64,000 nucleotides of DNA from NCBI RefSeq assembly GCF_009653635.1, contig NZ_PPFD01000002.1, forward strand, positions 558,001 through 622,000. Reading direction: 5' to 3'. The first letter of the stretch is position 1. Each line of letters opens with the position of its first letter. The position numbers were made by a program, and so were the translations under genes. Below the pieces are notes generated by a model. The model was not told the DNA's origin. It ran no database searches and saw only the letters and a program-made list of their open reading frames with translations. The DNA is from Endozoicomonas sp. OPT23 (GTDB taxonomy: Bacteria > Pseudomonadota > Gammaproteobacteria > Pseudomonadales > Endozoicomonadaceae). Below, one piece after another: positions 1-64,000 of this stretch.

Positions 1-1
1 T

Positions 2-1018
2 ATCCGTCGTGCCCAGGTGATGGTGGAAGCCATTATTGCCGAGGTGGGTGAAGGTGACGGTGTAAATCTGTCTTTGCAACTGGCCAGTACACAGGGTTCT
101 ATTGTTCAGTTCCAGGATGGTTCTAATGTTCCTATAGGGCAAATTATTGCTGGTGTAGCTGATGCTCAGGGTGAAAAGGGCACAACGGTAATAGATGACG
201 GGAAAACGACAATAAATCCGGATAAACCCGGTGATTACAGTACATTGGCAAATGCTTTAGGGAGACTCTCAGGTTCTGCTTTTGCTATTTCTTCTGGTAA
301 CTGGGGCGCACTGTTGCAAGCGGCCAGTACTTCTTCAAAAACCAATGTGCTCTCAACACCGAGCCTAATGACACTGGATAACGAGGCTGCTTCTTTTATT
401 GTCGGTGACGAAGTACCGACTCTGACCGGCTCTACCTCCAGCAGCAATAACGACAATCCTTACCAGACCATCGAACGCAAGCAGGTCGGTGTCAAACTGG
501 TGGTGACTCCACAGATCAACGAAGGCGATGCGGTACGTCTGGATATTGAACAGGAAGTGTCGAAAGTAAATGGTCGTACGCCTGTTGACGTAACCTTCTC
601 AACCCGTCAGGTGAAAACCTCAGTTATGGTTCGCAGCGGTGATACGGTGGTTATTGGCGGCTTGATGGATGACGACGTTCAAGAGAGTGTTTCCAAGGTG
701 CCTCTATTGGGTGATATCCCGATTCTGGGCCACCTGTTTCGTTCGACCAATAGCAAAAAAGTTAAGCGTAACCTGATGGTCTTTATCCGTCCGACCATTA
801 TTCGTAATGATGACCGCCTGAAGACTGTCAGTGCCAGCAAGTACAGCCTGATTCGAGCTGAACAGTTGTTGCAGGATGAACGCGGTATCAGCCTGATGCC
901 CGATCAAAATGTACCGGTACTGCCTGAATTGAGTGATGCTGATCGTTTCCTGAAAGAAGTTCAGGGCAGCATTCAGAAGTCAGATGACAGCCGCAAGCAA
1001 CAAGCGGGTGATAGCTGA
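2..1018 (+). CDS. gspD: Type II secretion outer-membrane secretin GspD (C-terminal part, truncated by window start)
   Basis: GspD forms the outer-membrane ring through which folded periplasmic proteins leave the cell. The reading frame is open to the left edge, so the start and the N0-N2 domains lie outside the window. What remains begins in an N3-type repeat ([14 protein letters not shown]). It continues through the secretin barrel, with the hallmark stretches [11 protein letters not shown] and [14 protein letters not shown], then [14 protein letters not shown] and a conserved end near [11 protein letters not shown]. About 70 residues follow the barrel and probably contain the S-domain that binds a pilotin. 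The TGA stop overlaps the ATG of gspE (TGATG), so the two are likely translationally coupled. The identification rests on family motifs and on the gsp genes that follow in order. Confidence 0.95.
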
Positions 1019-2499
1019 TGGAAGCCACAGCAGTCAGTCGCATTCAGCTGCCGTTCAGCTACGCCAACCGTTTTCGTGTCTTTGTTGAGTACGACAGTGA
1101 TCAGCCGGTTGTTTGTTATGAAAAGACTCTGTCGCCAGCTTGTCTGATCGAGATTCGTCGTATTCTGGCTCAGCCCTTTACTGCGCGAAAACTGTCCGAA
1201 GAAGAGTTTTCTGTTCGGTTGGCAGCGATCTATCAGCAGGATTCTTCAGAAGCGCGTCAGCTGATGAATGATATTGGCAGTGATGCTCAGCTGCAGGCAC
1301 TGGCTGATGAATTGCCAGACAGTGAAGACCTGCTGGAAGCTGATGATGGCGCGCCAATTATTCGCATGATCAACGCCATGCTCAGCGAATCCATTCGTGA
1401 CGGCGCGTCGGACATCCATATTGAAACCTTTGAAAACCAGCTGGTTATTCGTTTCCGTATTGACGGCGTGTTACGGGAAATTCTGCGACCACAGCGAAAA
1501 CTGGCGGCATTGCTGGTATCCCGTATCAAGGTCATGGCCAAACTGGATATTGCCGAGAAGCGTGTGCCACAGGATGGTCGAATCTCTTTACGACTGGGTG
1601 GTAAAGCGGTCGATGTTCGTGTGTCGACACTGCCAACCCGACACGGTGAACGTATCGTAATGCGTTTGCTGGATCGCAGCAGTGTGAAATTTGATCTCAG
1701 TCGTCTGGGTATGTCTCCCCGAATCTGTGACGGGCTTCGTCAACAGTTGCATAAACCCCATGGTATCCTGCTGGTCACCGGTCCAACAGGTTCCGGTAAA
1801 AGTACGACCCTTTATTCTGGTATCAGTGAAATCAACACCCCCGGTCGCAATATTATGACCGTGGAAGACCCTGTGGAGTATGACCTCGAAGGCATCGGTC
1901 AGACTCAGGTTAATCCGAAAGTGGATATGACCTTTGCCCGTGGCCTGCGTGCCATTCTGCGTCAGGACCCTGATGTGGTGATGATTGGTGAGATTCGGGA
2001 TCTGGAAACGGCCGAGATTGCCGTTCAGTCTTCCCTCACAGGTCACCTTGTATTAAGTACATTGCACACAAACACTGCAGCGGGTGCTATTACACGACTC
2101 AGGGATATGGGTATTGAACCTTTCCTGCTGTCGTCCAGCCTGCTGGGTGTGCTGGCACAGCGTCTGGTGAGAACGCTCTGCAGCGATTGCCGCACTCCGA
2201 TTCAGCCTTCCGAAGCAGAGAAGAAACTGCTGGGGCTGGAAGAGGATGATCACCGTCCGGTCTGGCGGGCAAAAGGCTGCAGTGAATGTCGCAATACCGG
2301 CTATCGTGGTCGTACAGGGATATACGAACTGTTCCTTGTTACTGATGTGATGAGGGACCTGATTCATGACGGTGCTGGCGAAGCGACAATGGAGCAGGTA
2401 GCAAGACAACAATGGCCATCCATTCAGCAGGATGGTTTTGACAAAGTCTTATCTGGCCAGACCACGCTGTCGGAAGTGCTAAGGGTAACGAGGGAGTAA
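1018..2499 (+). CDS. gspE: Type II secretion cytoplasmic ATPase GspE
   Basis: This is the hexameric AAA-type ATPase that drives pseudopilus assembly from the cytoplasmic face and binds GspL. The 493 residues match the usual length. Visible motifs are a Walker A loop GPTGSGKST at about 255-263, the Asp/Walker B segment [14 protein letters not shown] at about 315-328, a His box ([11 protein letters not shown]), and the zinc-binding tetracysteine module typical of GspE, CSDC near 388 and CSEC near 421. The N-terminal domain before residue 100 is the variable GspL-binding region. The start overlaps the gspD stop, and gspF follows after 3 bases. Confidence 0.98.
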
Positions 2500-2502
2500 C
2501 CC

Positions 2503-3720
2503 ATGACACTCTATACCTACACAGCACTGGATAAAAAAGGCAAAACCAAAAAGGGCACTCAGGAAGCAGACTCTCCTCGTCTGCTTCGTCAGACGTTGCG
2601 CTCTGAAGGTTTGGCTCCGGTTGACGTAGAGCCAGCTCGGGTTAAGCAGGAATCTGCGACCACCAGGCGCTCACTGTTTACCCGTAAAGCCAGTGTCTCT
2701 GAAATCGCAATGATTACCCGGCAGCTGGCCACTCTGGTTGCTGCTGCGATTCCTATTGAAGAGTGCCTGCAGGCATTGAGTCAGCAGGTCAGTAAGCCAC
2801 ACCTGCAGGCAATGATTAAAGGCATAAGAGCTCGAGTTCTGGAAGGTCATACTTTGTCGGATGCTTTGGCCAGCTACCCGTCGTCGTTTGATCAGTTATA
2901 TTGCGCCATGGTCGCAGCCGGTGAAAAGTCCGGTCACCTTGAAGTGATTCTGGAGCGATTGGCTGATTACAGCGAACAGCGTCAGCAGATTCGCAGCAAA
3001 ATGACTCAGGCCATGATCTATCCGATAGTTTTGACTGTAGTCGCTATTGGTGTGGTAGGCGCTCTGCTGACCACTGTTGTGCCGACGGTAATCGATCAGT
3101 TTAAATTTGCCGGTCAGAAGCTGCCTCCTATGACTCAGGCGCTGATTGCTGCCAGTGAGTTTGTCAGCAGTTATGGACTCTGGCTGGTGGCAGGGATAAT
3201 GCTGGCGCTGGTGGTGCGACAGAGATTGTTGAAGAAAGAAAGCCGCCGTTTATTGAACGATAAATTCAACCTGAAGTTACCTGTCTTTGGCGCGGTATTT
3301 TCTGGTGTTGAAACAGCGCGTTTTGCCCGTACACTCAGTATTTTGACCAGTAGTACGGTGCCTCTGGTAGAAGCCATGAGCATTTCTTCCGGTGTGCTGG
3401 GTAACCGTTATATACGACAAAAAATGCTTGCGGCATCGGATCGGGTAAGGGAAGGCGGCGCTCTCTGGACCGCACTGGAAAACAGTGGTCTCTTTCCACC
3501 GATGATGCTGCATATTATTGCCAGTGGTGAGCGTTCTGGTGAGCTGCCAAACATGCTGGAACGTGCGGCAAATGCTCAGGACCGTTTGTTTGAAGATCAG
3601 GTGAATATTGCTCTGGGTATCTTTGGGCCGGTAATGATCGTATTAATGGCAGGAATGGTGTTATTTATCGTTATGGCCATTCTGACACCGATGATGGACC
3701 TTAACAGTCTGGTGGGATAA
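2503..3720 (+). CDS. gspF: Type II secretion inner-membrane platform protein GspF
   Basis: GspF is the polytopic inner-membrane protein of the assembly platform. Its 405 residues contain two copies of the T2SSF four-helix domain (about 70-190 and 270-395). Membrane segments sit around 165-195, 220-240 and at the C-terminus (IVLMAGMVLFIVMAIL). The N-terminus TLYTYTALDKKGKTKKGTQE is characteristic of the family. The TAA stop codon is also the first three bases of a dispersed inverted-repeat element. The gap of nearly 200 bases after this gene, holding a strong hairpin, is the only real break in the gspD-N array. Confidence 0.97.
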   Translation: MTLYTYTALDKKGKTKKGTQEADSPRLLRQTLRSEGLAPVDVEPARVKQESATTRRSLFTRKASVSEIAMITRQLATLVAAAIPIEECLQALSQQVSKPHLQAMIKGIRARVLEGHTLSDALASYPSSFDQLYCAMVAAGEKSGHLEVILERLADYSEQRQQIRSKMTQAMIYPIVLTVVAIGVVGALLTTVVPTVIDQFKFAGQKLPPMTQALIAASEFVSSYGLWLVAGIMLALVVRQRLLKKESRRLLNDKFNLKLPVFGAVFSGVETARFARTLSILTSSTVPLVEAMSISSGVLGNRYIRQKMLAASDRVREGGALWTALENSGLFPPMMLHIIASGERSGELPNMLERAANAQDRLFEDQVNIALGIFGPVMIVLMAGMVLFIVMAILTPMMDLNSLVG

Positions 3721-3762
3721 GTGTGTAGACACACGTAATAGAATATTAAATGGCTATATCCC
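3718..3762 (-). repeat. Dispersed inverted-repeat element, partial copy A
   Basis: Starting in the gspF stop codon, the sequence TAAGTGTGTAGACACACGTA and the following GAATATTA match the reverse complement of the right half of the elements near 41.4 kb and 46.5 kb. The match fades after about 45 bases, so this is a half or degenerate copy. The other copies are intact at both ends, with TAAGTG...CACTTA termini. Confidence 0.6.
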
Positions 3763-3805
3763 CGGGTACTGGGTAATAGTCCCGAAACGACGTCCTGGTT
3801 TGTTT

Positions 3806-3828
3806 CTCCCTTTGCGTAGCAAAGGGAG
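3806..3828 (+). promoter_or_regulatory. Perfect 10-bp hairpin between gspF and gspG
   Basis: CTCCCTTTGC, loop GTA, GCAAAGGGAG form a perfect stem. No T-run follows (GCAGCAAC comes next), so it does not look like a simple intrinsic terminator. It sits upstream of the major pseudopilin gene. An mRNA-processing or stability role that raises gspG levels over gspDEF is plausible but inferred. Confidence 0.5.
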
Positions 3829-3915
3829 GCAGCAACATTAGAAACAGGAATTTATTTCAGTATTGTTTCTTGGAAACAGACCTGACTGGTTAGAATTTTA
3901 AGTGTGAAAATAATT

Positions 3916-4356
3916 ATGAAACAGAATCGTTTATCTACTGCATCACCAAAAGCGAAGGGTTTCACCCTGCTGGAAATCATGGTGGTTATTGTCATTCTTG
4001 GGGTTCTGGCCAGTATTGTTGCGCCTAACGTTCTGGGTAACAAGGATAAAGCCGACAAGCAGAAAGCGGTCAGCGATATCGTTGCTCTGGAAAGTGCGCT
4101 GGATATGTACAAACTGGACAACAATTTTTATCCATCCAGTGAACAGGGTCTTGAGGCTCTGGTTAAACGTCCTTCCGGTTTCCCTGAACCAAAAGGCTGG
4201 CGTGACAATGGCTACATCCGTCGTCTTCCTACGGACCCGTGGGGTAACCAGTACTATATGCAGACGCCGGGTGAGTTCGGTCCGGTTGATATCTTCTCTG
4301 CAGGCAAAGATGGTCAGCCAGGTACGGATCAGGACATCGGTAACTGGGATATCTGA
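3916..4356 (+). CDS. gspG: Type II secretion major pseudopilin GspG
   Basis: GspG is the main subunit of the periplasmic pseudopilus. A type IV prepilin leader ends in KAKG, with cleavage before FTLLEIMVVIVILGVLA. It carries Glu at +5 of the mature protein. The mature globular domain has the conserved GLEALV, PTDPWGNQY and DIFSAGKDGQPGTDQDIGNW segments; the last forms the calcium-binding loop of this family. An in-frame GTG lies 12 bases upstream (3904). The ATG at 3916 gives a more usual leader, but neither has a strong ribosome-binding site. Processing by the GspO/PilD peptidase must come from a gene elsewhere, since none is present here. Confidence 0.95.
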   Translation: MKQNRLSTASPKAKGFTLLEIMVVIVILGVLASIVAPNVLGNKDKADKQKAVSDIVALESALDMYKLDNNFYPSSEQGLEALVKRPSGFPEPKGWRDNGYIRRLPTDPWGNQYYMQTPGEFGPVDIFSAGKDGQPGTDQDIGNWDI

Positions 4357-4361
4357 TTACA

Positions 4362-4919
4362 GTGAGGCGCTTAAACAAGGGTTTTACACTGCTGGAAATC
4401 ATGCTGGTACTGGTGCTGTTATCACTGGCCGCCAGCGTGATTATTCCACGGTTGCCTTCGGGTAGCAGTGGCAGTGATCTCTATCAGCAATCAGAGAAGT
4501 TTGCAGCCCTTGCAAGAGCCGCAAACCAACAGGCTCTGCTGGAAGGTAAAACTCTTGGACTAAAGCTAACGTCAGACAACGACTATGAGTTTATGCTGCT
4601 GGCTGATAAAGGCTGGGAGAAGCTGGGTAAGAATCGCCTGTTTCGTCCAGTCAGTCTGCCTAAAGATATTCAGTTGACTTATTCAGCCGGTGATTCGTTC
4701 TGGCGTGAAGCACTTGAGTATGAGCAAGACGACAGCAACTCGATCTATTTTCCTGATGATGAACAGGCCGCCAAACAGCCGGACATTATTTTCTGGAGCA
4801 GTGGTGAAATCTCACCCTCCAATGTCAGCTTTTGTCTGGGTAAGAGCGAGACGAACTGCCAGTGGGTCGTGCTGGAAGAAACCGGAGAAGTACTGGTGAA
4901 GGAGAACCTGAATGGCTAG
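4362..4919 (+). CDS. gspH: Type II secretion minor pseudopilin GspH
   Basis: A short prepilin leader (MRRLNKG) precedes FTLLEIMLVLVLLSLAAS, with Glu at +5. The 185-residue length and position after gspG fit GspH, a minor pseudopilin. The start is a GTG five bases after the gspG stop. The C-terminal region is acidic and poorly conserved, as expected for this subunit. The end overlaps gspI by 8 bases. Confidence 0.92.
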   Translation: MRRLNKGFTLLEIMLVLVLLSLAASVIIPRLPSGSSGSDLYQQSEKFAALARAANQQALLEGKTLGLKLTSDNDYEFMLLADKGWEKLGKNRLFRPVSLPKDIQLTYSAGDSFWREALEYEQDDSNSIYFPDDEQAAKQPDIIFWSSGEISPSNVSFCLGKSETNCQWVVLEETGEVLVKENLNG

Positions 4920-5298
4920 AGGTGCTCTTTGCAGAGGCAGTCGTAAGGGCTTTACCCTGCTGGAAGTCATGGTTGCCATGGCGGTGCTGGCCATTGCCGG
5001 AATGTCGGTGATGGGCATGGTTCGGGAATCCATCAGTAACACCCAGTATCTGGCCGAAAAACGTCCTGCCTTCTGGGTCGCAGAAAATGCCATGACCGAT
5101 ATAGTGCTGAGTCAACGCTGGCCCGGACGGGAATGGCAGAAATCTTCTACTGTGCTGGCTGAAAGAGAGTGGTTTATTCGTAGCCGCAAGGTGAAGACGG
5201 GTTCTGATGACCTGATTATGCTGGAAGTAGAAGTTCGACAGAAAAAAGACAGTGAAAGTGCATTAGCGTCGCTGCAAACCTACGTACTCGACTCATGA
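4912..5298 (+). CDS. gspI: Type II secretion minor pseudopilin GspI
   Basis: GspI nucleates the tip complex with GspJ and GspK. The leader ends in SRKG before FTLLEVMVAMAVLAIAG, with Glu at +5. The mature domain contains AEKRPAFWVAENAM and REWFIRSRKV, typical of the GspI family. At 128 residues it has normal length. The ATG lies inside the end of gspH, and the stop overlaps the start of gspJ by 4 bases, pointing to tight translational coupling. Confidence 0.93.
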   Translation: MARGALCRGSRKGFTLLEVMVAMAVLAIAGMSVMGMVRESISNTQYLAEKRPAFWVAENAMTDIVLSQRWPGREWQKSSTVLAEREWFIRSRKVKTGSDDLIMLEVEVRQKKDSESALASLQTYVLDS

Positions 5299-5960
5299 GT
5301 GTGTCTGGACGAATGGCGGTTAAACGAGCGAAGCCGTTCAGTGATGGTTTCACGTTATTGGAAATGCTGCTGGCTCTGGTAATTTTTACTTTGGTCAGTC
5401 TTTCCTCCTGGCAAGTGCTTAATACCGTAACCAGCGCTCGAGATGTTCAGGCCGACAAACTCAAGCGGCTTGAAGCTCTGGACTATACCTTTCTTATTTT
5501 GAAGCAGGATATTCGTCAGATTGTTGAACGTGGTGTTCGTATTGATGGCAAGGTATCCCAACGAGCGATTTTCTCCGGTGAGATTCTTGATTCAGAAGAT
5601 CAGGGATTAACTTTCGTTAGAGCAGGCTGGCAGAATGCCCAGTCACGACTGCCAAGGTCAACACTTCAGCGCGTTTATTACCGTTTAAATGAAGGTAAAT
5701 TACAGCGAGGCTATGATCGTGTACTCGACCAGTCTCTCGAAGCTGATCCGGTTTATCGAAATCTATTGACGGGTGTGAATGAGCTGAAGTTCCGCTTTTA
5801 TTACAAGGAAGGAAGAGGGCGCTCTGGCTCCTGGCAGGACATCATGAAAGAACAGGGTTGGCCATCGGCTATTGCAGTGAACATGGTGCTGGATAAAGAA
5901 GGCGAGATCGAACGACGGTTTATGATACCCGGATCATTCGAGGTGCAGCATGGTAGCTAG
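5295..5960 (+). CDS. gspJ: Type II secretion minor pseudopilin GspJ
   Basis: The prepilin leader ends at FSDG before FTLLEMLLALVIFTLVSLSS. Downstream are family features such as LDYTFLILKQDIRQIV and the C-terminal VNMVLDKEGEIERRF strand. GspJ is part of the GspI-J-K tip. The 221-residue length is usual. The start overlaps gspI by 4 bases and the end overlaps gspK by 11. Confidence 0.93.
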   Translation: MSVSGRMAVKRAKPFSDGFTLLEMLLALVIFTLVSLSSWQVLNTVTSARDVQADKLKRLEALDYTFLILKQDIRQIVERGVRIDGKVSQRAIFSGEILDSEDQGLTFVRAGWQNAQSRLPRSTLQRVYYRLNEGKLQRGYDRVLDQSLEADPVYRNLLTGVNELKFRFYYKEGRGRSGSWQDIMKEQGWPSAIAVNMVLDKEGEIERRFMIPGSFEVQHGS

Positions 5961-6957
5961 CGCTCACATTCGCTCTAACCTTAAACAAGCGAAACCCTTG
6001 TATAAAGAACAGGGTGTTGCTCTGCTAACAGTCATGCTGACACTGACGCTGGCCATTCTACTGGCGTCCGGTGTCGTTGAAGCCATGAAACGGCAGACAC
6101 AGTTAAGCAGTGGTTTGCAAAACCGCGAGCAGGGCTGGTGGTACGCCCGCTCGGCAGAAGCTTTGGCGATTAAGGCGCTAAAACAGGACTTTAAAGACGA
6201 CAAAGAGGTTGTTCATCTGGGTCAGTACTGGGCAACGTCACGACAGACTTTCCCTATGGAAAAAGGTTCTATTACCGGCCGTGTCTTTGACCGACAGGCG
6301 TGCTTTAACCTCAATGGCCTGATCATTGCGGAAGGCAAAAAGCCTGATGAGCAGGTGCCAGTGAAAATGCTTAAGGCATTGCTGGAAAACCATGAGGTCG
6401 AAGACCTTAATATTGCTCTGGCAACTGTCGATTGGGTCAATGCCAAAACAGAGCCTCTCAGTTCTACCGGAGCAGACGATGATGATTACTTGTCATTGCC
6501 TGTGGCCTATCTGGCAGGCAATACTTTTATGAGAGACAAGAGTGAGTGGCGTGCGGTTATGGGTGTAACGCCAGCGACTGTAGAGAAAGTACAGCCTGAC
6601 TTGTGTGCTTTGCCAGCCAGCACCCTTAAGTTGAATGTTAATACCATTGATGCAGAAGCACCTGAGCTGATGGCTGCTGTACTGCTGAACCGTATTTCTG
6701 TTGATCAGGCGAAAGACCTTTTGAAAGATCGACCAAGGGACGGTTGGCGAACTATCGATGAATTTTTTGCTGAAGGTTTACTGAGCAATATTCAGAAGAA
6801 AGACCTTCAGCTATTTTTTGTTGTGAAAAGTGATTATTTTGAAGTGGATGCCCAGGCACAGATTGATGAAACCCGGGTCAGAATGCAAAGCCTCCTGGTA
6901 AGGGGCAAGGGGAACGCCTTGACGGTTGTTCGACGCCGAACAGGAGAATTACTATGA
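5950..6957 (+). CDS. gspK: Type II secretion tip pseudopilin GspK
   Basis: GspK caps the pseudopilus. A long leader ends in KEQG before VALLTVMLTLTLAILLASG. Mature position 5 is Thr instead of Glu, which is normal for GspK and supports its place at the tip. The large insert domain contains DRQACFNLNGL and DWVNAKTEP, followed by a helix-hairpin-helix-like segment (LNVNTIDAEAPELMAAVL). The 335 residues match the family. The stop overlaps gspL by 4 bases. Confidence 0.94.
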   Translation: MVASAHIRSNLKQAKPLYKEQGVALLTVMLTLTLAILLASGVVEAMKRQTQLSSGLQNREQGWWYARSAEALAIKALKQDFKDDKEVVHLGQYWATSRQTFPMEKGSITGRVFDRQACFNLNGLIIAEGKKPDEQVPVKMLKALLENHEVEDLNIALATVDWVNAKTEPLSSTGADDDDYLSLPVAYLAGNTFMRDKSEWRAVMGVTPATVEKVQPDLCALPASTLKLNVNTIDAEAPELMAAVLLNRISVDQAKDLLKDRPRDGWRTIDEFFAEGLLSNIQKKDLQLFFVVKSDYFEVDAQAQIDETRVRMQSLLVRGKGNALTVVRRRTGELL

Positions 6958-8123
6958 GCCAACAGGCAGAAAATACCTTGCTGATCAGATTGCCGGAAAG
7001 TAGTAGCAGTCCGGTGTTCTGGTATCAGTCAGAAGTAGAACAGGGACAGCTGGCTGTTTCCGAGCTGGCTCAGCTTGCAGAAAAGTCTGAAGCCAGTCGT
7101 GTGCTGGTTATTGTACCGGGTGAGCTGGTCAGTCTTACGACCATTGAAGTCAGTGGTTCTCTAACACCAGCGGTTATTCGTTCATTGCCTTACAGGCTGG
7201 AAGAGGATCTTGGCAGTGATGTTGAGAATGTGCATCTTGCCATTCTGGATAAAGACGAAGATCAACTGCATCTGGCGATTGTAGAAAATAGCTGGATGGA
7301 GTTATGGAAATCCTGGTTGCAGGAAGCTGGTATTAAATCCAGGCGATGGTTGCCGGAAACTCTGGTGCTTCCGTGGCATGCCGGCCATATTGTGACGATG
7401 GCCAGAGACAGTCAAAGTCATGTGATTCGCTCTGGCCAGTGGCAGGGAGCGGTTTGCGATACGGGTTGGCTGCCGCTTTACCTTGAAAGTGTTCAGTCCG
7501 AACAATCGCTGACAGAAACTCAGCTGTCAGCACAAAACTTTTTCTCCGAAGTGGCAAAGCAGTCAGCAGAGCTGAAAGGAAATCTGCTTCAAGGCGACTG
7601 GCGTCCAGCCAGGGAGCAAAGCAGTCTGACTAAAGGCTGGCAGCAGCTTCGACTCAGTGCGGTTCTCATGACACTGATTGTTGTTGTCTGGTCTGGCAGT
7701 AAATTCTATAACAGCTGGGAGCAGGAGCAGCAGGTAAAGGCTTATCAGCAATCAGCTAATGAGCTTTTTGCAGATACCTTTCCTGGCAAGCGTGCTATTC
7801 GTCCGTTGTCGCAGATGAAATCTGCATTGAAATCCATGCAGGGCTTACAGAGTAACGAGACTGGTTTTCTGGAACAGCTGGACAAATTGGCGCCTGTCTT
7901 TAAACGACAATCTTCAGTTGTGCCGGTTTCTATCAGTTATCAGAAGAACTTGCAGCAGATAAGAATCACTGCTGAAGCAGGTAATATTGGTCAGTTTACA
8001 GACCTCCGTGATCGAATTGCCCAGTCTAGAGCTGTGCGTCTGGAGTCGCTGGAACAAAAAACAGAAAAAGGTAAGCAGGCGTCGGTAACCGGTGCCCTGA
8101 TTATCAGTGGGGATCGCTCATGA
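6954..8123 (+). CDS. gspL: Type II secretion inner-membrane protein GspL
   Basis: GspL anchors the GspE ATPase to the inner membrane. Residues 1 to about 220 form the cytoplasmic actin-like region (VLVIVPGELVSLTTIEV and PYRLEEDLGSDVENVHLAI fit). A membrane helix lies near 232-250 (LSAVLMTLIVVVWSGSKFY). The periplasmic C-terminal ferredoxin-like domain follows. The length of 389 is standard. It overlaps gspK and gspM by 4 bases each. Confidence 0.93.
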   Translation: MSQQAENTLLIRLPESSSSPVFWYQSEVEQGQLAVSELAQLAEKSEASRVLVIVPGELVSLTTIEVSGSLTPAVIRSLPYRLEEDLGSDVENVHLAILDKDEDQLHLAIVENSWMELWKSWLQEAGIKSRRWLPETLVLPWHAGHIVTMARDSQSHVIRSGQWQGAVCDTGWLPLYLESVQSEQSLTETQLSAQNFFSEVAKQSAELKGNLLQGDWRPAREQSSLTKGWQQLRLSAVLMTLIVVVWSGSKFYNSWEQEQQVKAYQQSANELFADTFPGKRAIRPLSQMKSALKSMQGLQSNETGFLEQLDKLAPVFKRQSSVVPVSISYQKNLQQIRITAEAGNIGQFTDLRDRIAQSRAVRLESLEQKTEKGKQASVTGALIISGDRS

Positions 8124-8635
8124 AGAATCAGACGGCAGAGATCAGGCAACGTTGGAATGAATACTGGGATGGGTTAGCCACCCGTGAAAGAAGACTATTG
8201 CTACTGGCAGGTATAGCCATTGTTCTGTGGCTGGTCGCTTATGGTGTGGTTAAACCTTTGCAGGATGCTGAAGAACAAGCGGCCAATCGATTGAACTCCA
8301 GTCGTGCAACACTGGTTCAGATGCAGGAAATGGCGGCTGAAATTCAGGTATTGAGAGCATCTGGTGCGGGGTCAGTTCAGGCTGACTTTTCACAGCCGCT
8401 GGATGTTCAGGTTAACCGGTCGGCTCGTAAAGCGGGTATCAAAGTAACTGGCTTGAACCAGCAGCAGAGCAGCCTTCTGGTAAAGCTGGATGATGTCAGC
8501 TTTCAGAAGCTGATTGGATGGCTTCAGCAGTTGGAGCAGCAGGGTATTGTGATTGAAAATATTGAGATGAAGCGTGGTGAGGCTTCAGGGCTGGTGAGTG
8601 TTCAGTCTCTGAGAGTCAGCAGGCAGGAAGTGTAA
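8120..8635 (+). CDS. gspM: Type II secretion inner-membrane protein GspM
   Basis: GspM pairs with GspL in the platform. It has the family architecture: a short cytoplasmic start (YWDGLATRERRLL), one membrane helix (LLLAGIAIVLWLVAYGVV), a periplasmic coiled coil, and a small ferredoxin-like domain ending in VSVQSLRVSRQEV. At 171 residues the size is normal. It starts within the end of gspL. Confidence 0.92.
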   Translation: MKNQTAEIRQRWNEYWDGLATRERRLLLLAGIAIVLWLVAYGVVKPLQDAEEQAANRLNSSRATLVQMQEMAAEIQVLRASGAGSVQADFSQPLDVQVNRSARKAGIKVTGLNQQQSSLLVKLDDVSFQKLIGWLQQLEQQGIVIENIEMKRGEASGLVSVQSLRVSRQEV

Positions 8636-8636
8636 G

Positions 8637-9404
8637 ATGAAAAGAGTTCTGGGACTGTCTTTTCTGGCCCTGTTTTCCCTGACAGTGTTTATTGTGATTC
8701 AAACACCGGCAGTTGTCGTTTGGGAACAGGTGAAAGAGCATTTTCCAAATAAGGTGCGGACTGTTCAGTTACAAGGAATTGAGGGTACGCTCTGGCAAGG
8801 TTCGGCGCAGTCTGCTCTGATTAATGGTCGACAATTACCGTCTATAAGCTGGGATCTGGAAGGATTCTCCCCGCTTGAGCAGTCTGCTTCCTATGATTTG
8901 AAATTGGGTCATAGTCGCAGTTCTCTGTCTGCATCGGGTCTTGTTACCCTGAGTGCAGACGAAGTGGTTGTCGAAGATGGTAAAGGTCGAATAACGGGCG
9001 ATGCTCTGCAAAAATTTTCCAGACAGAAGCTGGTTGATATTGATGGGCAACTGAAGCTGCAGATTGAAAACCTGACATTGGTTAATGGCCAGTGTCAGGA
9101 GCTGGAAGGTGCCGGTCAGTTGCGGGATGTTTCTGCCGAAGGTCGTTTTGGCAGTCTTGAACTGGGGCAGGGTAATCTTGACCTGGGCTGCGATAAAGGT
9201 CTGTTTCTAGCCAGAGTTGAGCAGCAGTCGGAGGATGTTAAATCCAGTCTGGTACTGAATATGCTCAAAGGTAATCGCTATCGAATCCGTGGTTCGGTGA
9301 CACCGGGCGAAGAAATGGAACCTGATTTGAAGAAAGGTCTTTCCTTTCTGGGTAAGAAAAACAGCAGTGGCGGCTATCAAATAAATTATAAAGGCCGTAT
9401 TTGA
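8637..9404 (+). CDS. gspN: Type II secretion accessory protein GspN
   Basis: This is the last gene of the T2SS array. It has an N-terminal membrane segment (LGLSFLALFSLTVFIVIQTPA) and a periplasmic region with GIEGTLWQGSA and LPSISWDLEGFSPL, typical of the GspN family. GspN is present in only some T2SS and its precise role is unclear. It begins 1 base after the gspM stop. A hairpin follows directly. No gspC was seen downstream, so it probably lies just upstream of gspD, outside the window. Confidence 0.88.
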   Translation: MKRVLGLSFLALFSLTVFIVIQTPAVVVWEQVKEHFPNKVRTVQLQGIEGTLWQGSAQSALINGRQLPSISWDLEGFSPLEQSASYDLKLGHSRSSLSASGLVTLSADEVVVEDGKGRITGDALQKFSRQKLVDIDGQLKLQIENLTLVNGQCQELEGAGQLRDVSAEGRFGSLELGQGNLDLGCDKGLFLARVEQQSEDVKSSLVLNMLKGNRYRIRGSVTPGEEMEPDLKKGLSFLGKKNSSGGYQINYKGRI

Positions 9405-9409
9405 ACATT

Positions 9410-9442
9410 AGAGCTTCGATGCTACGAATGCATCGAAGCTCT
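9410..9442. terminator. Hairpin terminating the gsp operon and the convergent zinc locus
   Basis: A 13-bp perfect stem, AGAGCTTCGATGC / GCATCGAAGCTCT, with a 7-base loop lies in the 48-base gap between two converging genes. It lacks a clear T-tract on either strand, so the terminator call rests mainly on position and stem strength. Confidence 0.6.
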
Positions 9443-9452
9443 GTCCCCCCAG

Positions 9453-10004
9453 TTATTTATACTCTTCTATTTTATCCACAGTCATTGCATACAGCGTATC
9501 AGTGTATTTGGATTCACCCTTTTCCACTTTCAGAGTACCAGTCAGCCAGTAAGGTACGTAACCGGCGTCTGTTACTTTGATACCTTTCTTGAAGCGTACG
9601 AAGATCGTCTGATTTGGTGGCGGTGGTGGTACATGGACGCAGGACCCGGCAGACGGAACCAGCAGTAGTTCAGTAGCCTTCTGGTTCTTATCGAGATTCA
9701 GCGGTACCAGATAGCCGGGAATCTTGACGTATCGACTGTTCAGTTTCTGAACCGGAATCTGTCCCAGTTCTTCCATGTAATCCATCGCTTCTTCCTGAGA
9801 CAGCTTACCGGCATTGAAGCGGTCTATCATGCTTTGCTCAGGTGGTGGCATCAGTGCTTCCCAGGTGATTTCGGAGATTTTCTGCTTTTTCTCCTTAACT
9901 ACGGGCTCTTTTTTGACCTGATTACTATAAGCCTGAGAGGAAATCCCCAGAGACAGCAAAGCCGTTACCGCGAACAGCTTTATTGATAATCGATTTTTTA
10001 TCAT
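9453..10004 (-). CDS. DUF3299 periplasmic protein, last gene of the zinc-uptake locus (ZrgD-like)
   Basis: A 183-residue exported protein with a signal peptide (LFAVTALLSLGISSQAYS) and a DUF3299 domain. The domain is recognised from WEALMPPPE, the segment around GYLVPLNL, and the proline motif SCVHVPPPPPNQTIFV. Proteins of this type are encoded beside the ABC genes of the ZrgABCDE zinc-uptake system described in Vibrio cholerae. The conserved Cys-x-His could bind metal, but that is inference. It starts 3 bases after the permease stop, clearly in the same operon. Assignment to the exact Zrg letter is by context. Confidence 0.8.
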   Translation of the reverse strand: MIKNRLSIKLFAVTALLSLGISSQAYSNQVKKEPVVKEKKQKISEITWEALMPPPEQSMIDRFNAGKLSQEEAMDYMEELGQIPVQKLNSRYVKIPGYLVPLNLDKNQKATELLLVPSAGSCVHVPPPPPNQTIFVRFKKGIKVTDAGYVPYWLTGTLKVEKGESKYTDTLYAMTVDKIEEYK

Positions 10005-10007
10005 ATT

Positions 10008-11273
10008 TTAAATCCTTATGGTCAGGCCATCGGCCAGAGAGTTCTTATAAGCACGCCATGCCGGAATAACTCCAAGCAGTAATGAGCAGCCAATCACACC
10101 TGAAGCCAGATAGAGCTCAAAAATACCGGGTGTCGAAATAGGCAGATAAAGACCGAGAGCGCTTTGTGCAATGGGTTGAATCAGCAAAAGAAGCCCGTAG
10201 AGCATTGCGAAGCCGAGCAGTGTGCCTGCAATGGCATAAATCAGGGACTCGATAATCATCAGTGAAAAAATATGTACCGGGCGTGCACCTACTGATCTGA
10301 GAATAGCCATCTCCCGTCGTCTTTCATTGAGAGATGAAAGAATGGTGGTCAGCATTCCTGTCAGGCCTGCCAATACCACCATAATGGAAATAACCAGTAA
10401 GGCTTTTTCAGCGCTACCAACCAGTTGCCAGAGTTCCTGTAATGCCACTCCGGGCAGAATGGCAGTAAGAGCTTCCTGTTTGAAATCATTCACCTTACGC
10501 TGGTAGCGGAAGGCAGCAATTCGGCTTTTTAATCCAACGTAGTAGGCGGTAATACTCTCAGGCTTTAACTGCATGGCTGCAGCCTTTTCTGCTGACACGG
10601 AAAAGGCTGCTATCGGTGGTGCGCCGTTTCGCCAGTCAATATGCAGGGCTTCTATACCTTCCAGAGAAACCAGAATAACCTTGTCCAGCGGTGTGCCTGT
10701 GGGCTCGAGAATGCCGGAGATTTGAAATGGTTTGTCATCATGGTCCTGTAAGCCGCTGCTCTCAACACCATGGCTGAGAATTACTTTCTGGCCAACGGTA
10801 TAACCCAGTTGTTGTGCTACGGTTGAGCCGATTACAGCGTCGTACAGCTTTGAGAAAGCTGCACCATCTTTGAATGACAGTGATTGTTCATCACCGTAGC
10901 GAAACTCTTTGAACAGTGTCTGGTTACTGCCCATAACACGGAATTCCCGGTGAGAATCGCCGAGAGCAATAGGAATAGTCCAGGCTACTGCGGGGTCGGA
11001 GGCAAGTTCCTGATACGTCTCCCAGGTAATGTTGTTGGTGGCATTGCCAATATGAAAGGAGGAGTAAAGGAGCAGGTTTAACGGGCTGCTTCTGGCGCCG
11101 ACAATCAAATCAGTACCAGAGAGAGAACTGGTAAAGCTGTTCTTGGCTTCCACTCTTATCCGTTCAACACCCAGTAACAGGGCAACACTGACGGCAATAG
11201 AAAGAATGGTCAGAAGTGCTGAAATACGACGGTTCTTCAGGCTCTTTAGCGACAGACTCCAGATAGATGTCAT
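10008..11273 (-). CDS. ABC transporter permease, FtsX/MacB type (ZrgC-like)
   Basis: The 421-residue protein has the MacB/FtsX layout. It has one N-terminal helix (RRISALLTILSIAVSVALLLG), a large periplasmic domain (about 45-280), then three C-terminal helices including the conserved ERRREMAILRSVGARP loop. Such permeases do not form a substrate channel in the classical way. With its ATPase it would power a periplasmic metal-acquisition step in the Zrg system. Its ATG overlaps the ATPase stop by 4 bases. Function in zinc uptake is inferred from the neighbours. Confidence 0.85.
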   Translation of the reverse strand: MTSIWSLSLKSLKNRRISALLTILSIAVSVALLLGVERIRVEAKNSFTSSLSGTDLIVGARSSPLNLLLYSSFHIGNATNNITWETYQELASDPAVAWTIPIALGDSHREFRVMGSNQTLFKEFRYGDEQSLSFKDGAAFSKLYDAVIGSTVAQQLGYTVGQKVILSHGVESSGLQDHDDKPFQISGILEPTGTPLDKVILVSLEGIEALHIDWRNGAPPIAAFSVSAEKAAAMQLKPESITAYYVGLKSRIAAFRYQRKVNDFKQEALTAILPGVALQELWQLVGSAEKALLVISIMVVLAGLTGMLTTILSSLNERRREMAILRSVGARPVHIFSLMIIESLIYAIAGTLLGFAMLYGLLLLIQPIAQSALGLYLPISTPGIFELYLASGVIGCSLLLGVIPAWRAYKNSLADGLTIRI

Positions 11274-11995
11274 ACAGCCTCCCTGTTCTGTTGACTGGCT
11301 CTGTTGATTTCCGGCAACACAATAGTGCGGTCAAACAGAGGTTCCAGTGATGAATCATGGCTGACAAACATCAGCGTACTGCCGGATGATTCGCACTCAC
11401 TGAACAGCAGCTTGATAAAGGCCTCGCGGGTATCAGTATCCAGAGCCGAGGTGGGTTCGTCGGCAATCAACAGTTCAGGGCTGCCAATCAGGGCTCTGGC
11501 TGCGGCTACCCGTTGTTGCTGGCCAATACTCAGTTCAGTAACCGGACGTGAGAGTAACTCCGGGTCGACTAGACCCAGAGTCTGGAGCAACCTTGCCGCT
11601 TCCTGTTCAGGCTTTCTTCCTGTTGCTGACACTCTGTCGTGTCTGCCTTTGGCAAACGAGAGTGGCAGAGTGATGTTTTCAGCGACAGAAAGGTAGGGAA
11701 TCAGATTAAACATCTGAAAAATAAAGCCTGTATGTTCAGCCCGGTGCAGGTCGCGCTGTGCTGGAGGCAGCTGTGCAAGATTGGTGTTCAATACTTTTAC
11801 ACTGCCGGAATCAGGTGTAAGTACACCACCCAGCAAGCCGAGCAGTGTGGTTTTACCTGAACCTGAAGGTCCTCGAATGAATACCTTTTCGCCTTGAGTA
11901 ATACTCAGGCTCTGGATATCCAGAATGGGTTTGTCTTCTGTCCAGCTGAACTGAACATTTTCCAGCTCAACGACAGGGTTGCTCCTGTGGCTCAT
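11270..11995 (-). CDS. ABC transporter ATP-binding protein (ZrgB-like)
   Basis: A LolD/MacB-class ATPase of 241 residues. It carries Walker A GPSGSGKTTLL, the Q-loop FIFQMFNLIPYLSV, the signature LSIGQQQRVAAARAL, Walker B LLIADEPTSALD, and the switch His in LMFVSHD. It sits between the FtsX-like permease (4-base overlap) and the His-rich zinc protein (1-base gap), so it is the motor of the same transporter. Confidence 0.9.
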   Translation of the reverse strand: MSHRSNPVVELENVQFSWTEDKPILDIQSLSITQGEKVFIRGPSGSGKTTLLGLLGGVLTPDSGSVKVLNTNLAQLPPAQRDLHRAEHTGFIFQMFNLIPYLSVAENITLPLSFAKGRHDRVSATGRKPEQEAARLLQTLGLVDPELLSRPVTELSIGQQQRVAAARALIGSPELLIADEPTSALDTDTREAFIKLLFSECESSGSTLMFVSHDSSLEPLFDRTIVLPEINRASQQNREAV

Positions 11996-11996
11996 T

Positions 11997-12689
11997 TTAG
12001 AACGTCACCTTATTGTGTTTGCGGGTCAGTTCCAGTGAGACTTGTCCGCGATCTGTGAACCCTTGTACAGCCAGTTCTTCACTGTTTTTGAAACGAGTGA
12101 ACAGGGTGGTTTTCAGGCTGTTCACTGCTTGTGGTTTGTCACAGCGGTAGTGGTAGGTGGCAGAGATATCCAGATGTGCCGAGCCTTCTTCGCCATGATG
12201 TTCCTCATGCTCATCATCATGATTTTCACTATGGTGTTTATCATGCTCGTCCTTATGGTCTTCATCATGATGCTTATCGTGATCACCTGACTCATGCTTT
12301 TCGTGGTGATCGTCATGCTTTTCATGGTGCTTATCATGGTCATCGTGATGCTCGCCCTCTTCTTCATGCTCCTCACCCGAGAGAGCATTGGCGGCAATCA
12401 GCTGGCATTGGGCTGCTTCTGTAAACTGCCAGAGGGAGTCGGACTCCAGAGCTTTCAATGCTTCTTTCAATTGGGCTTTCTGCTGATCAGTAGTGATGCT
12501 TTCAAAGCCAAGAATGTCATTGGCCGGTACTTCCAGCTCAAGATGAATATCTCGGCCATCAATGGCGAAGTTCAGCTGACCTTCACCATGAATATGGGCG
12601 TCGGCGTGTCGTGTGCCTTCAGCAGAGGCTGCTGTTGAAATAGCGGTACAGAGCAGTACGGCACTGGCCGCTTTCAGTGGTGTAAACAT
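11997..12689 (-). CDS. zrgA: Histidine-rich zinc-uptake protein, ZrgA/DUF2796 family
   Basis: A 230-residue periplasmic protein. It has a signal peptide (AASAVLLCTAISTAASAEG), then a HADAHIHGEGQLNFAIDG segment characteristic of the DUF2796/ZrgA family. A striking His/Asp/Glu-rich tract spans about residues 113-170 with repeated HDKHH, HDDHHEKH and HHDEDHKDEH units. A C-terminal domain (SATYHYRCDKP...) follows. The His tract is expected to bind zinc and pass it toward the ABC module encoded immediately downstream. The tract is made of short imperfect repeats and so is likely to vary in length between strains. Confidence 0.88.
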   Translation of the reverse strand: MFTPLKAASAVLLCTAISTAASAEGTRHADAHIHGEGQLNFAIDGRDIHLELEVPANDILGFESITTDQQKAQLKEALKALESDSLWQFTEAAQCQLIAANALSGEEHEEEGEHHDDHDKHHEKHDDHHEKHESGDHDKHHDEDHKDEHDKHHSENHDDEHEEHHGEEGSAHLDISATYHYRCDKPQAVNSLKTTLFTRFKNSEELAVQGFTDRGQVSLELTRKHNKVTF

Positions 12690-12774
12690 GTTTCATATCC
12701 TGAGGTCGGTACAGCAATACGCCCTTTTTAATCGTCAAAGTTATTTAAAGGCGCTCTCAATTGTGTTGGCAGAT

Positions 12775-13143
12775 TCAGGATATAGCGGGAGGGGCACGGG
12801 TCAGGCGTTTGGTAACAGGAAATGATTTGGGTAGAGAAATAACAGGTTCAGTAACAATTTCAGTATCAGTTACTGCAGGTAGAGACCATGTAATAAGGCT
12901 GGCAGGTGTCTGGGCAATCAGCTGGCAGCTGGCAGAGTGGTGTTGATCAGAATGCCAGTGGCCTACGTGTTCTTTATGGTTCAGACCTTTGAAAGAGAGT
13001 CCGAGTTCCGCCCGGAAATCAGTAAGGCTCTGGTGGTTATGGCTGACAGTAAAGGTAAGGGCCAGTAAATAGGCGACGATCAGCAGCCAGGCAACGCTTA
13101 CGCTGCTCTGTTTTTTCCTGCTGCTGATCAGTGTATCGCTCAT
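12775..13143 (-). CDS. Small His-rich membrane or exported protein heading the zinc locus
   Basis: A 122-residue protein with one hydrophobic N-terminal helix (VSVAWLLIVAYLLALTFTV). A region rich in His follows (SHNHQ, NHKEHVGHWHSDQHHSASC), then a tail with no recognised domain. It precedes the ZrgA-like gene by 85 bases on the same strand and lies just downstream of a Zur-like palindrome. It is therefore probably the first gene of the zinc operon. I do not recognise the family with confidence. A fifth Zrg component or a metal-binding accessory protein is an inference from His content and position. Confidence 0.7.
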   Translation of the reverse strand: MSDTLISSRKKQSSVSVAWLLIVAYLLALTFTVSHNHQSLTDFRAELGLSFKGLNHKEHVGHWHSDQHHSASCQLIAQTPASLITWSLPAVTDTEIVTEPVISLPKSFPVTKRLTRAPPAIS

Positions 13144-13212
13144 ATAGCTCTGGCACTCAACCTGTCATAACTGTTTGTTGGCTATCTTCTTTATTTTTAT
13201 AATCTTTTGCAA

Positions 13213-13222
13213 TGTTATAACA
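13213..13222. promoter_or_regulatory. Candidate Zur operator upstream of the zinc locus
   Basis: The perfect palindrome TGTTATAACA lies in AATGTTATAACAGTATT, about 70 bases upstream of the first gene of the minus-strand zinc locus. It resembles the gammaproteobacterial Zur consensus, which is built on TGTTATA...TATAACA half-sites, though with a collapsed centre. Zinc-responsive repression is inferred. No other such site was noticed upstream of the ZrgA-like gene. Confidence 0.5.
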
Positions 13223-13320
13223 GTATTTAACTGGTCAGAATGAGACCTTCTACGGTTTGATGCGGCTTATTGAGGTGGTGTGAAAGTACGATTACTAAGT
13301 AATCGACTTGTAGCCAGAAC

Positions 13321-13830
13321 TTACAGCATGGTTTTTATCAGGTTTTTACGACTGCGCCATGACGTCAATACGACAGCAGCTAAGTGAATAGCCGCAAAAA
13401 TCAGTAAGCCATCAACCAGCCAGCTGTGCCATTCATAGACGACATAGTCAAAGCCAAAATCAGTGTCCTGCAGCCAGCCAGTAAAGGCTGCACCAGCAAG
13501 GCTGAACCACATCAGCCAGACGGCAATAACACCAAGAGGGTTATGGCCTGCGAGTTCTGGTACATCGCCAGCTTTTAGCTCTTCAAGGTGTTCCCTGATT
13601 TTTGCTGGAGAGGTGGTCATACTGCTGATCTTTGCAGGTTCAGGTGCCAGCAGCAGGCCGTAGCCAATTCTCAGGCCTATAAGTGCCAGAATGCTCCAGC
13701 CGAAATATTCATGCAGTTCATCACCGCCCTCGGTCACGAAATGATTCGCTAAAAAGAGGGTGGCAACGCTCCAGTGAATAAACTGAACCAGGCGGGGCCA
13801 GCGGAAGCTGTCAGACATCGAGTTTGACAT
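13321..13830 (-). CDS. Cytochrome b561-family membrane protein
   Basis: A 169-residue four-helix di-heme cytochrome b of the b561/YceJ-like group. Candidate heme ligands are the His residues in RLVQFIHWSVATL, NHFV, LHEYFGW and the C-terminal YEWHSWLVDGLLIFAAIHLAA. It would pass electrons between the quinone pool and a periplasmic partner. It overlaps the end of the upstream cytochrome b562-like gene by 20 bases, making that soluble protein the obvious partner. Confidence 0.85.
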   Translation of the reverse strand: MSNSMSDSFRWPRLVQFIHWSVATLFLANHFVTEGGDELHEYFGWSILALIGLRIGYGLLLAPEPAKISSMTTSPAKIREHLEELKAGDVPELAGHNPLGVIAVWLMWFSLAGAAFTGWLQDTDFGFDYVVYEWHSWLVDGLLIFAAIHLAAVVLTSWRSRKNLIKTML

Positions 13831-14197
13831 GGTATTTTTTCTTAAGCTTGTTCAGAGCCTTGAACTGCTTGCGAGCCAGGTCCATATCACCGCTATCGAT
13901 AGCAGCCTGAATAGAGTTGATCTGTCGCTGCAGCTCTTTCATACCATCCTTGAATTCAGAAGGGGCATGATCATTAGCGTCGGCACTGGCATTTTTTGCG
14001 TGCCTTTTTATTTCGTTAAGATACTTCTGCAGTTGTTCTATATTTTCGGCTTTAGCTGTACGACGCAGATTCCAGTTCATCTGCTTCATTTCAGCACGCA
14101 TCTGGTCACTGTGGTATTCATGGCCTGAAGCCATGCTGGAAGAGCCAGTCAGTGTCAGTAAAAGAGGTAAAAACAGAGAGAGAAAACGTTTGGTCAT
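13811..14197 (-). CDS. cybC: Periplasmic cytochrome b562-like protein
   Basis: A signal peptide (FLSLFLPLLLTLTGSSSMAS) is followed by a four-helix-bundle domain of about 105 residues. Compared from memory with E. coli cytochrome b562, the axial Met is retained in EMKQMNWNLRRTAKAEN and the axial His in KKYHVKLDV near the C-terminus. Both heme ligands are thus present. The physiological role of b562 is not settled. Overlap with the b561-family gene suggests a two-component electron shuttle. Confidence 0.8.
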   Translation of the reverse strand: MTKRFLSLFLPLLLTLTGSSSMASGHEYHSDQMRAEMKQMNWNLRRTAKAENIEQLQKYLNEIKRHAKNASADANDHAPSEFKDGMKELQRQINSIQAAIDSGDMDLARKQFKALNKLKKKYHVKLDV

Positions 14198-14246
14198 GCT
14201 TTGATATATTCTTTGTGCTTCGCTTGGTGTCGCATGATAAAGATAT

Positions 14247-14269
14247 TGCCGCCTTATAAGAAGACGGCA
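14247..14269 (-). terminator. Terminator after fabV
   Basis: Read on the minus strand, TGCCGTCTT, a 5-base loop and AAGGCGGCA form a stem with one G-U pair, followed by ATATCTTTATC. It sits between the fabV stop and the start of the cytochrome pair. Confidence 0.6.
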
Positions 14270-14296
14270 GAGTGTAAATTATTGGCAGGTAGTTTT

Positions 14297-15457
14297 TTAT
14301 CTGCTACTTGAGAGTGTTTCCCGGAAGAAACCATTGAGTTCCAGAAACTCTGATTTCAGACCGTCAAAATCCAGTAGTGACTTGAAATTATCCTCTGTCA
14401 TTTGCTCAAGAAGCTGTCTGACATTGTTTTGTACTTCAGGTTTCAGCTCCCAGTCATCCATTCGAATCAGATTTTCACTGTCCACTACCGAATTGCCGAA
14501 GGGTTTTAGCTTTTCGCTGAACATGCGTTGCATCTGTTCAATGCAGCCTTCATGAAGGTTGAGCTCTTTCATGACTTTATACAAGGCCATGATATAAGGG
14601 CCAAAACCGGGAATAAAGACACTGGCTTTGGTCACTAATGCCTTGCAGACAGCAACTCTTGCTTCACCACTGAAAGGTTTTAATAAATCGTTAATCTTGG
14701 CTGCGTGTCGTTGCAGGTCCTGCTTGGCAAAGCCGAGCGTACCCTGGTGATAAAGTTCATGGGTGATTTCCGGCCCTATATAGGAGTAAGCCAGAGTTTT
14801 AACATCTTTTGCCAGTAGCTTTTTATCAGCCAGCAGGTTTATCCACTCGTGCCAGTCTTCGCCACCCATTACCTTTACGGTGTCGTTGATTTCTTTCTGA
14901 CTGGCGGGTTCAAGTGTGACCGGATGTAGCGTTTCATGCTCAAGGTCAAGGGTCATTCCCTGATACTTCTGCCCGGTGGGTTTGATAGCGGAACGAACCA
15001 GTTCGCCCGTCTGGTGGTCCGGGCGAATGCCCGTAGCCAGACTGTAAACAACCAGATCGACCTTGCCTTCAAAGCGCTCCTTAATGGTATTTACAACATG
15101 CTGTCGAATGGCAGGGGAGAAAGCGTCACCAACAATGTTGTGAGCAATAAGTTCATCCTTTCCAGCAGTTTCACAAAATGCCAGGTTGTTATACCAGCCT
15201 GCGGTTCCGCAGCCCGTTTCAGAAGGGCTGCGCTCAAAAGATACGCCAATGGTGTCTGCGCCAGCGCCAAACGCTGCAGCAATTCTGGTAGCGAGACCAA
15301 AACCGGAGGACGCGCCAATAATCAGAACCCGTTTTGGGGTATAGGCAGGTGTGGGTTGTTCTTTTACAAAGTTAATCTGCTTAAGAACAGCTTTACTGCA
15401 ACCTTCCGGATCGCAGTTACGGGCAATAACGCCCTTGATGATAGGTTCGATAGCCAT
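14297..15457 (-). CDS. fabV: Trans-2-enoyl-CoA/ACP reductase FabV
   Basis: FabV is an NADH-dependent enoyl reductase catalysing the last step of fatty-acid elongation, insensitive or less sensitive to triclosan than FabI. The start MAIEPIIKGVIARNCDPEG matches the family, so I place it at 15457 and not at an upstream ATG (15520); GGA lies about 8 bases before it. The Rossmann segment KRVLIIGASSGFGLATRI is present. The catalytic Tyr-x8-Lys of the family is visible in ELYHQGTLGFAK. The 386-residue length is slightly under the usual 395-400. No FabI is visible here, so FabV may be the main enoyl reductase. Confidence 0.94.
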   Translation of the reverse strand: MAIEPIIKGVIARNCDPEGCSKAVLKQINFVKEQPTPAYTPKRVLIIGASSGFGLATRIAAAFGAGADTIGVSFERSPSETGCGTAGWYNNLAFCETAGKDELIAHNIVGDAFSPAIRQHVVNTIKERFEGKVDLVVYSLATGIRPDHQTGELVRSAIKPTGQKYQGMTLDLEHETLHPVTLEPASQKEINDTVKVMGGEDWHEWINLLADKKLLAKDVKTLAYSYIGPEITHELYHQGTLGFAKQDLQRHAAKINDLLKPFSGEARVAVCKALVTKASVFIPGFGPYIMALYKVMKELNLHEGCIEQMQRMFSEKLKPFGNSVVDSENLIRMDDWELKPEVQNNVRQLLEQMTEDNFKSLLDFDGLKSEFLELNGFFRETLSSSR

Positions 15458-15583
15458 AGTAATTCCGGGCTCTATGGTAAACAGGTGCTGGATGCTGGCA
15501 CTGGCTTGCGTAAGTGTCAATAACGCCTAAGCCTGAAGGCTCAAGAGTATCGAAGAGTTGCCCGGAGCTTTTTTGTCTGATTT

Positions 15584-16024
15584 TTATGGGTTGGAACCAG
15601 TTGCCAGTTTGTCTCCCTTCGCCATCCATTCCTTAACGCCTCCTTTATAATGCATCACATTGGTATAACCATTGGCGGTGAAGAAATCGACACCCTTCAT
15701 CCATGACGTGCATTCAGGGCTCCAGCAATAAACGACTACCGGATAGTTTTTAAGGAATGGCAGTTTCAACTGTTCACGGTCAGACAGAGAATAAGCGCCC
15801 GGTAGATGACCCTTTTCGTAATTTTCTTTTCTATTGGCATCAACAACAAAGGCTTCGTTGTTTTTTCTTGCCTGCTTAAGTGCCTGATAGCTTATTTCAG
15901 GATACAGCTTCTCATAAGCTTCAAGACGGTCGTGGCTTTCATTGGCTTGAACAGCAGTTGATATAACACTAAGAGCCAGAGACAGGGCTAACAGTTGTGG
16001 TGTTCTGAAAGGCAGGCTGAACAT
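15584..16024 (-). CDS. Exported rhodanese-like sulfurtransferase
   Basis: A 146-residue protein with a signal peptide (LLALSLALSVISTAVQA) and one rhodanese domain. The domain is recognised from FVVDANRKENYEKGHLPGAYSL and the active-site loop beginning at Cys in VVVYCWSPECTSW, then YKGGVKEWMAKGD. The loop has a second Cys five residues after the first. It probably transfers sulfur or handles thiols in the periplasm; the substrate is unknown. Confidence 0.85.
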   Translation of the reverse strand: MFSLPFRTPQLLALSLALSVISTAVQANESHDRLEAYEKLYPEISYQALKQARKNNEAFVVDANRKENYEKGHLPGAYSLSDREQLKLPFLKNYPVVVYCWSPECTSWMKGVDFFTANGYTNVMHYKGGVKEWMAKGDKLATGSNP

Positions 16025-16097
16025 GGCTGTACTCCCAAGTAAAGTGAATGGGAGTATAGCTGCCAGCCTGAAGCCTGCTTATCTGGTAGGGATGTGC

Positions 16098-16391
16098 TTA
16101 CTTTGCACCAGCGTTTCTTAAGGCTTGAATGTAAGGTGTGGCATGACGTTGTTGTTCCAGAGTGGAGAGAAAGCTACTTCCCTCAGCAGTAACCGGGTTC
16201 AGGTCTTGTCCGCTTTCTACATAAAAGCCCAGAAAACGTTCAAAATCTTCTGCTCTTAATGACCGGTAAGCACGAGTCAGAACATGCAGTGCTTGGTTTT
16301 CACCAGCTGGTGCCTGAAGGCTCAAGTACTCTTTGATTCTTTCATCGCCCAGTACTTCGCCAATGACTTTCTGTTTATCTTTTTTCAGCAT
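16098..16391 (-). CDS. PA4642-family small protein
   Basis: A 97-residue cytoplasmic protein without hydrophobic segments. The N-terminus LKKDKQKVIGEVLGDERIKEYL, the segment RAEDFERFLGFYVESG and the C-terminal YIQALRNAGAK resemble Pseudomonas PA4642-type proteins as I remember them. The function of the family is not known to me. It appears monocistronic. Confidence 0.75.
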   Translation of the reverse strand: MLKKDKQKVIGEVLGDERIKEYLSLQAPAGENQALHVLTRAYRSLRAEDFERFLGFYVESGQDLNPVTAEGSSFLSTLEQQRHATPYIQALRNAGAK

Positions 16392-16747
16392 GTGCTATTC
16401 ATCCGGTTGATTTCGTCCCTCAGATCCAGCTTTGGCAGGATATTAACTTCGAGAGAGGAACGCTCTGTTTAGAAGCTTTGTTTATGTTTTCTTGTGGATT
16501 ACTCTGATTTTTTTGCTGGAGTAACCAATAAAGCAGGACTCAAACGGTGAGCTGCTGATTGCCCGTCATTCTACCTGATGCAGAGGAAACTTTAAGGCCG
16601 CTCTAATGACACCTTTTTATATGTCTATACTTTTCTGATTCATACGCTCATCTGAAATAGTTATAAACAGCACTTATAAGCAGTATTTATAAACCATGGT
16701 TCAGATGAAGAATTCAATGGCTGGAAGCCTGATTATTGGGTCCATCT
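16392..16747. other. Intergenic region with three 13-bp direct repeats
   Basis: No gene is seen in this divergent spacer. Its most structured part is at 16661-16699, where TTATAA recurs at 16661, 16674 and 16687 as three consecutive 13-base units of the form TTATAARCAGYAY. The array ends about 50 bases before the transporter start and could be an operator for a protein binding successive helical turns. Confidence 0.45.
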
Positions 16748-18049
16748 ATGTCAGATAGTTCTGTTAAACCTGAGACACCCGCTGATACGGACTGTGAACA
16801 TTCTGTGGCAGAACGTTGGACGTCACGGGATTCTGGCTGGATGATGAACCTTTTTGGTACTGCTGTTGGTGCCGGAATTTTATACCTGCCAATTAATGCC
16901 GGTGCGGGTGGTATCTGGCCCCTGATTATTCTATCGCTGCTGGCAGGTCCCATGGTCTGGCTGGCGCACAGAAACCTTGTTCGTTTTTGTCTGGCTTCCG
17001 CGAACCCTAATGCCAATATTACCGGAACCGTGAGTGAGTACTTTGGTTCTAGGTCTGGCAAAGTTCTGACTCTTGCTTACTTCATGTCTATCTATCCGAT
17101 TATGTTGCTCTACGGTATAGGCATTACCAACGTGGCAATGAGTTACATAGAATATCAACTTCACTGGCAACCACCGTCGAGACTGTTACTCAGCTTTATA
17201 CTGGTTTCCATTCTTGTTGCCATCATGCACATCGGTGAGGCATGGATGCTGAGAGCGGTGAAGATGATGTGTTATCCGCTGGTGGCTATTCTACTCTGTA
17301 TATCGCTCTATCTCATTCCCCAGTGGAATATGGCTGCTTTTGATCAGCCGTTTAATTTTCATGACATGTTGGTGACTCTGTTTCTTACCACGCCGCTGCT
17401 GATTTTCTCTTTTAATCATTCTCCTGCCTGTTCAGCCTTCGCCAGGGCATATCGATTAAGCATTCCTGACAGACAGCAATGTGAAAACAAAACGGCACTG
17501 ATTCTAAAAAGAAACACCGTGCTCTTGCTGGTGGTGATTCTAAGTTTTGTTTTTTCCTGTGTGCTGGCATTAACACCGGCTGAGCTTCAACAGGCAAAAG
17601 ATTTAAATGTTCCAGTACTGTCTGTTCTTGCTAACCGTACTGGTGAATCGTCGTTTGGCTGGGTTGCTCCGGTTATTGCCTTTCTGGCTATTGCCAGCTC
17701 TTTCTTTGGTGTGTATCTGGGTAGTCTTGAAGGTCTACAAGGGTTGATCACTCAGCAATGGTTAACACACAACAAGCACAAGCCATTGAATACAGCTGCG
17801 CTCAGAAGAGGAACTGTTTTATTCTGTTTTCTTACCTGTTGGCTGGCAGGTTATGCCAACTGGAGCGTTATAGGAATGGTTCAGATGCTGGTGGTGCCTA
17901 TACTGGCAACAATTCTTTATCTGATGCCGCTCTATGCTATCTATCGAGTGAGTAATCTCCGTCATTATCGAAACTATTTTCTCGATTTCTTTACCCTGAT
18001 TGTTGGGATTGTGGCGATCACGGCCTTTGTTGCGGACAAGCTGCTGTAA
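16748..18049 (+). CDS. SdaC/TdcC-like amino-acid:proton (HAAAP family) transporter
   Basis: A polytopic inner-membrane permease of 433 residues with about 11 helices. The first helix motif GTAVGAGILYLPINAGAGG is diagnostic of the hydroxy/aromatic amino acid permease family. Closest by memory are serine/threonine transporters (SdaC, TdcC); the substrate cannot be fixed from sequence. I chose the ATG at 16748 over an in-frame TTG 12 bases earlier. No catabolic partner lies beside it. Confidence 0.85.
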   Translation: MSDSSVKPETPADTDCEHSVAERWTSRDSGWMMNLFGTAVGAGILYLPINAGAGGIWPLIILSLLAGPMVWLAHRNLVRFCLASANPNANITGTVSEYFGSRSGKVLTLAYFMSIYPIMLLYGIGITNVAMSYIEYQLHWQPPSRLLLSFILVSILVAIMHIGEAWMLRAVKMMCYPLVAILLCISLYLIPQWNMAAFDQPFNFHDMLVTLFLTTPLLIFSFNHSPACSAFARAYRLSIPDRQQCENKTALILKRNTVLLLVVILSFVFSCVLALTPAELQQAKDLNVPVLSVLANRTGESSFGWVAPVIAFLAIASSFFGVYLGSLEGLQGLITQQWLTHNKHKPLNTAALRRGTVLFCFLTCWLAGYANWSVIGMVQMLVVPILATILYLMPLYAIYRVSNLRHYRNYFLDFFTLIVGIVAITAFVADKLL

Positions 18050-18148
18050 GCTGGGAGTGAATGGCAGCTCCACTCTTTCACTGAATGGCTCAGACTATAG
18101 TTAAATTCTGCAGGTATCAGATTTAACTACTGTTTTTGAGGTCATTGG

Positions 18149-19573
18149 ATGAACCTGGATCAATCAGCAATTGGAAGTGCTGGAGGCGTTGGAGGAGTTC
18201 AGCATACTCCGGGTTCGTTGCCGGTTGAGGATAAAACGGGGAGGCTTGGCGCTCGTGATGTCCGGCAGGCAGGTGATCTCAGAAATCAAATGCCAAAGTC
18301 TACGACCAGTAAGGTTCCGCCAGCTCCCCCTATTCCCTTTGGTTCCCGAAAGGCAGTAGCTACTGAAGGCAAACCTATTGTTGGGCAGACCAGCACAACC
18401 CAATCTGAAGAAGCTAAAGAGACCGAGAAGTCAGAAGCTTCGGCAGAGCCTCAGAAAAAAACACTAAAACAAAAGGTTAAGCATCTTCTGGGTGAGATTA
18501 AGCGCTTTCTGAAGCATGAGCAGTGGAATAAATTACCTGAAGATAAGATAAAAGCATTACCTGATCCAAAGTTACAAGAAGGCCTGAACGAAAGAAATGA
18601 CAGGATTGACAAACTTTCAAGCCTGAAGGAAAGAGCCAAAACACTTGAGTCAGAAGTGAGTCAGTACGAATCCAAACATAAAGACTCACTGAAAGTGCTT
18701 CGGGAAGACAGGGCTCCGACTAAAGGTGTTCTAGTTGGGGGTGATGGTGTTACTGAATTTGATTTTAAATCTCTTCGTGGTCGGAGTGAGACGTTTGAAA
18801 AATTCAAGGCTTCTTTTGAAGGAAGTTCAGAATTTAAGACGTATCAATCGGACTACCGTGAATTAGGTAAAATTCCTGAGGCTCGTCAGGTTTTGAAAGA
18901 TCAGCTGCATACAATGAATGACAGTTTGAAGTTAAGAGTCGATATGACTGCGGATAAGATAACTGATCAAAAACATGAAGCCCTTGATAAGGCCGTGTCA
19001 GATTCAAAAGAAAAAACCGAGACTGGAATTCAGAAGTTGAAGGAAGGTCGACTGGACAAAATAAGTAAGCATAAAGCTGAGGTTTTAAGGCTGGAAGCTG
19101 ATATCGAAAATTTGAAAAAGACCAAAGATAAGAATAAGAACCAGAGAATCCCAATGCTTGAAGAAAAATATAAAGCTATAAGTAAGCATGCTGCGAAAGC
19201 ACTTAAACAGTTAAATAAAAAATCTGGAAAGATATCACCGCGTGAGTTGTCCGATTTGAAGGATCAGGCAGTGCAACAGATGAAAGAAAGAAGAACTGCG
19301 GTATCGCAACAAATAAATGACCTAAAGAAATCGGTGGAAAGCTATTCTGAAGATAAACAAAAACTGCAGAATAGTTTGAAAAAAGCCAGAGCAGATTATA
19401 AGCAAGAAAAGAAGGGCACAGAGGTGAAGAAGGAGATTGAAGGGCTGCGGGAGCAAGATAAGAACATAGCCAAGACAGCTAAGAAGGGATACAAGGCTGC
19501 TCCTGAAGAAGCCAGAAAGCAGGTCGCGCAAACTCATAGGGAGTTACGGGGAAGAAATAATCAGGTTCGTTGA
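18149..19573 (+). CDS. Large coiled-coil protein of unknown function (effector-like)
   Basis: A 474-residue, Lys/Glu-rich protein without a Sec signal or membrane helix. Residues 1-95 are low-complexity and disordered, with a proline patch (SKVPPAPPIPFGS). Residues 95-470 are almost entirely heptad-like helix with no recognised enzymatic domain. The make-up of a disordered, Ser/Gly-rich N-terminus followed by a helical bundle resembles secreted effectors, but nothing proves secretion. A and G are frequent on the coding strand, reflecting Lys/Glu content. A terminator hairpin follows immediately. Confidence 0.75.
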   Translation: MNLDQSAIGSAGGVGGVQHTPGSLPVEDKTGRLGARDVRQAGDLRNQMPKSTTSKVPPAPPIPFGSRKAVATEGKPIVGQTSTTQSEEAKETEKSEASAEPQKKTLKQKVKHLLGEIKRFLKHEQWNKLPEDKIKALPDPKLQEGLNERNDRIDKLSSLKERAKTLESEVSQYESKHKDSLKVLREDRAPTKGVLVGGDGVTEFDFKSLRGRSETFEKFKASFEGSSEFKTYQSDYRELGKIPEARQVLKDQLHTMNDSLKLRVDMTADKITDQKHEALDKAVSDSKEKTETGIQKLKEGRLDKISKHKAEVLRLEADIENLKKTKDKNKNQRIPMLEEKYKAISKHAAKALKQLNKKSGKISPRELSDLKDQAVQQMKERRTAVSQQINDLKKSVESYSEDKQKLQNSLKKARADYKQEKKGTEVKKEIEGLREQDKNIAKTAKKGYKAAPEEARKQVAQTHRELRGRNNQVR

Positions 19574-19578
19574 TATAG

Positions 19579-19608
19579 AAAAGGCCTTTGCGATAGCAAA
19601 AGCCTTTT
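19579..19608. terminator. Bidirectional terminator between coiled-coil gene and hpt
   Basis: AAAAGGCCTTTGC, loop GATA, GCAAAAGCCTTTT form a 13-bp stem with one mismatch, T-rich on leaving the stem on both strands. It separates convergent genes. Confidence 0.75.
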
Positions 19609-19633
19609 AGTAAAACAGCCTTTAGGCCTAGTC

Positions 19634-20191
19634 TCAGTGCCCTTTCAGAGCAAAGATTCCATTCGCATTACGCCAGTATCCCTGATAGTCCAGACCGTAA
19701 CCAAAGATATAACGATCTTCAATGTTCAGGCCGCAGAAGTCAGCCTTCAGACCAGGGCGGGCTTTTCTGTCGTGAATCTTGTCAACCAGAACGGCGGTGT
19801 ACACTTCAGCAGCACCCTGTTCCTTGCAGTAGTCAACAATCGCATCCAATGTGTGACCTTCATCGAGAATATCATCCACAACCAGAACGGTTCTGCCTCG
19901 CATATCCTGAATGGGGCGCACACGCCAGTCGAGGTGTCCACCAGTCAGTTGGTCACGGTAACGGGTAGCGTGAACATAGGAAGCTTCCAGTGGGAACTGA
20001 AGATGAGTCAGCAGCTTGCCGGTAATGACCATGCCGCCATTCATTACGGAGTAAACCAGTGGGTTACTGCTGGCTAGCTTCTCGGTAATGGCTTTACCCA
20101 TGTCACCAATAGCTGACTCGATCTGTTGTTCGTTATATAGACAGTCTGCTTCGTCCAGAACCTGTTGGATATGGTCGAGATCAACGGACAT
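19634..20191 (-). CDS. hpt: Hypoxanthine-guanine phosphoribosyltransferase
   Basis: This purine-salvage enzyme converts hypoxanthine or guanine with PRPP to IMP or GMP. The 185-residue protein has the PRTase signature VLVVDDILDEGHTLDAIV. It also has the flexible-loop region ATRYRDQLTGGHLDWRV and the C-terminal base-binding part (VDKIHDRK, DRYIFGYGLDYQGYWRN). It lies divergent to upp, so purine and pyrimidine salvage genes share one control region. Confidence 0.92.
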   Translation of the reverse strand: MSVDLDHIQQVLDEADCLYNEQQIESAIGDMGKAITEKLASSNPLVYSVMNGGMVITGKLLTHLQFPLEASYVHATRYRDQLTGGHLDWRVRPIQDMRGRTVLVVDDILDEGHTLDAIVDYCKEQGAAEVYTAVLVDKIHDRKARPGLKADFCGLNIEDRYIFGYGLDYQGYWRNANGIFALKGH

Positions 20192-20229
20192 AGGTTATAA
20201 ACCTCATTGTAACGGCACTAACTGATTAT

Positions 20230-20243
20230 GATTGTAAACAATC
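20230..20243. promoter_or_regulatory. Short palindrome in the hpt-upp control region
   Basis: GATTGT-AA-ACAATC, a 6-bp perfect inverted repeat, lies about 40 bases upstream of hpt. It could be an operator. It does not match the E. coli PurR consensus as I know it. Confidence 0.3.
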
Positions 20244-20453
20244 AGTATATAGAAAAAAGCGAGCAAAATACCCTGATTTCTGCCACCGGGCAAGGATTAA
20301 GGCAGAGTTATGGATTGCGGAAAAAACCTATGGTTGGGTTGCTTCTGTTGTGTGAGAATAAAAAGGTTTAAGCCTAGGTTTTGTTGTTTAAAAAATTAAC
20401 AGAATCTAAAAACGGCATTATTCATCAACAGGCAATACAGGTTGAGAACAGGC

Positions 20454-21080
20454 ATGAGTGTTCAGGAAATCAAGCATCCGCTGGTACAGCACAAGCTGGG
20501 TATTATGCGCGGAAAGGATATCAGTACCAAAGGTTTTCGGACACTGGCCAATGAAGTAGGTTCTCTGCTTACTTACGAAGCGACCAAAGACTTTGAACTT
20601 GAAGATCACGTGATCGATGGTTGGGCTGGCGACGTTACTGTGCCACAGATCAAAGGTAAGAAGATTACCATCGTTCCTATTCTGCGTGCGGGTCTGGGCA
20701 TGATGGACGGTGTACTGGATCTGATCCCAAGTGCTCGTGTCAGTGTGGTCGGTCTGTACCGTGATGAGGAAACTCTGGAGCCGGTTCCTTACTTTGAAAA
20801 GCTGGTAAAAGATATCGACGAGCGTATTGCTCTGGTTCTGGATCCAATGCTGGCAACCGGTGGCTCCATGATTGCCACCATCGATATGCTGAAGAAAGCA
20901 GGCTGTAAAGAAATTCGCTGCCTGGTTCTGGTCGCTGCACCAGAAGGTATTGAGAAGCTGCTGGCAGCTCATCCGGATGTGAAGCTGTTTACCGCATCTG
21001 TCGATGACGGTCTGAACGAACAGGGCTACATTATGCCTGGGCTTGGTGATGCCGGTGACAAGATCTTCGGTACCAAGTAA
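20454..21080 (+). CDS. upp: Uracil phosphoribosyltransferase
   Basis: Upp makes UMP from uracil and PRPP. The start [18 protein letters not shown] aligns with the family, so the ATG at 20454 is chosen over a TTG at 20442. The PRPP-binding loop [17 protein letters not shown] and the uracil-binding C-terminus [18 protein letters not shown] are intact. The 208-residue length is normal. uraA follows after a strong terminator, so the pair may be transcribed separately or with partial read-through. Confidence 0.97.
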
Positions 21081-21092
21081 CAGCGTTTGAAG

Positions 21093-21117
21093 AAAAGGCC
21101 TCCGGGCCTTTTTTTTT
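21093..21117 (+). terminator. Intrinsic terminator after upp
   Basis: AAAAGGCC, loop TCCG, GGCCTTTT followed by a run of T: a textbook intrinsic terminator in the upp-uraA gap. Confidence 0.9.
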
Positions 21118-21184
21118 GAAAAAATAATATTATTAAGAATACACATTCAAAAAATCAGAACCTCAAGGAACAAGGACTGAAACT

Positions 21185-22447
21185 ATGACAGACATGACAA
21201 CGTCCGCTGAAGATATGCCCTTGCACCGTCAGGTGCTGATGGGTGGCCAGATGCTCTTCGTAGCATTTGGCGCACTGGTACTGGTGCCTATTCTGACCGG
21301 ACTTGACCCTAACGTGGCTTTCTTCACGGCGGGTATTGGTACACTGATCTTTCAGCTGTGTACAAAACGACAGGTGCCTATTTTTCTGGCGTCTTCCTTT
21401 GCGTTTATTGCGCCTATCACGTTCAGTATTCAGCAGTGGGGGCTGCCCGCCACAATGGGTGGCATGATGGCTGCAGGCCTGTTTTATGTTTTCCTTAGTG
21501 GATTGGTAAGACTGAAAGGCAGTGGTTTTCTGTATCGCCTGTTCCCGCCTGTGGTTGTGGGACCGGTGATCATGGTGATTGGTCTGGGTCTGGCGCCTGT
21601 TGCGGTTAACATGGCCAGTGGTGGTGCAAACCCGGCAATTGATGCAGATACTTCCATGATGCTGGCGGGTATTTCCCTGCTGACGACGCTGCTGGTTGCG
21701 ACCATGGCTGGCGGTATTCTTAAGCTGATTCCGATTATTTGTGGTATTACGGTTGGTTATGTAACTGCTGTATTTATGGGCGTGGTGGACTTCACTCCTG
21801 TGGCTGAACGTGCCTGGTTTGCAGTGCCTAATTTCACCGCTCCGGAGTTCAACTGGAATGCTATTCTGTTCATGTTGCCGGTCGCTATTGCTCCTGCGAT
21901 TGAGCACATTGGTGACATGCTGGCAATCAGTTCGGTAACCGGTAAGAAGTATCTGGAAAAGCCGGGACTGAAAAACACTTTGTTGGGTGATGGTCTGGCA
22001 ACTTCTGCTGCCGCTATGTTTGGTGGCCCACCAAACACTACTTACTCTGAAGTGACTGGTGCAGTAATGCTGACCAAAGCTTTCAATCCGAAGATCATGA
22101 CCTGGGCTGCAGTGATTGCCATTGCGATTGCCTTTGTTGGTAAAGTTGGTGGTTTCCTTGCAACCATTCCAACGCCAGTTATGGGCGGAATCATGATGCT
22201 ACTGTTTGGTTCTATTGCAGTGGTGGGTTTGAGTACGATGATCAAAGCTCAGGTAGACTTGGGTAAACCACGTAACCTGGTCATTGTTTCCATTGTGATG
22301 GTATTTGGTATTGGCAACCTGGCGATTACTGCCGGAGATTTTACTCTGAAAGGTATCAGTTTGTGTGCAATCACAGCGGTGCTGTTGAATCTGATTTTGC
22401 CTCACACAGATAAAGAAGATAAGTATCAGTCTACTGAAGCGGCCTGA
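21185..22447 (+). CDS. uraA: Uracil:proton symporter (NCS2 family)
   Basis: A 420-residue NCS2 permease with about 14 membrane segments. Recognisable parts are QMLFVAFGALVLVPILTGLDP near the start, the central AIAPAIEHIGDMLAISSVTGKKYLEKPGL, and the substrate region GGPPNTTYSEVTGA. It imports uracil for Upp, encoded just upstream; the same pairing occurs in E. coli. An ATG with an AAGGA-type site 10 bases upstream supports the start. Confidence 0.95.
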   Translation: MTDMTTSAEDMPLHRQVLMGGQMLFVAFGALVLVPILTGLDPNVAFFTAGIGTLIFQLCTKRQVPIFLASSFAFIAPITFSIQQWGLPATMGGMMAAGLFYVFLSGLVRLKGSGFLYRLFPPVVVGPVIMVIGLGLAPVAVNMASGGANPAIDADTSMMLAGISLLTTLLVATMAGGILKLIPIICGITVGYVTAVFMGVVDFTPVAERAWFAVPNFTAPEFNWNAILFMLPVAIAPAIEHIGDMLAISSVTGKKYLEKPGLKNTLLGDGLATSAAAMFGGPPNTTYSEVTGAVMLTKAFNPKIMTWAAVIAIAIAFVGKVGGFLATIPTPVMGGIMMLLFGSIAVVGLSTMIKAQVDLGKPRNLVIVSIVMVFGIGNLAITAGDFTLKGISLCAITAVLLNLILPHTDKEDKYQSTEAA

Positions 22448-22470
22448 TTTAATTCTGTTGTTGGTTTAGG

Positions 22471-22494
22471 CGGGGAGCATTGCTCCCCGTTTTT
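22471..22494 (+). terminator. Intrinsic terminator after uraA
   Basis: CGGGGAGCA / TGCTCCCCG, a perfect stem followed by TTTTTG. Confidence 0.9.
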
Positions 22495-22515
22495 GATGAA
22501 GAATGATGAACTGTA

Positions 22516-22866
22516 TTAAAAATGACTGTCTGGTATTGAAGCTGCTGCCTGGTCCAGATTGTCACGGATTACAGTAAATCGTGAAATACCGGTTAAATCC
22601 AGTAACGCTCTAATTGGATTTGAGACATTACACAGCGTCAGTGAGTAAAACACGGAATAACCTTTCAGAGCCCTTAATAAAATTCTCAGCCCCTGACTGT
22701 TGATTGCCAGCAGTTGTTTGCAGTCCAGAATCAGATCACGATGCCCTTCGACAATAGCGGTCTCCAGAGTCCTGTCTAGCAGTTCAGCGGTTGATGAGTC
22801 AACCTTGCCTGCCAGCTCAACCAGTGTATAGCTGTAGTGATCTTCCATATTGATTGATAGCGCCAT
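22516..22866 (-). CDS. STAS-domain (anti-sigma factor antagonist-like) protein
   Basis: A 116-residue single STAS domain: YTLVELAGKVDSSTAELLDRTL, then DLILDCKQLLAINSQGLRILLRAL. The Ser in NSQGL sits where the regulatory phospho-Ser/Thr of SpoIIAA-type proteins lies. The start at 22866 is chosen for AGGAG about 10 bases before it; an upstream in-frame ATG would add 23 unlikely residues. No kinase or phosphatase partner is adjacent, so its pathway is unknown. Confidence 0.85.
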   Translation of the reverse strand: MALSINMEDHYSYTLVELAGKVDSSTAELLDRTLETAIVEGHRDLILDCKQLLAINSQGLRILLRALKGYSVFYSLTLCNVSNPIRALLDLTGISRFTVIRDNLDQAAASIPDSHF

Positions 22867-23109
22867 GTGTATACTCCTGCTGTGAAAAAACCATGACGAC
22901 ATCATATTCATATAATGAAAGTAATAGACTGACAAGCTGGTTAGTTACTCTGACATTTAAAAATGAATGTTAATTTTGTTTGTTGATTATTATCAGGATT
23001 GTTTATGTCTGAAGGAAGGCTGTCTTAAAAATAATATATTGTTGCATTTATAACAGGCTAATACTTGGTAGGAGATAACTGTTTCATAGATAAAAATGAG
23101 GGTGAAATG

Positions 23110-24918
23110 ATGTTAGTTAAGCCCAGATGGCGAAGACTGCAGTATTTGGTAAGCAGTCTGATAATTGGTTCTTTCGGTAGTAATGCAGCATCAGCAGACT
23201 TTATTGTTAATCATCCCTATAAAGAAAGCATTGAATTCATTGATGTTGAGATGGGAATGTTGAAGCATTATCAGATTAATCCCCAGAGGAAATGCTTTGG
23301 CTCAAAGAATGAAAGAGACATGTGTTCGCCTCTTATAGAAAAATCGGATGGTTTCGACACTCAGGGACCACCAGAAAGTTATCGACGAAGGCGTTCAGTG
23401 AATGATACTGAGACGAATGAAGAAAATGGTGGATCAACAGACCAAACAGACACTCAAGTAACAACCATTTCGCCTACAACTGAGAGAATGCCAACAGAAG
23501 CATCAACAACAGCTGCCCCCAGAGTTGTCCCCACTCAAACGCAACTAACTTATGCGGCTCAGCATTGCCAGGGGGGGAGTTTTCATACAACGGTAATTGT
23601 CTCCCCTGAAGAGGATTTGTGGAGCCTTGCGCATAGTTATATTGACCAGAGAGGCTCTAATTTCAACTCAAACTATCGTGTTTCTTTTGCTGATAGTGAA
23701 GGCAGTAATTCTGAAGTTGGTGACCCATGGGAATTTGATGGTACAAACAGAAAAGGGGTGTTATTCCTTTTACCCGCAGGTTCCAGCTATTCAACCACCA
23801 CCTACCTTGACTATTTTGATGACAGAGGCAGTGACTACTCGGCGCCCAGGGTGGGATTGTGTGCGTTATCTGGTGAAGATCAGGAAAATGCTCAGCTCAA
23901 TTTGATTGGTGCCAGTTGTGGGTCTCTGGGCTTGGGTGACTGCGCCAGAGGTAGAGGTTTTCAAACCCCTCCGCTAAGAATTCAGTTTGCCCAGGTAGAA
24001 ATGTATCGAGTTAGAATTAATGGTGATCAGGTTGATGCTTCGAAATGGGGTATCAGGGTGAGTGCGTATGGCAAGCTGATTCTCGATGATGTGCGCTATA
24101 CACGAACACAGGATGCCGATAAGGGGCTCATTACGCTCTGGGCCGGGCATTTGGGTATTAATCGAGGACATTATCGTTTGAATTCCTCAAGGGATACCGC
24201 TCTTATGTCGCTCAATGGTAGAGCTAAAATAACCCACTCAAATATGGTTCTTGACCCCAGTGTTTATGCCTTTGTCAGTGACAGTGTTGATCTGGATGTC
24301 AGTCATACCCGGTTTCAGTCAAATGCAGCAGCAGACAGAACCTACAAACCTGTACTCTTTTACTCAACTTATGAGGGTGGAGGAACTCAGTGTACCCGTC
24401 AGTGGATTGAAACATGTCAGGCTTCAAGTGAGCCTTGGCGCATCTGGCCAAATTATGTGGACACCTGCGATGGTTATCTAAGGAAATGCCTGGAAGGTGG
24501 CGAGCTTCATGAACTCAGATTTAACAACAATACATTCACAGGTCACTGGTCTGCAATGCTTGCGGCTTACCTGCCCAATGGTGAAACAGCCCCGAATTGG
24601 TTTACTGACACCTTTTTGTTGAATTTCACAAATGACAGTGAGGGTAATATCAATCAGGGTACTATTGGGCGGTGTGCTATTGATGGGGCTACCATATTTA
24701 ATGGCAATATGCTTATTAATAACCAGCCATGTCTGCCGCCTTATTTGCCTGCCATCACTGATCCGCAAAATGACCAGACTACATCTCAACGTGAGATAGA
24801 GTACTCTCAAGTTCATCACTCAACGCTCAAAAATGCAGATGAAGAATCTGGAGCAGCTACCACTATGGCTACCTATATAGTTTTGGCTGTATTTACTGTG
24901 TTAGGACTTGCTCTTTAG
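23110..24918 (+). CDS. Exported protein with Thr-rich segment, tetra-Arg site and C-terminal membrane helix
   Basis: A 602-residue protein of unknown function. A signal peptide (QYLVSSLIIGSFGSNAASA) is followed by a short N-terminal region. Next comes the basic site YRRRRSVND at about residues 91-99, which fits the furin-type pattern R-x-x-R. A mucin-like stretch (TQVTTISPTTERMPTEASTT) follows. A Cys-containing region of about 400 residues comes next, with short strand repeats (HSNMVLDPSVYAFVSDSVDLDVSHTRF) suggesting a beta-helix. It ends in a hydrophobic helix (MATYIVLAVFTVLGLAL) at the extreme C-terminus. GAGGG 7 bases upstream supports this start; an adjacent ATG at 23107 is possible. It resembles a eukaryotic surface glycoprotein in layout. 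A second protein of similar design lies beyond gatCAB. Confidence 0.75.
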   Translation: MLVKPRWRRLQYLVSSLIIGSFGSNAASADFIVNHPYKESIEFIDVEMGMLKHYQINPQRKCFGSKNERDMCSPLIEKSDGFDTQGPPESYRRRRSVNDTETNEENGGSTDQTDTQVTTISPTTERMPTEASTTAAPRVVPTQTQLTYAAQHCQGGSFHTTVIVSPEEDLWSLAHSYIDQRGSNFNSNYRVSFADSEGSNSEVGDPWEFDGTNRKGVLFLLPAGSSYSTTTYLDYFDDRGSDYSAPRVGLCALSGEDQENAQLNLIGASCGSLGLGDCARGRGFQTPPLRIQFAQVEMYRVRINGDQVDASKWGIRVSAYGKLILDDVRYTRTQDADKGLITLWAGHLGINRGHYRLNSSRDTALMSLNGRAKITHSNMVLDPSVYAFVSDSVDLDVSHTRFQSNAAADRTYKPVLFYSTYEGGGTQCTRQWIETCQASSEPWRIWPNYVDTCDGYLRKCLEGGELHELRFNNNTFTGHWSAMLAAYLPNGETAPNWFTDTFLLNFTNDSEGNINQGTIGRCAIDGATIFNGNMLINNQPCLPPYLPAITDPQNDQTTSQREIEYSQVHHSTLKNADEESGAATTMATYIVLAVFTVLGLAL

Positions 24919-24978
24919 GAAGGAAAGTTTTGCTTATGGAGTTGAGTTAACGCATGAAATAGCGTCGGTATGAAGAAG

Positions 24979-25023
24979 CACAGTTGAGAGAGAGTCAGAA
25001 TTCTTGCTCAACTGTGTTTCTTT
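24979..25023. terminator. Bidirectional terminator before gatB end
   Basis: CACAGTTGAG and CTCAACTGTG pair around an 18-base loop and are followed by TTTCTTTAG on the plus strand and CTTCTTC on the minus strand. It separates two convergent genes. Confidence 0.75.
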
Positions 25024-25040
25024 AGAAGCTTTTTAAGTGC

Positions 25041-26489
25041 TTAGCTATCCAGCTTCTTCTTCAAAATCTGGTTAACCATACCCGGGTTAGCCTTACCCTT
25101 GGAAGCCTTCATAGCCTGACCTACAAAGAAGCCGATCATCTTGCCGCGCTTCTCTGGAGGCGCTGCGCGATAGTTTTCAACCTGCTGGGCATTAGCCGTC
25201 AGAACTTCATCGATCATGGTTTCAATGGCACCGGTATCGGTGACCTGCTTGAGACCTTTTTTCTCGATAACGTCGTCTGCGTCTTTGCCTTCACCGTTCC
25301 ATAGAGCTTCAAACACTTTCTTGGCGATATTGCCGGAAATAGTGTTGTCCTTGATGCGGGCGATCAGACCAGCCAGCATTTCTGCAGTAACAGGGCTGTC
25401 TGCAATAGCGGTATCGTTAGCGTTCAGAGCTTTTGATACTTCACCCAGCATCCAGTTGGACACCAGCTTGGCGTCGCCACTGGTTTTAGCCGCTGTTTCA
25501 AAGAAGGCTGCAGTCGCCTGGTTTCCGGCCAGAATCTCAGCATCTACTTCACTCAGACTGTATTCGCTGACAAAGCGCGCTTTCTTGGCATCCGGCATCT
25601 CCGGCATTTCACCACGTAGTTTTTCCAGGCGACTTTCTTCAATCACAACCGGCAGTAAATCAGGGCATGGGAAGTAACGGTAGTCGTTAGCTTCTTCCTT
25701 GCTGCGCATGGATCGTGCTTCACCCGTGTCGCCATTATACAAGCGGGTTTCCTGAACGATTCTGCCACCGTCTTCCAGCACATCAATCTGGCGCGCTACT
25801 TCTTTATGGATAGCCGCTTCCATAAATTTGAAAGAGTTCAGGTTCTTGGTTTCAGTACGTGTGCCCAGTTCTTTCTGGCCTTTAGGGCGAACAGAAATAT
25901 TGACATCAAAGCGCATGGAACCCTGAGCCATATTGCCGTCGCAAATGCCAAGTGTGGTCACAATTGAGTGAAGCTTTTTAGCAAAGGCTACGGCTTCTTC
26001 AGAATTGTTGATGTCCGGCTCGGTCACTATTTCGATCAGCGGAGTGCCGGCGCGGTTTAAATCGATGCCGGACATACCATGGTAGTCTTCGTGCAGACTC
26101 TTGCCGGCATCTTCCTCCAGGTGTGCATGGTGAATGCGAACCGTTTTGGTTGAACCATCAGCCAGCGTAATGTCCACATGACCAGCGCCCACAATTGGCT
26201 TATCCAGCTGAGTGGTCTGGTAGCCTTTTGGCAGGTCAGGGTAGAAGTAGTTCTTACGTTCGAAAACGTTAACCTTGTTGATCTCGGCATCAATGCCTAG
26301 ACCGAACTTGATCGCCATATTGATGGCTTCTTCATTTACAACAGGTAGAACACCCGGCAAGCCCAGATCTACAGCACAGGCCTGAGTGTTCGGCTCGGCA
26401 CCAAAGGCCGTGGAAGCGCCGGAAAAAATCTTGGTTTTGGTGGCGAGCTGAGCGTGAATTTCCAGCCCGATTACAGTTTCCCACATCAT
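25041..26489 (-). CDS. gatB: Aspartyl/glutamyl-tRNA amidotransferase subunit B
   Basis: GatB is the kinase and tRNA-binding subunit of GatCAB, which converts Glu-tRNAGln and Asp-tRNAAsn to the amidated forms. It starts [13 protein letters not shown] and contains [14 protein letters not shown] and [13 protein letters not shown]. It ends in the YqeY-like tail domain ([25 protein letters not shown]). The 482-residue length is normal. It lies 14 bases after gatA in the gatC-gatA-gatB operon. It implies that this organism may use the indirect route for Gln- and/or Asn-tRNA. Confidence 0.98.
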
Positions 26490-26503
26490 ATCTGTGTCCT
26501 CGT

Positions 26504-27958
26504 TCAGGCTGCAGTGAATGGCGTAGCCAGGTGGAAGTCGGTTTCCTGCTGGAAACGGTGTGCAGCATTCAGCAGAGTGCTTTCGTCGAAGTGACGACCA
26601 ATCATCTGCAGGCCAACCGGACGACCATTAACGATACCAGCCGGTACCGACATACCCGGCAGACCCGCCAGGTTAACAGACAGTGTGTAGATGTCTGACA
26701 GATACATGGCTACAGGGTCGTCGCTCTTCTCACCAATATTAAAGGCAGGTGTCGGAGCGTTAGGGCCCATGATGATATCGCATTGTTCAAAAGCGCTCAT
26801 AAAGTCATCACGGATCAGACGACGAATCTGCTGTGCCTTGTTGTAGTAGGCATCGTAGTAACCGGCGGACAAAGCGTAAGTGCCGACAATAATACGACGC
26901 TTAACTTCTTCGCCAAAACCTTCACTGCGGCTGCGTTTGTACATATCCATCAGGTCTTCAGGGTTGTCACAGCGATGACCAAAGCGGGCACCATCAAAAC
27001 GGGACAGATTGGTGGACGCTTCAGCAGGCGCAATAACATAGTAGGAAGGAATAGACAGCTGCAGGTTTGGCAGGCTGACTTCCTTAACCTTGGCGCCCAG
27101 CTTTTCGTATTCAGCAACCGCGTCACGAATGCGCTGTTCTACTTCGCTGTCCAGACCGGTAGAGAAGTATTCTTTTGGCAGCCCAATGGTCTTACCTTCC
27201 AGAGAATCGTTCAGGTTGGCGGTGTAATCCGGTACTTCACGATCCATGCAGGTGGAATCCCGACGATCGAAGCCTGCCATGGTGTTCAGCATAATCGCTG
27301 CATCTTCGGCGGTACGAGTCATCGGACCGGCCTGATCAAGGCTGGAAGCGTAAGCGATCATGCCGTAACGGGATACACGACCGTAGGTTGGCTTCAGACC
27401 GGTGATACCACAGTGAGACGCTGGCTGACGAATAGAACCACCGGTATCAGTGCCGGTTGCGCCAGCAGCCAGTTGTGCTGCTACCGCAGCCGCGGAACCA
27501 CCGGAAGAACCACCAGGAATAGCGGTTTGATCCCAGGGGTTTTTCACCGCGCCGTAATGGCTGTTTTCGTTGGAAGAACCCATGGCAAACTCGTCCATGT
27601 TGGTTTTACCCAGCATAACGGTGCCAGCATTCTTGAACTTGTTGGTAACGGTGGATTCGTATGGCGCTACAAAATTGTCGAGAATCTTCGAAGCACAGGT
27701 AGTTTTAACACCTTCAGTACAAAACAGATCTTTATGTGCCAGCGGAATGCCGGTCAGAGCTTCAGCATTGCCCGCTGCACGACGTTCGTCTGCGGCTTTG
27801 GCCTGTGCCAGTGCCAGCTCATCGGTAACGGTAATGAAGCTGTTGAGGTCGCCGTCCAGCTGTTTGATACGGTCGAGGTAGGACTGTGTCAGCTCGACAC
27901 TGGATATTTCACCGGCAGCCAGAGCGCGGCTTTGTTCGGAAATTGATTTATCGTACAT
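26504..27958 (-). CDS. gatA: Aspartyl/glutamyl-tRNA amidotransferase subunit A
   Basis: This amidase-signature enzyme supplies ammonia from glutamine. The Ser-cisSer-Lys triad is visible: Lys in PLAHKDLFC, and the two Ser in the [16 protein letters not shown] and [14 protein letters not shown] stretches. At 484 residues it has family length. A long open frame of 387 codons exists on the opposite strand but is a shadow of the codon use. Confidence 0.98.
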
Positions 27959-28025
27959 GATTCAGTTAATCGCCTGGTTTTCAGTCGCCTGATAAAAAGA
28001 GTTGGTTCGAGAAAATGATGGGTGA

Positions 28026-28313
28026 TCACTCGATCACTTTAGGAACCAGAAACAGGCCGTCTTCAACAGCCGGAGCACAGCTCTGCAGCTGCTTGCGATT
28101 ATTCTCTTCAGTGACCTTGTCTTCACGCAGGCGCTGGGTGGCGTCCAGTGGGTGAGCCATGGGTTCAACATTGCTGGTATCAACAGACTGCATCTGGTCA
28201 ACCAGTTCCAGAATGTTGTTGATGGTGCTGGCTGTAGCGTCAACCTGGTTGTCGTCTATAGACAGGCGCGCCAGGTGGGCAACCTTCTGAATTTCAGAGG
28301 CATCGATGGCCAT
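28026..28313 (-). CDS. gatC: Aspartyl/glutamyl-tRNA amidotransferase subunit C
   Basis: This small subunit tethers GatA and GatB. The 95-residue product begins [20 protein letters not shown], and [25 protein letters not shown] is the conserved belt. I place the start at 28313, preceded by GGAGAG, and not at an upstream ATG at 28352. gatA follows after 67 bases. Confidence 0.95.
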
Positions 28314-28653
28314 GACTCTCTCCGGATTCGGCTTTAAAAGCGGCAATACCATGAACGATCGGGGACAGAAAATTTTAGTCCAGAGTTCGTTTTAAAGGTA
28401 TTGGGGAAATAAAGGCTAAATGTATGGGCTGGCGTGTTGAATCTCAAGGCGTTCTGAATATTTAGATAGAAAAAAATGCATTGGTACAGGAAAAACAATA
28501 AAGAGACACCTTTGGTTGCGGAGGAGTCGCTGAGTTTTTGGATATATGAGCTGTCTGGCTTGAGGAGCTAAACCTGATTCATATTCACTTTCTGGAACTA
28601 TCGTCTTTCTTATCTATACTCCAGCGGCAATCCGAATCAACATGGTGAACGCA
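28314..28653. other. Divergent spacer between gatC and the mucin-like gene
   Basis: No gene, tRNA or clear repeat was seen. The region must hold the gatCAB promoter and that of the mucin-like gene, but no convincing -35/-10 pair stands out by eye. Confidence 0.4.
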
Positions 28654-30906
28654 ATGTTTCACGATCGGGTCATCTCTGGTATTGGAAAGTTTTTGGCACT
28701 GCTGGCTGCTTTCCTGATGGTTATTCAGCCTGCCTACTCCTTCCCATTAGTAACGACACCGCCTGCATCTACTGCTTCAGCCACAATGTTTCCGGAAGAT
28801 CCGGTTTGTCGTTTATGCAATAGCATCATAGAAGCTCCAGCAGGTACAACGCTTTCTGAGTTGAGAGGAGACTGTCTGGAGTTTTTTAAGAGCAACCCAA
28901 ACGCAATTTCTTATTTGAATCGTGTCTATGTTGTACCACCTCAGGATAGGACGGCTCTTGATAATATCGGTCCGATTCTTTCAACTGGTACAGTGCCCCG
29001 AGAGGGGATTAATGAGGTGCTGGTAACAGAAGGAACTCTTGTTATCTTTCCTGCTGCTGTATCAAAAATTGGTATTAGGGATGACATTAATTTAAGGCAT
29101 TCAGATATAGCATTTTATAAAAACACGACGATGGGCGTTTCTGAACTGACCATTAACCCAACATCTTCAATTGAGCATACTCCTGCTCCGAAAACGCTGA
29201 TAAGCATAAATGGCAGTATCAGTAATATTCACTTTGAGGGGATTACGTTTTCAAATAAGGATGAAAGTGAAGAAGTAATTGCAAGCCATATCACGTCCTT
29301 GATAAGCAGTAGTTCATCATCTCATTCTGTGCATAACCTGACCGTTAAGAGGAGCCACTTTGCAAGGAATCCTGCTCTTGTCACAACGAATAGTTCTGTC
29401 AGTGATGTAAATGTTTCAGGGAAAGTTTACTTTAGCCATACTGAATTTGACTGCTCAGGCAGTCCATCAAACACACGTTGTATTTATCTTAATTGTAATC
29501 GTGACAATGCTGTATGTGATGCCAGTTATCTGGATGCGGATAGTGTCACTATGACCCTGAATTCACAGGACCCTAATAGCAGGGACTTGTTTGGCTTTAG
29601 CTTGAATAATCTGCACCATTTTAATATTTTTCGGTCTAACTTTGCTAATAATGAGCTCTATCCTTCAGGTGTGTATTCATCCCGTTTCATAAGCGGCTCC
29701 TTGAGAGGAGATAGGGCGCTTCAGTGTGTATCCAATACTACTGTGAGCCAGTTACCAGGAAGTGATAACGCCAATATTGCACCTTACACCCAGAGACTCT
29801 CTGGCAGCTGTTATGTTGAGCCTCCGACACTAAGCAGTAGTTCTGAGCTCTGTGTGCAGGTTGCAACAACAGAGTCGCCTACTACTGAGCTATCTACTAC
29901 TGAGTCACCTACCACTGAGCTATCTACTACTGATCAGGTAACTACTGAGTCACCTACTACCGAGCAGGTAACTACAGAATCGCCCACTACTGAAGCAACA
30001 ACAGTTAAACCGGAAATCACCGATTCCACAACAGCAGTGGCTGTAACCACCGGAGTAGAAACTACAACGGCCACGGTAACCACTGCAGCAACTGCAGATG
30101 CAAAAGTCACAACGATAACTCCGTCTCCAACAACGGGCACCTTGTTATCCTCAAAATTGGCATCTGAGTCTAGTTCAAGTCTTTCTTCTGAACCGCCTGT
30201 AGGCATGATGTCTCTGGATATGACCAGCCAGGTGATGCCTTCTGAAACTTTGCTACTGCCAGATAGTAGTTCGTCTATGCCTCTTACAGTCGGCGACAGT
30301 GCAACAGAAAGCAGCAGTATAGTGGTGAGTTCAAGTGAAGGCGTCGAGCCGACTTTGAGTGCTACTCAAACAGTTTCAGCCGGTATTTCTACAATAGAAC
30401 CATCTAGTACAATTTCTTTTGAAGGAACAACTTATTCCAGCTCTGTTTCTTCCGTCCCGGTTGCTTCTGAAACACCAAAGGCAGTTCCGACATCTTCGAC
30501 AGTATTGGCTTTGATTAATACAAGCCCTGTGATGTCAACACCTGCGGCAGCGGTTTCGGTTGCACCAACGCCTCCAAAAAGCGCATCCGGTTCTGTGACG
30601 GCTCTGGCAACAACAAAAACTACTGCATTGAGTACTACGCCTGTTTCTCCAGTCATCACGCCATCGCCTTCAGTTGTAGTCGGAACAGGAAATACCGGCC
30701 CCGGACTTGTTGGAGCAGACGATTCAGGCATTGGGCAGGGAGGAGACATCGCTATTGGTGTTGGGGTTGCAGTAGTGGCAATCGTTGTCCTAACTTTGAT
30801 TGCTATTCCAGTGTTTTACGCTTGCAATACATGGAGTTGTTCTGGGCGGCAGCGGACTTATAGTACAGCAGGTACTCCAGCCATTCAGATGCTTGAAAAG
30901 CATTAA
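28654..30906 (+). CDS. Mucin-like single-pass membrane protein
   Basis: A 750-residue protein of unknown function. A signal peptide (FLALLAAFLMVIQPAYSF) leads to a Cys-containing region of about 390 residues. Short strand repeats there (SISNIHFEGITFSN; HNLTVKRSHFARNP) suggest a parallel beta-helix. From about residue 405 it becomes Thr/Ser/Pro-rich for some 280 residues, beginning with four TTESPTTE units. Near the C-terminus lies one membrane helix (GVGVAVVAIVVLTLIAIPVF), then a 30-residue tail with two Cys and basic residues (CNTWSCSGRQRTY). This is the layout of a eukaryotic membrane mucin and is unusual in bacteria. GGTGA 5 bases upstream supports this start; ATG 28642 is an alternative. 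Confidence 0.75.
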   Translation: MFHDRVISGIGKFLALLAAFLMVIQPAYSFPLVTTPPASTASATMFPEDPVCRLCNSIIEAPAGTTLSELRGDCLEFFKSNPNAISYLNRVYVVPPQDRTALDNIGPILSTGTVPREGINEVLVTEGTLVIFPAAVSKIGIRDDINLRHSDIAFYKNTTMGVSELTINPTSSIEHTPAPKTLISINGSISNIHFEGITFSNKDESEEVIASHITSLISSSSSSHSVHNLTVKRSHFARNPALVTTNSSVSDVNVSGKVYFSHTEFDCSGSPSNTRCIYLNCNRDNAVCDASYLDADSVTMTLNSQDPNSRDLFGFSLNNLHHFNIFRSNFANNELYPSGVYSSRFISGSLRGDRALQCVSNTTVSQLPGSDNANIAPYTQRLSGSCYVEPPTLSSSSELCVQVATTESPTTELSTTESPTTELSTTDQVTTESPTTEQVTTESPTTEATTVKPEITDSTTAVAVTTGVETTTATVTTAATADAKVTTITPSPTTGTLLSSKLASESSSSLSSEPPVGMMSLDMTSQVMPSETLLLPDSSSSMPLTVGDSATESSSIVVSSSEGVEPTLSATQTVSAGISTIEPSSTISFEGTTYSSSVSSVPVASETPKAVPTSSTVLALINTSPVMSTPAAAVSVAPTPPKSASGSVTALATTKTTALSTTPVSPVITPSPSVVVGTGNTGPGLVGADDSGIGQGGDIAIGVGVAVVAIVVLTLIAIPVFYACNTWSCSGRQRTYSTAGTPAIQMLEKH
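29863..29999 (+). repeat. TTESPTTE-coding tandem repeats
   Basis: Inside the mucin-like gene, four imperfect units encoding TTESPTTE (with ELS, QV or AT spacers) follow one another. They probably arose by slippage and mark the start of the Ser/Thr-rich region. Confidence 0.75.
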
Positions 30907-32227
<1,321 letters not shown>

Positions 32228-32247
32228 TCTTTCAGTTCAGACTGTTC

Positions 32248-32275
32248 AAAGCCGCCGATAAAGGGCGGCTTTGTT
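32248..32275 (+). terminator. Terminator between mreB and mreC
   Basis: AAAGCCGCC, a 7-base loop and GGCGGCTTT form a perfect 9-bp stem followed by TTGTTG. It would uncouple mreB from mreCD, at least in part. Confidence 0.8.
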
Positions 32276-32363
32276 GTATCTGGCAGAAGCTGTTCTAATA
32301 AAATATGAACCAGTTTGTTCATCACTCATGGTGGTGGTAGGGTTTTCACAGTAAATTTGTATT

Positions 32364-32369
32364 TATAAT
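32364..32369 (+). promoter_or_regulatory. Candidate -10 box for mreC
   Basis: A perfect TATAAT lies 24 bases before the proposed mreC start, in AT-rich sequence downstream of the mreB terminator. A good -35 hexamer is not evident. Transcription from it would begin around 32376, giving a leader of fewer than 20 bases. Confidence 0.4.
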
Positions 32370-32392
32370 CGAAAAAATGTCCGGAGCCAGCC

Positions 32393-33298
32393 ATTAAATC
32401 CATATTCAGCCGCCAGCAGTCACTTGCTACGCGTTTTGTTTTACTGTTCATCCTGTGTATAGCACTGCTGTTTATTGATCATCGGTTTAATTACCTGAAC
32501 GTTGCCCGTTCCTGGCTGTCGGTTATGGCTGTGCCGGTTCAATGGGTGGCAGATCTGCCATCAAGGCTGTTCAGCTCGGCGGATGAGCTGGTGACTTCTC
32601 GCAGTGATTTAATGGAAGAGAACGCCAGACTGAAAGCCCGAAATCTGATTCTGGAACAAAAAGTACAAAAGCTTGCCTCCCTGACGGCTCAGAACTTTCG
32701 ATTGAAAGAGCTGCTGAACTCAACCGAGCTGGTGGATGAACAGGTGCTGGTGGCAGAAATAGTCGGCATTGACCCGGACCCTTTTTCTCATATTGTCATT
32801 ATCAATAAAGGTTCTACTGAAGGTGTGTTCAGAGGGCAGGCGTTGGTGGATGCCCATGGTGTTATGGGGCAGGTGGTTGAAGTAACGCCATTGCGAAGCA
32901 GGGTTATGCTGGTAACGGATGTGGTCAGTCGGGTGCCTGTTCAGGTGAACCGCAGTGGTTATCGGGCTATAGCGGCGGGCACGGGTAAGAAAGACTCCAT
33001 GGATCTGCTGCATATTCCCGATACCGCAGATATTCAGGAGGGCGACCTTCTGACCAGTTCCGGTCTGGGCAAGATCTTTCCTGTTGGCTATCCGTTAGGC
33101 AAAGTCAGAAAAATAGAAAGAGATCCCGGCGAGCCATTTGCCCGGGTTGAGGTTGAATTGTCAGCCAAGGTTAATACCACTCGCTTTGTATTGCTGGTGT
33201 TCAGAGAAAATCAGGACAGAGGTACGGGTACGCCAGAGACGGAAAAACGTAACTCGGAAAATGCTAAGACAGACGACAAAGGGGTCGGCAATCAATGA
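32393..33298 (+). CDS. mreC: Rod-shape-determining protein MreC, initiating at ATT
   Basis: MreC links MreB to periplasmic wall enzymes. The first ATG in frame (32525) gives 257 residues without the membrane helix. Reading upstream in frame, the sequence IKSIFSRQQSLATRFVLLF continues with ILCIALLFIDHRF, which matches the N-terminus of E. coli MreC (MKPIFSRGPSL...) position for position. The codon at the family's Met is ATT. GGAG lies 6 bases before it, and no ATG, GTG or TTG exists in frame before a stop further upstream. The full product has 301 residues: TM helix about 15-32, coiled coil 60-105, then two beta domains. The C-terminal tail is charged. mreD overlaps by 4 bases. Confidence 0.85.
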   Translation: MKSIFSRQQSLATRFVLLFILCIALLFIDHRFNYLNVARSWLSVMAVPVQWVADLPSRLFSSADELVTSRSDLMEENARLKARNLILEQKVQKLASLTAQNFRLKELLNSTELVDEQVLVAEIVGIDPDPFSHIVIINKGSTEGVFRGQALVDAHGVMGQVVEVTPLRSRVMLVTDVVSRVPVQVNRSGYRAIAAGTGKKDSMDLLHIPDTADIQEGDLLTSSGLGKIFPVGYPLGKVRKIERDPGEPFARVEVELSAKVNTTRFVLLVFRENQDRGTGTPETEKRNSENAKTDDKGVGNQ

Positions 33299-33783
33299 GT
33301 GCCCAGAGAACCAATGGTCATTGGATTGTCTGGGCAAGTATTGCTGTCGCTCTTCTGCTTAGCATCCTGCCACTGCCAGACTGGGTTTCTATCTCACGAC
33401 CGGCCTGGGTTGCCATGGTGGTTATGTACTGGATTATGGCGTTACCGGAACGCTTTGGTCTGTTCTTCGCTTTTGTATCCGGGTTGATGATGGACGTCTT
33501 TATGGGGACGGGCTTTGGTCATAACTCATTAGGGCTTTTGGTTGTTGCAGCAGTGGTGTTGGCTCTTCATAGACGGTTGAGAATGTTCCCATGGTGGCAG
33601 CAGGCATTTATGGCTTTTGTCATTATTGGCTTATACCAGCTGGTTAATCTCTGGATTAAAAGCGCTCTGGGTAGAACGCCGCCATCACTCTGGTATTTAA
33701 TGCCGGCTTTGACCAGTGCCGCCTTCTGGCCATGGTTGTCACTCATGCTTCGATATCTCAGAAGGTATTACCGGGTTCGATGA
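33295..33783 (+). CDS. mreD: Rod-shape-determining protein MreD
   Basis: A 162-residue inner-membrane protein with about five helices. It is recognised from the MreD-type stretch LPERFGLFFAFVSGLMMDVFMGTGFGHNSLG and the C-terminal WPWLSLMLRYLRRYY. The ATG overlaps the mreC stop (ATGA). Its last 26 bases overlap the end of the convergent EEP hydrolase gene. Confidence 0.93.
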   Translation: MSAQRTNGHWIVWASIAVALLLSILPLPDWVSISRPAWVAMVVMYWIMALPERFGLFFAFVSGLMMDVFMGTGFGHNSLGLLVVAAVVLALHRRLRMFPWWQQAFMAFVIIGLYQLVNLWIKSALGRTPPSLWYLMPALTSAAFWPWLSLMLRYLRRYYRVR

Positions 33784-34951
33784 TTTCTTGCTCGTCAGTC
33801 TCTTCGGGCTGAACGGGTTGAGATTCTTCCGGTTCGATGGACGGAGTGGTTTCTTCCTGTCCCTGCTCGCTGATGTCCTCTACTGGGTCTGAGGTCTGTT
33901 CCGTTTCGGGAGTCCGCTCGGGTTCCAGTATTGTTTCCGGGTCAACTGTGGGTTCTGTTGCCTCTGGCGCAGGAGATTCTGGTTCAGCAACGGGTTCAAT
34001 AGTTGCTTCAGGTTTCTCTGGTTCAATAACGGGTTCTGATATTTCAGGCTCAACGGTCGGTTCAGGATCCGGAGTGATTTCGAGCCAGTCGAACCAGACG
34101 ATGACCGGTCGGTGATCTGAAAGTGGCTTATTATCTTTATCTCGAAAATCAGGTGAATCATATCTGACAGGGTCAAGTTTGATGCCGTTTGAATTACGAT
34201 AAAATATTCTATCTATCTTCCATTTGTTTTGTTTACCAAGACCTAAAGTTTGAAAAGAATCGGTCAGGCGAGCATCCTGCAAAAAGCTGTTATAGAGGTC
34301 AGACATATTGCCTTGACTGTGATTAAAATCGCCTACAACAATGACCGGGTTAAGCAGTGAAAACGTCTTCATATATTCAAACATCATGAACGTCTGTTTA
34401 ATACGGAGGTCTTTAGCCTCGGTACTACTGCCCGACTCCATATGCATGTTGTAAATATCTATCTCAAATTCTATGCCGCCTGTGCTGCGTATTTTGTGTC
34501 GGGCGACTGAGAAGCCTTTGGTCGCAAGGCAGTCTCCACCACCGCCTTTATCATCAGAGCCAAAGCGGTAACAGTCTCCCCAGGCCTTTCGGGTAAAGTC
34601 CTTAATGGGAAAACGTGAAAAACGGTTTAAACCATCATTTACCAGTTTTCCATTCCAGGTGTCATGCCACGAAAGTTCCTTTGGTGTGCTTTTGTAGGGG
34701 AACTTGGCGGTTTTGGTAATCTCGTCGTGATACCAGAAATCTTCCTGCAGCATCACCAGGTCGTAGTCATTCAGTTTTTGTCCAAGAGCAGGAAAACGAT
34801 AAGCATCCATATCGTTGATCCAGTAAGGCAGGCCAGCCACGTTATAGGTCATCACGGAAAAATTACCGCGCAGGGTTTCCTGGCTATAACTGTTTGCAAC
34901 TGACAAAGAGGCCAGAAGCAGGAAGGCGTTAATAAATAGTTTCATGGACAA
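33758..34951 (-). CDS. Secreted endonuclease/exonuclease/phosphatase-family hydrolase with Pro/Glu-rich tail (sphingomyelinase-like)
   Basis: A 397-residue exported enzyme. It has a signal peptide (LFINAFLLLASLSVANSYS), then an EEP fold at about 28-290. Catalytic stretches are present: VMTYNVAGLP (Asn), DLVMLQEDFWY (metal-binding Glu), IYNMHMES, VIVVGDFNHSQ (Asp/Asn) and LSDHRPVIVWFDW (Asp-His). The size and overall pattern resemble bacterial sphingomyelinase C or secreted phosphodiesterases more than nucleases, but this is a judgement from memory. About 105 residues of Pro/Glu/Thr repeats (PEPTVEPEISEPVIEPEKPE...) form a low-complexity C-terminal tail. It is inserted against the grain between mreD and maf, which are adjacent in E. 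coli. Confidence 0.8.
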   Translation of the reverse strand: MSMKLFINAFLLLASLSVANSYSQETLRGNFSVMTYNVAGLPYWINDMDAYRFPALGQKLNDYDLVMLQEDFWYHDEITKTAKFPYKSTPKELSWHDTWNGKLVNDGLNRFSRFPIKDFTRKAWGDCYRFGSDDKGGGGDCLATKGFSVARHKIRSTGGIEFEIDIYNMHMESGSSTEAKDLRIKQTFMMFEYMKTFSLLNPVIVVGDFNHSQGNMSDLYNSFLQDARLTDSFQTLGLGKQNKWKIDRIFYRNSNGIKLDPVRYDSPDFRDKDNKPLSDHRPVIVWFDWLEITPDPEPTVEPEISEPVIEPEKPEATIEPVAEPESPAPEATEPTVDPETILEPERTPETEQTSDPVEDISEQGQEETTPSIEPEESQPVQPEETDEQEIIEPGNTF

Positions 34952-35111
34952 TCCCTGGTCGCTGTTATGAGCTATTGAGTCAAATCAATGACTCAGGATA
35001 TCGGCGGGCTTTCCAGTTAAAATGGTTGAACAAAGAGACCTGCCTGAATCTGTAATAAATTCGGCAACGGGCAGGGATGCTGAACACTGCATGCAGGAAG
35101 GAGTAGAGCTA

Positions 35112-35705
35112 ATGATCTATCTGGCGTCACAGTCACCGAGACGGCGTGAGCTGCTTGATCAAATCGGTGTGCCTTATACGGTCTTATCCTGTGAGATTGA
35201 TGAGACACCAACTGACGGCGAAGAGCCTCAGTCTTATGTCGAACGTATGGCCAGAGAAAAAGCAAAAGCGGGTTGGTTGTGTGTAGCGTGCGATGGTTTA
35301 ACTGAGCACCCTGTTCTGGCCGCTGATACGTCAGTCATTCTGGGAAAGAAAATTCTTGGTAAACCCGAAAACAGTGATCATGCCTGTGATATGCTGTTGG
35401 CATTAAGTGGTACATGCCATGAGGTTATTACAGCTGTCGCTGTCTATAGTGATCGAAATGTAGAAGTAACTGTTTCCAGAACTAAAGTCAGAATGACGAC
35501 TTTTTCTAAGGATGTGGCAAAAGAATATATTGCTACCGGAGAACCTGCTGATAAGGCAGGTGCCTATGGAATCCAGGGCTATGGAGCAGTACTGGTAGAC
35601 TCCATTGAAGGTAGCTATTCAGGTGTTGTAGGCCTGCCCCTGAAAGAAACCGCTGAACTGCTGAAAACCTTTGGAGTTACTCCCTGGCATGCCTCCGGAA
35701 GCTGA
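35112..35705 (+). CDS. maf: Maf/YhdE nucleotide pyrophosphatase
   Basis: This house-cleaning enzyme hydrolyses dTTP/UTP and modified nucleotides. The start MIYLASQSPRRRELLDQIG is canonical and is preceded by GGAAGGAG; an upstream in-frame start at 35022 would add 30 residues. Conserved parts are LAADTSVILGKKILGKP, TAVAVYSDRN and ADKAGAYGIQGYGAVLVDSIEGSYSGVVGLPL. The product is 197 residues. It lies between mreD and rng as in many gammaproteobacteria. Confidence 0.95.
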   Translation: MIYLASQSPRRRELLDQIGVPYTVLSCEIDETPTDGEEPQSYVERMAREKAKAGWLCVACDGLTEHPVLAADTSVILGKKILGKPENSDHACDMLLALSGTCHEVITAVAVYSDRNVEVTVSRTKVRMTTFSKDVAKEYIATGEPADKAGAYGIQGYGAVLVDSIEGSYSGVVGLPLKETAELLKTFGVTPWHASGS

Positions 35706-35837
35706 GGTAGAGACGTGCGAATCGGTTTTCTGACCCTGCGACTCTCGTAAAACCTTTGGCTCACTGACGATTTTTCAACAGCTTTAACAATTTCAGACTG
35801 GTCGTTGATCATCCAGCCAGTCCAAAGGTGAAAGGGA

Positions 35838-37310
35838 ATGAGCGAAGAAATTCTGATGAATATCACGCCGATGGAATCGCGCGTGGCATTGGTTGAGAAT
35901 GGGGTTCTGCAGGAAATCTACATTGAGAGAGCCTGCAGTCGGGGAATCGTCGGAAACATCTATAAAGGCAAAATTGTCCGTGTACTGCCCGGTATGCAGG
36001 CTGCGTTTGTGGATATTGGCCTTGAGCGTGCTGCGTTTATTCATGCCAGTGAAATCGCACCACGGGCTGAAAAGGACAGTGAGCATAATTCTGAACGACC
36101 AATCGTAGAGCTGGTTCATGAAGGCCAGTCGCTGGTTGTGCAGGTCACTAAAGACCCGCTCGGTACCAAAGGTGCCCGCCTTACTACCCATATTTCGATT
36201 CCTGCCCGCTACCTTGTCTTAATGCCTCACAACAACCATGTTGGCATCTCTCTGCGTATTGAAGATGTGGAAGAGCGTGAGCGCCTGCGTAAGCTGGTTG
36301 AAGGCAGCATGGAAGACCATAAGGATCAGGGTAAGGGCGGCTTTATTCTCAGAACCGCCGCAGAAGGGATTACGGACTCGGAAGTCAGTGCTGATGTGCT
36401 ATTCCTTCGCAGGCTCTGGCAGACCATTGAAGAAACCGTCAAAGAGAGTAAGGCTCCAGCCACTATCTATGAAGACCTTCCTCTTCATCTTCGTACCATG
36501 CGGGATTTAGTCGATCCGGATATCGAAAAGATCCGAATTGATTCCCGGGAAACCTTCACCAAAGTTTCCAAGTTTGTGAAGAAGCTTGTGCCACAGGTGG
36601 ATGGTCGTGTTGAGTACTACCCAGGTGAGCGTCCGATCTTTGATCTGTTTGGTGTTGAAGATGAGATCAATAAAGCTCTCAGTCGAAAGGTTCAGCTGAA
36701 GTCCGGTGGTTATCTGATTATTGATCAGACCGAAGCCATGACCACCATCGACGTCAATACTGGTGCTTTTGTTGGCCATAGAAACCTTGAAGAGACCATC
36801 TTCAAAACTAACCTTGAGGCGTCTGTAGCCATTGCACGTCAGCTCCGGTTACGGAATCTGGGCGGAATCATCATTATCGATTTCATTGATATGGAAGATA
36901 CCGAACATCAGCGTCAAGTGCTCAGAACCTATGAGAAGGCTCTAGAGAAGGATCACGCTAAAACCAATATCACTGGTGTCAGTGATTTGGGGTTGGTGGA
37001 AATGACCCGTAAGCGGACACGGGAATCTCTGGAAAATGTGCTGTGTGAATCTTGTCCAACCTGTGACGGTCGTGGAACTCTGAAAACAGCCGAAACGGTG
37101 TGTTATGAGATTTTCAGGGAAATTCTCAGGGCGGTAAGAGCTTACGAGAGTCAGAGTTATACCGTGCTGGCATCGGAACAGGTTGTTGATCGTTTGCTGG
37201 ATGAAGAATCCAGCAATGTGGCTGATCTGGAGGAGTTTATCAGTAAGCCTATACGATTCCAGGTGGAGCCCATGTACACCCAGGAACAGTTTGACGTAAT
37301 TCTTGTCTGA
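35838..37310 (+). CDS. rng: Ribonuclease G
   Basis: An endoribonuclease of the RNase E/G family that matures the 16S rRNA 5' end and decays some mRNAs. It has 490 residues, as in E. coli. The S1 domain spans about 38-130 (GNIYKGKIVRVLPGMQAAFVDIG). The catalytic DNase-I-like core includes AMTTIDVNTGAFVG and GGIIIIDFIDM, with metal-binding Asp residues. The Zn-link Cys residues are in CESCPTCDGRGT. GTG/ATG ambiguity is absent; an AAAGG site precedes the ATG. Confidence 0.97.
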   Translation: MSEEILMNITPMESRVALVENGVLQEIYIERACSRGIVGNIYKGKIVRVLPGMQAAFVDIGLERAAFIHASEIAPRAEKDSEHNSERPIVELVHEGQSLVVQVTKDPLGTKGARLTTHISIPARYLVLMPHNNHVGISLRIEDVEERERLRKLVEGSMEDHKDQGKGGFILRTAAEGITDSEVSADVLFLRRLWQTIEETVKESKAPATIYEDLPLHLRTMRDLVDPDIEKIRIDSRETFTKVSKFVKKLVPQVDGRVEYYPGERPIFDLFGVEDEINKALSRKVQLKSGGYLIIDQTEAMTTIDVNTGAFVGHRNLEETIFKTNLEASVAIARQLRLRNLGGIIIIDFIDMEDTEHQRQVLRTYEKALEKDHAKTNITGVSDLGLVEMTRKRTRESLENVLCESCPTCDGRGTLKTAETVCYEIFREILRAVRAYESQSYTVLASEQVVDRLLDEESSNVADLEEFISKPIRFQVEPMYTQEQFDVILV

Positions 37311-37333
37311 CTTCTAAACCGGTTTTGTTTTAG

Positions 37334-37368
37334 AGATGCCGCCAGACAAAGATCTGGCGGCATCTTTG
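37334..37368 (+). terminator. Terminator after rng
   Basis: AGATGCCGCCAGA and TCTGGCGGCATCT form a perfect 13-bp stem with a 6-base loop, followed by TTGGTTT. Confidence 0.8.
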
Positions 37369-37508
37369 GTTTCAGATACTGAAACCTGAAGAACTAAAAG
37401 CATTTATTGGTCAAACAGATGAATGAATGTGATCTCGGCTTATGCTGATTTATTGTATTTATATGGTACAAATGATGTATTCAATTATTTCGAGTGGCTT
37501 ATTCGTTT

Positions 37509-40500
37509 ATGGGGTTTGAACTTAAGCTCAGACGAATGCTTAGAGCAACGTTTATCTGGAGTGGCAGGCTGCTGATATCAGCTCTGTTGCTGCTGGTTGT
37601 GGGCGTACTCGCTTTTCGACTTTTTCTCGGACTTGTTCCCTACTTCAAAGAAAACATGGTCACTTACCTGAACGATAAACTGAATACCAGTTTTGTCGTG
37701 GGTGAGCTGGACGCTCGCTGGGGTGGCGGAAATCCTTCTCTGATGATCCGTGATCTTGCCTTGAAAGGTAAGAATAATCAGCAAGCTGCTTTTGAGGTTA
37801 AACGTCTGGATGCAGTTCTGGATATAAAGGCCAGCCTATTGGCGCTTGAGCCGGTATTTTCCTATCTGGAAGCTAACGATATAGCCTTGAGGGTTGAAAG
37901 TGACAGTGAAGGAATCTGGTCTCTGAAAGGCATTCAGTTTATCAGGGATGATGATAAAGAGTTTAATCCTGATCGCATGCTGCAGTTTCTGCAGCGACAG
38001 AAATACATTGATGTCACTAACTTTGAACTAGCTCTTTTTCCTTATAATCAAGCTCCCGTATTTTTTGAACAGAAACACTTGTCACTGGAAGAAGAAGTTG
38101 ACCAGAAAAGGTTATCGGCACGATTCATTGTTGCCGATGGTGAAGTGATCGTCAGTGCTGAAGGTAATGGCGTCGATCGCAGAAAAATGGCCTGGTCAGG
38201 AACCATCAGCGCTAATAATTTGAATTTAGGACTGATCTGTCGCTTTACAGACAATTGTGGCCAATTCCAGTCAGCAAAGGGAAATATTAGCTTTGACTGG
38301 CATTTCAGAAAAGGGAAGTGGTATCTGAAAGGACTGGGTCACGTTTCGGATATTAATTATACGACAGAAAAAACAACTACCCCGGAATTTTCAGTGGTAT
38401 CTGAATTTCAGGTGCATGGTGATGTGCTGTCTGAATTTAATAACTGGCAATTACAGCTGAATGATCTTGAACTGCAGCAAAAGGGTGAATTACTGACCGG
38501 GTTTGATCTTGCCCTGAACAGGCTGCCCTATGAAGAGCACCGATATAGCCTTGATGTTGACAGGTTGGCACTGGCAGAGTCCGGAGAATTTCTGAAACAG
38601 ACTGATCTGTTGCCTGGCTTGGCCAATAACCTGATGGATATTCTTAATCCTCAGGGGTACTTGCATCAGCTGTCGCTGCAGTATTATCCGGAAAGACGTT
38701 TGCGGGATCGAATAACCTTATCAGCAAACCTGCAACAGGTTTCAGTCGGTGCCTGGTACGGAGCGCCTTCCGGTGAAAATATCAATGGCCAGCTTACAAT
38801 GGGCTTACTAGACGGTAATCTGGAGCTGGATTCAACTGATTTCAGCCTTGGTCTGAAGAATATCTTCAGAGATGCCTGGAAATATAACACTGCAAAAGCC
38901 GCTCTTGCCTGGAATGTTTCAGAAGACAGGACTCAGTTGTTGTTGAGCAGTGATGACATCCGTATGACGGCTGCAGAAGGTGATCTCAGAGGTGTACTCA
39001 AACTTGATATTCCCTTGATTGAACAGGGATCCATCAACATGGATCTGGATGTCACTCTAACAAATGGTGATGCCAGTCAGACAGGAAAGTATCTGCCGGT
39101 AGCCAACCTTTCTCCCAAGCTTGTTAACTGGCTTGATAACAGCATTAAAGGTGCCAAGGTCAAAGAAGGCAAGTTTTCCTGGCATGGCAGTCTGGAGTCT
39201 TCAGAAACGGATGGTTCTGAATGGGAACTGTTTTTTGATTTAGAGAATGCCCGTTTTGATTACGATGCCCGTTGGCCGGAAATTTATCAGGCTGATGGTC
39301 AGGTATGGGCGGATACCAACAAAGTAAAGGTTGAACTGGATTCAGCCAGAGTCTATCAGGCATCCCTGAAAGACGTTTCTGCGGTGGTTGAATTTGATAA
39401 AGATATTAATCTAAGTGCGAGTAGCAGAGTTCAGGCTGCAGGCGAGGATCTGGTGCAATTATTTACTCAGTCACCGGTAAGAGATGTACTGGGGCAGGAA
39501 GTGGATAACTGGGCTATTCAGGGGGATTTTGATGGAGCACTGTCGCTTAATATTCCACTCAGAGATCCAGTGGACAGCAAGATCAGTGTTTCCCTTGATA
39601 CAGAGAATGCCAGTTTCAGGCATAAAAAGATCGACCTGAGTGTTGATCAGATCAGAGGTAAAGTGGATTACACCTCTGACCAGGGACTGACTGCAGATAG
39701 GCTTAAGGCAAGACTGTTCGACTCTCCGGTGACGACGGATATAGAGTCAGAATTCAGTGCAGGAAAACTGCTAACCCATTTTGATTGGGCTGGAAGGGTC
39801 TCTATTGATGCTTTGCAGCAGTGGCTTAAACTTGATGCTTTGAGCTTGCTGGAAGGCTTCTCAACATACAGAGGTAAGCTAACCGTTGGCGGGGAAAACC
39901 CTTTGGAACTTGTTGTTCACAGCGACCTGAAAGGTATGGAGCTGGAGCTGCCAGAACCTCTTGATATCTCCGCAGATAGAACAGTTCCTACGAAATTAAA
40001 TTATTCGCTCTTGTCGAATGGCAGGCAAAAACTGGCTCTGCAATTATCAGAAATAGGTAATACAGAGCTGTTTTTTGATAACCAGTATCAACTGAGTTCG
40101 GCTCTGGTGAATTTTGGTGATCAATGGGTTCAGGTTAAGCCTAAAACGGGTAGAGTTCTTATCACCGGACAGATAGAAGAGCTGGACCTTGCTCCCTGGT
40201 ATCAAAGATTTAAAAACCAGCCAGTGGGGGACAGCGAAAAATCTGTTTTACGTTGGTTAGAGATCAGGGATTTATGGCTGGGGAGTCTTTTTTATAAAAA
40301 TTATGAACTTCAGGGTCTGAATCTTAACCTTGAGCAGAAAGGCAGTCAAAGCCGTGAATTGCAGATAGACGTCAGCAGTAATCAACTGGCAGGTCGTTTG
40401 TTGATTCCGGAAGACACCAGCCAGCCCTACCAATTGGCACTGGATAAATTGCATCTGCCCAAGAGTGATGAATCTGACAAAAATGAAAACTCCAGCGATT

Positions 40501-41375
40501 TTCTGGAAAGCTTCGATCCCCGTCAGATTCCGGATTTTGATATCTCTATTAAAGAGCTGAAGGTGGGTAATAAAAAAACCGGTGCTTTTTCAGTGGAACT
40601 TAGGGATGCGCCCGGAGGCAAGAAAGCAGAATCACTGCAGGCAGAAATAAATGGTCTGGATGTGCAGGGTGACCTGGACTGGCTCTTTATCGAAGGGCAA
40701 CCTGCAACCAGGTTTCATGGCAGTCTTTCCGGTGCCGGGATTAAGGAGTTTCAGCAGGCAGCAGGCTTCTCGCCTTTTGTTTCAGCGCAACGAAGTCGTA
40801 TTGATACCGAACTGAAATGGCAGGGGAGTCCTGCCAATATCAATATGAACAGTCTGGAAGGCTATCTGAGGCTGAAGCTTAAGAACGGTAAGGTACATAA
40901 ACTAGAAGGGGGTGCTGGCGCGCTTAAACTGTTCGGAATCCTTAACATGGAAGCTCTGACACGAAGGCTCCGACTGGATTTCTCAGATCTCTATCGTCAG
41001 GGAATTTCCTTCGACCAGATTAAAGGTGTACTGAAGTTTGATAAAGGTCTGGTGAGTTTTGATGAACCTTTGGTTATTGCAGGCCCTTCTTCGGATTTCA
41101 AGATGGCAGGGGAAGTTGATACTGAGAAGAACAAACTGGATGTTAGCTTGGTAGTTACACTTCCAGTGACTTCTAATTTACCCATTCTCAGTGTTCTTCT
41201 GGGAACCGCTCCACAAGTGGCTGGTATTATTTATATTGCCGATAAGCTGGTGGGTGATCAGGTTGATAAATTGGCCAGTATTCGTTATCGGATAGAGGGC
41301 AGTCTCGATAACCCGGAAGTATCATTGGATAAACTGTTTGCCGGCGATACGAAAAAAAAGAGTAAAAAGAAGTAG
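37509..41375 (+). CDS. yhdP: YhdP-family inner-membrane phospholipid-transport protein
   Basis: A very large AsmA-like protein (about 1288 residues; E. coli YhdP has 1266). YhdP, with TamB and YdbH, is implicated in moving phospholipids to the outer membrane. One N-terminal helix (LLISALLLLVVGVLAFRLF) is followed by a long periplasmic beta-rich groove region. The C-terminal domain (GKVHKLEGGAGALKLFGILNMEALTRRLRLDFSDL) is strongly conserved in the family. A Lys-rich end (KKKSKKK) closes the protein. I chose ATG 37509; a GTG at 37494 is in frame. It lies between rng and tldD as in E. coli. Confidence 0.93.
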   Translation: MGFELKLRRMLRATFIWSGRLLISALLLLVVGVLAFRLFLGLVPYFKENMVTYLNDKLNTSFVVGELDARWGGGNPSLMIRDLALKGKNNQQAAFEVKRLDAVLDIKASLLALEPVFSYLEANDIALRVESDSEGIWSLKGIQFIRDDDKEFNPDRMLQFLQRQKYIDVTNFELALFPYNQAPVFFEQKHLSLEEEVDQKRLSARFIVADGEVIVSAEGNGVDRRKMAWSGTISANNLNLGLICRFTDNCGQFQSAKGNISFDWHFRKGKWYLKGLGHVSDINYTTEKTTTPEFSVVSEFQVHGDVLSEFNNWQLQLNDLELQQKGELLTGFDLALNRLPYEEHRYSLDVDRLALAESGEFLKQTDLLPGLANNLMDILNPQGYLHQLSLQYYPERRLRDRITLSANLQQVSVGAWYGAPSGENINGQLTMGLLDGNLELDSTDFSLGLKNIFRDAWKYNTAKAALAWNVSEDRTQLLLSSDDIRMTAAEGDLRGVLKLDIPLIEQGSINMDLDVTLTNGDASQTGKYLPVANLSPKLVNWLDNSIKGAKVKEGKFSWHGSLESSETDGSEWELFFDLENARFDYDARWPEIYQADGQVWADTNKVKVELDSARVYQASLKDVSAVVEFDKDINLSASSRVQAAGEDLVQLFTQSPVRDVLGQEVDNWAIQGDFDGALSLNIPLRDPVDSKISVSLDTENASFRHKKIDLSVDQIRGKVDYTSDQGLTADRLKARLFDSPVTTDIESEFSAGKLLTHFDWAGRVSIDALQQWLKLDALSLLEGFSTYRGKLTVGGENPLELVVHSDLKGMELELPEPLDISADRTVPTKLNYSLLSNGRQKLALQLSEIGNTELFFDNQYQLSSALVNFGDQWVQVKPKTGRVLITGQIEELDLAPWYQRFKNQPVGDSEKSVLRWLEIRDLWLGSLFYKNYELQGLNLNLEQKGSQSRELQIDVSSNQLAGRLLIPEDTSQPYQLALDKLHLPKSDESDKNENSSDFLESFDPRQIPDFDISIKELKVGNKKTGAFSVELRDAPGGKKAESLQAEINGLDVQGDLDWLFIEGQPATRFHGSLSGAGIKEFQQAAGFSPFVSAQRSRIDTELKWQGSPANINMNSLEGYLRLKLKNGKVHKLEGGAGALKLFGILNMEALTRRLRLDFSDLYRQGISFDQIKGVLKFDKGLVSFDEPLVIAGPSSDFKMAGEVDTEKNKLDVSLVVTLPVTSNLPILSVLLGTAPQVAGIIYIADKLVGDQVDKLASIRYRIEGSLDNPEVSLDKLFAGDTKKKSKKK

Positions 41376-41397
41376 CCTTACTGCTCTCAAACCTATC

Positions 41398-41489
41398 TAA
41401 GTCACCGAACCTGTGAATTCATACGTTCTTCCCCCGCCACTAGCGGGGATAGAGCAATCTGATATTCGATTACGTGTGTTACACACTTA
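41398..41489 (+). repeat. Dispersed inverted-repeat element, full copy B
   Basis: A 92-base element begins TAAGTCACCG and ends TACACACTTA. It has a central hairpin (CCCCGCCACTAGCGGGG). Its right half, ATTCGATTACGTGTG and onward, matches the copies near 3.7 and 46.5 kb, and its left half, with GAATTC followed by ATAC, matches the 46.5-kb copy. The TA ends fit a TA target-site duplication as made by Tc1/mariner-IS630 elements, which suggests a MITE. It lies in the yhdP-tldD gap. Confidence 0.7.
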
Positions 41490-41598
41490 ACAGTGGGAAT
41501 TAGGCGTTTCGGAATGGACGTTCGATTCCCGCTGCCATAACATAGTTTTATTACCTGCAGCAGCAGGCTATCAGATCGATAAAAGGCCTAACGCATTC

Positions 41599-43038
41599 AT
41601 GACTGACATTCTTACACAGGCACAGAACATTCTTCTGGCTCCAGCCAATATCAGCAGTAATCAGTTGTCCAGCGTACTGGACAGCATTCTGGGACATTCA
41701 GTAGATGCTGCAGATCTCTATTTTCAGTCAGTAAGGCACGAATCCTGGATGCTGGAAGACAGTATTATCAAGGAAGGCAGTTTTAACGTTGACCGTGGTG
41801 TCGGTGTTCGTGCCATGAGCGGTGAAAAAACCGGTTTCGCTTACTCTAATGAAATTATTCTTCCAGCCCTTGAACAGGCTGCAGGTGCTGCCAGAAGTAT
41901 TGCCCGAGCCGGACAGCAGCATCAGGTACAGGCCTGGGGCAGAAGCCAGCCATTAAGTCTTTATGGTATGGACAACCCACTGGATTCCCTGAGCCGTGAA
42001 GATAAGGTTGATCTGTTGAAAGCGGTTGATCAGGAAGCAAGAAAAGCCGACAGCCGCATCAAACAGGTTAATGTTGGCCTGTCCGGTGTCCATGAAGTAG
42101 TCATGGTTGCTGCTTCTGACGGTACTCTGGCGGCAGATATTCGCCCACTGGTTCGCCTTAATGTCAGCGTTATTGCTGAAAAGGACGGTCGCATTGAACG
42201 AGGCAGTTCTGGCGGTGGTGGCAGAGGCGGCTATGAGCAGTTTTTGCTGAACGACACTGGTTTAGGCTTTGCCAGAGAGGCGGTGCGTCAGGCATTGGTG
42301 AACCTGGAAGCGGTCGATGCACCGGCAGGCGCCATGCCGGTTGTTCTCGCTCCTGGCTGGTCTGGTGTTTTGCTGCACGAAGCGGTAGGTCATGGCCTTG
42401 AAGGTGACTTCAATCGCAAAGGCAGTTCTTCCTATTCAGGCCGAATTGGTGAACGTGTTGCTTCACCTCTTTGTACTATTGTTGATGATGGTACGCTGAC
42501 GGGGCGACGTGGTTCCCTGAATATGGACGACGAAGGTGTGCCAACCGAATCAACCATGTTGATTGAGAATGGTATCCTCAAGGGTTACATGCAGGACAAG
42601 ATGAATGCCCGACTGATGGGAGTTAAACCTACAGGTAACGGTCGTCGTGAGTCTTATGCCCACTTGCCTATGCCGCGTATGACCAACACTTACATGCTGG
42701 CGGGCAAAGACGACCCTGAAGAGATCGTTGCCAGCGTGGATAAAGGTATCTACGTCAGCAATATGGGTGGTGGTCAGGTGGATATCACTTCCGGCAAGTT
42801 TGTATTTTCTACCAGTGAAGCTTATCTGATCGAGAAAGGTAAGATCACCACACCGGTTAAAGGAGCAACTCTGATCGGTAATGGCCCTGATGCAATGAAT
42901 CAGATCTCCATGGTCGGTACTGACCTTGAGCTGGATCCTGGTGTCGGTGTTTGCGGCAAAGACGGTCAGTCTGTTCCAGTCGGCGTGGGTCAGCCAACCC
43001 TGAAGATTGATGAAATTACCGTGGGCGGTACTGCCTGA
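41599..43038 (+). CDS. tldD: Metalloprotease TldD
   Basis: The TldD/TldE heterodimer is a zinc protease that acts on unfolded peptides and matures some modified peptides. This 479-residue subunit carries the metal motif [11 protein letters not shown] (HExxxH-type) and the conserved [13 protein letters not shown]. Its C-terminal Cys-containing end ([30 protein letters not shown]) is typical. The length matches E. coli TldD (481). TldE/PmbA is not in the window. Confidence 0.97.
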
Positions 43039-43662
43039 TCAGTCAAACTCGGTCGGCAATGCCCTATTAGCCCTGTGTCGGTAGAGCAATTCGATATCAC
43101 TCTGAATTGTTCTACCCACAGATAATTCCGGTAGCTTATCGATAGGAAAAAAATCGATCTCTGATATTTCTGTATTGGTTTTGGCGTCTCCATCCAGCAA
43201 AGAACATAGAAATATCATTTTAATAATGTGATGCGGGTTTCTGGGGTGGTAAGGGTGCCGATGAGTGTCTTTCAAAGCCACCAGCTTTTCAGTTTCTACG
43301 ATGTAGCCTGACTCTTCCAAGGTTTCACGTTCAGCACCTCTTGCCGGAGCTTCACAAACGTCAGCCCAGCCTCCAGGTAGTGACCAGCAATTATCATCCC
43401 GCTCTTTAACCAGTAACACCTTATTCTCCTTAAATACTCCGGCACGAACATCCAGTTTTGGTGTGACATAGCCATTATCAGGTAGAAAAAAATGGTCAAC
43501 CTTTGCCAGCGGTGCGTCGGCAAGTTTGGCTGTCATTTCGTGGGCCAATTGTTGTAGCTGCTGGTATCGTTCTATATCAAACGCTTCCTGGCAGTAAGTC
43601 AGTCCATTTTGTGCGATGGCTCTTATCTGTTCTGCCCACTCGGTCCACTGCAGTTGGTTCAT
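43039..43662 (-). CDS. Nudix hydrolase with N-terminal accessory domain
   Basis: A 207-residue protein. Residues 1-60 form a helical domain like the NUDIX N-terminal accessory family. A complete Nudix box follows (GWADVCEAPARGAERETLEE, then SGY), giving G-x5-E-x7-RE-x2-EE-x-G. Related proteins hydrolyse ADP-ribose or other NDP sugars; the substrate is not determinable here. The stop abuts the tldD stop with no bases between. Confidence 0.85.
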   Translation of the reverse strand: MNQLQWTEWAEQIRAIAQNGLTYCQEAFDIERYQQLQQLAHEMTAKLADAPLAKVDHFFLPDNGYVTPKLDVRAGVFKENKVLLVKERDDNCWSLPGGWADVCEAPARGAERETLEESGYIVETEKLVALKDTHRHPYHPRNPHHIIKMIFLCSLLDGDAKTNTEISEIDFFPIDKLPELSVGRTIQSDIELLYRHRANRALPTEFD

Positions 43663-43685
43663 TCAGGTTCTCCGGCTGAAGAGTG

Positions 43686-43720
43686 TAAGTACCCGGACAT
43701 ATGAATTACCTACACACTTA
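43686..43720 (+). repeat. Dispersed inverted-repeat element, short deletion copy C
   Basis: This copy is 35 bases long: TAAGTACCCGGACATATGAA, then TTACCTACACACTTA. It keeps both ends of the family but lacks the central hairpin, as expected for an internal deletion. Confidence 0.6.
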
Positions 43721-43846
43721 TCTGCTGTTAAATGCATAACTCCTATGCATTATCGGCTCTGGTTTGACGGAAGCCATTAATATAGTTTGAACTTGTTGAG
43801 AAATTGCTTCCAAATAACAACCATTAAGAGTGAGAACGCAGTCATC

Positions 43847-44281
43847 ATGGATAATGCAGAACAACTTGGTCTTCCTCCAGTCGCTCATATTGGCTTTGTA
43901 GTCCCGGATTTGGAAAAGGCTCTGGAGCAATACCGTCCTCTTTTTGGTGACTTCCAAAAGCATGAAGTCCAGTTACCTCCGCTGATATTTCATGGCAAAG
44001 AGCAGAGGTCAGCTATCAATGTGGCCATTGGTAAAAGTGGAGAAACAGAGATTGAACTGATTCAGCCTGTCAGTGGTAATGCCCCCCATCATGAATTTAT
44101 TGCCAGTGGTGGTAACGGTATGCATCACCTTGGTTTTTTTGTTGATGATATTGATGCCGTTGTAGAAAAAGCCAAAGCGTATGGCTATGAAGATTATTGG
44201 AGCGCTCGTTTTGGACAGGGTGGCTGGACCTACCTTAAACGTGATGGTGACCCTCTTATTCTTGAAATTATGAAACGCTGA
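43847..44281 (+). CDS. VOC-superfamily (glyoxalase/epimerase-like) protein
   Basis: A 144-residue protein with two beta-alpha-beta-beta-beta modules: PVAHIGFVVPDLEKALEQYRPLFGDF and GNGMHHLGFFVDDIDAVVEKAKAYG. Metal-ligand positions are filled by His in VAHIGF, Glu in ETEIELIQP, His in MHHLGF and Glu in LILEIMK. It resembles methylmalonyl-CoA epimerase-type folds, but activity is not assignable. The ATG at 43847 is preferred over a longer in-frame start at 43787. Confidence 0.85.
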   Translation: MDNAEQLGLPPVAHIGFVVPDLEKALEQYRPLFGDFQKHEVQLPPLIFHGKEQRSAINVAIGKSGETEIELIQPVSGNAPHHEFIASGGNGMHHLGFFVDDIDAVVEKAKAYGYEDYWSARFGQGGWTYLKRDGDPLILEIMKR

Positions 44282-44423
44282 TCTTTTCAGAATTACAGTT
44301 CTTTTCTTTAAACCGTCTCTTGGCTTTCTGCAGTCGAGAAAGCGCTTTAATTGTGAACGACCTGCACTCTCCTATACTGCTAAACCATATTTGAATCTGA
44401 TGGTCCGGGTGGGAGAGTTTGCT

Positions 44424-45338
44424 GTGAAATTCCGATGCTACCAGCTAATCCTGCTATTTATCTTATGCCACTCTGCCAGTGCCATCGCATTTGAACCTTC
44501 TATCTGCAAAATGCTGGCAAATGAAGCTGAAAAACAGGCAGGAAAGCTGGTGGACTGGCAGTTGGAAAACAATATTGAACTGAAGAAGCAGGGATGTTGG
44601 AAGGTGCAACTTAAATACGGCAGGCAGGCCATATTGCAGGCGGTCAAGGAAAAGAGGTATCTGGCCAAGGCTCAGATCGAACTGCAGCTCTCTTCCAGTG
44701 AATTCTTTCTGGGTAATTACAGTGAAAGCCTCGAACTGGCAGAATCCGCAGAAGCTTTTGCAAAACAGCATTCAAGGTGGCGGGAATATATTGAAAGCCT
44801 TTATTTGAAGTCCGGAGTTTATCGCGGACTGGGTAATGATGAAGCCATAATTTATGGTAAAAGAGCGCTGGTCATGCTGGAGCAGCACAGGGTAGATGAC
44901 AATTTTCTCCGAGCAAAAATTCTTTACAACCTTGGTGCAGCTTATTGTGAAAGTGCCAGTTCTGAGAAAGATCTTAATAAAGCCGAGCAGAGTTTTAGAA
45001 AAGCGTTTCAGCTTTTTTCCAGACAGAATAACCATTATGAAATGGTTCGAGTTGGCTTGAGGCTCGCCAGAGTAGAGTACCTTCGTCAGAACTACATCAA
45101 TGCCCTGGTTGAGATCGAGACCATTGAAAATCATATTAATGGGCCCAGATCAAAAATGCTCTATCACTATCAGTTGGCTAAAGTGCTATTGGCTATGGGT
45201 AAAAGGCAGGCTGCAGGTGTTGAGGCAGAAAAGGCATTAGACTTAGCGGATCGATTGCATGCGACTGTGGATAAAACCAGAATAGCGAAGCTGTTGGAGA
45301 AGGCTGAATATTTTCAGCCTTCTCCTGGAACACAATAA
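44424..45338 (+). CDS. Exported TPR-repeat protein of unknown function
   Basis: About 304 residues. A signal peptide (CYQLILLFILCHSASAIA) is followed by helical repeats with TPR spacing (AKAQIELQLSSSEFFLGNYSE; AKILYNLGAAYCESASSEKD; YQLAKVLLAMGKRQAAGVEAE). The GTG at 44424 with GGGAGAG upstream gives the best signal peptide; an in-frame ATG lies at 44400. It probably scaffolds a periplasmic complex. The stop meets that of the convergent esterase. Confidence 0.7.
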   Translation: MKFRCYQLILLFILCHSASAIAFEPSICKMLANEAEKQAGKLVDWQLENNIELKKQGCWKVQLKYGRQAILQAVKEKRYLAKAQIELQLSSSEFFLGNYSESLELAESAEAFAKQHSRWREYIESLYLKSGVYRGLGNDEAIIYGKRALVMLEQHRVDDNFLRAKILYNLGAAYCESASSEKDLNKAEQSFRKAFQLFSRQNNHYEMVRVGLRLARVEYLRQNYINALVEIETIENHINGPRSKMLYHYQLAKVLLAMGKRQAAGVEAEKALDLADRLHATVDKTRIAKLLEKAEYFQPSPGTQ

Positions 45339-46388
45339 TCAGACTTCTGTGGTTTCCAGGGTCGGTTTTGCTTGCGTGTTTTTTATTGCTGCAGGCTGTG
45401 CTGCGTATTTTTTAATCCATTCAATAGCCAGCTCGGTACTTCGCTGCATAGCTTTTTTACTTCCGATGAAACTGTGAATCGTTTTTGGAATACGTTCATG
45501 GCTGACTACTGAACCTGTTTCGCTGAGCCTTCTTGCATAGGTTTCTGCTTCATCTCTGAGTACATCCACTTCTGCTGTAGTGATCAGCGCCGGAGGTAAA
45601 TCACTTAGATTATTTGCTCTCACCGGGCTGACATATTCATGGCTGCGGACTTCGACATCGGGTGTATAAAGCTCGATGGCTTCCTTCATGCCATCCTCGG
45701 TCAGCAAATAGTTTTTATGGAACAGACGATAGGACTCCCAATCTTTGCTGTTTAAGGCATCCAGAACCGGAACCTGAAGATATTGGCAGAACAGGGAAAT
45801 ATCACCTTCATTTCGTGCTCGCAGTGCGACTGCAGCAGCCAGATTACCGCCAGCACTGTTTCCGCCCGTGCAGATTCTAGTGGGGTCACCAGTAAAGGTT
45901 TCAGCGTGCTCACTTAACCAGCGCAACACTTCGTAGCAGTCATCCAGCCCCGCTGGAAACGGGTGTTCCGGAGCCAGGCGATAGTCAACAGATACCACGA
46001 GGACGCCAGCATCACGGGCGATGGCTCTGAGTTCAGATTCACCATGCTCAGGCCGACCAACCAGCCAGCAGCCCCCATGCATCCAGAGCATCACTGGAAA
46101 AGGGCCCTCTCCTTCAGGTTTGTAAACAGTAACGGGTACATCGCCGTTAATTGTCGGCACAAAGCGTTTCTGAACATCTATTGATTCATCAATGGACCGA
46201 TATTTCATGACCAGCCCCGTAAACTTATCAGCACCTTCACGCTGGTCAGGTGCGAAAGGCTTTCGCTCAGCTCGAGTAAGGAAGGAAAATAAGGCTGGTT
46301 TAAGTCCAATGGGGCCACCAGGTGTCTGGCATATACGGTAAAGGCCAAAGAGTATGAGCAGTGCTAAAACTGTGAGGGCAACAGTCAT
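45339..46388 (-). CDS. Alpha/beta hydrolase, hormone-sensitive lipase family
   Basis: A 349-residue esterase/lipase with one N-terminal hydrophobic segment (LTVLALLILFGLYRICQ) that may anchor it. The oxyanion motif MWMHGGCWLVG, nucleophile elbow GGNSAGGNLA, Asp in TAEVDVLRDEAE and His in KTIHSFIG complete the triad. It acts on short or medium acyl esters by family; the true substrate is unknown. Confidence 0.88.
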   Translation of the reverse strand: MTVALTVLALLILFGLYRICQTPGGPIGLKPALFSFLTRAERKPFAPDQREGADKFTGLVMKYRSIDESIDVQKRFVPTINGDVPVTVYKPEGEGPFPVMLWMHGGCWLVGRPEHGESELRAIARDAGVLVVSVDYRLAPEHPFPAGLDDCYEVLRWLSEHAETFTGDPTRICTGGNSAGGNLAAAVALRARNEGDISLFCQYLQVPVLDALNSKDWESYRLFHKNYLLTEDGMKEAIELYTPDVEVRSHEYVSPVRANNLSDLPPALITTAEVDVLRDEAETYARRLSETGSVVSHERIPKTIHSFIGSKKAMQRSTELAIEWIKKYAAQPAAIKNTQAKPTLETTEV

Positions 46389-46509
46389 GCAGGCGTCTCC
46401 TGAAGGTTTGTTATTTTGATTATCAATGACTGTAATGCAGTTTAAGTTAATTGTCTGATAATGTAACCTGTCTATAATTTGACAAAAAACGTCATCTGTC
46501 TAATTTATG

Positions 46510-46602
46510 TAAGTGCTCGGACATTTGAATTCGTATGTCATTTCCCTGCCTGCGGCGGGGAAACGACAATCTAATATTCGACTACGTGTGTCTACACACT
46601 TA
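46510..46602 (+). repeat. Dispersed inverted-repeat element, full copy D
   Basis: A 93-base element with ends TAAGTG and CACTTA. It is an imperfect palindrome overall: TGTCATTTCCCTGCC in the left arm pairs with GGCGGGGAAACGACA in the right arm. It lies between the esterase and the GMC oxidoreductase gene and is the best-preserved member of the family seen here. Confidence 0.72.
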
Positions 46603-46662
46603 GGTGGTGTGACTAGAGAATGTCCCGAAAATAATAATAAAAAGATAAAAGGGTAGCTTCTG

Positions 46663-48312
46663 ATGTCGAGTCAGCCATCTCAGAATACTTTTGATTTCAT
46701 CATTGTGGGAGCGGGTACTGCTGGTTGCCTGCTGGCCAATAGACTCTCTGCCGACAGCCATAATCGGGTTCTTTTGATTGAGGCGGGCCCTAAAGACAAG
46801 TCCCCCTTGATTAATGTGCCCATTGGTTTTGCCTTGTTGTATGACCATAAGAAGCTTAACTGGCGTTTGCAATCTGAACCTGAACCAAACCTCAATAACC
46901 GTCGTATAAAACAGCCGAGAGGTAAGGTGCTGGGCGGTTCTAGTGCCATCAATGGCATGATGTATGTCCGTGGTCAGCAGGAAGACTACGATCATTGGGC
47001 TGAGCTGGGGAATGACGGCTGGTCCTACAAAGAGGTTCTGCCTTATTTTCTGAAAAGTGAAAAGCAGTTAAGAAACTCTGATTCTATTCATACAGACTCA
47101 CTTCATAACAGTGCTTTTCATAGCAATGTCGGCGAATGGCCAGTCTCTGACGTACGCTTTAGACCTGAGTTAGCAGACAAGTTTGTTAAGGCTGCTGTTG
47201 AATCAGGACTGAATCGAAATCCGGATATTAATGGTGAGAAACAATCCGGTATTGATTACACACAGTTATCTCAGGCCAATGGTCAGAGATATTCCAGTGC
47301 CCGAGCATTTCTTCATGATGCTTTAAAGCGTCCCAACCTGAGGGTTATAACCGAAGCTCAGGTTCAACGAATCGATTTTGATAACGACCGCGCTGTTGGT
47401 GTTGAGCTGTTCTGCAAAGGTACAACAAAATCCTTTCAGGCTAAGAAGGAGGTTATTCTTAGCGCAGGTGCACTTCATTCACCTCAACTGCTGATGTTGT
47501 CTGGTGTGGGTGATCAGCAAACGTTGTCAGGTCATAAAATCAAAACAATCAAGCACATGCCTGCTGTGGGTAAAAACCTTCAGGAGCATCTGGGCATCAA
47601 TGTGATTTATGAATGTCAGAAAGGCCAGAGCATGGTTGAGGAGTTTAAACCCCATCGTCTGGTCGGTCATATGGTGAAATATCTGACAAAAAAAGAAAGC
47701 TTGCTCAACTTCAATGGCGCACTGGTTTCCGGTTTTTTTAATACCAATGGTGACGACCATGAAAGGCCAAACTGTCAGGTAGTGTTTTCGCCAGCCGCTG
47801 CTGATGATTCTGACCCGGATAACAAAGCGAAAATTCTGCCGGGCATAACAGCCATGGCCTATCCATTGCGACCTGATGCCAGAGGTTCAATCAGTCTGAG
47901 GTCGGCATCGGCTGACGACAGTCCGGTGATTCGTCATGGCTTTCTGGAAACAGAACGAGACAAGCGAGAACTGATTGATGCTGTGCGTCGTATCAGAACT
48001 ATATTCACCCAACCAGCCTTGCAAGCTTCGGTTCAAAAAGAAATATTTCCCGGAGTAGAGCAACAGACAGATGAACAGATTCTGGAATATATAAGAGAGC
48101 ATGCGTTGGGTTGCTACCATCCAGCAGGCAGTTGTCGTATGGGGAAAGGCGATGATTCAGTAGTAGATGAACGTCTGAGAGTTCATGGATTGAAAGGACT
48201 GAGAGTTGTCGATGCGTCTATTATGCCTACGCTGGTATCAGGCAATACCAATGCTCCCGTGACTATGATTGCTGAAAAAGCGGCAACCATGATTCTGGAA
48301 GATTCAGCCTGA
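46663..48312 (+). CDS. GMC-family FAD oxidoreductase (choline/alcohol dehydrogenase-like)
   Basis: A 549-residue flavoenzyme. It has an FAD dinucleotide motif (FIIVGAGTAGCLLANRLS), the GMC signature 1 (GKVLGGSSAINGMMYVRGQ), signature 2 (GALHSPQLLMLSGVG), and the C-terminal catalytic His stretch CYHPAGSCRMG with VVDASIMP and GNTNAPVTMIAEKAA. It is close in pattern to choline dehydrogenase BetA and polyethylene-glycol/alcohol dehydrogenases; no betaine aldehyde dehydrogenase is adjacent. A convergent TetR gene may control it. Confidence 0.9.
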   Translation: MSSQPSQNTFDFIIVGAGTAGCLLANRLSADSHNRVLLIEAGPKDKSPLINVPIGFALLYDHKKLNWRLQSEPEPNLNNRRIKQPRGKVLGGSSAINGMMYVRGQQEDYDHWAELGNDGWSYKEVLPYFLKSEKQLRNSDSIHTDSLHNSAFHSNVGEWPVSDVRFRPELADKFVKAAVESGLNRNPDINGEKQSGIDYTQLSQANGQRYSSARAFLHDALKRPNLRVITEAQVQRIDFDNDRAVGVELFCKGTTKSFQAKKEVILSAGALHSPQLLMLSGVGDQQTLSGHKIKTIKHMPAVGKNLQEHLGINVIYECQKGQSMVEEFKPHRLVGHMVKYLTKKESLLNFNGALVSGFFNTNGDDHERPNCQVVFSPAAADDSDPDNKAKILPGITAMAYPLRPDARGSISLRSASADDSPVIRHGFLETERDKRELIDAVRRIRTIFTQPALQASVQKEIFPGVEQQTDEQILEYIREHALGCYHPAGSCRMGKGDDSVVDERLRVHGLKGLRVVDASIMPTLVSGNTNAPVTMIAEKAATMILEDSA

Positions 48313-48333
48313 ACTATGCGGTTAAAAAAATCG

Positions 48334-48921
48334 TCAGCTACGAAAACCGCTGAATAGAAACTGCTCAAGATGTGTTTTAAGTTGTTTTGGGTTGTCTAGC
48401 TCCAGCTGGCAACCCGGAAACAGCACCATGGATAGGATGACTCGTTGAATCCAGTCTGCAGCCTGATCACAATCAAGAGTGGAGCTGATCTCACCTGAGT
48501 TCATGGCTTTTTGAACATGGCTGGGCCAGAAATCCATACAGCTCTCGATATGGGTTCCATTCAGTGCCATCATGGCCGCTGTTTCAGGTTCTGTTTCACT
48601 GATATTCAGAAACAGGTCGCTGTTACTTTGTTGTCGACACCAGATAATGGCCTGAGTGATCTTCTCTAAAAGATTGTCGTACTTGGCAACTTCCTGTTCA
48701 GCCGCTTTACAAAACTGTTCACCTGCACGATTAAGAACCGCTGAAATCAGTTCTTCTTTATCACTGAAATAATTATAAAGCGTTGCTCTGGATACCTTGG
48801 CGGCAGATGCCACATCTCCCATGGATGTTTTTCGAATACCAAACCGACGAATGGATTGCTCTGCTGCAGCGAGAATATCAGGCAGTCGTTTATCAGATTT
48901 TACAGAGTCGGTGGCGGTCAC
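48334..48921 (-). CDS. TetR/AcrR-family transcriptional regulator
   Basis: A 195-residue repressor-type protein. The N-terminal helix-turn-helix is clear: IRRFGIRKTSMGDVASAAKV, then SRATLYNYFSDKEELI. The C-terminal ligand domain is unique. It faces the GMC oxidoreductase gene and is a candidate regulator of it; the ligand is unknown. Confidence 0.9.
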   Translation of the reverse strand: MTATDSVKSDKRLPDILAAAEQSIRRFGIRKTSMGDVASAAKVSRATLYNYFSDKEELISAVLNRAGEQFCKAAEQEVAKYDNLLEKITQAIIWCRQQSNSDLFLNISETEPETAAMMALNGTHIESCMDFWPSHVQKAMNSGEISSTLDCDQAADWIQRVILSMVLFPGCQLELDNPKQLKTHLEQFLFSGFRS

Positions 48922-49075
48922 GGAGAGTCAATATCCAGATGTTGTTATTTCGGTTACTGACTCTAAAGGAATCGGGTGTTGTGTCAACGGCTGTAACGAG
49001 TTCATAAGCAGTTTGCCCATTTGCAGCGAGCAAACTGCCATTTAATATTCAATGGTGCAGATACACAATTATTGA

Positions 49076-49582
49076 TCAGTCCAGCAGGTTTAGTTGATGA
49101 TCAAGCATCTTGTTGCCATCAAAGATGAACTTACCGTGAAAACTTTTGCCAGCAAGAAGTTTCGGTAACCAAATATGGTCGTCTTCCCACATTTCTTCGT
49201 ACGGCATGTCTTCCACAGAATACCATAGAGGAATGGCTTCATCGGTTTCTGTCGGTGTTCCTTCAAAGTCATTGGCTGAATAGACATGGACATGAATGGA
49301 GTAACCATCGATAAACTGAAAAAGGCACTCGCCGTGATACTGCATATTAAGTGGCGTTACGCAGAGCTCTTCCTGCACTTCACGAACTGCACATTCAGCG
49401 TGGGTTTCTCCAGCTTCTACCTTGCCGCCCGGACCATTGATTTTACCTTCACCGAGTCCACGTTTTTTCCTGATTAAAAGCACCTGACCATCTTTAATGA
49501 TAAACGTCAGGGTGGCCGGGTCTTTGGCCTGCCATTGTGACCAGTCGATTTCTGACAATGAGGTAATGGACAAAGCGGTCAT
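49076..49582 (-). CDS. Nudix hydrolase, MutT/MTH1-like
   Basis: A 168-residue protein with the Nudix box in GPGGKVEAGETHAECAVREV followed by QEELCV. The stretch VLLIRKKRGLGEGKINGPGG is reminiscent of eukaryotic MTH1, so oxidised purine nucleoside triphosphates are likely substrates. The C-terminal part (YEEMWEDDHIWLPKLLAGK) also fits the MTH1-type active-site wall. Confidence 0.87.
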   Translation of the reverse strand: MTALSITSLSEIDWSQWQAKDPATLTFIIKDGQVLLIRKKRGLGEGKINGPGGKVEAGETHAECAVREVQEELCVTPLNMQYHGECLFQFIDGYSIHVHVYSANDFEGTPTETDEAIPLWYSVEDMPYEEMWEDDHIWLPKLLAGKSFHGKFIFDGNKMLDHQLNLLD

Positions 49583-49663
49583 TGATGAATTCCATAACTG
49601 AGACTGCGAATCAGTATAACGAATGAAGGTGAAATAACTACTGACTGATTTTTTAGGCGTGCC

Positions 49664-51040
49664 TTATTGAACTGGTTTAAGTTTAACCAGTCCGGTTTCA
49701 GGTTCAATCAGAAAGGCTGGGTTACCCGATGCTGAAAGCAGTCTGCTGATTGTGCCTGACTGGCTGATTTTGAAGAACGAGACTGGAGTACTACTGGCCA
49801 GAGCACCTTCCTTTCTGAGAAATTCTGCCCGTTGAACCACCTTTAAATAGAAAGGCAGTAATTTCCTGATCGTTGTCTGCAGATCGGTGAGCGACAAGGC
49901 GTTGCCAAACAACGCAGGAACATAAGTTGGCGAAGGCGTGCCTGTCAGTTGCCTTTGCCGCCACTGATAATGTTCCCAGGCTGACTGCTGTTTTGGGTGA
50001 AGGCTGCGAAAGGCTGTCACAAGCTCCTGTCCTTCAGCAGGAGTGAATAATCTGAGAGTGGCAGCCAGTGCAGCCAGTGCGAGTTTTTCTCCACTGGAAA
50101 CGCCAATCATTCGATCCAGCCCGAGCCACTGACTTCTTATTTTCAGATAGCCAACCATTGGATTGAACTTGGGCTGATCAGCCATTTTCATCAGCTGCTG
50201 CCAGACAGCATCCATAGCGCGGTAAGTATTCTCTGATAAATACACAGATCCTACAGGGCTGATGTGGCCTCGAAACCCTGCAATATTATCCACCCAATAG
50301 GCGTACCAGAGTTTGAGGTCGTCCTGATTCAGTTTTTTCTCTGCAAGTGCCTGTCTCAGAGGTTGGTACATATTCAGAGAACCTTCGTTGTACATCATAT
50401 GTCTGAGATGACTGTCAGGGAAAAATACGATAGTAAACAGGCGTGCTGCTGAAGGGTGTTTCTCAATGATATGTTTCGCCAGAGGGTAGACACTGGCTGC
50501 TCGAGTCGCGGTCAGGCTGAGAAACTGAGTACTGTCTTGTGGCAGAGGCTGTGAAAAAGTCTCTGACGCTTTTTCTTTCGCTTTAGGGCTGAGTGGAACT
50601 GCGCTGATAATAGCGGCGGCTCTCAGCACTTCTATCTCTGATAGTGAAAGAGCTTGGAAAAGTCGGGACAGATTCTGGAAAGCAGCTCGGCTCAAGGGTT
50701 GGCAGTCCAGACTGTTTTGTGGGGCAATAAACAGTCTGTAGGCTTCATCATTGCCCTTTTGTAGGAGCTTCAAATTATAGATTCTTGCTAACGCTCTGGG
50801 GATGTCCCTGTGGATGTCTGATGAAGTTGCAGTGGCTGTTTGTTCTGGCGTTGAATGCGGGTTATCCATGACCCAGCTGAGCTGATCTATCTCGATTGAT
50901 GAGAGCGGCAGGCTGTCGCCATAGGTCAGCTGGATATAGTCCTGAATGATCTGGTGGTTCTTTTTTTCGTGATCATTGGCCTGAATCTGCACAGTGATGA
51001 TAAGCAAAGCCAGCGCAAAGACTTTCAACCAAGTATTCAT
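49664..51040 (-). CDS. Exported protein of unknown function
   Basis: A 458-residue protein with a signal peptide (LKVFALALLIITVQIQA) and an otherwise helical, mixed-charge sequence. I recognise no domain. The most distinctive part is WVDNIAGFRGHISPVGSVYL in the middle. A strand-rich end closes it (VSFFKISQSGTISRLL...FLIEPETGLVKLKPV). It stands alone between a Nudix gene and a lipoprotein gene on the same strand, with about 140 bases before the latter. Confidence 0.65.
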   Translation of the reverse strand: MNTWLKVFALALLIITVQIQANDHEKKNHQIIQDYIQLTYGDSLPLSSIEIDQLSWVMDNPHSTPEQTATATSSDIHRDIPRALARIYNLKLLQKGNDEAYRLFIAPQNSLDCQPLSRAAFQNLSRLFQALSLSEIEVLRAAAIISAVPLSPKAKEKASETFSQPLPQDSTQFLSLTATRAASVYPLAKHIIEKHPSAARLFTIVFFPDSHLRHMMYNEGSLNMYQPLRQALAEKKLNQDDLKLWYAYWVDNIAGFRGHISPVGSVYLSENTYRAMDAVWQQLMKMADQPKFNPMVGYLKIRSQWLGLDRMIGVSSGEKLALAALAATLRLFTPAEGQELVTAFRSLHPKQQSAWEHYQWRQRQLTGTPSPTYVPALFGNALSLTDLQTTIRKLLPFYLKVVQRAEFLRKEGALASSTPVSFFKISQSGTISRLLSASGNPAFLIEPETGLVKLKPVQ

Positions 51041-51178
51041 TGGACGCAGTCTCGTTTGATTGTTTTGATCAAGGATAGCAGGTGAAGGTGCTTGGGATTA
51101 AAGTGCTAGATGTTAAGAGAGGACGAGTGCTACAGCTTAAAGCACTCTATATTTGCAGAGTTAGAAATTCAGACAGGT

Positions 51179-52726
51179 TTAGTTCTGCTGTAGTTCACCG
51201 TTTATGTATTTTGGTGCTGTCGTAGCTTCTGTGAATTCAGTAGCCTGGAACAAGTCGCCAGACAGGTCATCTAGATCTACCAAGTTGTCACTGAGATCCT
51301 GTAAAGTCAGATCACAGCCATCGATTCCAATATCTGCAACGGGGTCAAGTTGCTGGAGTATATTGGTGGCTTTGACTACATAGTTGATAGAATTACTACT
51401 TAACTCAGCTCCATCTCTGAGGCTGAATTCAATTGAAGGTTGTGCCGGTGGAGTAGGATCATTAAATACTCCCATGGTACCTTCACCGAAATAGAAGAGA
51501 TCTCTTGTCAGGCTGGAAGTGCCTTCTTCATCTCGATTATTGGTCTGATCCAGGGTGGTATTCTCAAAGGAAACTTCTCCTCCAAAGGGGACTAGGTTGC
51601 CATCGTTATCGCCGCCAACATATCTCAGAGTTGTTTCAATTGCGCTATCAACCAGAGTCTGCGTTAAATCATATTGTGTATTAACATCGTCTTGGCTTGT
51701 CACTCTGCGTGTGACAGGATTTCCGGAAGTAGGCTCACTTGAGAAAGGTTCTTCTGTCCAGACACCCCAATCTGAAACGAAGCCAATGCGGCTTTCTCCT
51801 TCATCCGTGTAGGTAAAGCCAATACCTGGGTTGACCTCAACTTGCTCACCAGCAACGAAATTTGTCCCGGATGAAGTGCTGCCACTTTCTTTGTAAAACA
51901 GGGCATAACCGTAGACCTGCTCTGTGCTGCTACTCTTGTCGACACATACATCAGTAACTTCTGAAGAGTCTCTTGAGCGAATATATTGACCATCAAAAGT
52001 CATTCTTATGTTTTTAGGTGTGCCGAAGTTTAGGCTGGTATATGAAGAACCTGCTGTTCTTTCGTTATTGACTGTAGCGTATGCCTGCATATTTGGGACA
52101 GAGATAACAACTTCTGCTTGATCTGAAGTTGTTCGGTCAACTGATACATGTGCTCTTTCTGCTTGTCCGCCACCTGAGGGTATGGTTTGCATATACATAT
52201 TGAACACACCAAAAGGTGCAGTAGCGTTGGCTCCTTCATTAATAACAATCCGGACTCTTTGATCGACATCTTGTCTATCATCATTCCAGAATAAATTAAC
52301 AATAAAATCAGAGCCAGATGTCTCAACGTTGGTAGTAACACGCTGGTAGGCGGTATCACCACCAAAGCACTGTCCCTCCTCCACCATTGCTACATATTTA
52401 CCTGCATCGATATTATCCTGAGGGACAACCTGGCTGATAAAACATAGGATGTTGTTTATGAAATCTACGGGCTCATCTCCAGCAACATCTACTTGAATGC
52501 TTTCGGGAGAGAAGTTGCTGTACTCAGTTCCACTCTCAGCAAAAGCACTGACCTGAGCCTGACCACCCTGACCGGAAGCCTGAGGAGTATTAGTGTCGGG
52601 ATTAACAATGCTCATCGAGTTTATAATGCTCAGGGAATTAGCTGAACTACCACCAGAAGAACTGTCATTACAACCAGAGGCAGCAAGGGCTACAGCCACA
52701 GCCAGGGTGCTTTTCCATAAGTGCAT
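51179..52726 (-). CDS. Large acidic lipoprotein of unknown function
   Basis: A 515-residue protein with a lipobox (VAVALAASGC) and a Ser/Gly/Asn-rich linker (NDSSSGGSSANSLS). An acidic, beta-rich body follows, poor in Lys and rich in Thr, Ser and Asp. No domain is recognised. The residue after Cys is Asn, so outer-membrane sorting by the Lol system is expected. Surface exposure is possible but unproven. Confidence 0.7.
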   Translation of the reverse strand: MHLWKSTLAVAVALAASGCNDSSSGGSSANSLSIINSMSIVNPDTNTPQASGQGGQAQVSAFAESGTEYSNFSPESIQVDVAGDEPVDFINNILCFISQVVPQDNIDAGKYVAMVEEGQCFGGDTAYQRVTTNVETSGSDFIVNLFWNDDRQDVDQRVRIVINEGANATAPFGVFNMYMQTIPSGGGQAERAHVSVDRTTSDQAEVVISVPNMQAYATVNNERTAGSSYTSLNFGTPKNIRMTFDGQYIRSRDSSEVTDVCVDKSSSTEQVYGYALFYKESGSTSSGTNFVAGEQVEVNPGIGFTYTDEGESRIGFVSDWGVWTEEPFSSEPTSGNPVTRRVTSQDDVNTQYDLTQTLVDSAIETTLRYVGGDNDGNLVPFGGEVSFENTTLDQTNNRDEEGTSSLTRDLFYFGEGTMGVFNDPTPPAQPSIEFSLRDGAELSSNSINYVVKATNILQQLDPVADIGIDGCDLTLQDLSDNLVDLDDLSGDLFQATEFTEATTAPKYINGELQQN

Positions 52727-52953
52727 AGGGTTTTCCTCAGATCATTGGGTGCCGGCAGGCGATTGAAATCAGTGATCGCTCATACTTCCCGAGAGACTGT
52801 TTGAAAAGTATCTACCTTGCTGAAGGCACTACTTTCCAAGCAGTCTCATAAGCGCTGTCTGGTTTTTATCTGCAGGAAAAAGGGAAACTTATGGTTGTTT
52901 ATCAGAAGAAAAATGAAAAAAGGCGGGAATAAAGAGATTGATAGAAAGAAAAG

Positions 52954-52978
52954 CGAGCAACCTGCTGGAGGTTGCTCG
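52954..52978 (-). terminator. Terminator after the glutamate-synthase-like gene
   Basis: CGAGCAACCT, loop of 5, AGGTTGCTCG is a perfect 10-bp stem. On the minus strand it is followed by CTTTTCTTTC. Confidence 0.85.
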
Positions 52979-52990
52979 ATAGTTACAGTT

Positions 52991-54520
52991 TTATGACTTA
53001 GTCTCAGGATAAGGAAACAGCTTGTCCAGCGGTGTAGACTGGCCATTTCCCATCACTTGTCTGGCGTGATAACGGCGCAGCTTTCTGGGTTCGTCGACAC
53101 CACAGGAATGAGCAATCAGCTCAATATCATGAACCAGATTATCGTGGTAAAACTTCACTCGCTCAGCCTTGTCTTCAGGCACCAGTCCACGTTGAAGCTT
53201 TTCTATGTGAGTCGTAATACCAGTGGGGCAAGTATTCTTGTTGCACTGCAATGCTTGAATGCAGCCAAGAGCCAGCATAAAGCCACGGGCTGAAACCATA
53301 AAGTCAGCGCCCATGCATAAAGCCCAGGCTGCATCCGACGGGTTGATCAGCTTACCTGAGCTGATAATCCGTACTCTTTCTCTGAGTCCATGTTCCAGTA
53401 GAAGGTTGTGAACAAATGGCAGGCTCTCTTTCAGAGGCAGGCCCACATCATCCATCAATGCCATAGGTGCAGCACCGGTACCGCCATCGCAGCTGTCGAT
53501 GGTCATAAAGTCCGGTGCAGACTGACTGCCTCGTTTTTTGATTTCTGCACACAGGTCATGAAGCCAGTTCTCGGCACCCAATACAAACTTGATGCCTACA
53601 GGTTTACCGGTAACGCCTCTGACCCGTTCAATCATATCCAGCAGGTCACCGGTGGAGTTGATTTCAGGGTGACGGTTTGGACTGATGGAGTCTTGTCCGA
53701 CTGGAATGAGACGAATCTTCGAGATCTCTTCAGTCACCTTATTGCCTGGCAGAATACCACCCTTACCTGGCTTGGCGCCCTGAGAAAGCTTGATTTCAAA
53801 CATTCTTACCTGTTCATGGGCGGCTACTTCCCTGAGTCGATCATCATCCATCTGACCGGCTTCATTACGAACGCCGTATTTAGCCGTACCAATCTGGAAG
53901 ACAATGTCGCAACCGCCTTCAAGGTGATAAGGAGACAATCCACCTTCACCGGTGTTGTACCAGCAGCCGGCTTTTCTGGCACCGTTGGACAGCGCTCTCA
54001 CGGCCGGAATAGACAATGCACCAAAGCTCATACCGGAGATATTGAAGACAGAGTTGGGGCGATAAGGCTTTTCACAGTGAGGCCCGATCAACACGCTGGC
54101 TGTTTCCCGGGCATCTTCAGTCAGAGTTGGATAAGGGCAGTTCAAAAAGAGAATGGACCCGCTCTCTTTGATGGGTTTACTGGAACCAAAGGCAACGGTG
54201 CTATCAACGTTCTTTGCGGCTCGATAAACCCAGGAACGTTGTGCCCGGTTAAAGGGCATCTCTTCCCGGTCACCGGCAAAGAAATACTGTCGGAAGAATT
54301 CACCAACATGCTCAAAGAAGTATCGAAAGCGTCCAATCACAGGGTAGTTTCTGCGAATGGTATGGCTGGTTTGGTGCTTATCAGCCCAGTACATCACCAG
54401 AACGGCAACGACACCGATACCGAGAAAGAAAACAAACAACGACGCCATTATTTGTAGAACAGCGGTCAGAAAAGCTACGAAATCGTGGTTCAGCAGCTCC
54501 ATTCCCATGCTCAGGTCCAT
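52991..54520 (-). CDS. Membrane-anchored FMN-binding glutamate-synthase-family protein
   Basis: A 509-residue protein. An N-terminal membrane helix (AVLQIMASLFVFFLGIGVVAVLVMYW) precedes a GltB-type FMN/Fe-S TIM barrel: SGMSFGALSIPAVRALSNGA, GEGGLSPYHLEGG, KLSQGAKPGKGGILPG and DSCDGGTGAAPMALMDDVG. The Cys cluster in CIQALQCNKNTCPTGITTH fits a 3Fe-4S site. It lacks the amidotransferase domain, so it is a stand-alone family member whose reaction is not established. The start at 54520 is preceded by AAGGAGT; an upstream ATG (54586) is unlikely. Confidence 0.88.
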   Translation of the reverse strand: MDLSMGMELLNHDFVAFLTAVLQIMASLFVFFLGIGVVAVLVMYWADKHQTSHTIRRNYPVIGRFRYFFEHVGEFFRQYFFAGDREEMPFNRAQRSWVYRAAKNVDSTVAFGSSKPIKESGSILFLNCPYPTLTEDARETASVLIGPHCEKPYRPNSVFNISGMSFGALSIPAVRALSNGARKAGCWYNTGEGGLSPYHLEGGCDIVFQIGTAKYGVRNEAGQMDDDRLREVAAHEQVRMFEIKLSQGAKPGKGGILPGNKVTEEISKIRLIPVGQDSISPNRHPEINSTGDLLDMIERVRGVTGKPVGIKFVLGAENWLHDLCAEIKKRGSQSAPDFMTIDSCDGGTGAAPMALMDDVGLPLKESLPFVHNLLLEHGLRERVRIISSGKLINPSDAAWALCMGADFMVSARGFMLALGCIQALQCNKNTCPTGITTHIEKLQRGLVPEDKAERVKFYHDNLVHDIELIAHSCGVDEPRKLRRYHARQVMGNGQSTPLDKLFPYPETKS

Positions 54521-54717
54521 GTTGGGACTCCTTAAAAGCAAAGTGTGGATTACAGAAAATGCTGTCGGCAGTGAGGGTGGTTGCAACAGGCAGAATCAGC
54601 TCTTATTGGCTATTAATTACGCTAGCAGAGACAGAGCGGTTTCATTGGTATAGCAAAAAATTGAGTCAGGGCTAACCTTTAACCTCTTTAATAGCTGAGC
54701 ATTAAGCAGGGGATGTT

Positions 54718-56004
54718 ATGCCCAGATGTATTTCGGCACCGGCTCAACAATACAAGCTAGCACTGGCTGTTTCCATGGGAGGAATGCTGGAGCTGTATGA
54801 TTTTATTATCTACGGGCTGATGGCCAGCTATATTGCCGATAATTTTTTTCCCTCATCCAGCTCTGTCACTTCTTTGCTGGGCACTTTTGCAACGTTTACT
54901 GTTGGGTATTTAGCTCGGCCTCTCGGTGGCGTCTTTTTTGGTCACTTCGGTGATCGTTTGGGGCGTAAAAAGACGTTTACTCAAACCATTGTGGTTATGG
55001 CCATCAGTACTGCTTTGATGGGTTGTTTACCAACCCACGACAGCGTTGGCGTGCTGGCTCCGGTGTTGCTGGTGGTGCTAAGAATTATTCAGGGTTTTTC
55101 GCTAGGTGGTGAGTTGCCCGGAGCTATTACCTATCTCAGTGAAAGTGTGCCGGAACGCCGTGGGCTTATGGTAGGCATTCTTTATATGGCTCTGATGGTG
55201 GGCATATCACTGGGAACCTTTGTGCAAGGCATTCTCAATGCAGCACTAGGTTCAGAGCTGATGAGAGACTGGGGTTGGCGTATTCCTTTTCTGATTGGGG
55301 GTGTTCTGGGAGTATTCAGCTACCTGATTCGAAGACACTTCAGTGAGTCTGGTTTATTTATGGCGCTGGATCAGGTTCGTGCCCGTGCGAATATTCCTGT
55401 CGTAGAATTGTTCAGAAATTATCGCCAGCAGGTATTTTGCGCACTACTCTTGATGAGTCTCTGTGGCTCTGCCGTTACGGTTTATGGCGTTTATATGCCC
55501 AGCTATTTATCAACGGTTATAGGTTTTCCCAGGGGAGAAGTGGCGTGGCATACAGCGGTTACCTACTTACTGGTTGCGCCGCTGTCTCTGTTGGCCGGTC
55601 TGGCCACCGACGTGTTTAACAGAAAGCTTCTGGTGTCATTGCTGGTTCTGATTCTGGCTGCGGGTTCTTATCCAGCCTTTATCTATTTCTCTTTGCCCCA
55701 TGCAGACATCAAAGACATGGTTTTGATCAGTGGTGTTTTTGCTGCAATTACATCAGGATTGTTACCACCGTTGATAACCGGACTGTTTCCAACAGAAGTG
55801 CGTTATTCTGGCATTGCTATAACCTACAATCTCGGCTTTGCTGTGTGTGGTGGTATTGCGCCTTTTCTTTCAACCTGGCTGATTTCGTTTTACGGAAATG
55901 CAGGGCCGGGGCTGCTTATCGGTTTGATTGCCTTAATAAGTCTTTTCAGTTTACTGTTCAAGTGGCCTGACTATGCGACGCAGGCCTTGTGCAATAAGGT
56001 CTGA
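54718..56004 (+). CDS. MFS transporter, metabolite:proton symporter (MHS) family
   Basis: A 428-residue transporter with 12 helices. The MHS hallmarks are GGMLELYDFIIYGLMASYI at the start, GYLARPLGGVFFGHFGDRLG with the loop motif, and RIIQGFSLGGELPGAITYL. Family members carry proline/betaine, alpha-ketoglutarate, citrate or shikimate; the substrate is unknown. It is clearly paralogous to the gene at 57242, with pldA between them. Confidence 0.9.
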   Translation: MPRCISAPAQQYKLALAVSMGGMLELYDFIIYGLMASYIADNFFPSSSSVTSLLGTFATFTVGYLARPLGGVFFGHFGDRLGRKKTFTQTIVVMAISTALMGCLPTHDSVGVLAPVLLVVLRIIQGFSLGGELPGAITYLSESVPERRGLMVGILYMALMVGISLGTFVQGILNAALGSELMRDWGWRIPFLIGGVLGVFSYLIRRHFSESGLFMALDQVRARANIPVVELFRNYRQQVFCALLLMSLCGSAVTVYGVYMPSYLSTVIGFPRGEVAWHTAVTYLLVAPLSLLAGLATDVFNRKLLVSLLVLILAAGSYPAFIYFSLPHADIKDMVLISGVFAAITSGLLPPLITGLFPTEVRYSGIAITYNLGFAVCGGIAPFLSTWLISFYGNAGPGLLIGLIALISLFSLLFKWPDYATQALCNKV

Positions 56005-56095
56005 GGCTAAAAAATAGTTTCAGGAGAGTTGCGTTTGAGCAGTGACTGGATTAACTTTCCTGATACTCTGATCACTTTTTTCACTGAAGCCTTCC

Positions 56096-57163
56096 ATGAA
56101 AATTAAAACTACTGGACGTATGTCGTTCAAAGGCACTTGTTTATCATTTGTTTTGCTGGCTGCAGGAAATTCTGCACTGGCTGCGACAGCCTTTGAAGAA
56201 TGTCTGCTGAAAAAAGCCATAAACGGTGATGCACATACCAATCTGAAGACTATACGTGAAGAGTGCAGCACCAGTGTCTACCAATTGCCAGGAGTGTCAG
56301 AGACACAACCAGTAGCATCGACTCCACAGGGCGAGGAAGTTGAGTTGACCGCCTTTGATCGCCGTCTTCAGGGTGAGCGTAAAGGGGCAGGCAACCGCTT
56401 TCTGATCATGCCTCACAAGCCTAACTATCTTTTACCGGTTTCCTGGAATGAAGATATGAACAGGGCACCTTACGGCGAGGGTGGGAAGTATCTGGATAAT
56501 ATAGAGATTAAATTTCAGCTGAGTTTGAAGGCGCCTCTGGTCAGAGGAGTATGGAATGGGCATGGTGATCTCTATGTAGCCTATACGAACACTTCCTGGT
56601 GGCAGGCGTATAATGATTTCTCTGCGCCTTTCAGGGAAACCAATCATGAACCGGAAGTTTTTGCCAGTTTTCTGATGAATGAGCCTCTGCCTTTTGGCTT
56701 TAGGTTACGTGCGGTTGATGTCGGTCTTAGTCATCAGTCCAATGGCCGTTCAGGCAGTCTTTCCAGAAGCTGGAACCGGATTTATGCGGAGTTTATTACT
56801 GAGCGAGATAATTTTTATCTGGGACTGAAAACCTGGTATCGAATTCCTGAGCCTGACGATGAAAAAGGGGAGAATGAATTCACCTCTAAAAAGGATGATA
56901 ACCCGGATATACATAATTATATGGGGTACGGAGAGCTGTATATGGGGTATCGCCTGAATCGACAACTGGTTGCTGTCATGATGCGAAACAACCTGAAAAG
57001 CGGTGATAACCGAGGAGCAATTCAGGTTGACTGGTCCTTCCCTCTCACCCGTCGTTTCCGGGGTTATGTTCAGTATTTCAACGGTTACGGTGAAAGCCTG
57101 ATCGATTACAACGCCAGTGTTAACCGCTTGAGCGTGGGCGTTATGCTCACAGACTGGTTATAA
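56096..57163 (+). CDS. pldA: Outer-membrane phospholipase A (OMPLA)
   Basis: An integral outer-membrane beta-barrel that hydrolyses phospholipids in the outer leaflet. The 355-residue protein has a signal peptide (LSFVLLAAGNSALAAT), a short periplasmic region, then the barrel from about residue 100. The active-site stretch VGLSHQSNGRSGSLSRSWNR carries His, Ser (HxSN) and Asn of the catalytic triad. YVQYFNGYGESLIDYN is a conserved strand. The C-terminal end is aromatic-hydrophobic, as in barrel proteins. Confidence 0.94.
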   Translation: MKIKTTGRMSFKGTCLSFVLLAAGNSALAATAFEECLLKKAINGDAHTNLKTIREECSTSVYQLPGVSETQPVASTPQGEEVELTAFDRRLQGERKGAGNRFLIMPHKPNYLLPVSWNEDMNRAPYGEGGKYLDNIEIKFQLSLKAPLVRGVWNGHGDLYVAYTNTSWWQAYNDFSAPFRETNHEPEVFASFLMNEPLPFGFRLRAVDVGLSHQSNGRSGSLSRSWNRIYAEFITERDNFYLGLKTWYRIPEPDDEKGENEFTSKKDDNPDIHNYMGYGELYMGYRLNRQLVAVMMRNNLKSGDNRGAIQVDWSFPLTRRFRGYVQYFNGYGESLIDYNASVNRLSVGVMLTDWL

Positions 57164-57241
57164 GGTTAATTTGTTCTATCCTGACTTATCCTTAAGGCTC
57201 TGATATCACAGGGCTCTAACCGATAGATCGGGACATGGCCA

Positions 57242-58504
57242 GTGGATACAATAATTGCCAGAGAGCACAGAGAACTGGTTTGGGTAACTTCTCTGGGTGG
57301 CTTTCTAGAGTTTTACGATTTTATAATTTATGCCCTGATGGCAGAGTACATCTCTGTTCATTTCTTCCCCAGTTATGACCCTTACTCATCATTACTGGCT
57401 ACCTTCGCCACCTTTTCTGCAGGTTATCTGGCTCGTCCCTTGGGAGGCCTGGTTTTCGGCCACTTTGGTGACCGCTACGGCAGAAAGCCTACTTTTATCC
57501 TTACCGTTCTATTGATGGCGCTTTCCACTGCCATGATTGGTTTTCTGCCATCTTATGAACAGATTGGGCTTTGGGCTCCGGTTCTTCTTACTCTGTGTCG
57601 GGTAATTCAGGGCTTCTCTATCGGTGGAGAAATTCCCGGAGCCATGACGTACCTGAGCGAGACCGTTGATCGCAGGGAAGGGCTGGTTATGTCTCTGCTG
57701 TTTCTTGCCTTTGTTAATGGACTGGTGTTTGGTTCATTGATCAAAGCAGGACTGACATGGTTTCTGCCCTTAGAAGATATGCAGGAGTGGGGCTGGCGTA
57801 TTCCTTTTATATTAGGTGGTAGTCTGGGAATCTGCAGCTATATCATTCGGCGACGATTTCAGGAATCAGAAGTCTTTCTGGCTATGGCTTACAGGAAAGA
57901 ACAGTCGAAAGTTCCGGCTTTAACCTTGCTTCAGAAATACCGAAAACAGCTGTTAATCGGTATTTTATTGATTACGCCTGTTGCTGTTTCCATGCCTTTG
58001 CTGTTTCTCTTTACTCCGGGCTATCTGACCAAACTGCTGGATTATTCCGCCTTTGATGTTGCTGTTTCCGGTGGTGTTGGTGTGTTTTTTTCCTCTCTGA
58101 TATTTGTTGCTGTCGGGTTGCTTGCTGATAAATTGCCTGCAGGTAGAGTCATGTTGTTTGCCAGCTTGCTGGTGGTTTTTTCGGGATGGTTGATTTTTCC
58201 TGCCTATGTCACGGGTCATGCCAGCTTGTTGCTGATGATGTTGTTCAGTGCATTGGTAATGGGTGGAGTTGTTGGCGTAGCACCTTTATTGCTATCACGG
58301 CTGTTCCCTGTGTCGGTTCGTTATTCGGGAATAGCACTCAGCTATAACATCAGCTTTGCCGTCTTTGGTGGCCTGGCTCCTATTATTGCCATGGCACTGA
58401 TCAAGCTGAACGGTAATCTGGCTGCACCGGCCTGGTATCTTACAATTAGTGGCTGTCTGGGGATTTTGGCAGTGCTCTTGGCAGGAAGGCAGAGAGGGTT
58501 TTAG
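57242..58504 (+). CDS. MFS transporter, MHS family (paralogue)
   Basis: A 420-residue 12-helix transporter, starting at GTG. Its motifs GGFLEFYDFIIYALMAEYI, GYLARPLGGLVFGHFGDRYG and RVIQGFSIGGEIPGAMTYL align throughout with the transporter at 54718, indicating duplication. An ATG seven bases upstream is in another frame. It ends 4 bases inside the convergent MFS gene. Confidence 0.88.
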   Translation: MDTIIAREHRELVWVTSLGGFLEFYDFIIYALMAEYISVHFFPSYDPYSSLLATFATFSAGYLARPLGGLVFGHFGDRYGRKPTFILTVLLMALSTAMIGFLPSYEQIGLWAPVLLTLCRVIQGFSIGGEIPGAMTYLSETVDRREGLVMSLLFLAFVNGLVFGSLIKAGLTWFLPLEDMQEWGWRIPFILGGSLGICSYIIRRRFQESEVFLAMAYRKEQSKVPALTLLQKYRKQLLIGILLITPVAVSMPLLFLFTPGYLTKLLDYSAFDVAVSGGVGVFFSSLIFVAVGLLADKLPAGRVMLFASLLVVFSGWLIFPAYVTGHASLLLMMLFSALVMGGVVGVAPLLLSRLFPVSVRYSGIALSYNISFAVFGGLAPIIAMALIKLNGNLAAPAWYLTISGCLGILAVLLAGRQRGF

Positions 58505-59712
58505 TCAAAGTTTTTCCGTATGGCATAGAGCAATGCTCCGGCCAGAATCAGTAACAAACCGGCAATGCAGATCAATATTTCAACGCTGGTCATTGCCAGT
58601 AAAGCAGCTGAAAGCCCGCCTATTACAAATGAAAAGGCGAATACCGAGCTGGCTACTCCCATAGCCCAGCCTTGCCTTTCCTCTTCCACGCAGTTGCTGA
58701 ACAGTGCCAGAGTGCTGACATAGGCGGTTACCAGTGCAATGGCCCATACGAAACCAGTCAGCCAGCGCAGAGCCATGAGGATATCGCTCTGGAAAACCAT
58801 GCTGAGCAGTCCGGCACTCAACAGTGCGTAGATAGACAGATTCATCGGCGTAAAACGTTTCTGGAGCCAGGGTAAGATCAGGAAGGTGGTGATCAGGCCG
58901 CCTCCTCCCATAGCAATGGTGCTGAATAGGCTCAGGTCGCTGGGTGAGTAATCGAATTTTTCCCCCAAAAAGATATAGAAGAACTGATAACTCATGCTGT
59001 TGCCAGCGTGGAAGAGAATATAAATCAGGCTGAGTTGACGAATCAGAGGGTGTCGAAACGCATCCAGAAATACCTGTATAGGCCTTTGCCAGTTAATTAT
59101 ATCTCCTTTGCCGACGATTCTTCGGCTCTCGTCCATGGCAAAGGCAATCCAGATCAGAGTTGCTATGGCTATCAGGCTGATGCAGATAAAAGGCAGATAA
59201 AGACCTGAGTCCGCCAGCAAGGCTCCTATACCGGGACCGAGAAAGTGAGCAGAGGTATTGGCAATAGTAATGCGGCTTAGATTAACAGGGCGGTCTTCCG
59301 GAGTGGATCGGTCGATAATAGCTGCCTGACCTATGGCAACACTACCACCCAGCAGGCCACTGACCAGCCTGCCTATCAGCAACAGGCTGATACTGCCCAA
59401 TGCGACTGATAGAGCCATAGCGCTGAACGCCAGAGTCAGCCCGGCCATGCACAGCATCAGGGTTTTACGTCTTCCCCAGCGATCGCTGAGATCCCCCAGA
59501 ATAACTGCTCCGAAGAACATGCCCAGTGGGAACAGAGCGAAGGCCAGGGCCAGCATTAAAGGTTGAAGGGCAGGGTTATCAGCCAGGAAGATATTTTCGG
59601 CGAAGGCAGCCACCAGTAAAGGAGTGATCAGCCCGTAGGACAACACATCGACAAAGATGGCCGCCATGGCGGGAAGGATGCCCTTGTTGGTGATTCGATG
59701 GTTGCGTTTCAT
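58501..59712 (-). CDS. MFS transporter, TetA/drug-efflux-like
   Basis: A 403-residue transporter. The motif LGDLSDRWGRRKTLM follows helix 2, and RLVSGLLGGSVAIGQAAIID with TPEDRPVNLSR is typical of the TetA/DHA1 group. Drug or sugar export is likely by family, though no substrate can be given. It converges on the MHS gene with a 4-base overlap. Confidence 0.87.
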   Translation of the reverse strand: MKRNHRITNKGILPAMAAIFVDVLSYGLITPLLVAAFAENIFLADNPALQPLMLALAFALFPLGMFFGAVILGDLSDRWGRRKTLMLCMAGLTLAFSAMALSVALGSISLLLIGRLVSGLLGGSVAIGQAAIIDRSTPEDRPVNLSRITIANTSAHFLGPGIGALLADSGLYLPFICISLIAIATLIWIAFAMDESRRIVGKGDIINWQRPIQVFLDAFRHPLIRQLSLIYILFHAGNSMSYQFFYIFLGEKFDYSPSDLSLFSTIAMGGGGLITTFLILPWLQKRFTPMNLSIYALLSAGLLSMVFQSDILMALRWLTGFVWAIALVTAYVSTLALFSNCVEEERQGWAMGVASSVFAFSFVIGGLSAALLAMTSVEILICIAGLLLILAGALLYAIRKNFD

Positions 59713-59905
59713 GGTTTTTCTACGGTTGCCTTAACAGCAAGGATAGAAGAGAAACATGCTCCAGCTCATATCTTTGTGCTCTTGGAAGAGTAGGAGACTA
59801 GACGTGTCAAAATGTGAGCGGGGTCAAATTAACTAGGACAAAAGTCTCAGAATATTGTAAGTTTCACGTCGCATATCAGGGTTACATTAAAACAAGGATT
59901 TTGAA

Positions 59906-60541
59906 GTGAAGAAGTGTCTTCCTTTGTCTCTTCTGACTGCAGCAGTACTGGCGACAGCTGCCTGCAGTCCTTTGCCACCGGCAGTTCATGTCTCTCAGGA
60001 CAACCAGATTAAGCTGCAGTCTGCGCAGCATTGGGGAGCGATTGCTCAGCATGTGTCTGGCCGAATTACAGCGAAACTGCCGAATGCTAAGCAGGCTGTT
60101 TATATTGATGAGAGCCAGTTCAATACCAAATTTTCGCAGGTTTTCTCCAAACAGTTGATCAGCCAGCTGGTTAATGGCGGTGTTCCAGTACTCGTTTCTC
60201 CAAGAGTTGACTCTCTTGAACTGCAGGTTCAGGTTGATACGGTTAGACATCCAAGAGATAGAGATAATTCTTATTTTCCAGTCTCTGGCGTATTAGGAGG
60301 AATCTGGGCTGTTATTAAGGCCCCTGTAGTTGCTTTACCTGTTGTCGTTGCCTATGACGAACACAAGTCAAAGCCATCCCAAACAGATACAGAAGTTTCT
60401 GTTACCACAAGGCTAATGGATGGTGCTGAAATCAAGTTCTCTGAAACGAATGTTTACTATATTACGGACTTGTCTATCAATCAGTTTGATAAGTCTGGCT
60501 TGATTAAGTTGACAAATAATGAAGCAGGGGCAGGTGAATAA
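59906..60541 (+). CDS. Lipoprotein, first gene of a FlgO-associated pair
   Basis: A 211-residue lipoprotein with lipobox LATAAC after MKKCLPLSLLTAAV. The body has no domain I recognise; it includes a hydrophobic stretch (SGVLGGIWAVIKAPVVALPVVVAY). The start is GTG. Its last base is the first base of the next gene (TAATG), so the two are co-translated and probably act together at the outer membrane. Confidence 0.78.
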   Translation: MKKCLPLSLLTAAVLATAACSPLPPAVHVSQDNQIKLQSAQHWGAIAQHVSGRITAKLPNAKQAVYIDESQFNTKFSQVFSKQLISQLVNGGVPVLVSPRVDSLELQVQVDTVRHPRDRDNSYFPVSGVLGGIWAVIKAPVVALPVVVAYDEHKSKPSQTDTEVSVTTRLMDGAEIKFSETNVYYITDLSINQFDKSGLIKLTNNEAGAGE

Positions 60542-61098
60542 TGAAAAGCATCTGTTCAAAATTTGTGTTGCTAATGCTTTCTTTCTTTTTAACAGCATGC
60601 GCAGCAACGAACCCTAATGGTTATAAAGAGCCAGAAGCTATTGATCTGGTTGAAATCAGTAAGCAGGCTGCTAAGGCTCTTGCAGTCAAAGCACAAAAAG
60701 AGCTTCCTGAAGGATCTACAATTTTGTCGACCAGTTTGGCCGATATAAATACACTAAACTCGACATCTACTTTTGGCCGCATTCTTTCAGAACAGTTATC
60801 GTCTGGGCTTACGGATAATGGCTTCAGCTTAATTGAAATTAAGATGCGTAATAGTGTCTATATTAAGGATCGTGGGGATAGTTCGGAGAGCGGTGAGTTT
60901 ACCTTGTCTCGTAAGTTAAAGACTCTCAGTAAAAATTATAATGCTAACGCCATTCTGGCAGGTACTTATGCGCTGGGAAGTCGCACTGTTTATGTCAGTG
61001 CCCGTTTGATTGACAGTAATAGCAAAATGGTTATTTCTTCTATCGATTTTCAGTTACCTATGGATTCTGATATTAGAACACTTACTCGTACTCGATGA
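60541..61098 (+). CDS. FlgO-family outer-membrane lipoprotein
   Basis: A 185-residue lipoprotein (lipobox FFLTAC). Its FlgO-type domain is TILSTSLADINTLNSTSTFGRIL followed by SEQLSSGLTDNGFSLIEIKM, then SRKLKTLSKNYNANAILAGTYA. FlgO is linked to Vibrio flagella, but related domains occur outside flagellar loci, and no flagellar gene lies here. Function is therefore open. Confidence 0.82.
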   Translation: MKSICSKFVLLMLSFFLTACAATNPNGYKEPEAIDLVEISKQAAKALAVKAQKELPEGSTILSTSLADINTLNSTSTFGRILSEQLSSGLTDNGFSLIEIKMRNSVYIKDRGDSSESGEFTLSRKLKTLSKNYNANAILAGTYALGSRTVYVSARLIDSNSKMVISSIDFQLPMDSDIRTLTRTR

Positions 61099-61105
61099 AC
61101 AAGAT

Positions 61106-61137
61106 AATGGTCAGGTATATGCCTGACCATTAAGTTT
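61106..61137. terminator. Bidirectional terminator
   Basis: AATGGTCAGG, 6-base loop, CCTGACCATT, followed by AAGTTTTATA on the plus strand. It lies between convergent genes. Confidence 0.75.
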
Positions 61138-61147
61138 TATACAGTCC

Positions 61148-62155
61148 CTACTTTAGCAACCCAAGAACCCCATCAACTTCTTCCTCCGTCGTATCAAACG
61201 AAGTCACTAGTCGATAACACTCCGGCCCATTAGGGAAAAAACCAACCTTAGCCATCAACTGTTTTGCCAGCTCATCAGGCATGGTCACAAACACCTGATT
61301 GGTTTGTACCGGGCAATACTGTGCGATATCTGCGTGCTTAACCAATCCTTCGGCAAGCTTTGCCGCCATTTGGTTGGCCTGTTCGGCATTCTTATACCAG
61401 AGCTGATCAGTAAACAGAGTCTTCATCTGAGCAGAGATAAAACGCATTTTGGAATGCAATTGCAGCCCCTGTTTTCTCAGGTGCAGAAAACCGTCAGCTG
61501 CTTCCTGATTAAAGAAAACGACAGCTTCACCAAACATCAACCCATTCTTGGTACCACCAAGAGACAGGATATCAATATGCTGACACATCTCGGCCAATGA
61601 GCATTGCAGGCTGACGGCAGCATTATAAATACGACAACCGTCCACATGCAGGAGCATGCCTAACGCTTCGCAAACTGTTTTGATGGCTTTGAGTTCATTA
61701 AGGGTATAAACCGTTCCCCATTCCGTGGATTGAGAAATGCTGACTAACTTTGGGCGTGTGGCATGTGCCCCCCAGTAGGTTTCTTTTTGGTGGGCTTCCT
61801 TTATCTGCTCGGGCGTTATTTTTCCGTGAACAGTTGGCAGGGTAATAATTTTACTGCCAGTGGCATTAGCTGGAGCGCCTACTTCATGGGTGAAAATATG
61901 GGCACTGTCAGGGCAGATGATACTATCGATACTGCGTAAAACAGCTTTACAGGCGAGGGTGTTGGCAGCCGTACCGTTGTAAACATAGAAAATGTCACAG
62001 TCTCTGCCCAGAGCTGATTTAATCAGCTCATCCGCTTCCAGAGTAACTGCATCATTTCCGTAGGAAGGCATATGGCCTGTATTGACTTCAACTAAAGCCT
62101 GCATGACTTCCGGGCTGACACCGGAGCCATTATCACTGCAAAAATTCTTGATCAT
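61148..62155 (-). CDS. Threonine-aldolase-like PLP enzyme (beta-eliminating lyase family)
   Basis: A 335-residue fold-type I PLP enzyme. The start NFCSDNGSGVSPEVMQALVEVN is typical of the low-specificity L-threonine aldolase group. YNGTAANTLACKAVL is the cofactor-phosphate region, LHVDGCRIYNAAV carries the Asp, and LSLGGTKNGLMFGEAVVFF the Schiff-base Lys. It would cleave threonine or allo-threonine to glycine and acetaldehyde. Confidence 0.88.
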   Translation of the reverse strand: MIKNFCSDNGSGVSPEVMQALVEVNTGHMPSYGNDAVTLEADELIKSALGRDCDIFYVYNGTAANTLACKAVLRSIDSIICPDSAHIFTHEVGAPANATGSKIITLPTVHGKITPEQIKEAHQKETYWGAHATRPKLVSISQSTEWGTVYTLNELKAIKTVCEALGMLLHVDGCRIYNAAVSLQCSLAEMCQHIDILSLGGTKNGLMFGEAVVFFNQEAADGFLHLRKQGLQLHSKMRFISAQMKTLFTDQLWYKNAEQANQMAAKLAEGLVKHADIAQYCPVQTNQVFVTMPDELAKQLMAKVGFFPNGPECYRLVTSFDTTEEEVDGVLGLLK

Positions 62156-62243
62156 GATGTAATCGACAACTGCCTTATTATCAGGCGGGTTATGGTACTG
62201 TTTTTATTGACTGAGAACAGCTTAGAAGAGTTTAAAAAAAGAT

Positions 62244-62261
62244 GCCGGGAAAATTCCCGGC
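62244..62261 (-). terminator. Terminator after the 62.3-kb gene
   Basis: GCCGGGAA/TTCCCGGC forms an 8-bp stem; on the minus strand it is followed by ATCTTTTTTTAAA, a good intrinsic terminator. Confidence 0.88.
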
Positions 62262-62297
62262 CAAGTAGGAGTGTATTCTTTTTGCGTTTTACAGTGC

Positions 62298-63266
62298 TTA
62301 ATGCGTAGAAGGCTTCAGAGTTTTTGGGTACTGATAAGCGATATATTCACCCGCCGTGTAGTCTTCATCAGTCTTTGGTCTTAGTGATGTAGACTTTCCT
62401 GCTGTTTTTCCTTCTTTGATTACTGCATTTTTGGCTGCTTCACGGTTCAGACTGATAAAGTCTTTTGTTGAAGCAGGCCCTGGAGCTGGCTGCTTATGCT
62501 CGACTATGTCTTTCTGGCTTTTTGACTTCTTTGCTTGAGTCTTCCCTTGAAGTTCTATGTTCTCTGCGATGAAGTCTCTGTCAGACGGCTTCCTTTCATA
62601 AGGTTTCTTTTGCTGATCTTTTTCAAAAACTGCAGTTCTGCCATGCTTTTGATACTTATTAACAACTTCAGCTGATGTCATCTCACTGGTTAGCTCGTGA
62701 GTCTTTTGCTCAGCAGAAGACAGAAACGCTGTTTTTGGTTTGTCTGCTTGAGCTCTAGTCTCTGTTGCCTCTGGAGCATTTTTTACAGAAGACTCGATGC
62801 CGCTACCTTGAGGTTGTTCCAGTTTCTTTTTCAAACTGGCTGATAAAGGAAGTCTTGTTCCTTTAAGCTTCTCGGTACTTAACTTGTAAGTGCTGCCTGT
62901 AGTTGGTTTTGGAATTCGACTGGTGAATTCCTTTTTCTGCAGAACAGGTGCTTCTTCCTTCTGTTGAGTTTCGCTGGCCTTAAGTGATGGCAGTGCTATC
63001 TCTACTCTAGCGGTCATAACTTCTCGTTTGAGCAATGGTTTCTGCTCTGCTGTTACCAAATTCGAGTCCTGACTCTTTTCTCCAGGAAAATAGCTTTTGA
63101 TATAGTCTGTGGCTATTTGCACACCTTTACCCAAGGCTCCAAATACTACTTCTGCAGTTCTGTCTGCTCGGCGCTCAGTATCGCCCGGCATAAAACCAGA
63201 TCCATGCAGTGCAATGTTCATCTGTTGCGTTATTGTTTTTATAAAACCGTTATTTGGGTTCAGCAT
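62298..63266 (-). CDS. Disordered Lys-rich protein of unknown function (effector-like)
   Basis: A 322-residue protein without a signal peptide, Lys/Glu/Ser/Thr-rich and mostly predicted disordered. Three related short segments occur in the last third: PSDRDFIAENIE, ASTKDFISLNREA and TDEDYTAGEYIAYQYP. The last has a Tyr-rich motif. I recognise no domain. GGAGGCG 6-7 bases before 63266 fixes the start; an upstream ATG (63287) is unlikely. The composition resembles injected effectors of host-associated bacteria, but secretion is not shown. It lies downstream of the partial gene on the same strand. Confidence 0.65.
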   Translation of the reverse strand: MLNPNNGFIKTITQQMNIALHGSGFMPGDTERRADRTAEVVFGALGKGVQIATDYIKSYFPGEKSQDSNLVTAEQKPLLKREVMTARVEIALPSLKASETQQKEEAPVLQKKEFTSRIPKPTTGSTYKLSTEKLKGTRLPLSASLKKKLEQPQGSGIESSVKNAPEATETRAQADKPKTAFLSSAEQKTHELTSEMTSAEVVNKYQKHGRTAVFEKDQQKKPYERKPSDRDFIAENIELQGKTQAKKSKSQKDIVEHKQPAPGPASTKDFISLNREAAKNAVIKEGKTAGKSTSLRPKTDEDYTAGEYIAYQYPKTLKPSTH

Positions 63267-63350
63267 ACTCGCCTCCTTGGCATACACTCCTTTCTTATGT
63301 CTCTACTTTATGCAACTTTCGACCTTGTTTGCATAACAGAGCTGTCAGTA

Positions 63351-64000
63351 TCACTGACCATCCGCTGGCAGCAGTTTTCTTGAACCTCCGGCCAGGTTAT
63401 CAAAGAAGGAATCTCCCGGTACAAACCTGACCCTGTCCCGACTACTTTCAGGCAGACTCTTAAGAAGAGTAGCTTGTGAAGCTTGTGTTTTCAGTGCGTT
63501 TGAGGAAAATTCTCCCATAATAACAATGGGATAGCGCTCATCGACGGCAAGACCAAAGTAGTATTCAATTTGCTTGGTGTTGATAATGGCGGCGATGCTT
63601 TCAATGGTTTTGTTCATAACAGGCGTTAATTGTTGCTGAGCCTTGTCATAGGTTTCCAGACGAACGGCATGATCCCCAGTGAGATAATCCTGCTTCTGCT
63701 CGGTATCCAGAATACGGCCGGCCTGATAACCCAGAGTATTAACGCCGGTATGTTCCCAGCGTTTGAGCATGGCGTGTTCCTTGCTTTGAACACGGTCATA
63801 ATCCTGTACATAGTCACTAGCGTTGAGGGTCTGGCGAACAGCGTCGCTACTGATATAGTCCGCCCAATGCTTATCTGTGGTCGGAAGAGAGCTGAGCCAG
63901 CTTTGAGAAACGTTTTTCCCTACTTCCCAGTAGCCACCGCTCATTCTTAGCCATTCCGGCAATTTGGCGGACATAGGGGTGATTTTTTCATCCCTGATTT
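63351..64000 (-). CDS. Protein of unknown function (possibly cut by the window end)
   Basis: The frame is open to the right edge: codons for RDEKITP precede the ATG at 63974. The product is therefore either 207 residues from that ATG or the C-terminal part of a longer protein. Visible stretches are LPEWLRMSGGYWEVGKNVSQ, IESIAAIINTKQIEYYFGLA and YPIVIMGEFSSNAL. No domain is recognised and there is no membrane helix. It is followed at a distance of about 85 bases by the disordered Lys-rich gene, so the two may be co-expressed. Confidence 0.6.
   Translation of the reverse strand, partial: IRDEKITPMSAKLPEWLRMSGGYWEVGKNVSQSWLSSLPTTDKHWADYISSDAVRQTLNASDYVQDYDRVQSKEHAMLKRWEHTGVNTLGYQAGRILDTEQKQDYLTGDHAVRLETYDKAQQQLTPVMNKTIESIAAIINTKQIEYYFGLAVDERYPIVIMGEFSSNALKTQASQATLLKSLPESSRDRVRFVPGDSFFDNLAGGSRKLLPADGQ

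Follow-up and report, generated by a model that had tools for sequence, protein, structure and literature searches.

AUU as the start codon of mreC in Endozoicomonas sp. OPT23 and the prevalence of AUH starts among the gammaproteobacterial mreC loci examined

At the level of sequence, the assignment of an AUU start to the mreC gene of Endozoicomonas sp. OPT23 is confirmed, and AUH codons (AUU, AUC or AUA) appear as the prevailing mreC start among the gammaproteobacterial loci examined, a trait of many lineages and not of one odd gene. We consider it quite probable, taking the parts jointly, that mreC starts at the AUU at position 32393, that an AUH codon has been kept there by selection and that discrimination by IF3 keeps MreC scarce. 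This reading is carried by the sequence of the site, the absence of any other start, the conservation of the codon and a Shine-Dalgarno peak in front of it. The window, i.e. the whole stretch of DNA analysed, is 64,000 nucleotides long. The gene order mreB-mreC-mreD found in it is the usual one, and the features that concern the start are the following:

31190..32227, plus strand: mreB, with an ATG start, used as a control gene (NF010539, 540.8 bits; TIGR00904, 521.1 bits)
32366..32368, plus strand: TAA, the in-frame stop closing the mreC frame 5' of the ATT
32383..32386, plus strand: Shine-Dalgarno sequence GGAG at a spacing of 6, in line with a G/A-rich peak at −11 to −7 across 160 AUH loci
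32393..32395, plus strand: mreC initiation codon ATT, placed by HMM at the family Met position, with no in-frame canonical start and with AUH in 160 of 217 alignable loci
32393..33298, plus strand: mreC, 301 residues from the AUU (read as Met), then a stop (TIGR00219 from profile position 3, 186.2 bits at a cut-off of 92.75; PF04085, 141.2 bits at a cut-off of 28)
32426..32479, plus strand: N-terminal membrane helix, approximately residues 12-29 (hydropathy maximum 2.58 in the 19-residue window starting at residue 10)
32525..32527, plus strand: first in-frame ATG, the choice of a conventional call, rejected here; 44 codons of the conserved protein, helix included, precede it
33295..33783, plus strand: mreD, with an ATG start and a 4-base overlap with the end of mreC (TIGR03426, 107.2 bits)

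The mreC frame opens after the TAA at 32366-32368, and the first ATG, GTG or TTG in it is the ATG at 32525. The eight codons between the stop and the ATT (TCG AAA AAA TGT CCG GAG CCA GCC) include no start codon, and the only in-frame NTG triplets before that ATG are six CTGs, all located from 32444 on, in or past the membrane helix. As with infC-type starts, AUU is thus the only start available to the gene and a Shine-Dalgarno sequence stands before it at normal spacing. An earlier note on this DNA had proposed precisely this start, with GGAG six bases ahead of it, and both proposals agree with the sequence. The duplex energy of this Shine-Dalgarno sequence (−5.8) is weaker than the median of the AUH loci (−7.7). 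The protein read from the ATT at 32393 (IKSIFSRQQSLATRF) matches the beginning of E. coli MreC (MKPIFSRGPSLQIRL), the ATT falling where the Met stands; the similarity to E. coli upstream of the first ATG, which the note had also pointed out, is evident from IKSIFSR in the window and MKPIFSR in E. coli. The bitopic layout of MreC, a short cytoplasmic N-terminus and one helix, was judged solely from hydropathy and was obtained only when the protein was read from the ATT.

A conventional caller yields an ORF of 257 residues starting at 32525, and a soluble MreC produced from this ATG, or a sequencing or assembly error at the ATT, would be an alternative. We find it hardly credible. Such a call loses 44 residues that include the conserved N-terminal part and, as the earlier note had warned, the membrane anchor; the peak hydropathy over 19 residues drops from 2.58 to 1.34. 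Moreover, the same codon class stands at this place in 160 of the 217 distinct loci that could be aligned, which puts the ATT of the window far above chance and argues against an error.

These counts come from a collection of mreC loci taken from all ten of ten genomes of the genus, from named genomes (the best 80 of 165), from the order (the best 30 of 191 with a match, 194 having been searched) and from the class, where 369 genomes were searched, 337 had a match and the best 130 besides the window's own were taken, a choice biased towards sequences close to the consensus of the family. We added E. coli K-12 and six further named records. Starts were assigned with an HMM whose seed proteins had been given M at position 1 by us. 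Removal of 11 duplicates and of one locus cut at its end (L122) from the 254 loci with a match left 242 distinct loci, 217 of which align to the family start and 25 of which have an unalignable N-terminus. At the family start of the 217 alignable loci we found ATT in 81, ATC in 60, ATA in 19, ATG in 23, GTG in one and another codon in 33. Split by source, with the unalignable loci included in the denominators, AUH was present in the window (1/1), in the rest of the genus (9/9), in 47/77 loci from named genomes, 79/125 from the class, 23/23 from the order, 1/6 of the other named records and 0/1 for E. coli. The alignment across relatives proposed in the earlier note as a check strongly favoured its start assignment, with AUU or AUC in 10/10 genomes of the genus and one of the three AUH codons in most alignable loci. 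The Endozoicomonas-group loci among the named genomes (L012-L027 and L071), three of which repeat genomes of the genus, were AUH in 17/17 cases.

Among the 33 loci with another codon, 28 have ATG, GTG or TTG within −15 to +5, and in four an AUH precedes the site by one to three codons. One class genome (L181) carries GTT at the family start behind GGAGGT, with no in-frame ATG, GTG or TTG from a stop six codons upstream to +13; judging by this arrangement, a GUU start of its mreC is possible. A canonical codon lies within −15 to +5 in 23 of the 25 unalignable loci, and in the other two (L148 and L191) the extrapolated site is AUH and the frame between the stop and +13 lacks a canonical start. 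Two records of the collection deserve a comment. The record NZ_JAGHQW010000041.1 (L071) is titled Salinisphaera sp. G21_0, its MreC is 63% identical to that of the window and its mreC start region is Endozoicomonas-like; the record is probably misnamed. In the closest relative, L003 (G006, 91% identity), one TGA lies inside the match to the mreC query, where a shorter protein may end.

That the conserved AUH is a start and not an internal Ile codon is indicated by what precedes it. No ATG, GTG or TTG occurs from the upstream stop to +13 in 108 of the 160 AUH loci; no canonical start is found upstream in 132 of them, and a possible one lies further upstream in the other 28. The in-frame stop stands no more than ten sense codons before the AUH in 99 loci, with just a single sense codon between them in 15. 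Across the 160 loci, nucleotide information is near zero upstream and rises abruptly at the AUH codon. Two upstream stretches depart from this: −11 to −7, with the purine-rich Shine-Dalgarno peak, and −3 to −1, with a further bias (up to 0.70 bits). Around the start (32390-32398 in the window), pyrimidines predominate at −2 (C 97, T 52) and at −1 (C 86, T 49), and AAA or AAG follows as the second codon in 140/160. Since avoidance of G at the third base would also be expected for an internal Ile, the case for a start is made by the stops ahead of the codon and by the Shine-Dalgarno peak.

The neighbouring genes served as a control for both assembly quality and the method. Matches to mreB were present in 226 loci, with a placed start in 124 (93 distinct), and matches to mreD in 152, with a placed start in 57 (47 distinct); many of the stretches were not long enough. 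ATG or TTG stands at the family position of mreB in 81/93 distinct loci, and the remaining 12 have ATG or GTG one or two codons upstream; for mreD the codon is canonical in 38/47 and the remaining nine have ATG one codon away. No locus among these 93 mreB and 47 mreD genes, all distinct and with the gene start within reach, needs an AUH start. Outside the Gammaproteobacteria, a canonical mreC start was available before the membrane helix in 20/20 loci from other classes of the same phylum, picked by hand with one locus per family code and inspected by a rough hydropathy scan for the transmembrane segment. Within the class, mreC starts with ATG in E. coli, Klebsiella, Proteus and Aeromonas and with GTG in Acinetobacter and Legionella (one record each), and some loci, e.g. 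L078 and L085, have an extended MreC N-terminus with an upstream ATG. Lineages without AUH therefore exist, and AUH is not essential to the function of mreC.

On the MreC phylogeny, which was built with FastTree only, the labels AUH, canonical and other change 21 times, compared with a mean of 54 in 100 shuffles. On the same tree the third base changes among T, C and A at least 45 times, whereas AUH and AUG are exchanged 8 times. If the third base were unconstrained, G would be expected there much more frequently, so that AUG seems to be selected against at the mreC start. These numbers also bear on the idea that few MreC copies are needed, that any near-AUG start therefore suffices and that AUH was fixed once and then inherited. 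Such drift would suit the scarcity of MreC in E. coli (about 180 copies; PMC7793260), but it does not suit a third base that moves freely among T, C and A and so rarely becomes G, and we consider it improbable.

The median duplex energy of the Shine-Dalgarno sequence was −7.7 in AUH loci and −3.85 in canonical loci (Mann-Whitney p 4e-5). Compensation of a weak codon by a strong Shine-Dalgarno sequence was nevertheless rejected as a general rule, because the relation is not significant when ancestry is allowed for, with only four supported independent pairs. The mreC of E. coli K-12, the species taken as model in the earlier note, is the same gene in the same place with a similar N-terminus, but it differs from that of the window in its ATG start and in having little Shine-Dalgarno complementarity (duplex energy −3.0). 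Such a poor Shine-Dalgarno sequence would be another route to an equally low rate.

We suggest the following course of events. The Shine-Dalgarno sequence would recruit the ribosome to the mreC AUU, and initiator fMet-tRNA would start translation at 32393, so that the short cytoplasmic N-terminus and the membrane helix would be retained. The third-base mismatch with the initiator anticodon, disfavoured by IF3, would make ribosome binding rarely productive. This agrees with a study of IF3 codon preference, according to which pairing at the first two bases has to be Watson-Crick and weak pairs at the third are excluded (PMC10158994). The outcome would be a low and constant synthesis of MreC relative to MreB, which is encoded at the same locus and has a normal start. 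Overexpression of MreC in E. coli results in shorter and wider cells, an effect partly relieved by MreD (PMC7793260). In our opinion, mreC is probably translated slowly on purpose; we infer from the features described above that the cell initiates at the AUU, that the yield is low, that IF3 acts there and that this throttling serves to limit MreC. The earlier note had raised low synthesis of MreC, or a tie to the IF3 level, as a possibility, which would fit. If this is true, an essential cell-wall scaffold gene would place a translational throttle on the elongation machinery.

In the genome of the window, infC (L123) has an apparent ATC start behind AGAGGAG, with no ATG, GTG or TTG in the first 40 codons of the frame. 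AUH initiation should thus work in this organism. The AUH codon of mreC might be a true start and also a sensor through which mreC output follows IF3 activity and wall elongation is coupled to the translation apparatus. With infC apparently of the AUH type as well, both genes would respond together, and the conserved GTC start of Streptomyces sigR provides a precedent of repression by IF3 (PMC5472188). The ATG found in the mreC records of E. coli, Klebsiella, Proteus and Aeromonas, on the other hand, indicates that such coupling is unneeded there, and we regard a sensor as possible but rather unlikely. A broader version, proposed here only tentatively and with more doubt than belief, is an ancient gammaproteobacterial control in which the non-AUG start of mreC sets wall elongation, via IF3, by the state of translation; the Enterobacterales and a few others would have switched to AUG, often with a weak ribosome-binding site.

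The throttled start that we favour has several relatives. IF3-discriminated AUH starts are already known (infC and pcnB), and mreC would be a new, widely conserved addition to them. Like mreC, infC has an AUH start, ATT in E. coli and ATC in Streptomyces. It is the only widely conserved AUH start that we know of, and mreC would be the second. MreC has, to our knowledge, no role in initiation, and hence no feedback loop is expected; infC, unlike mreC, controls its own discriminator, IF3. The AUH codon of infC mediates IF3 autoregulation (PMC5472188). The sigR gene of Streptomyces resembles mreC in its conserved non-canonical start; it combines this with a strong ribosome-binding site, is repressed by IF3 and keeps a ratio to its partner (PMC5472188). 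It differs in that its GUC is mismatched at both the first and the third base, in its restriction to one genus and in encoding a sigma factor, not a cell-wall scaffold. As for pcnB, which encodes poly(A) polymerase, its AUU start in E. coli is thought to limit translation. The pcnB frame in the window's genome offers an ATG near the N-terminus and was therefore rejected as a second AUU control, whereas AUH at mreC is widespread in the class sample. No report of a non-canonical mreC start was found in the open literature among the matches listed, which covered titles, beginnings of abstracts and term counts and few subscription journals. An mreC term and a start-codon term both occur in PMC13192273 and PMC4394545, but in both papers the two are unrelated.

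A different origin of ribosomes at the ATT would be re-initiation after an out-of-frame mini-ORF (ATG at 32377, MSGASH), whose TAA stop codon overlaps the mreC ATT and could hand ribosomes over to it. The mini-ORF was rejected, however, since its ATG is missing in the closest relative, L003, where ATT and GGAG are kept; the Shine-Dalgarno energy of this ATG is only −1.3, and such a hand-over is very improbable.

A direct AUH start also has consequences for annotation, since callers that accept only ATG, GTG and TTG lose the membrane anchor of MreC, and the mreC start is easily misplaced in databases. In Pseudomonas aeruginosa CP123788.1, a record with AUC at the family start, the mreC frame reads TAG GAG CGG ATC ATC AAA CCG CTA TTC, and the deposited CDS begins at a GTG 16 codons past the second ATC, inside the helix. 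For P. aeruginosa MreC, the cytoplasmic part and the transmembrane region have been assigned to the first 14 residues (PMC8137920), and in the shortened call the helix ends after exactly 14 residues (MLAVLSVSLMVVDA). The numbering in that paper may derive from such a shortened call. The structures PDB 6zlv and 6zm0 match P. aeruginosa MreC, with identity throughout except for one or two terminal residues, over query residues 95-274 only and do not cover the N-terminus. CP123788.1 itself (L252) is a clinical record of 1131 bases labelled as a plasmid and contains only a piece of mreB-mreC; it is probably a mis-filed chromosomal fragment.

The gap between mreB and mreC contains one further element, defined by a simple criterion of our own:

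32247..32273, plus strand: terminator-like hairpin between mreB and mreC, 10 pairs, with a T-rich tail

In the region of the window, four terminator-like sites were found compared with 3.4 expected from shuffles. By the same criterion and among the matches listed, a hairpin is present in the mreB-mreC gap of 18/22 Endozoicomonas-group loci, and it could lower mreC further in this group. Where the gap was measurable, it occurred in 47/140 AUH loci versus 5/22 canonical loci. A terminator and a weak start as a common module was rejected, as the hairpin is frequent in the Endozoicomonas group but not general. Mutations in the mreB-mreC gap of Cupriavidus that would improve a large stem-loop have been described (PMC13192273). 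A search of the window against Rfam at gathering thresholds gave no match.

Two other frames of the window were noticed. The 754-residue frame at 28642-30906 is rich in Ser, Thr and Pro, with TTESPTTE-like repeats and, as judged by eye, a hydrophobic stretch near the C-terminus; it looks like a surface mucin-like protein. On the minus strand, a 397-residue frame at 33758-34951 has a TTG start and a Pro/Glu-rich tail and overlaps the end of mreD by 26 bases; its N-terminal part, viewed by eye, is presumably endonuclease/phosphatase-like.
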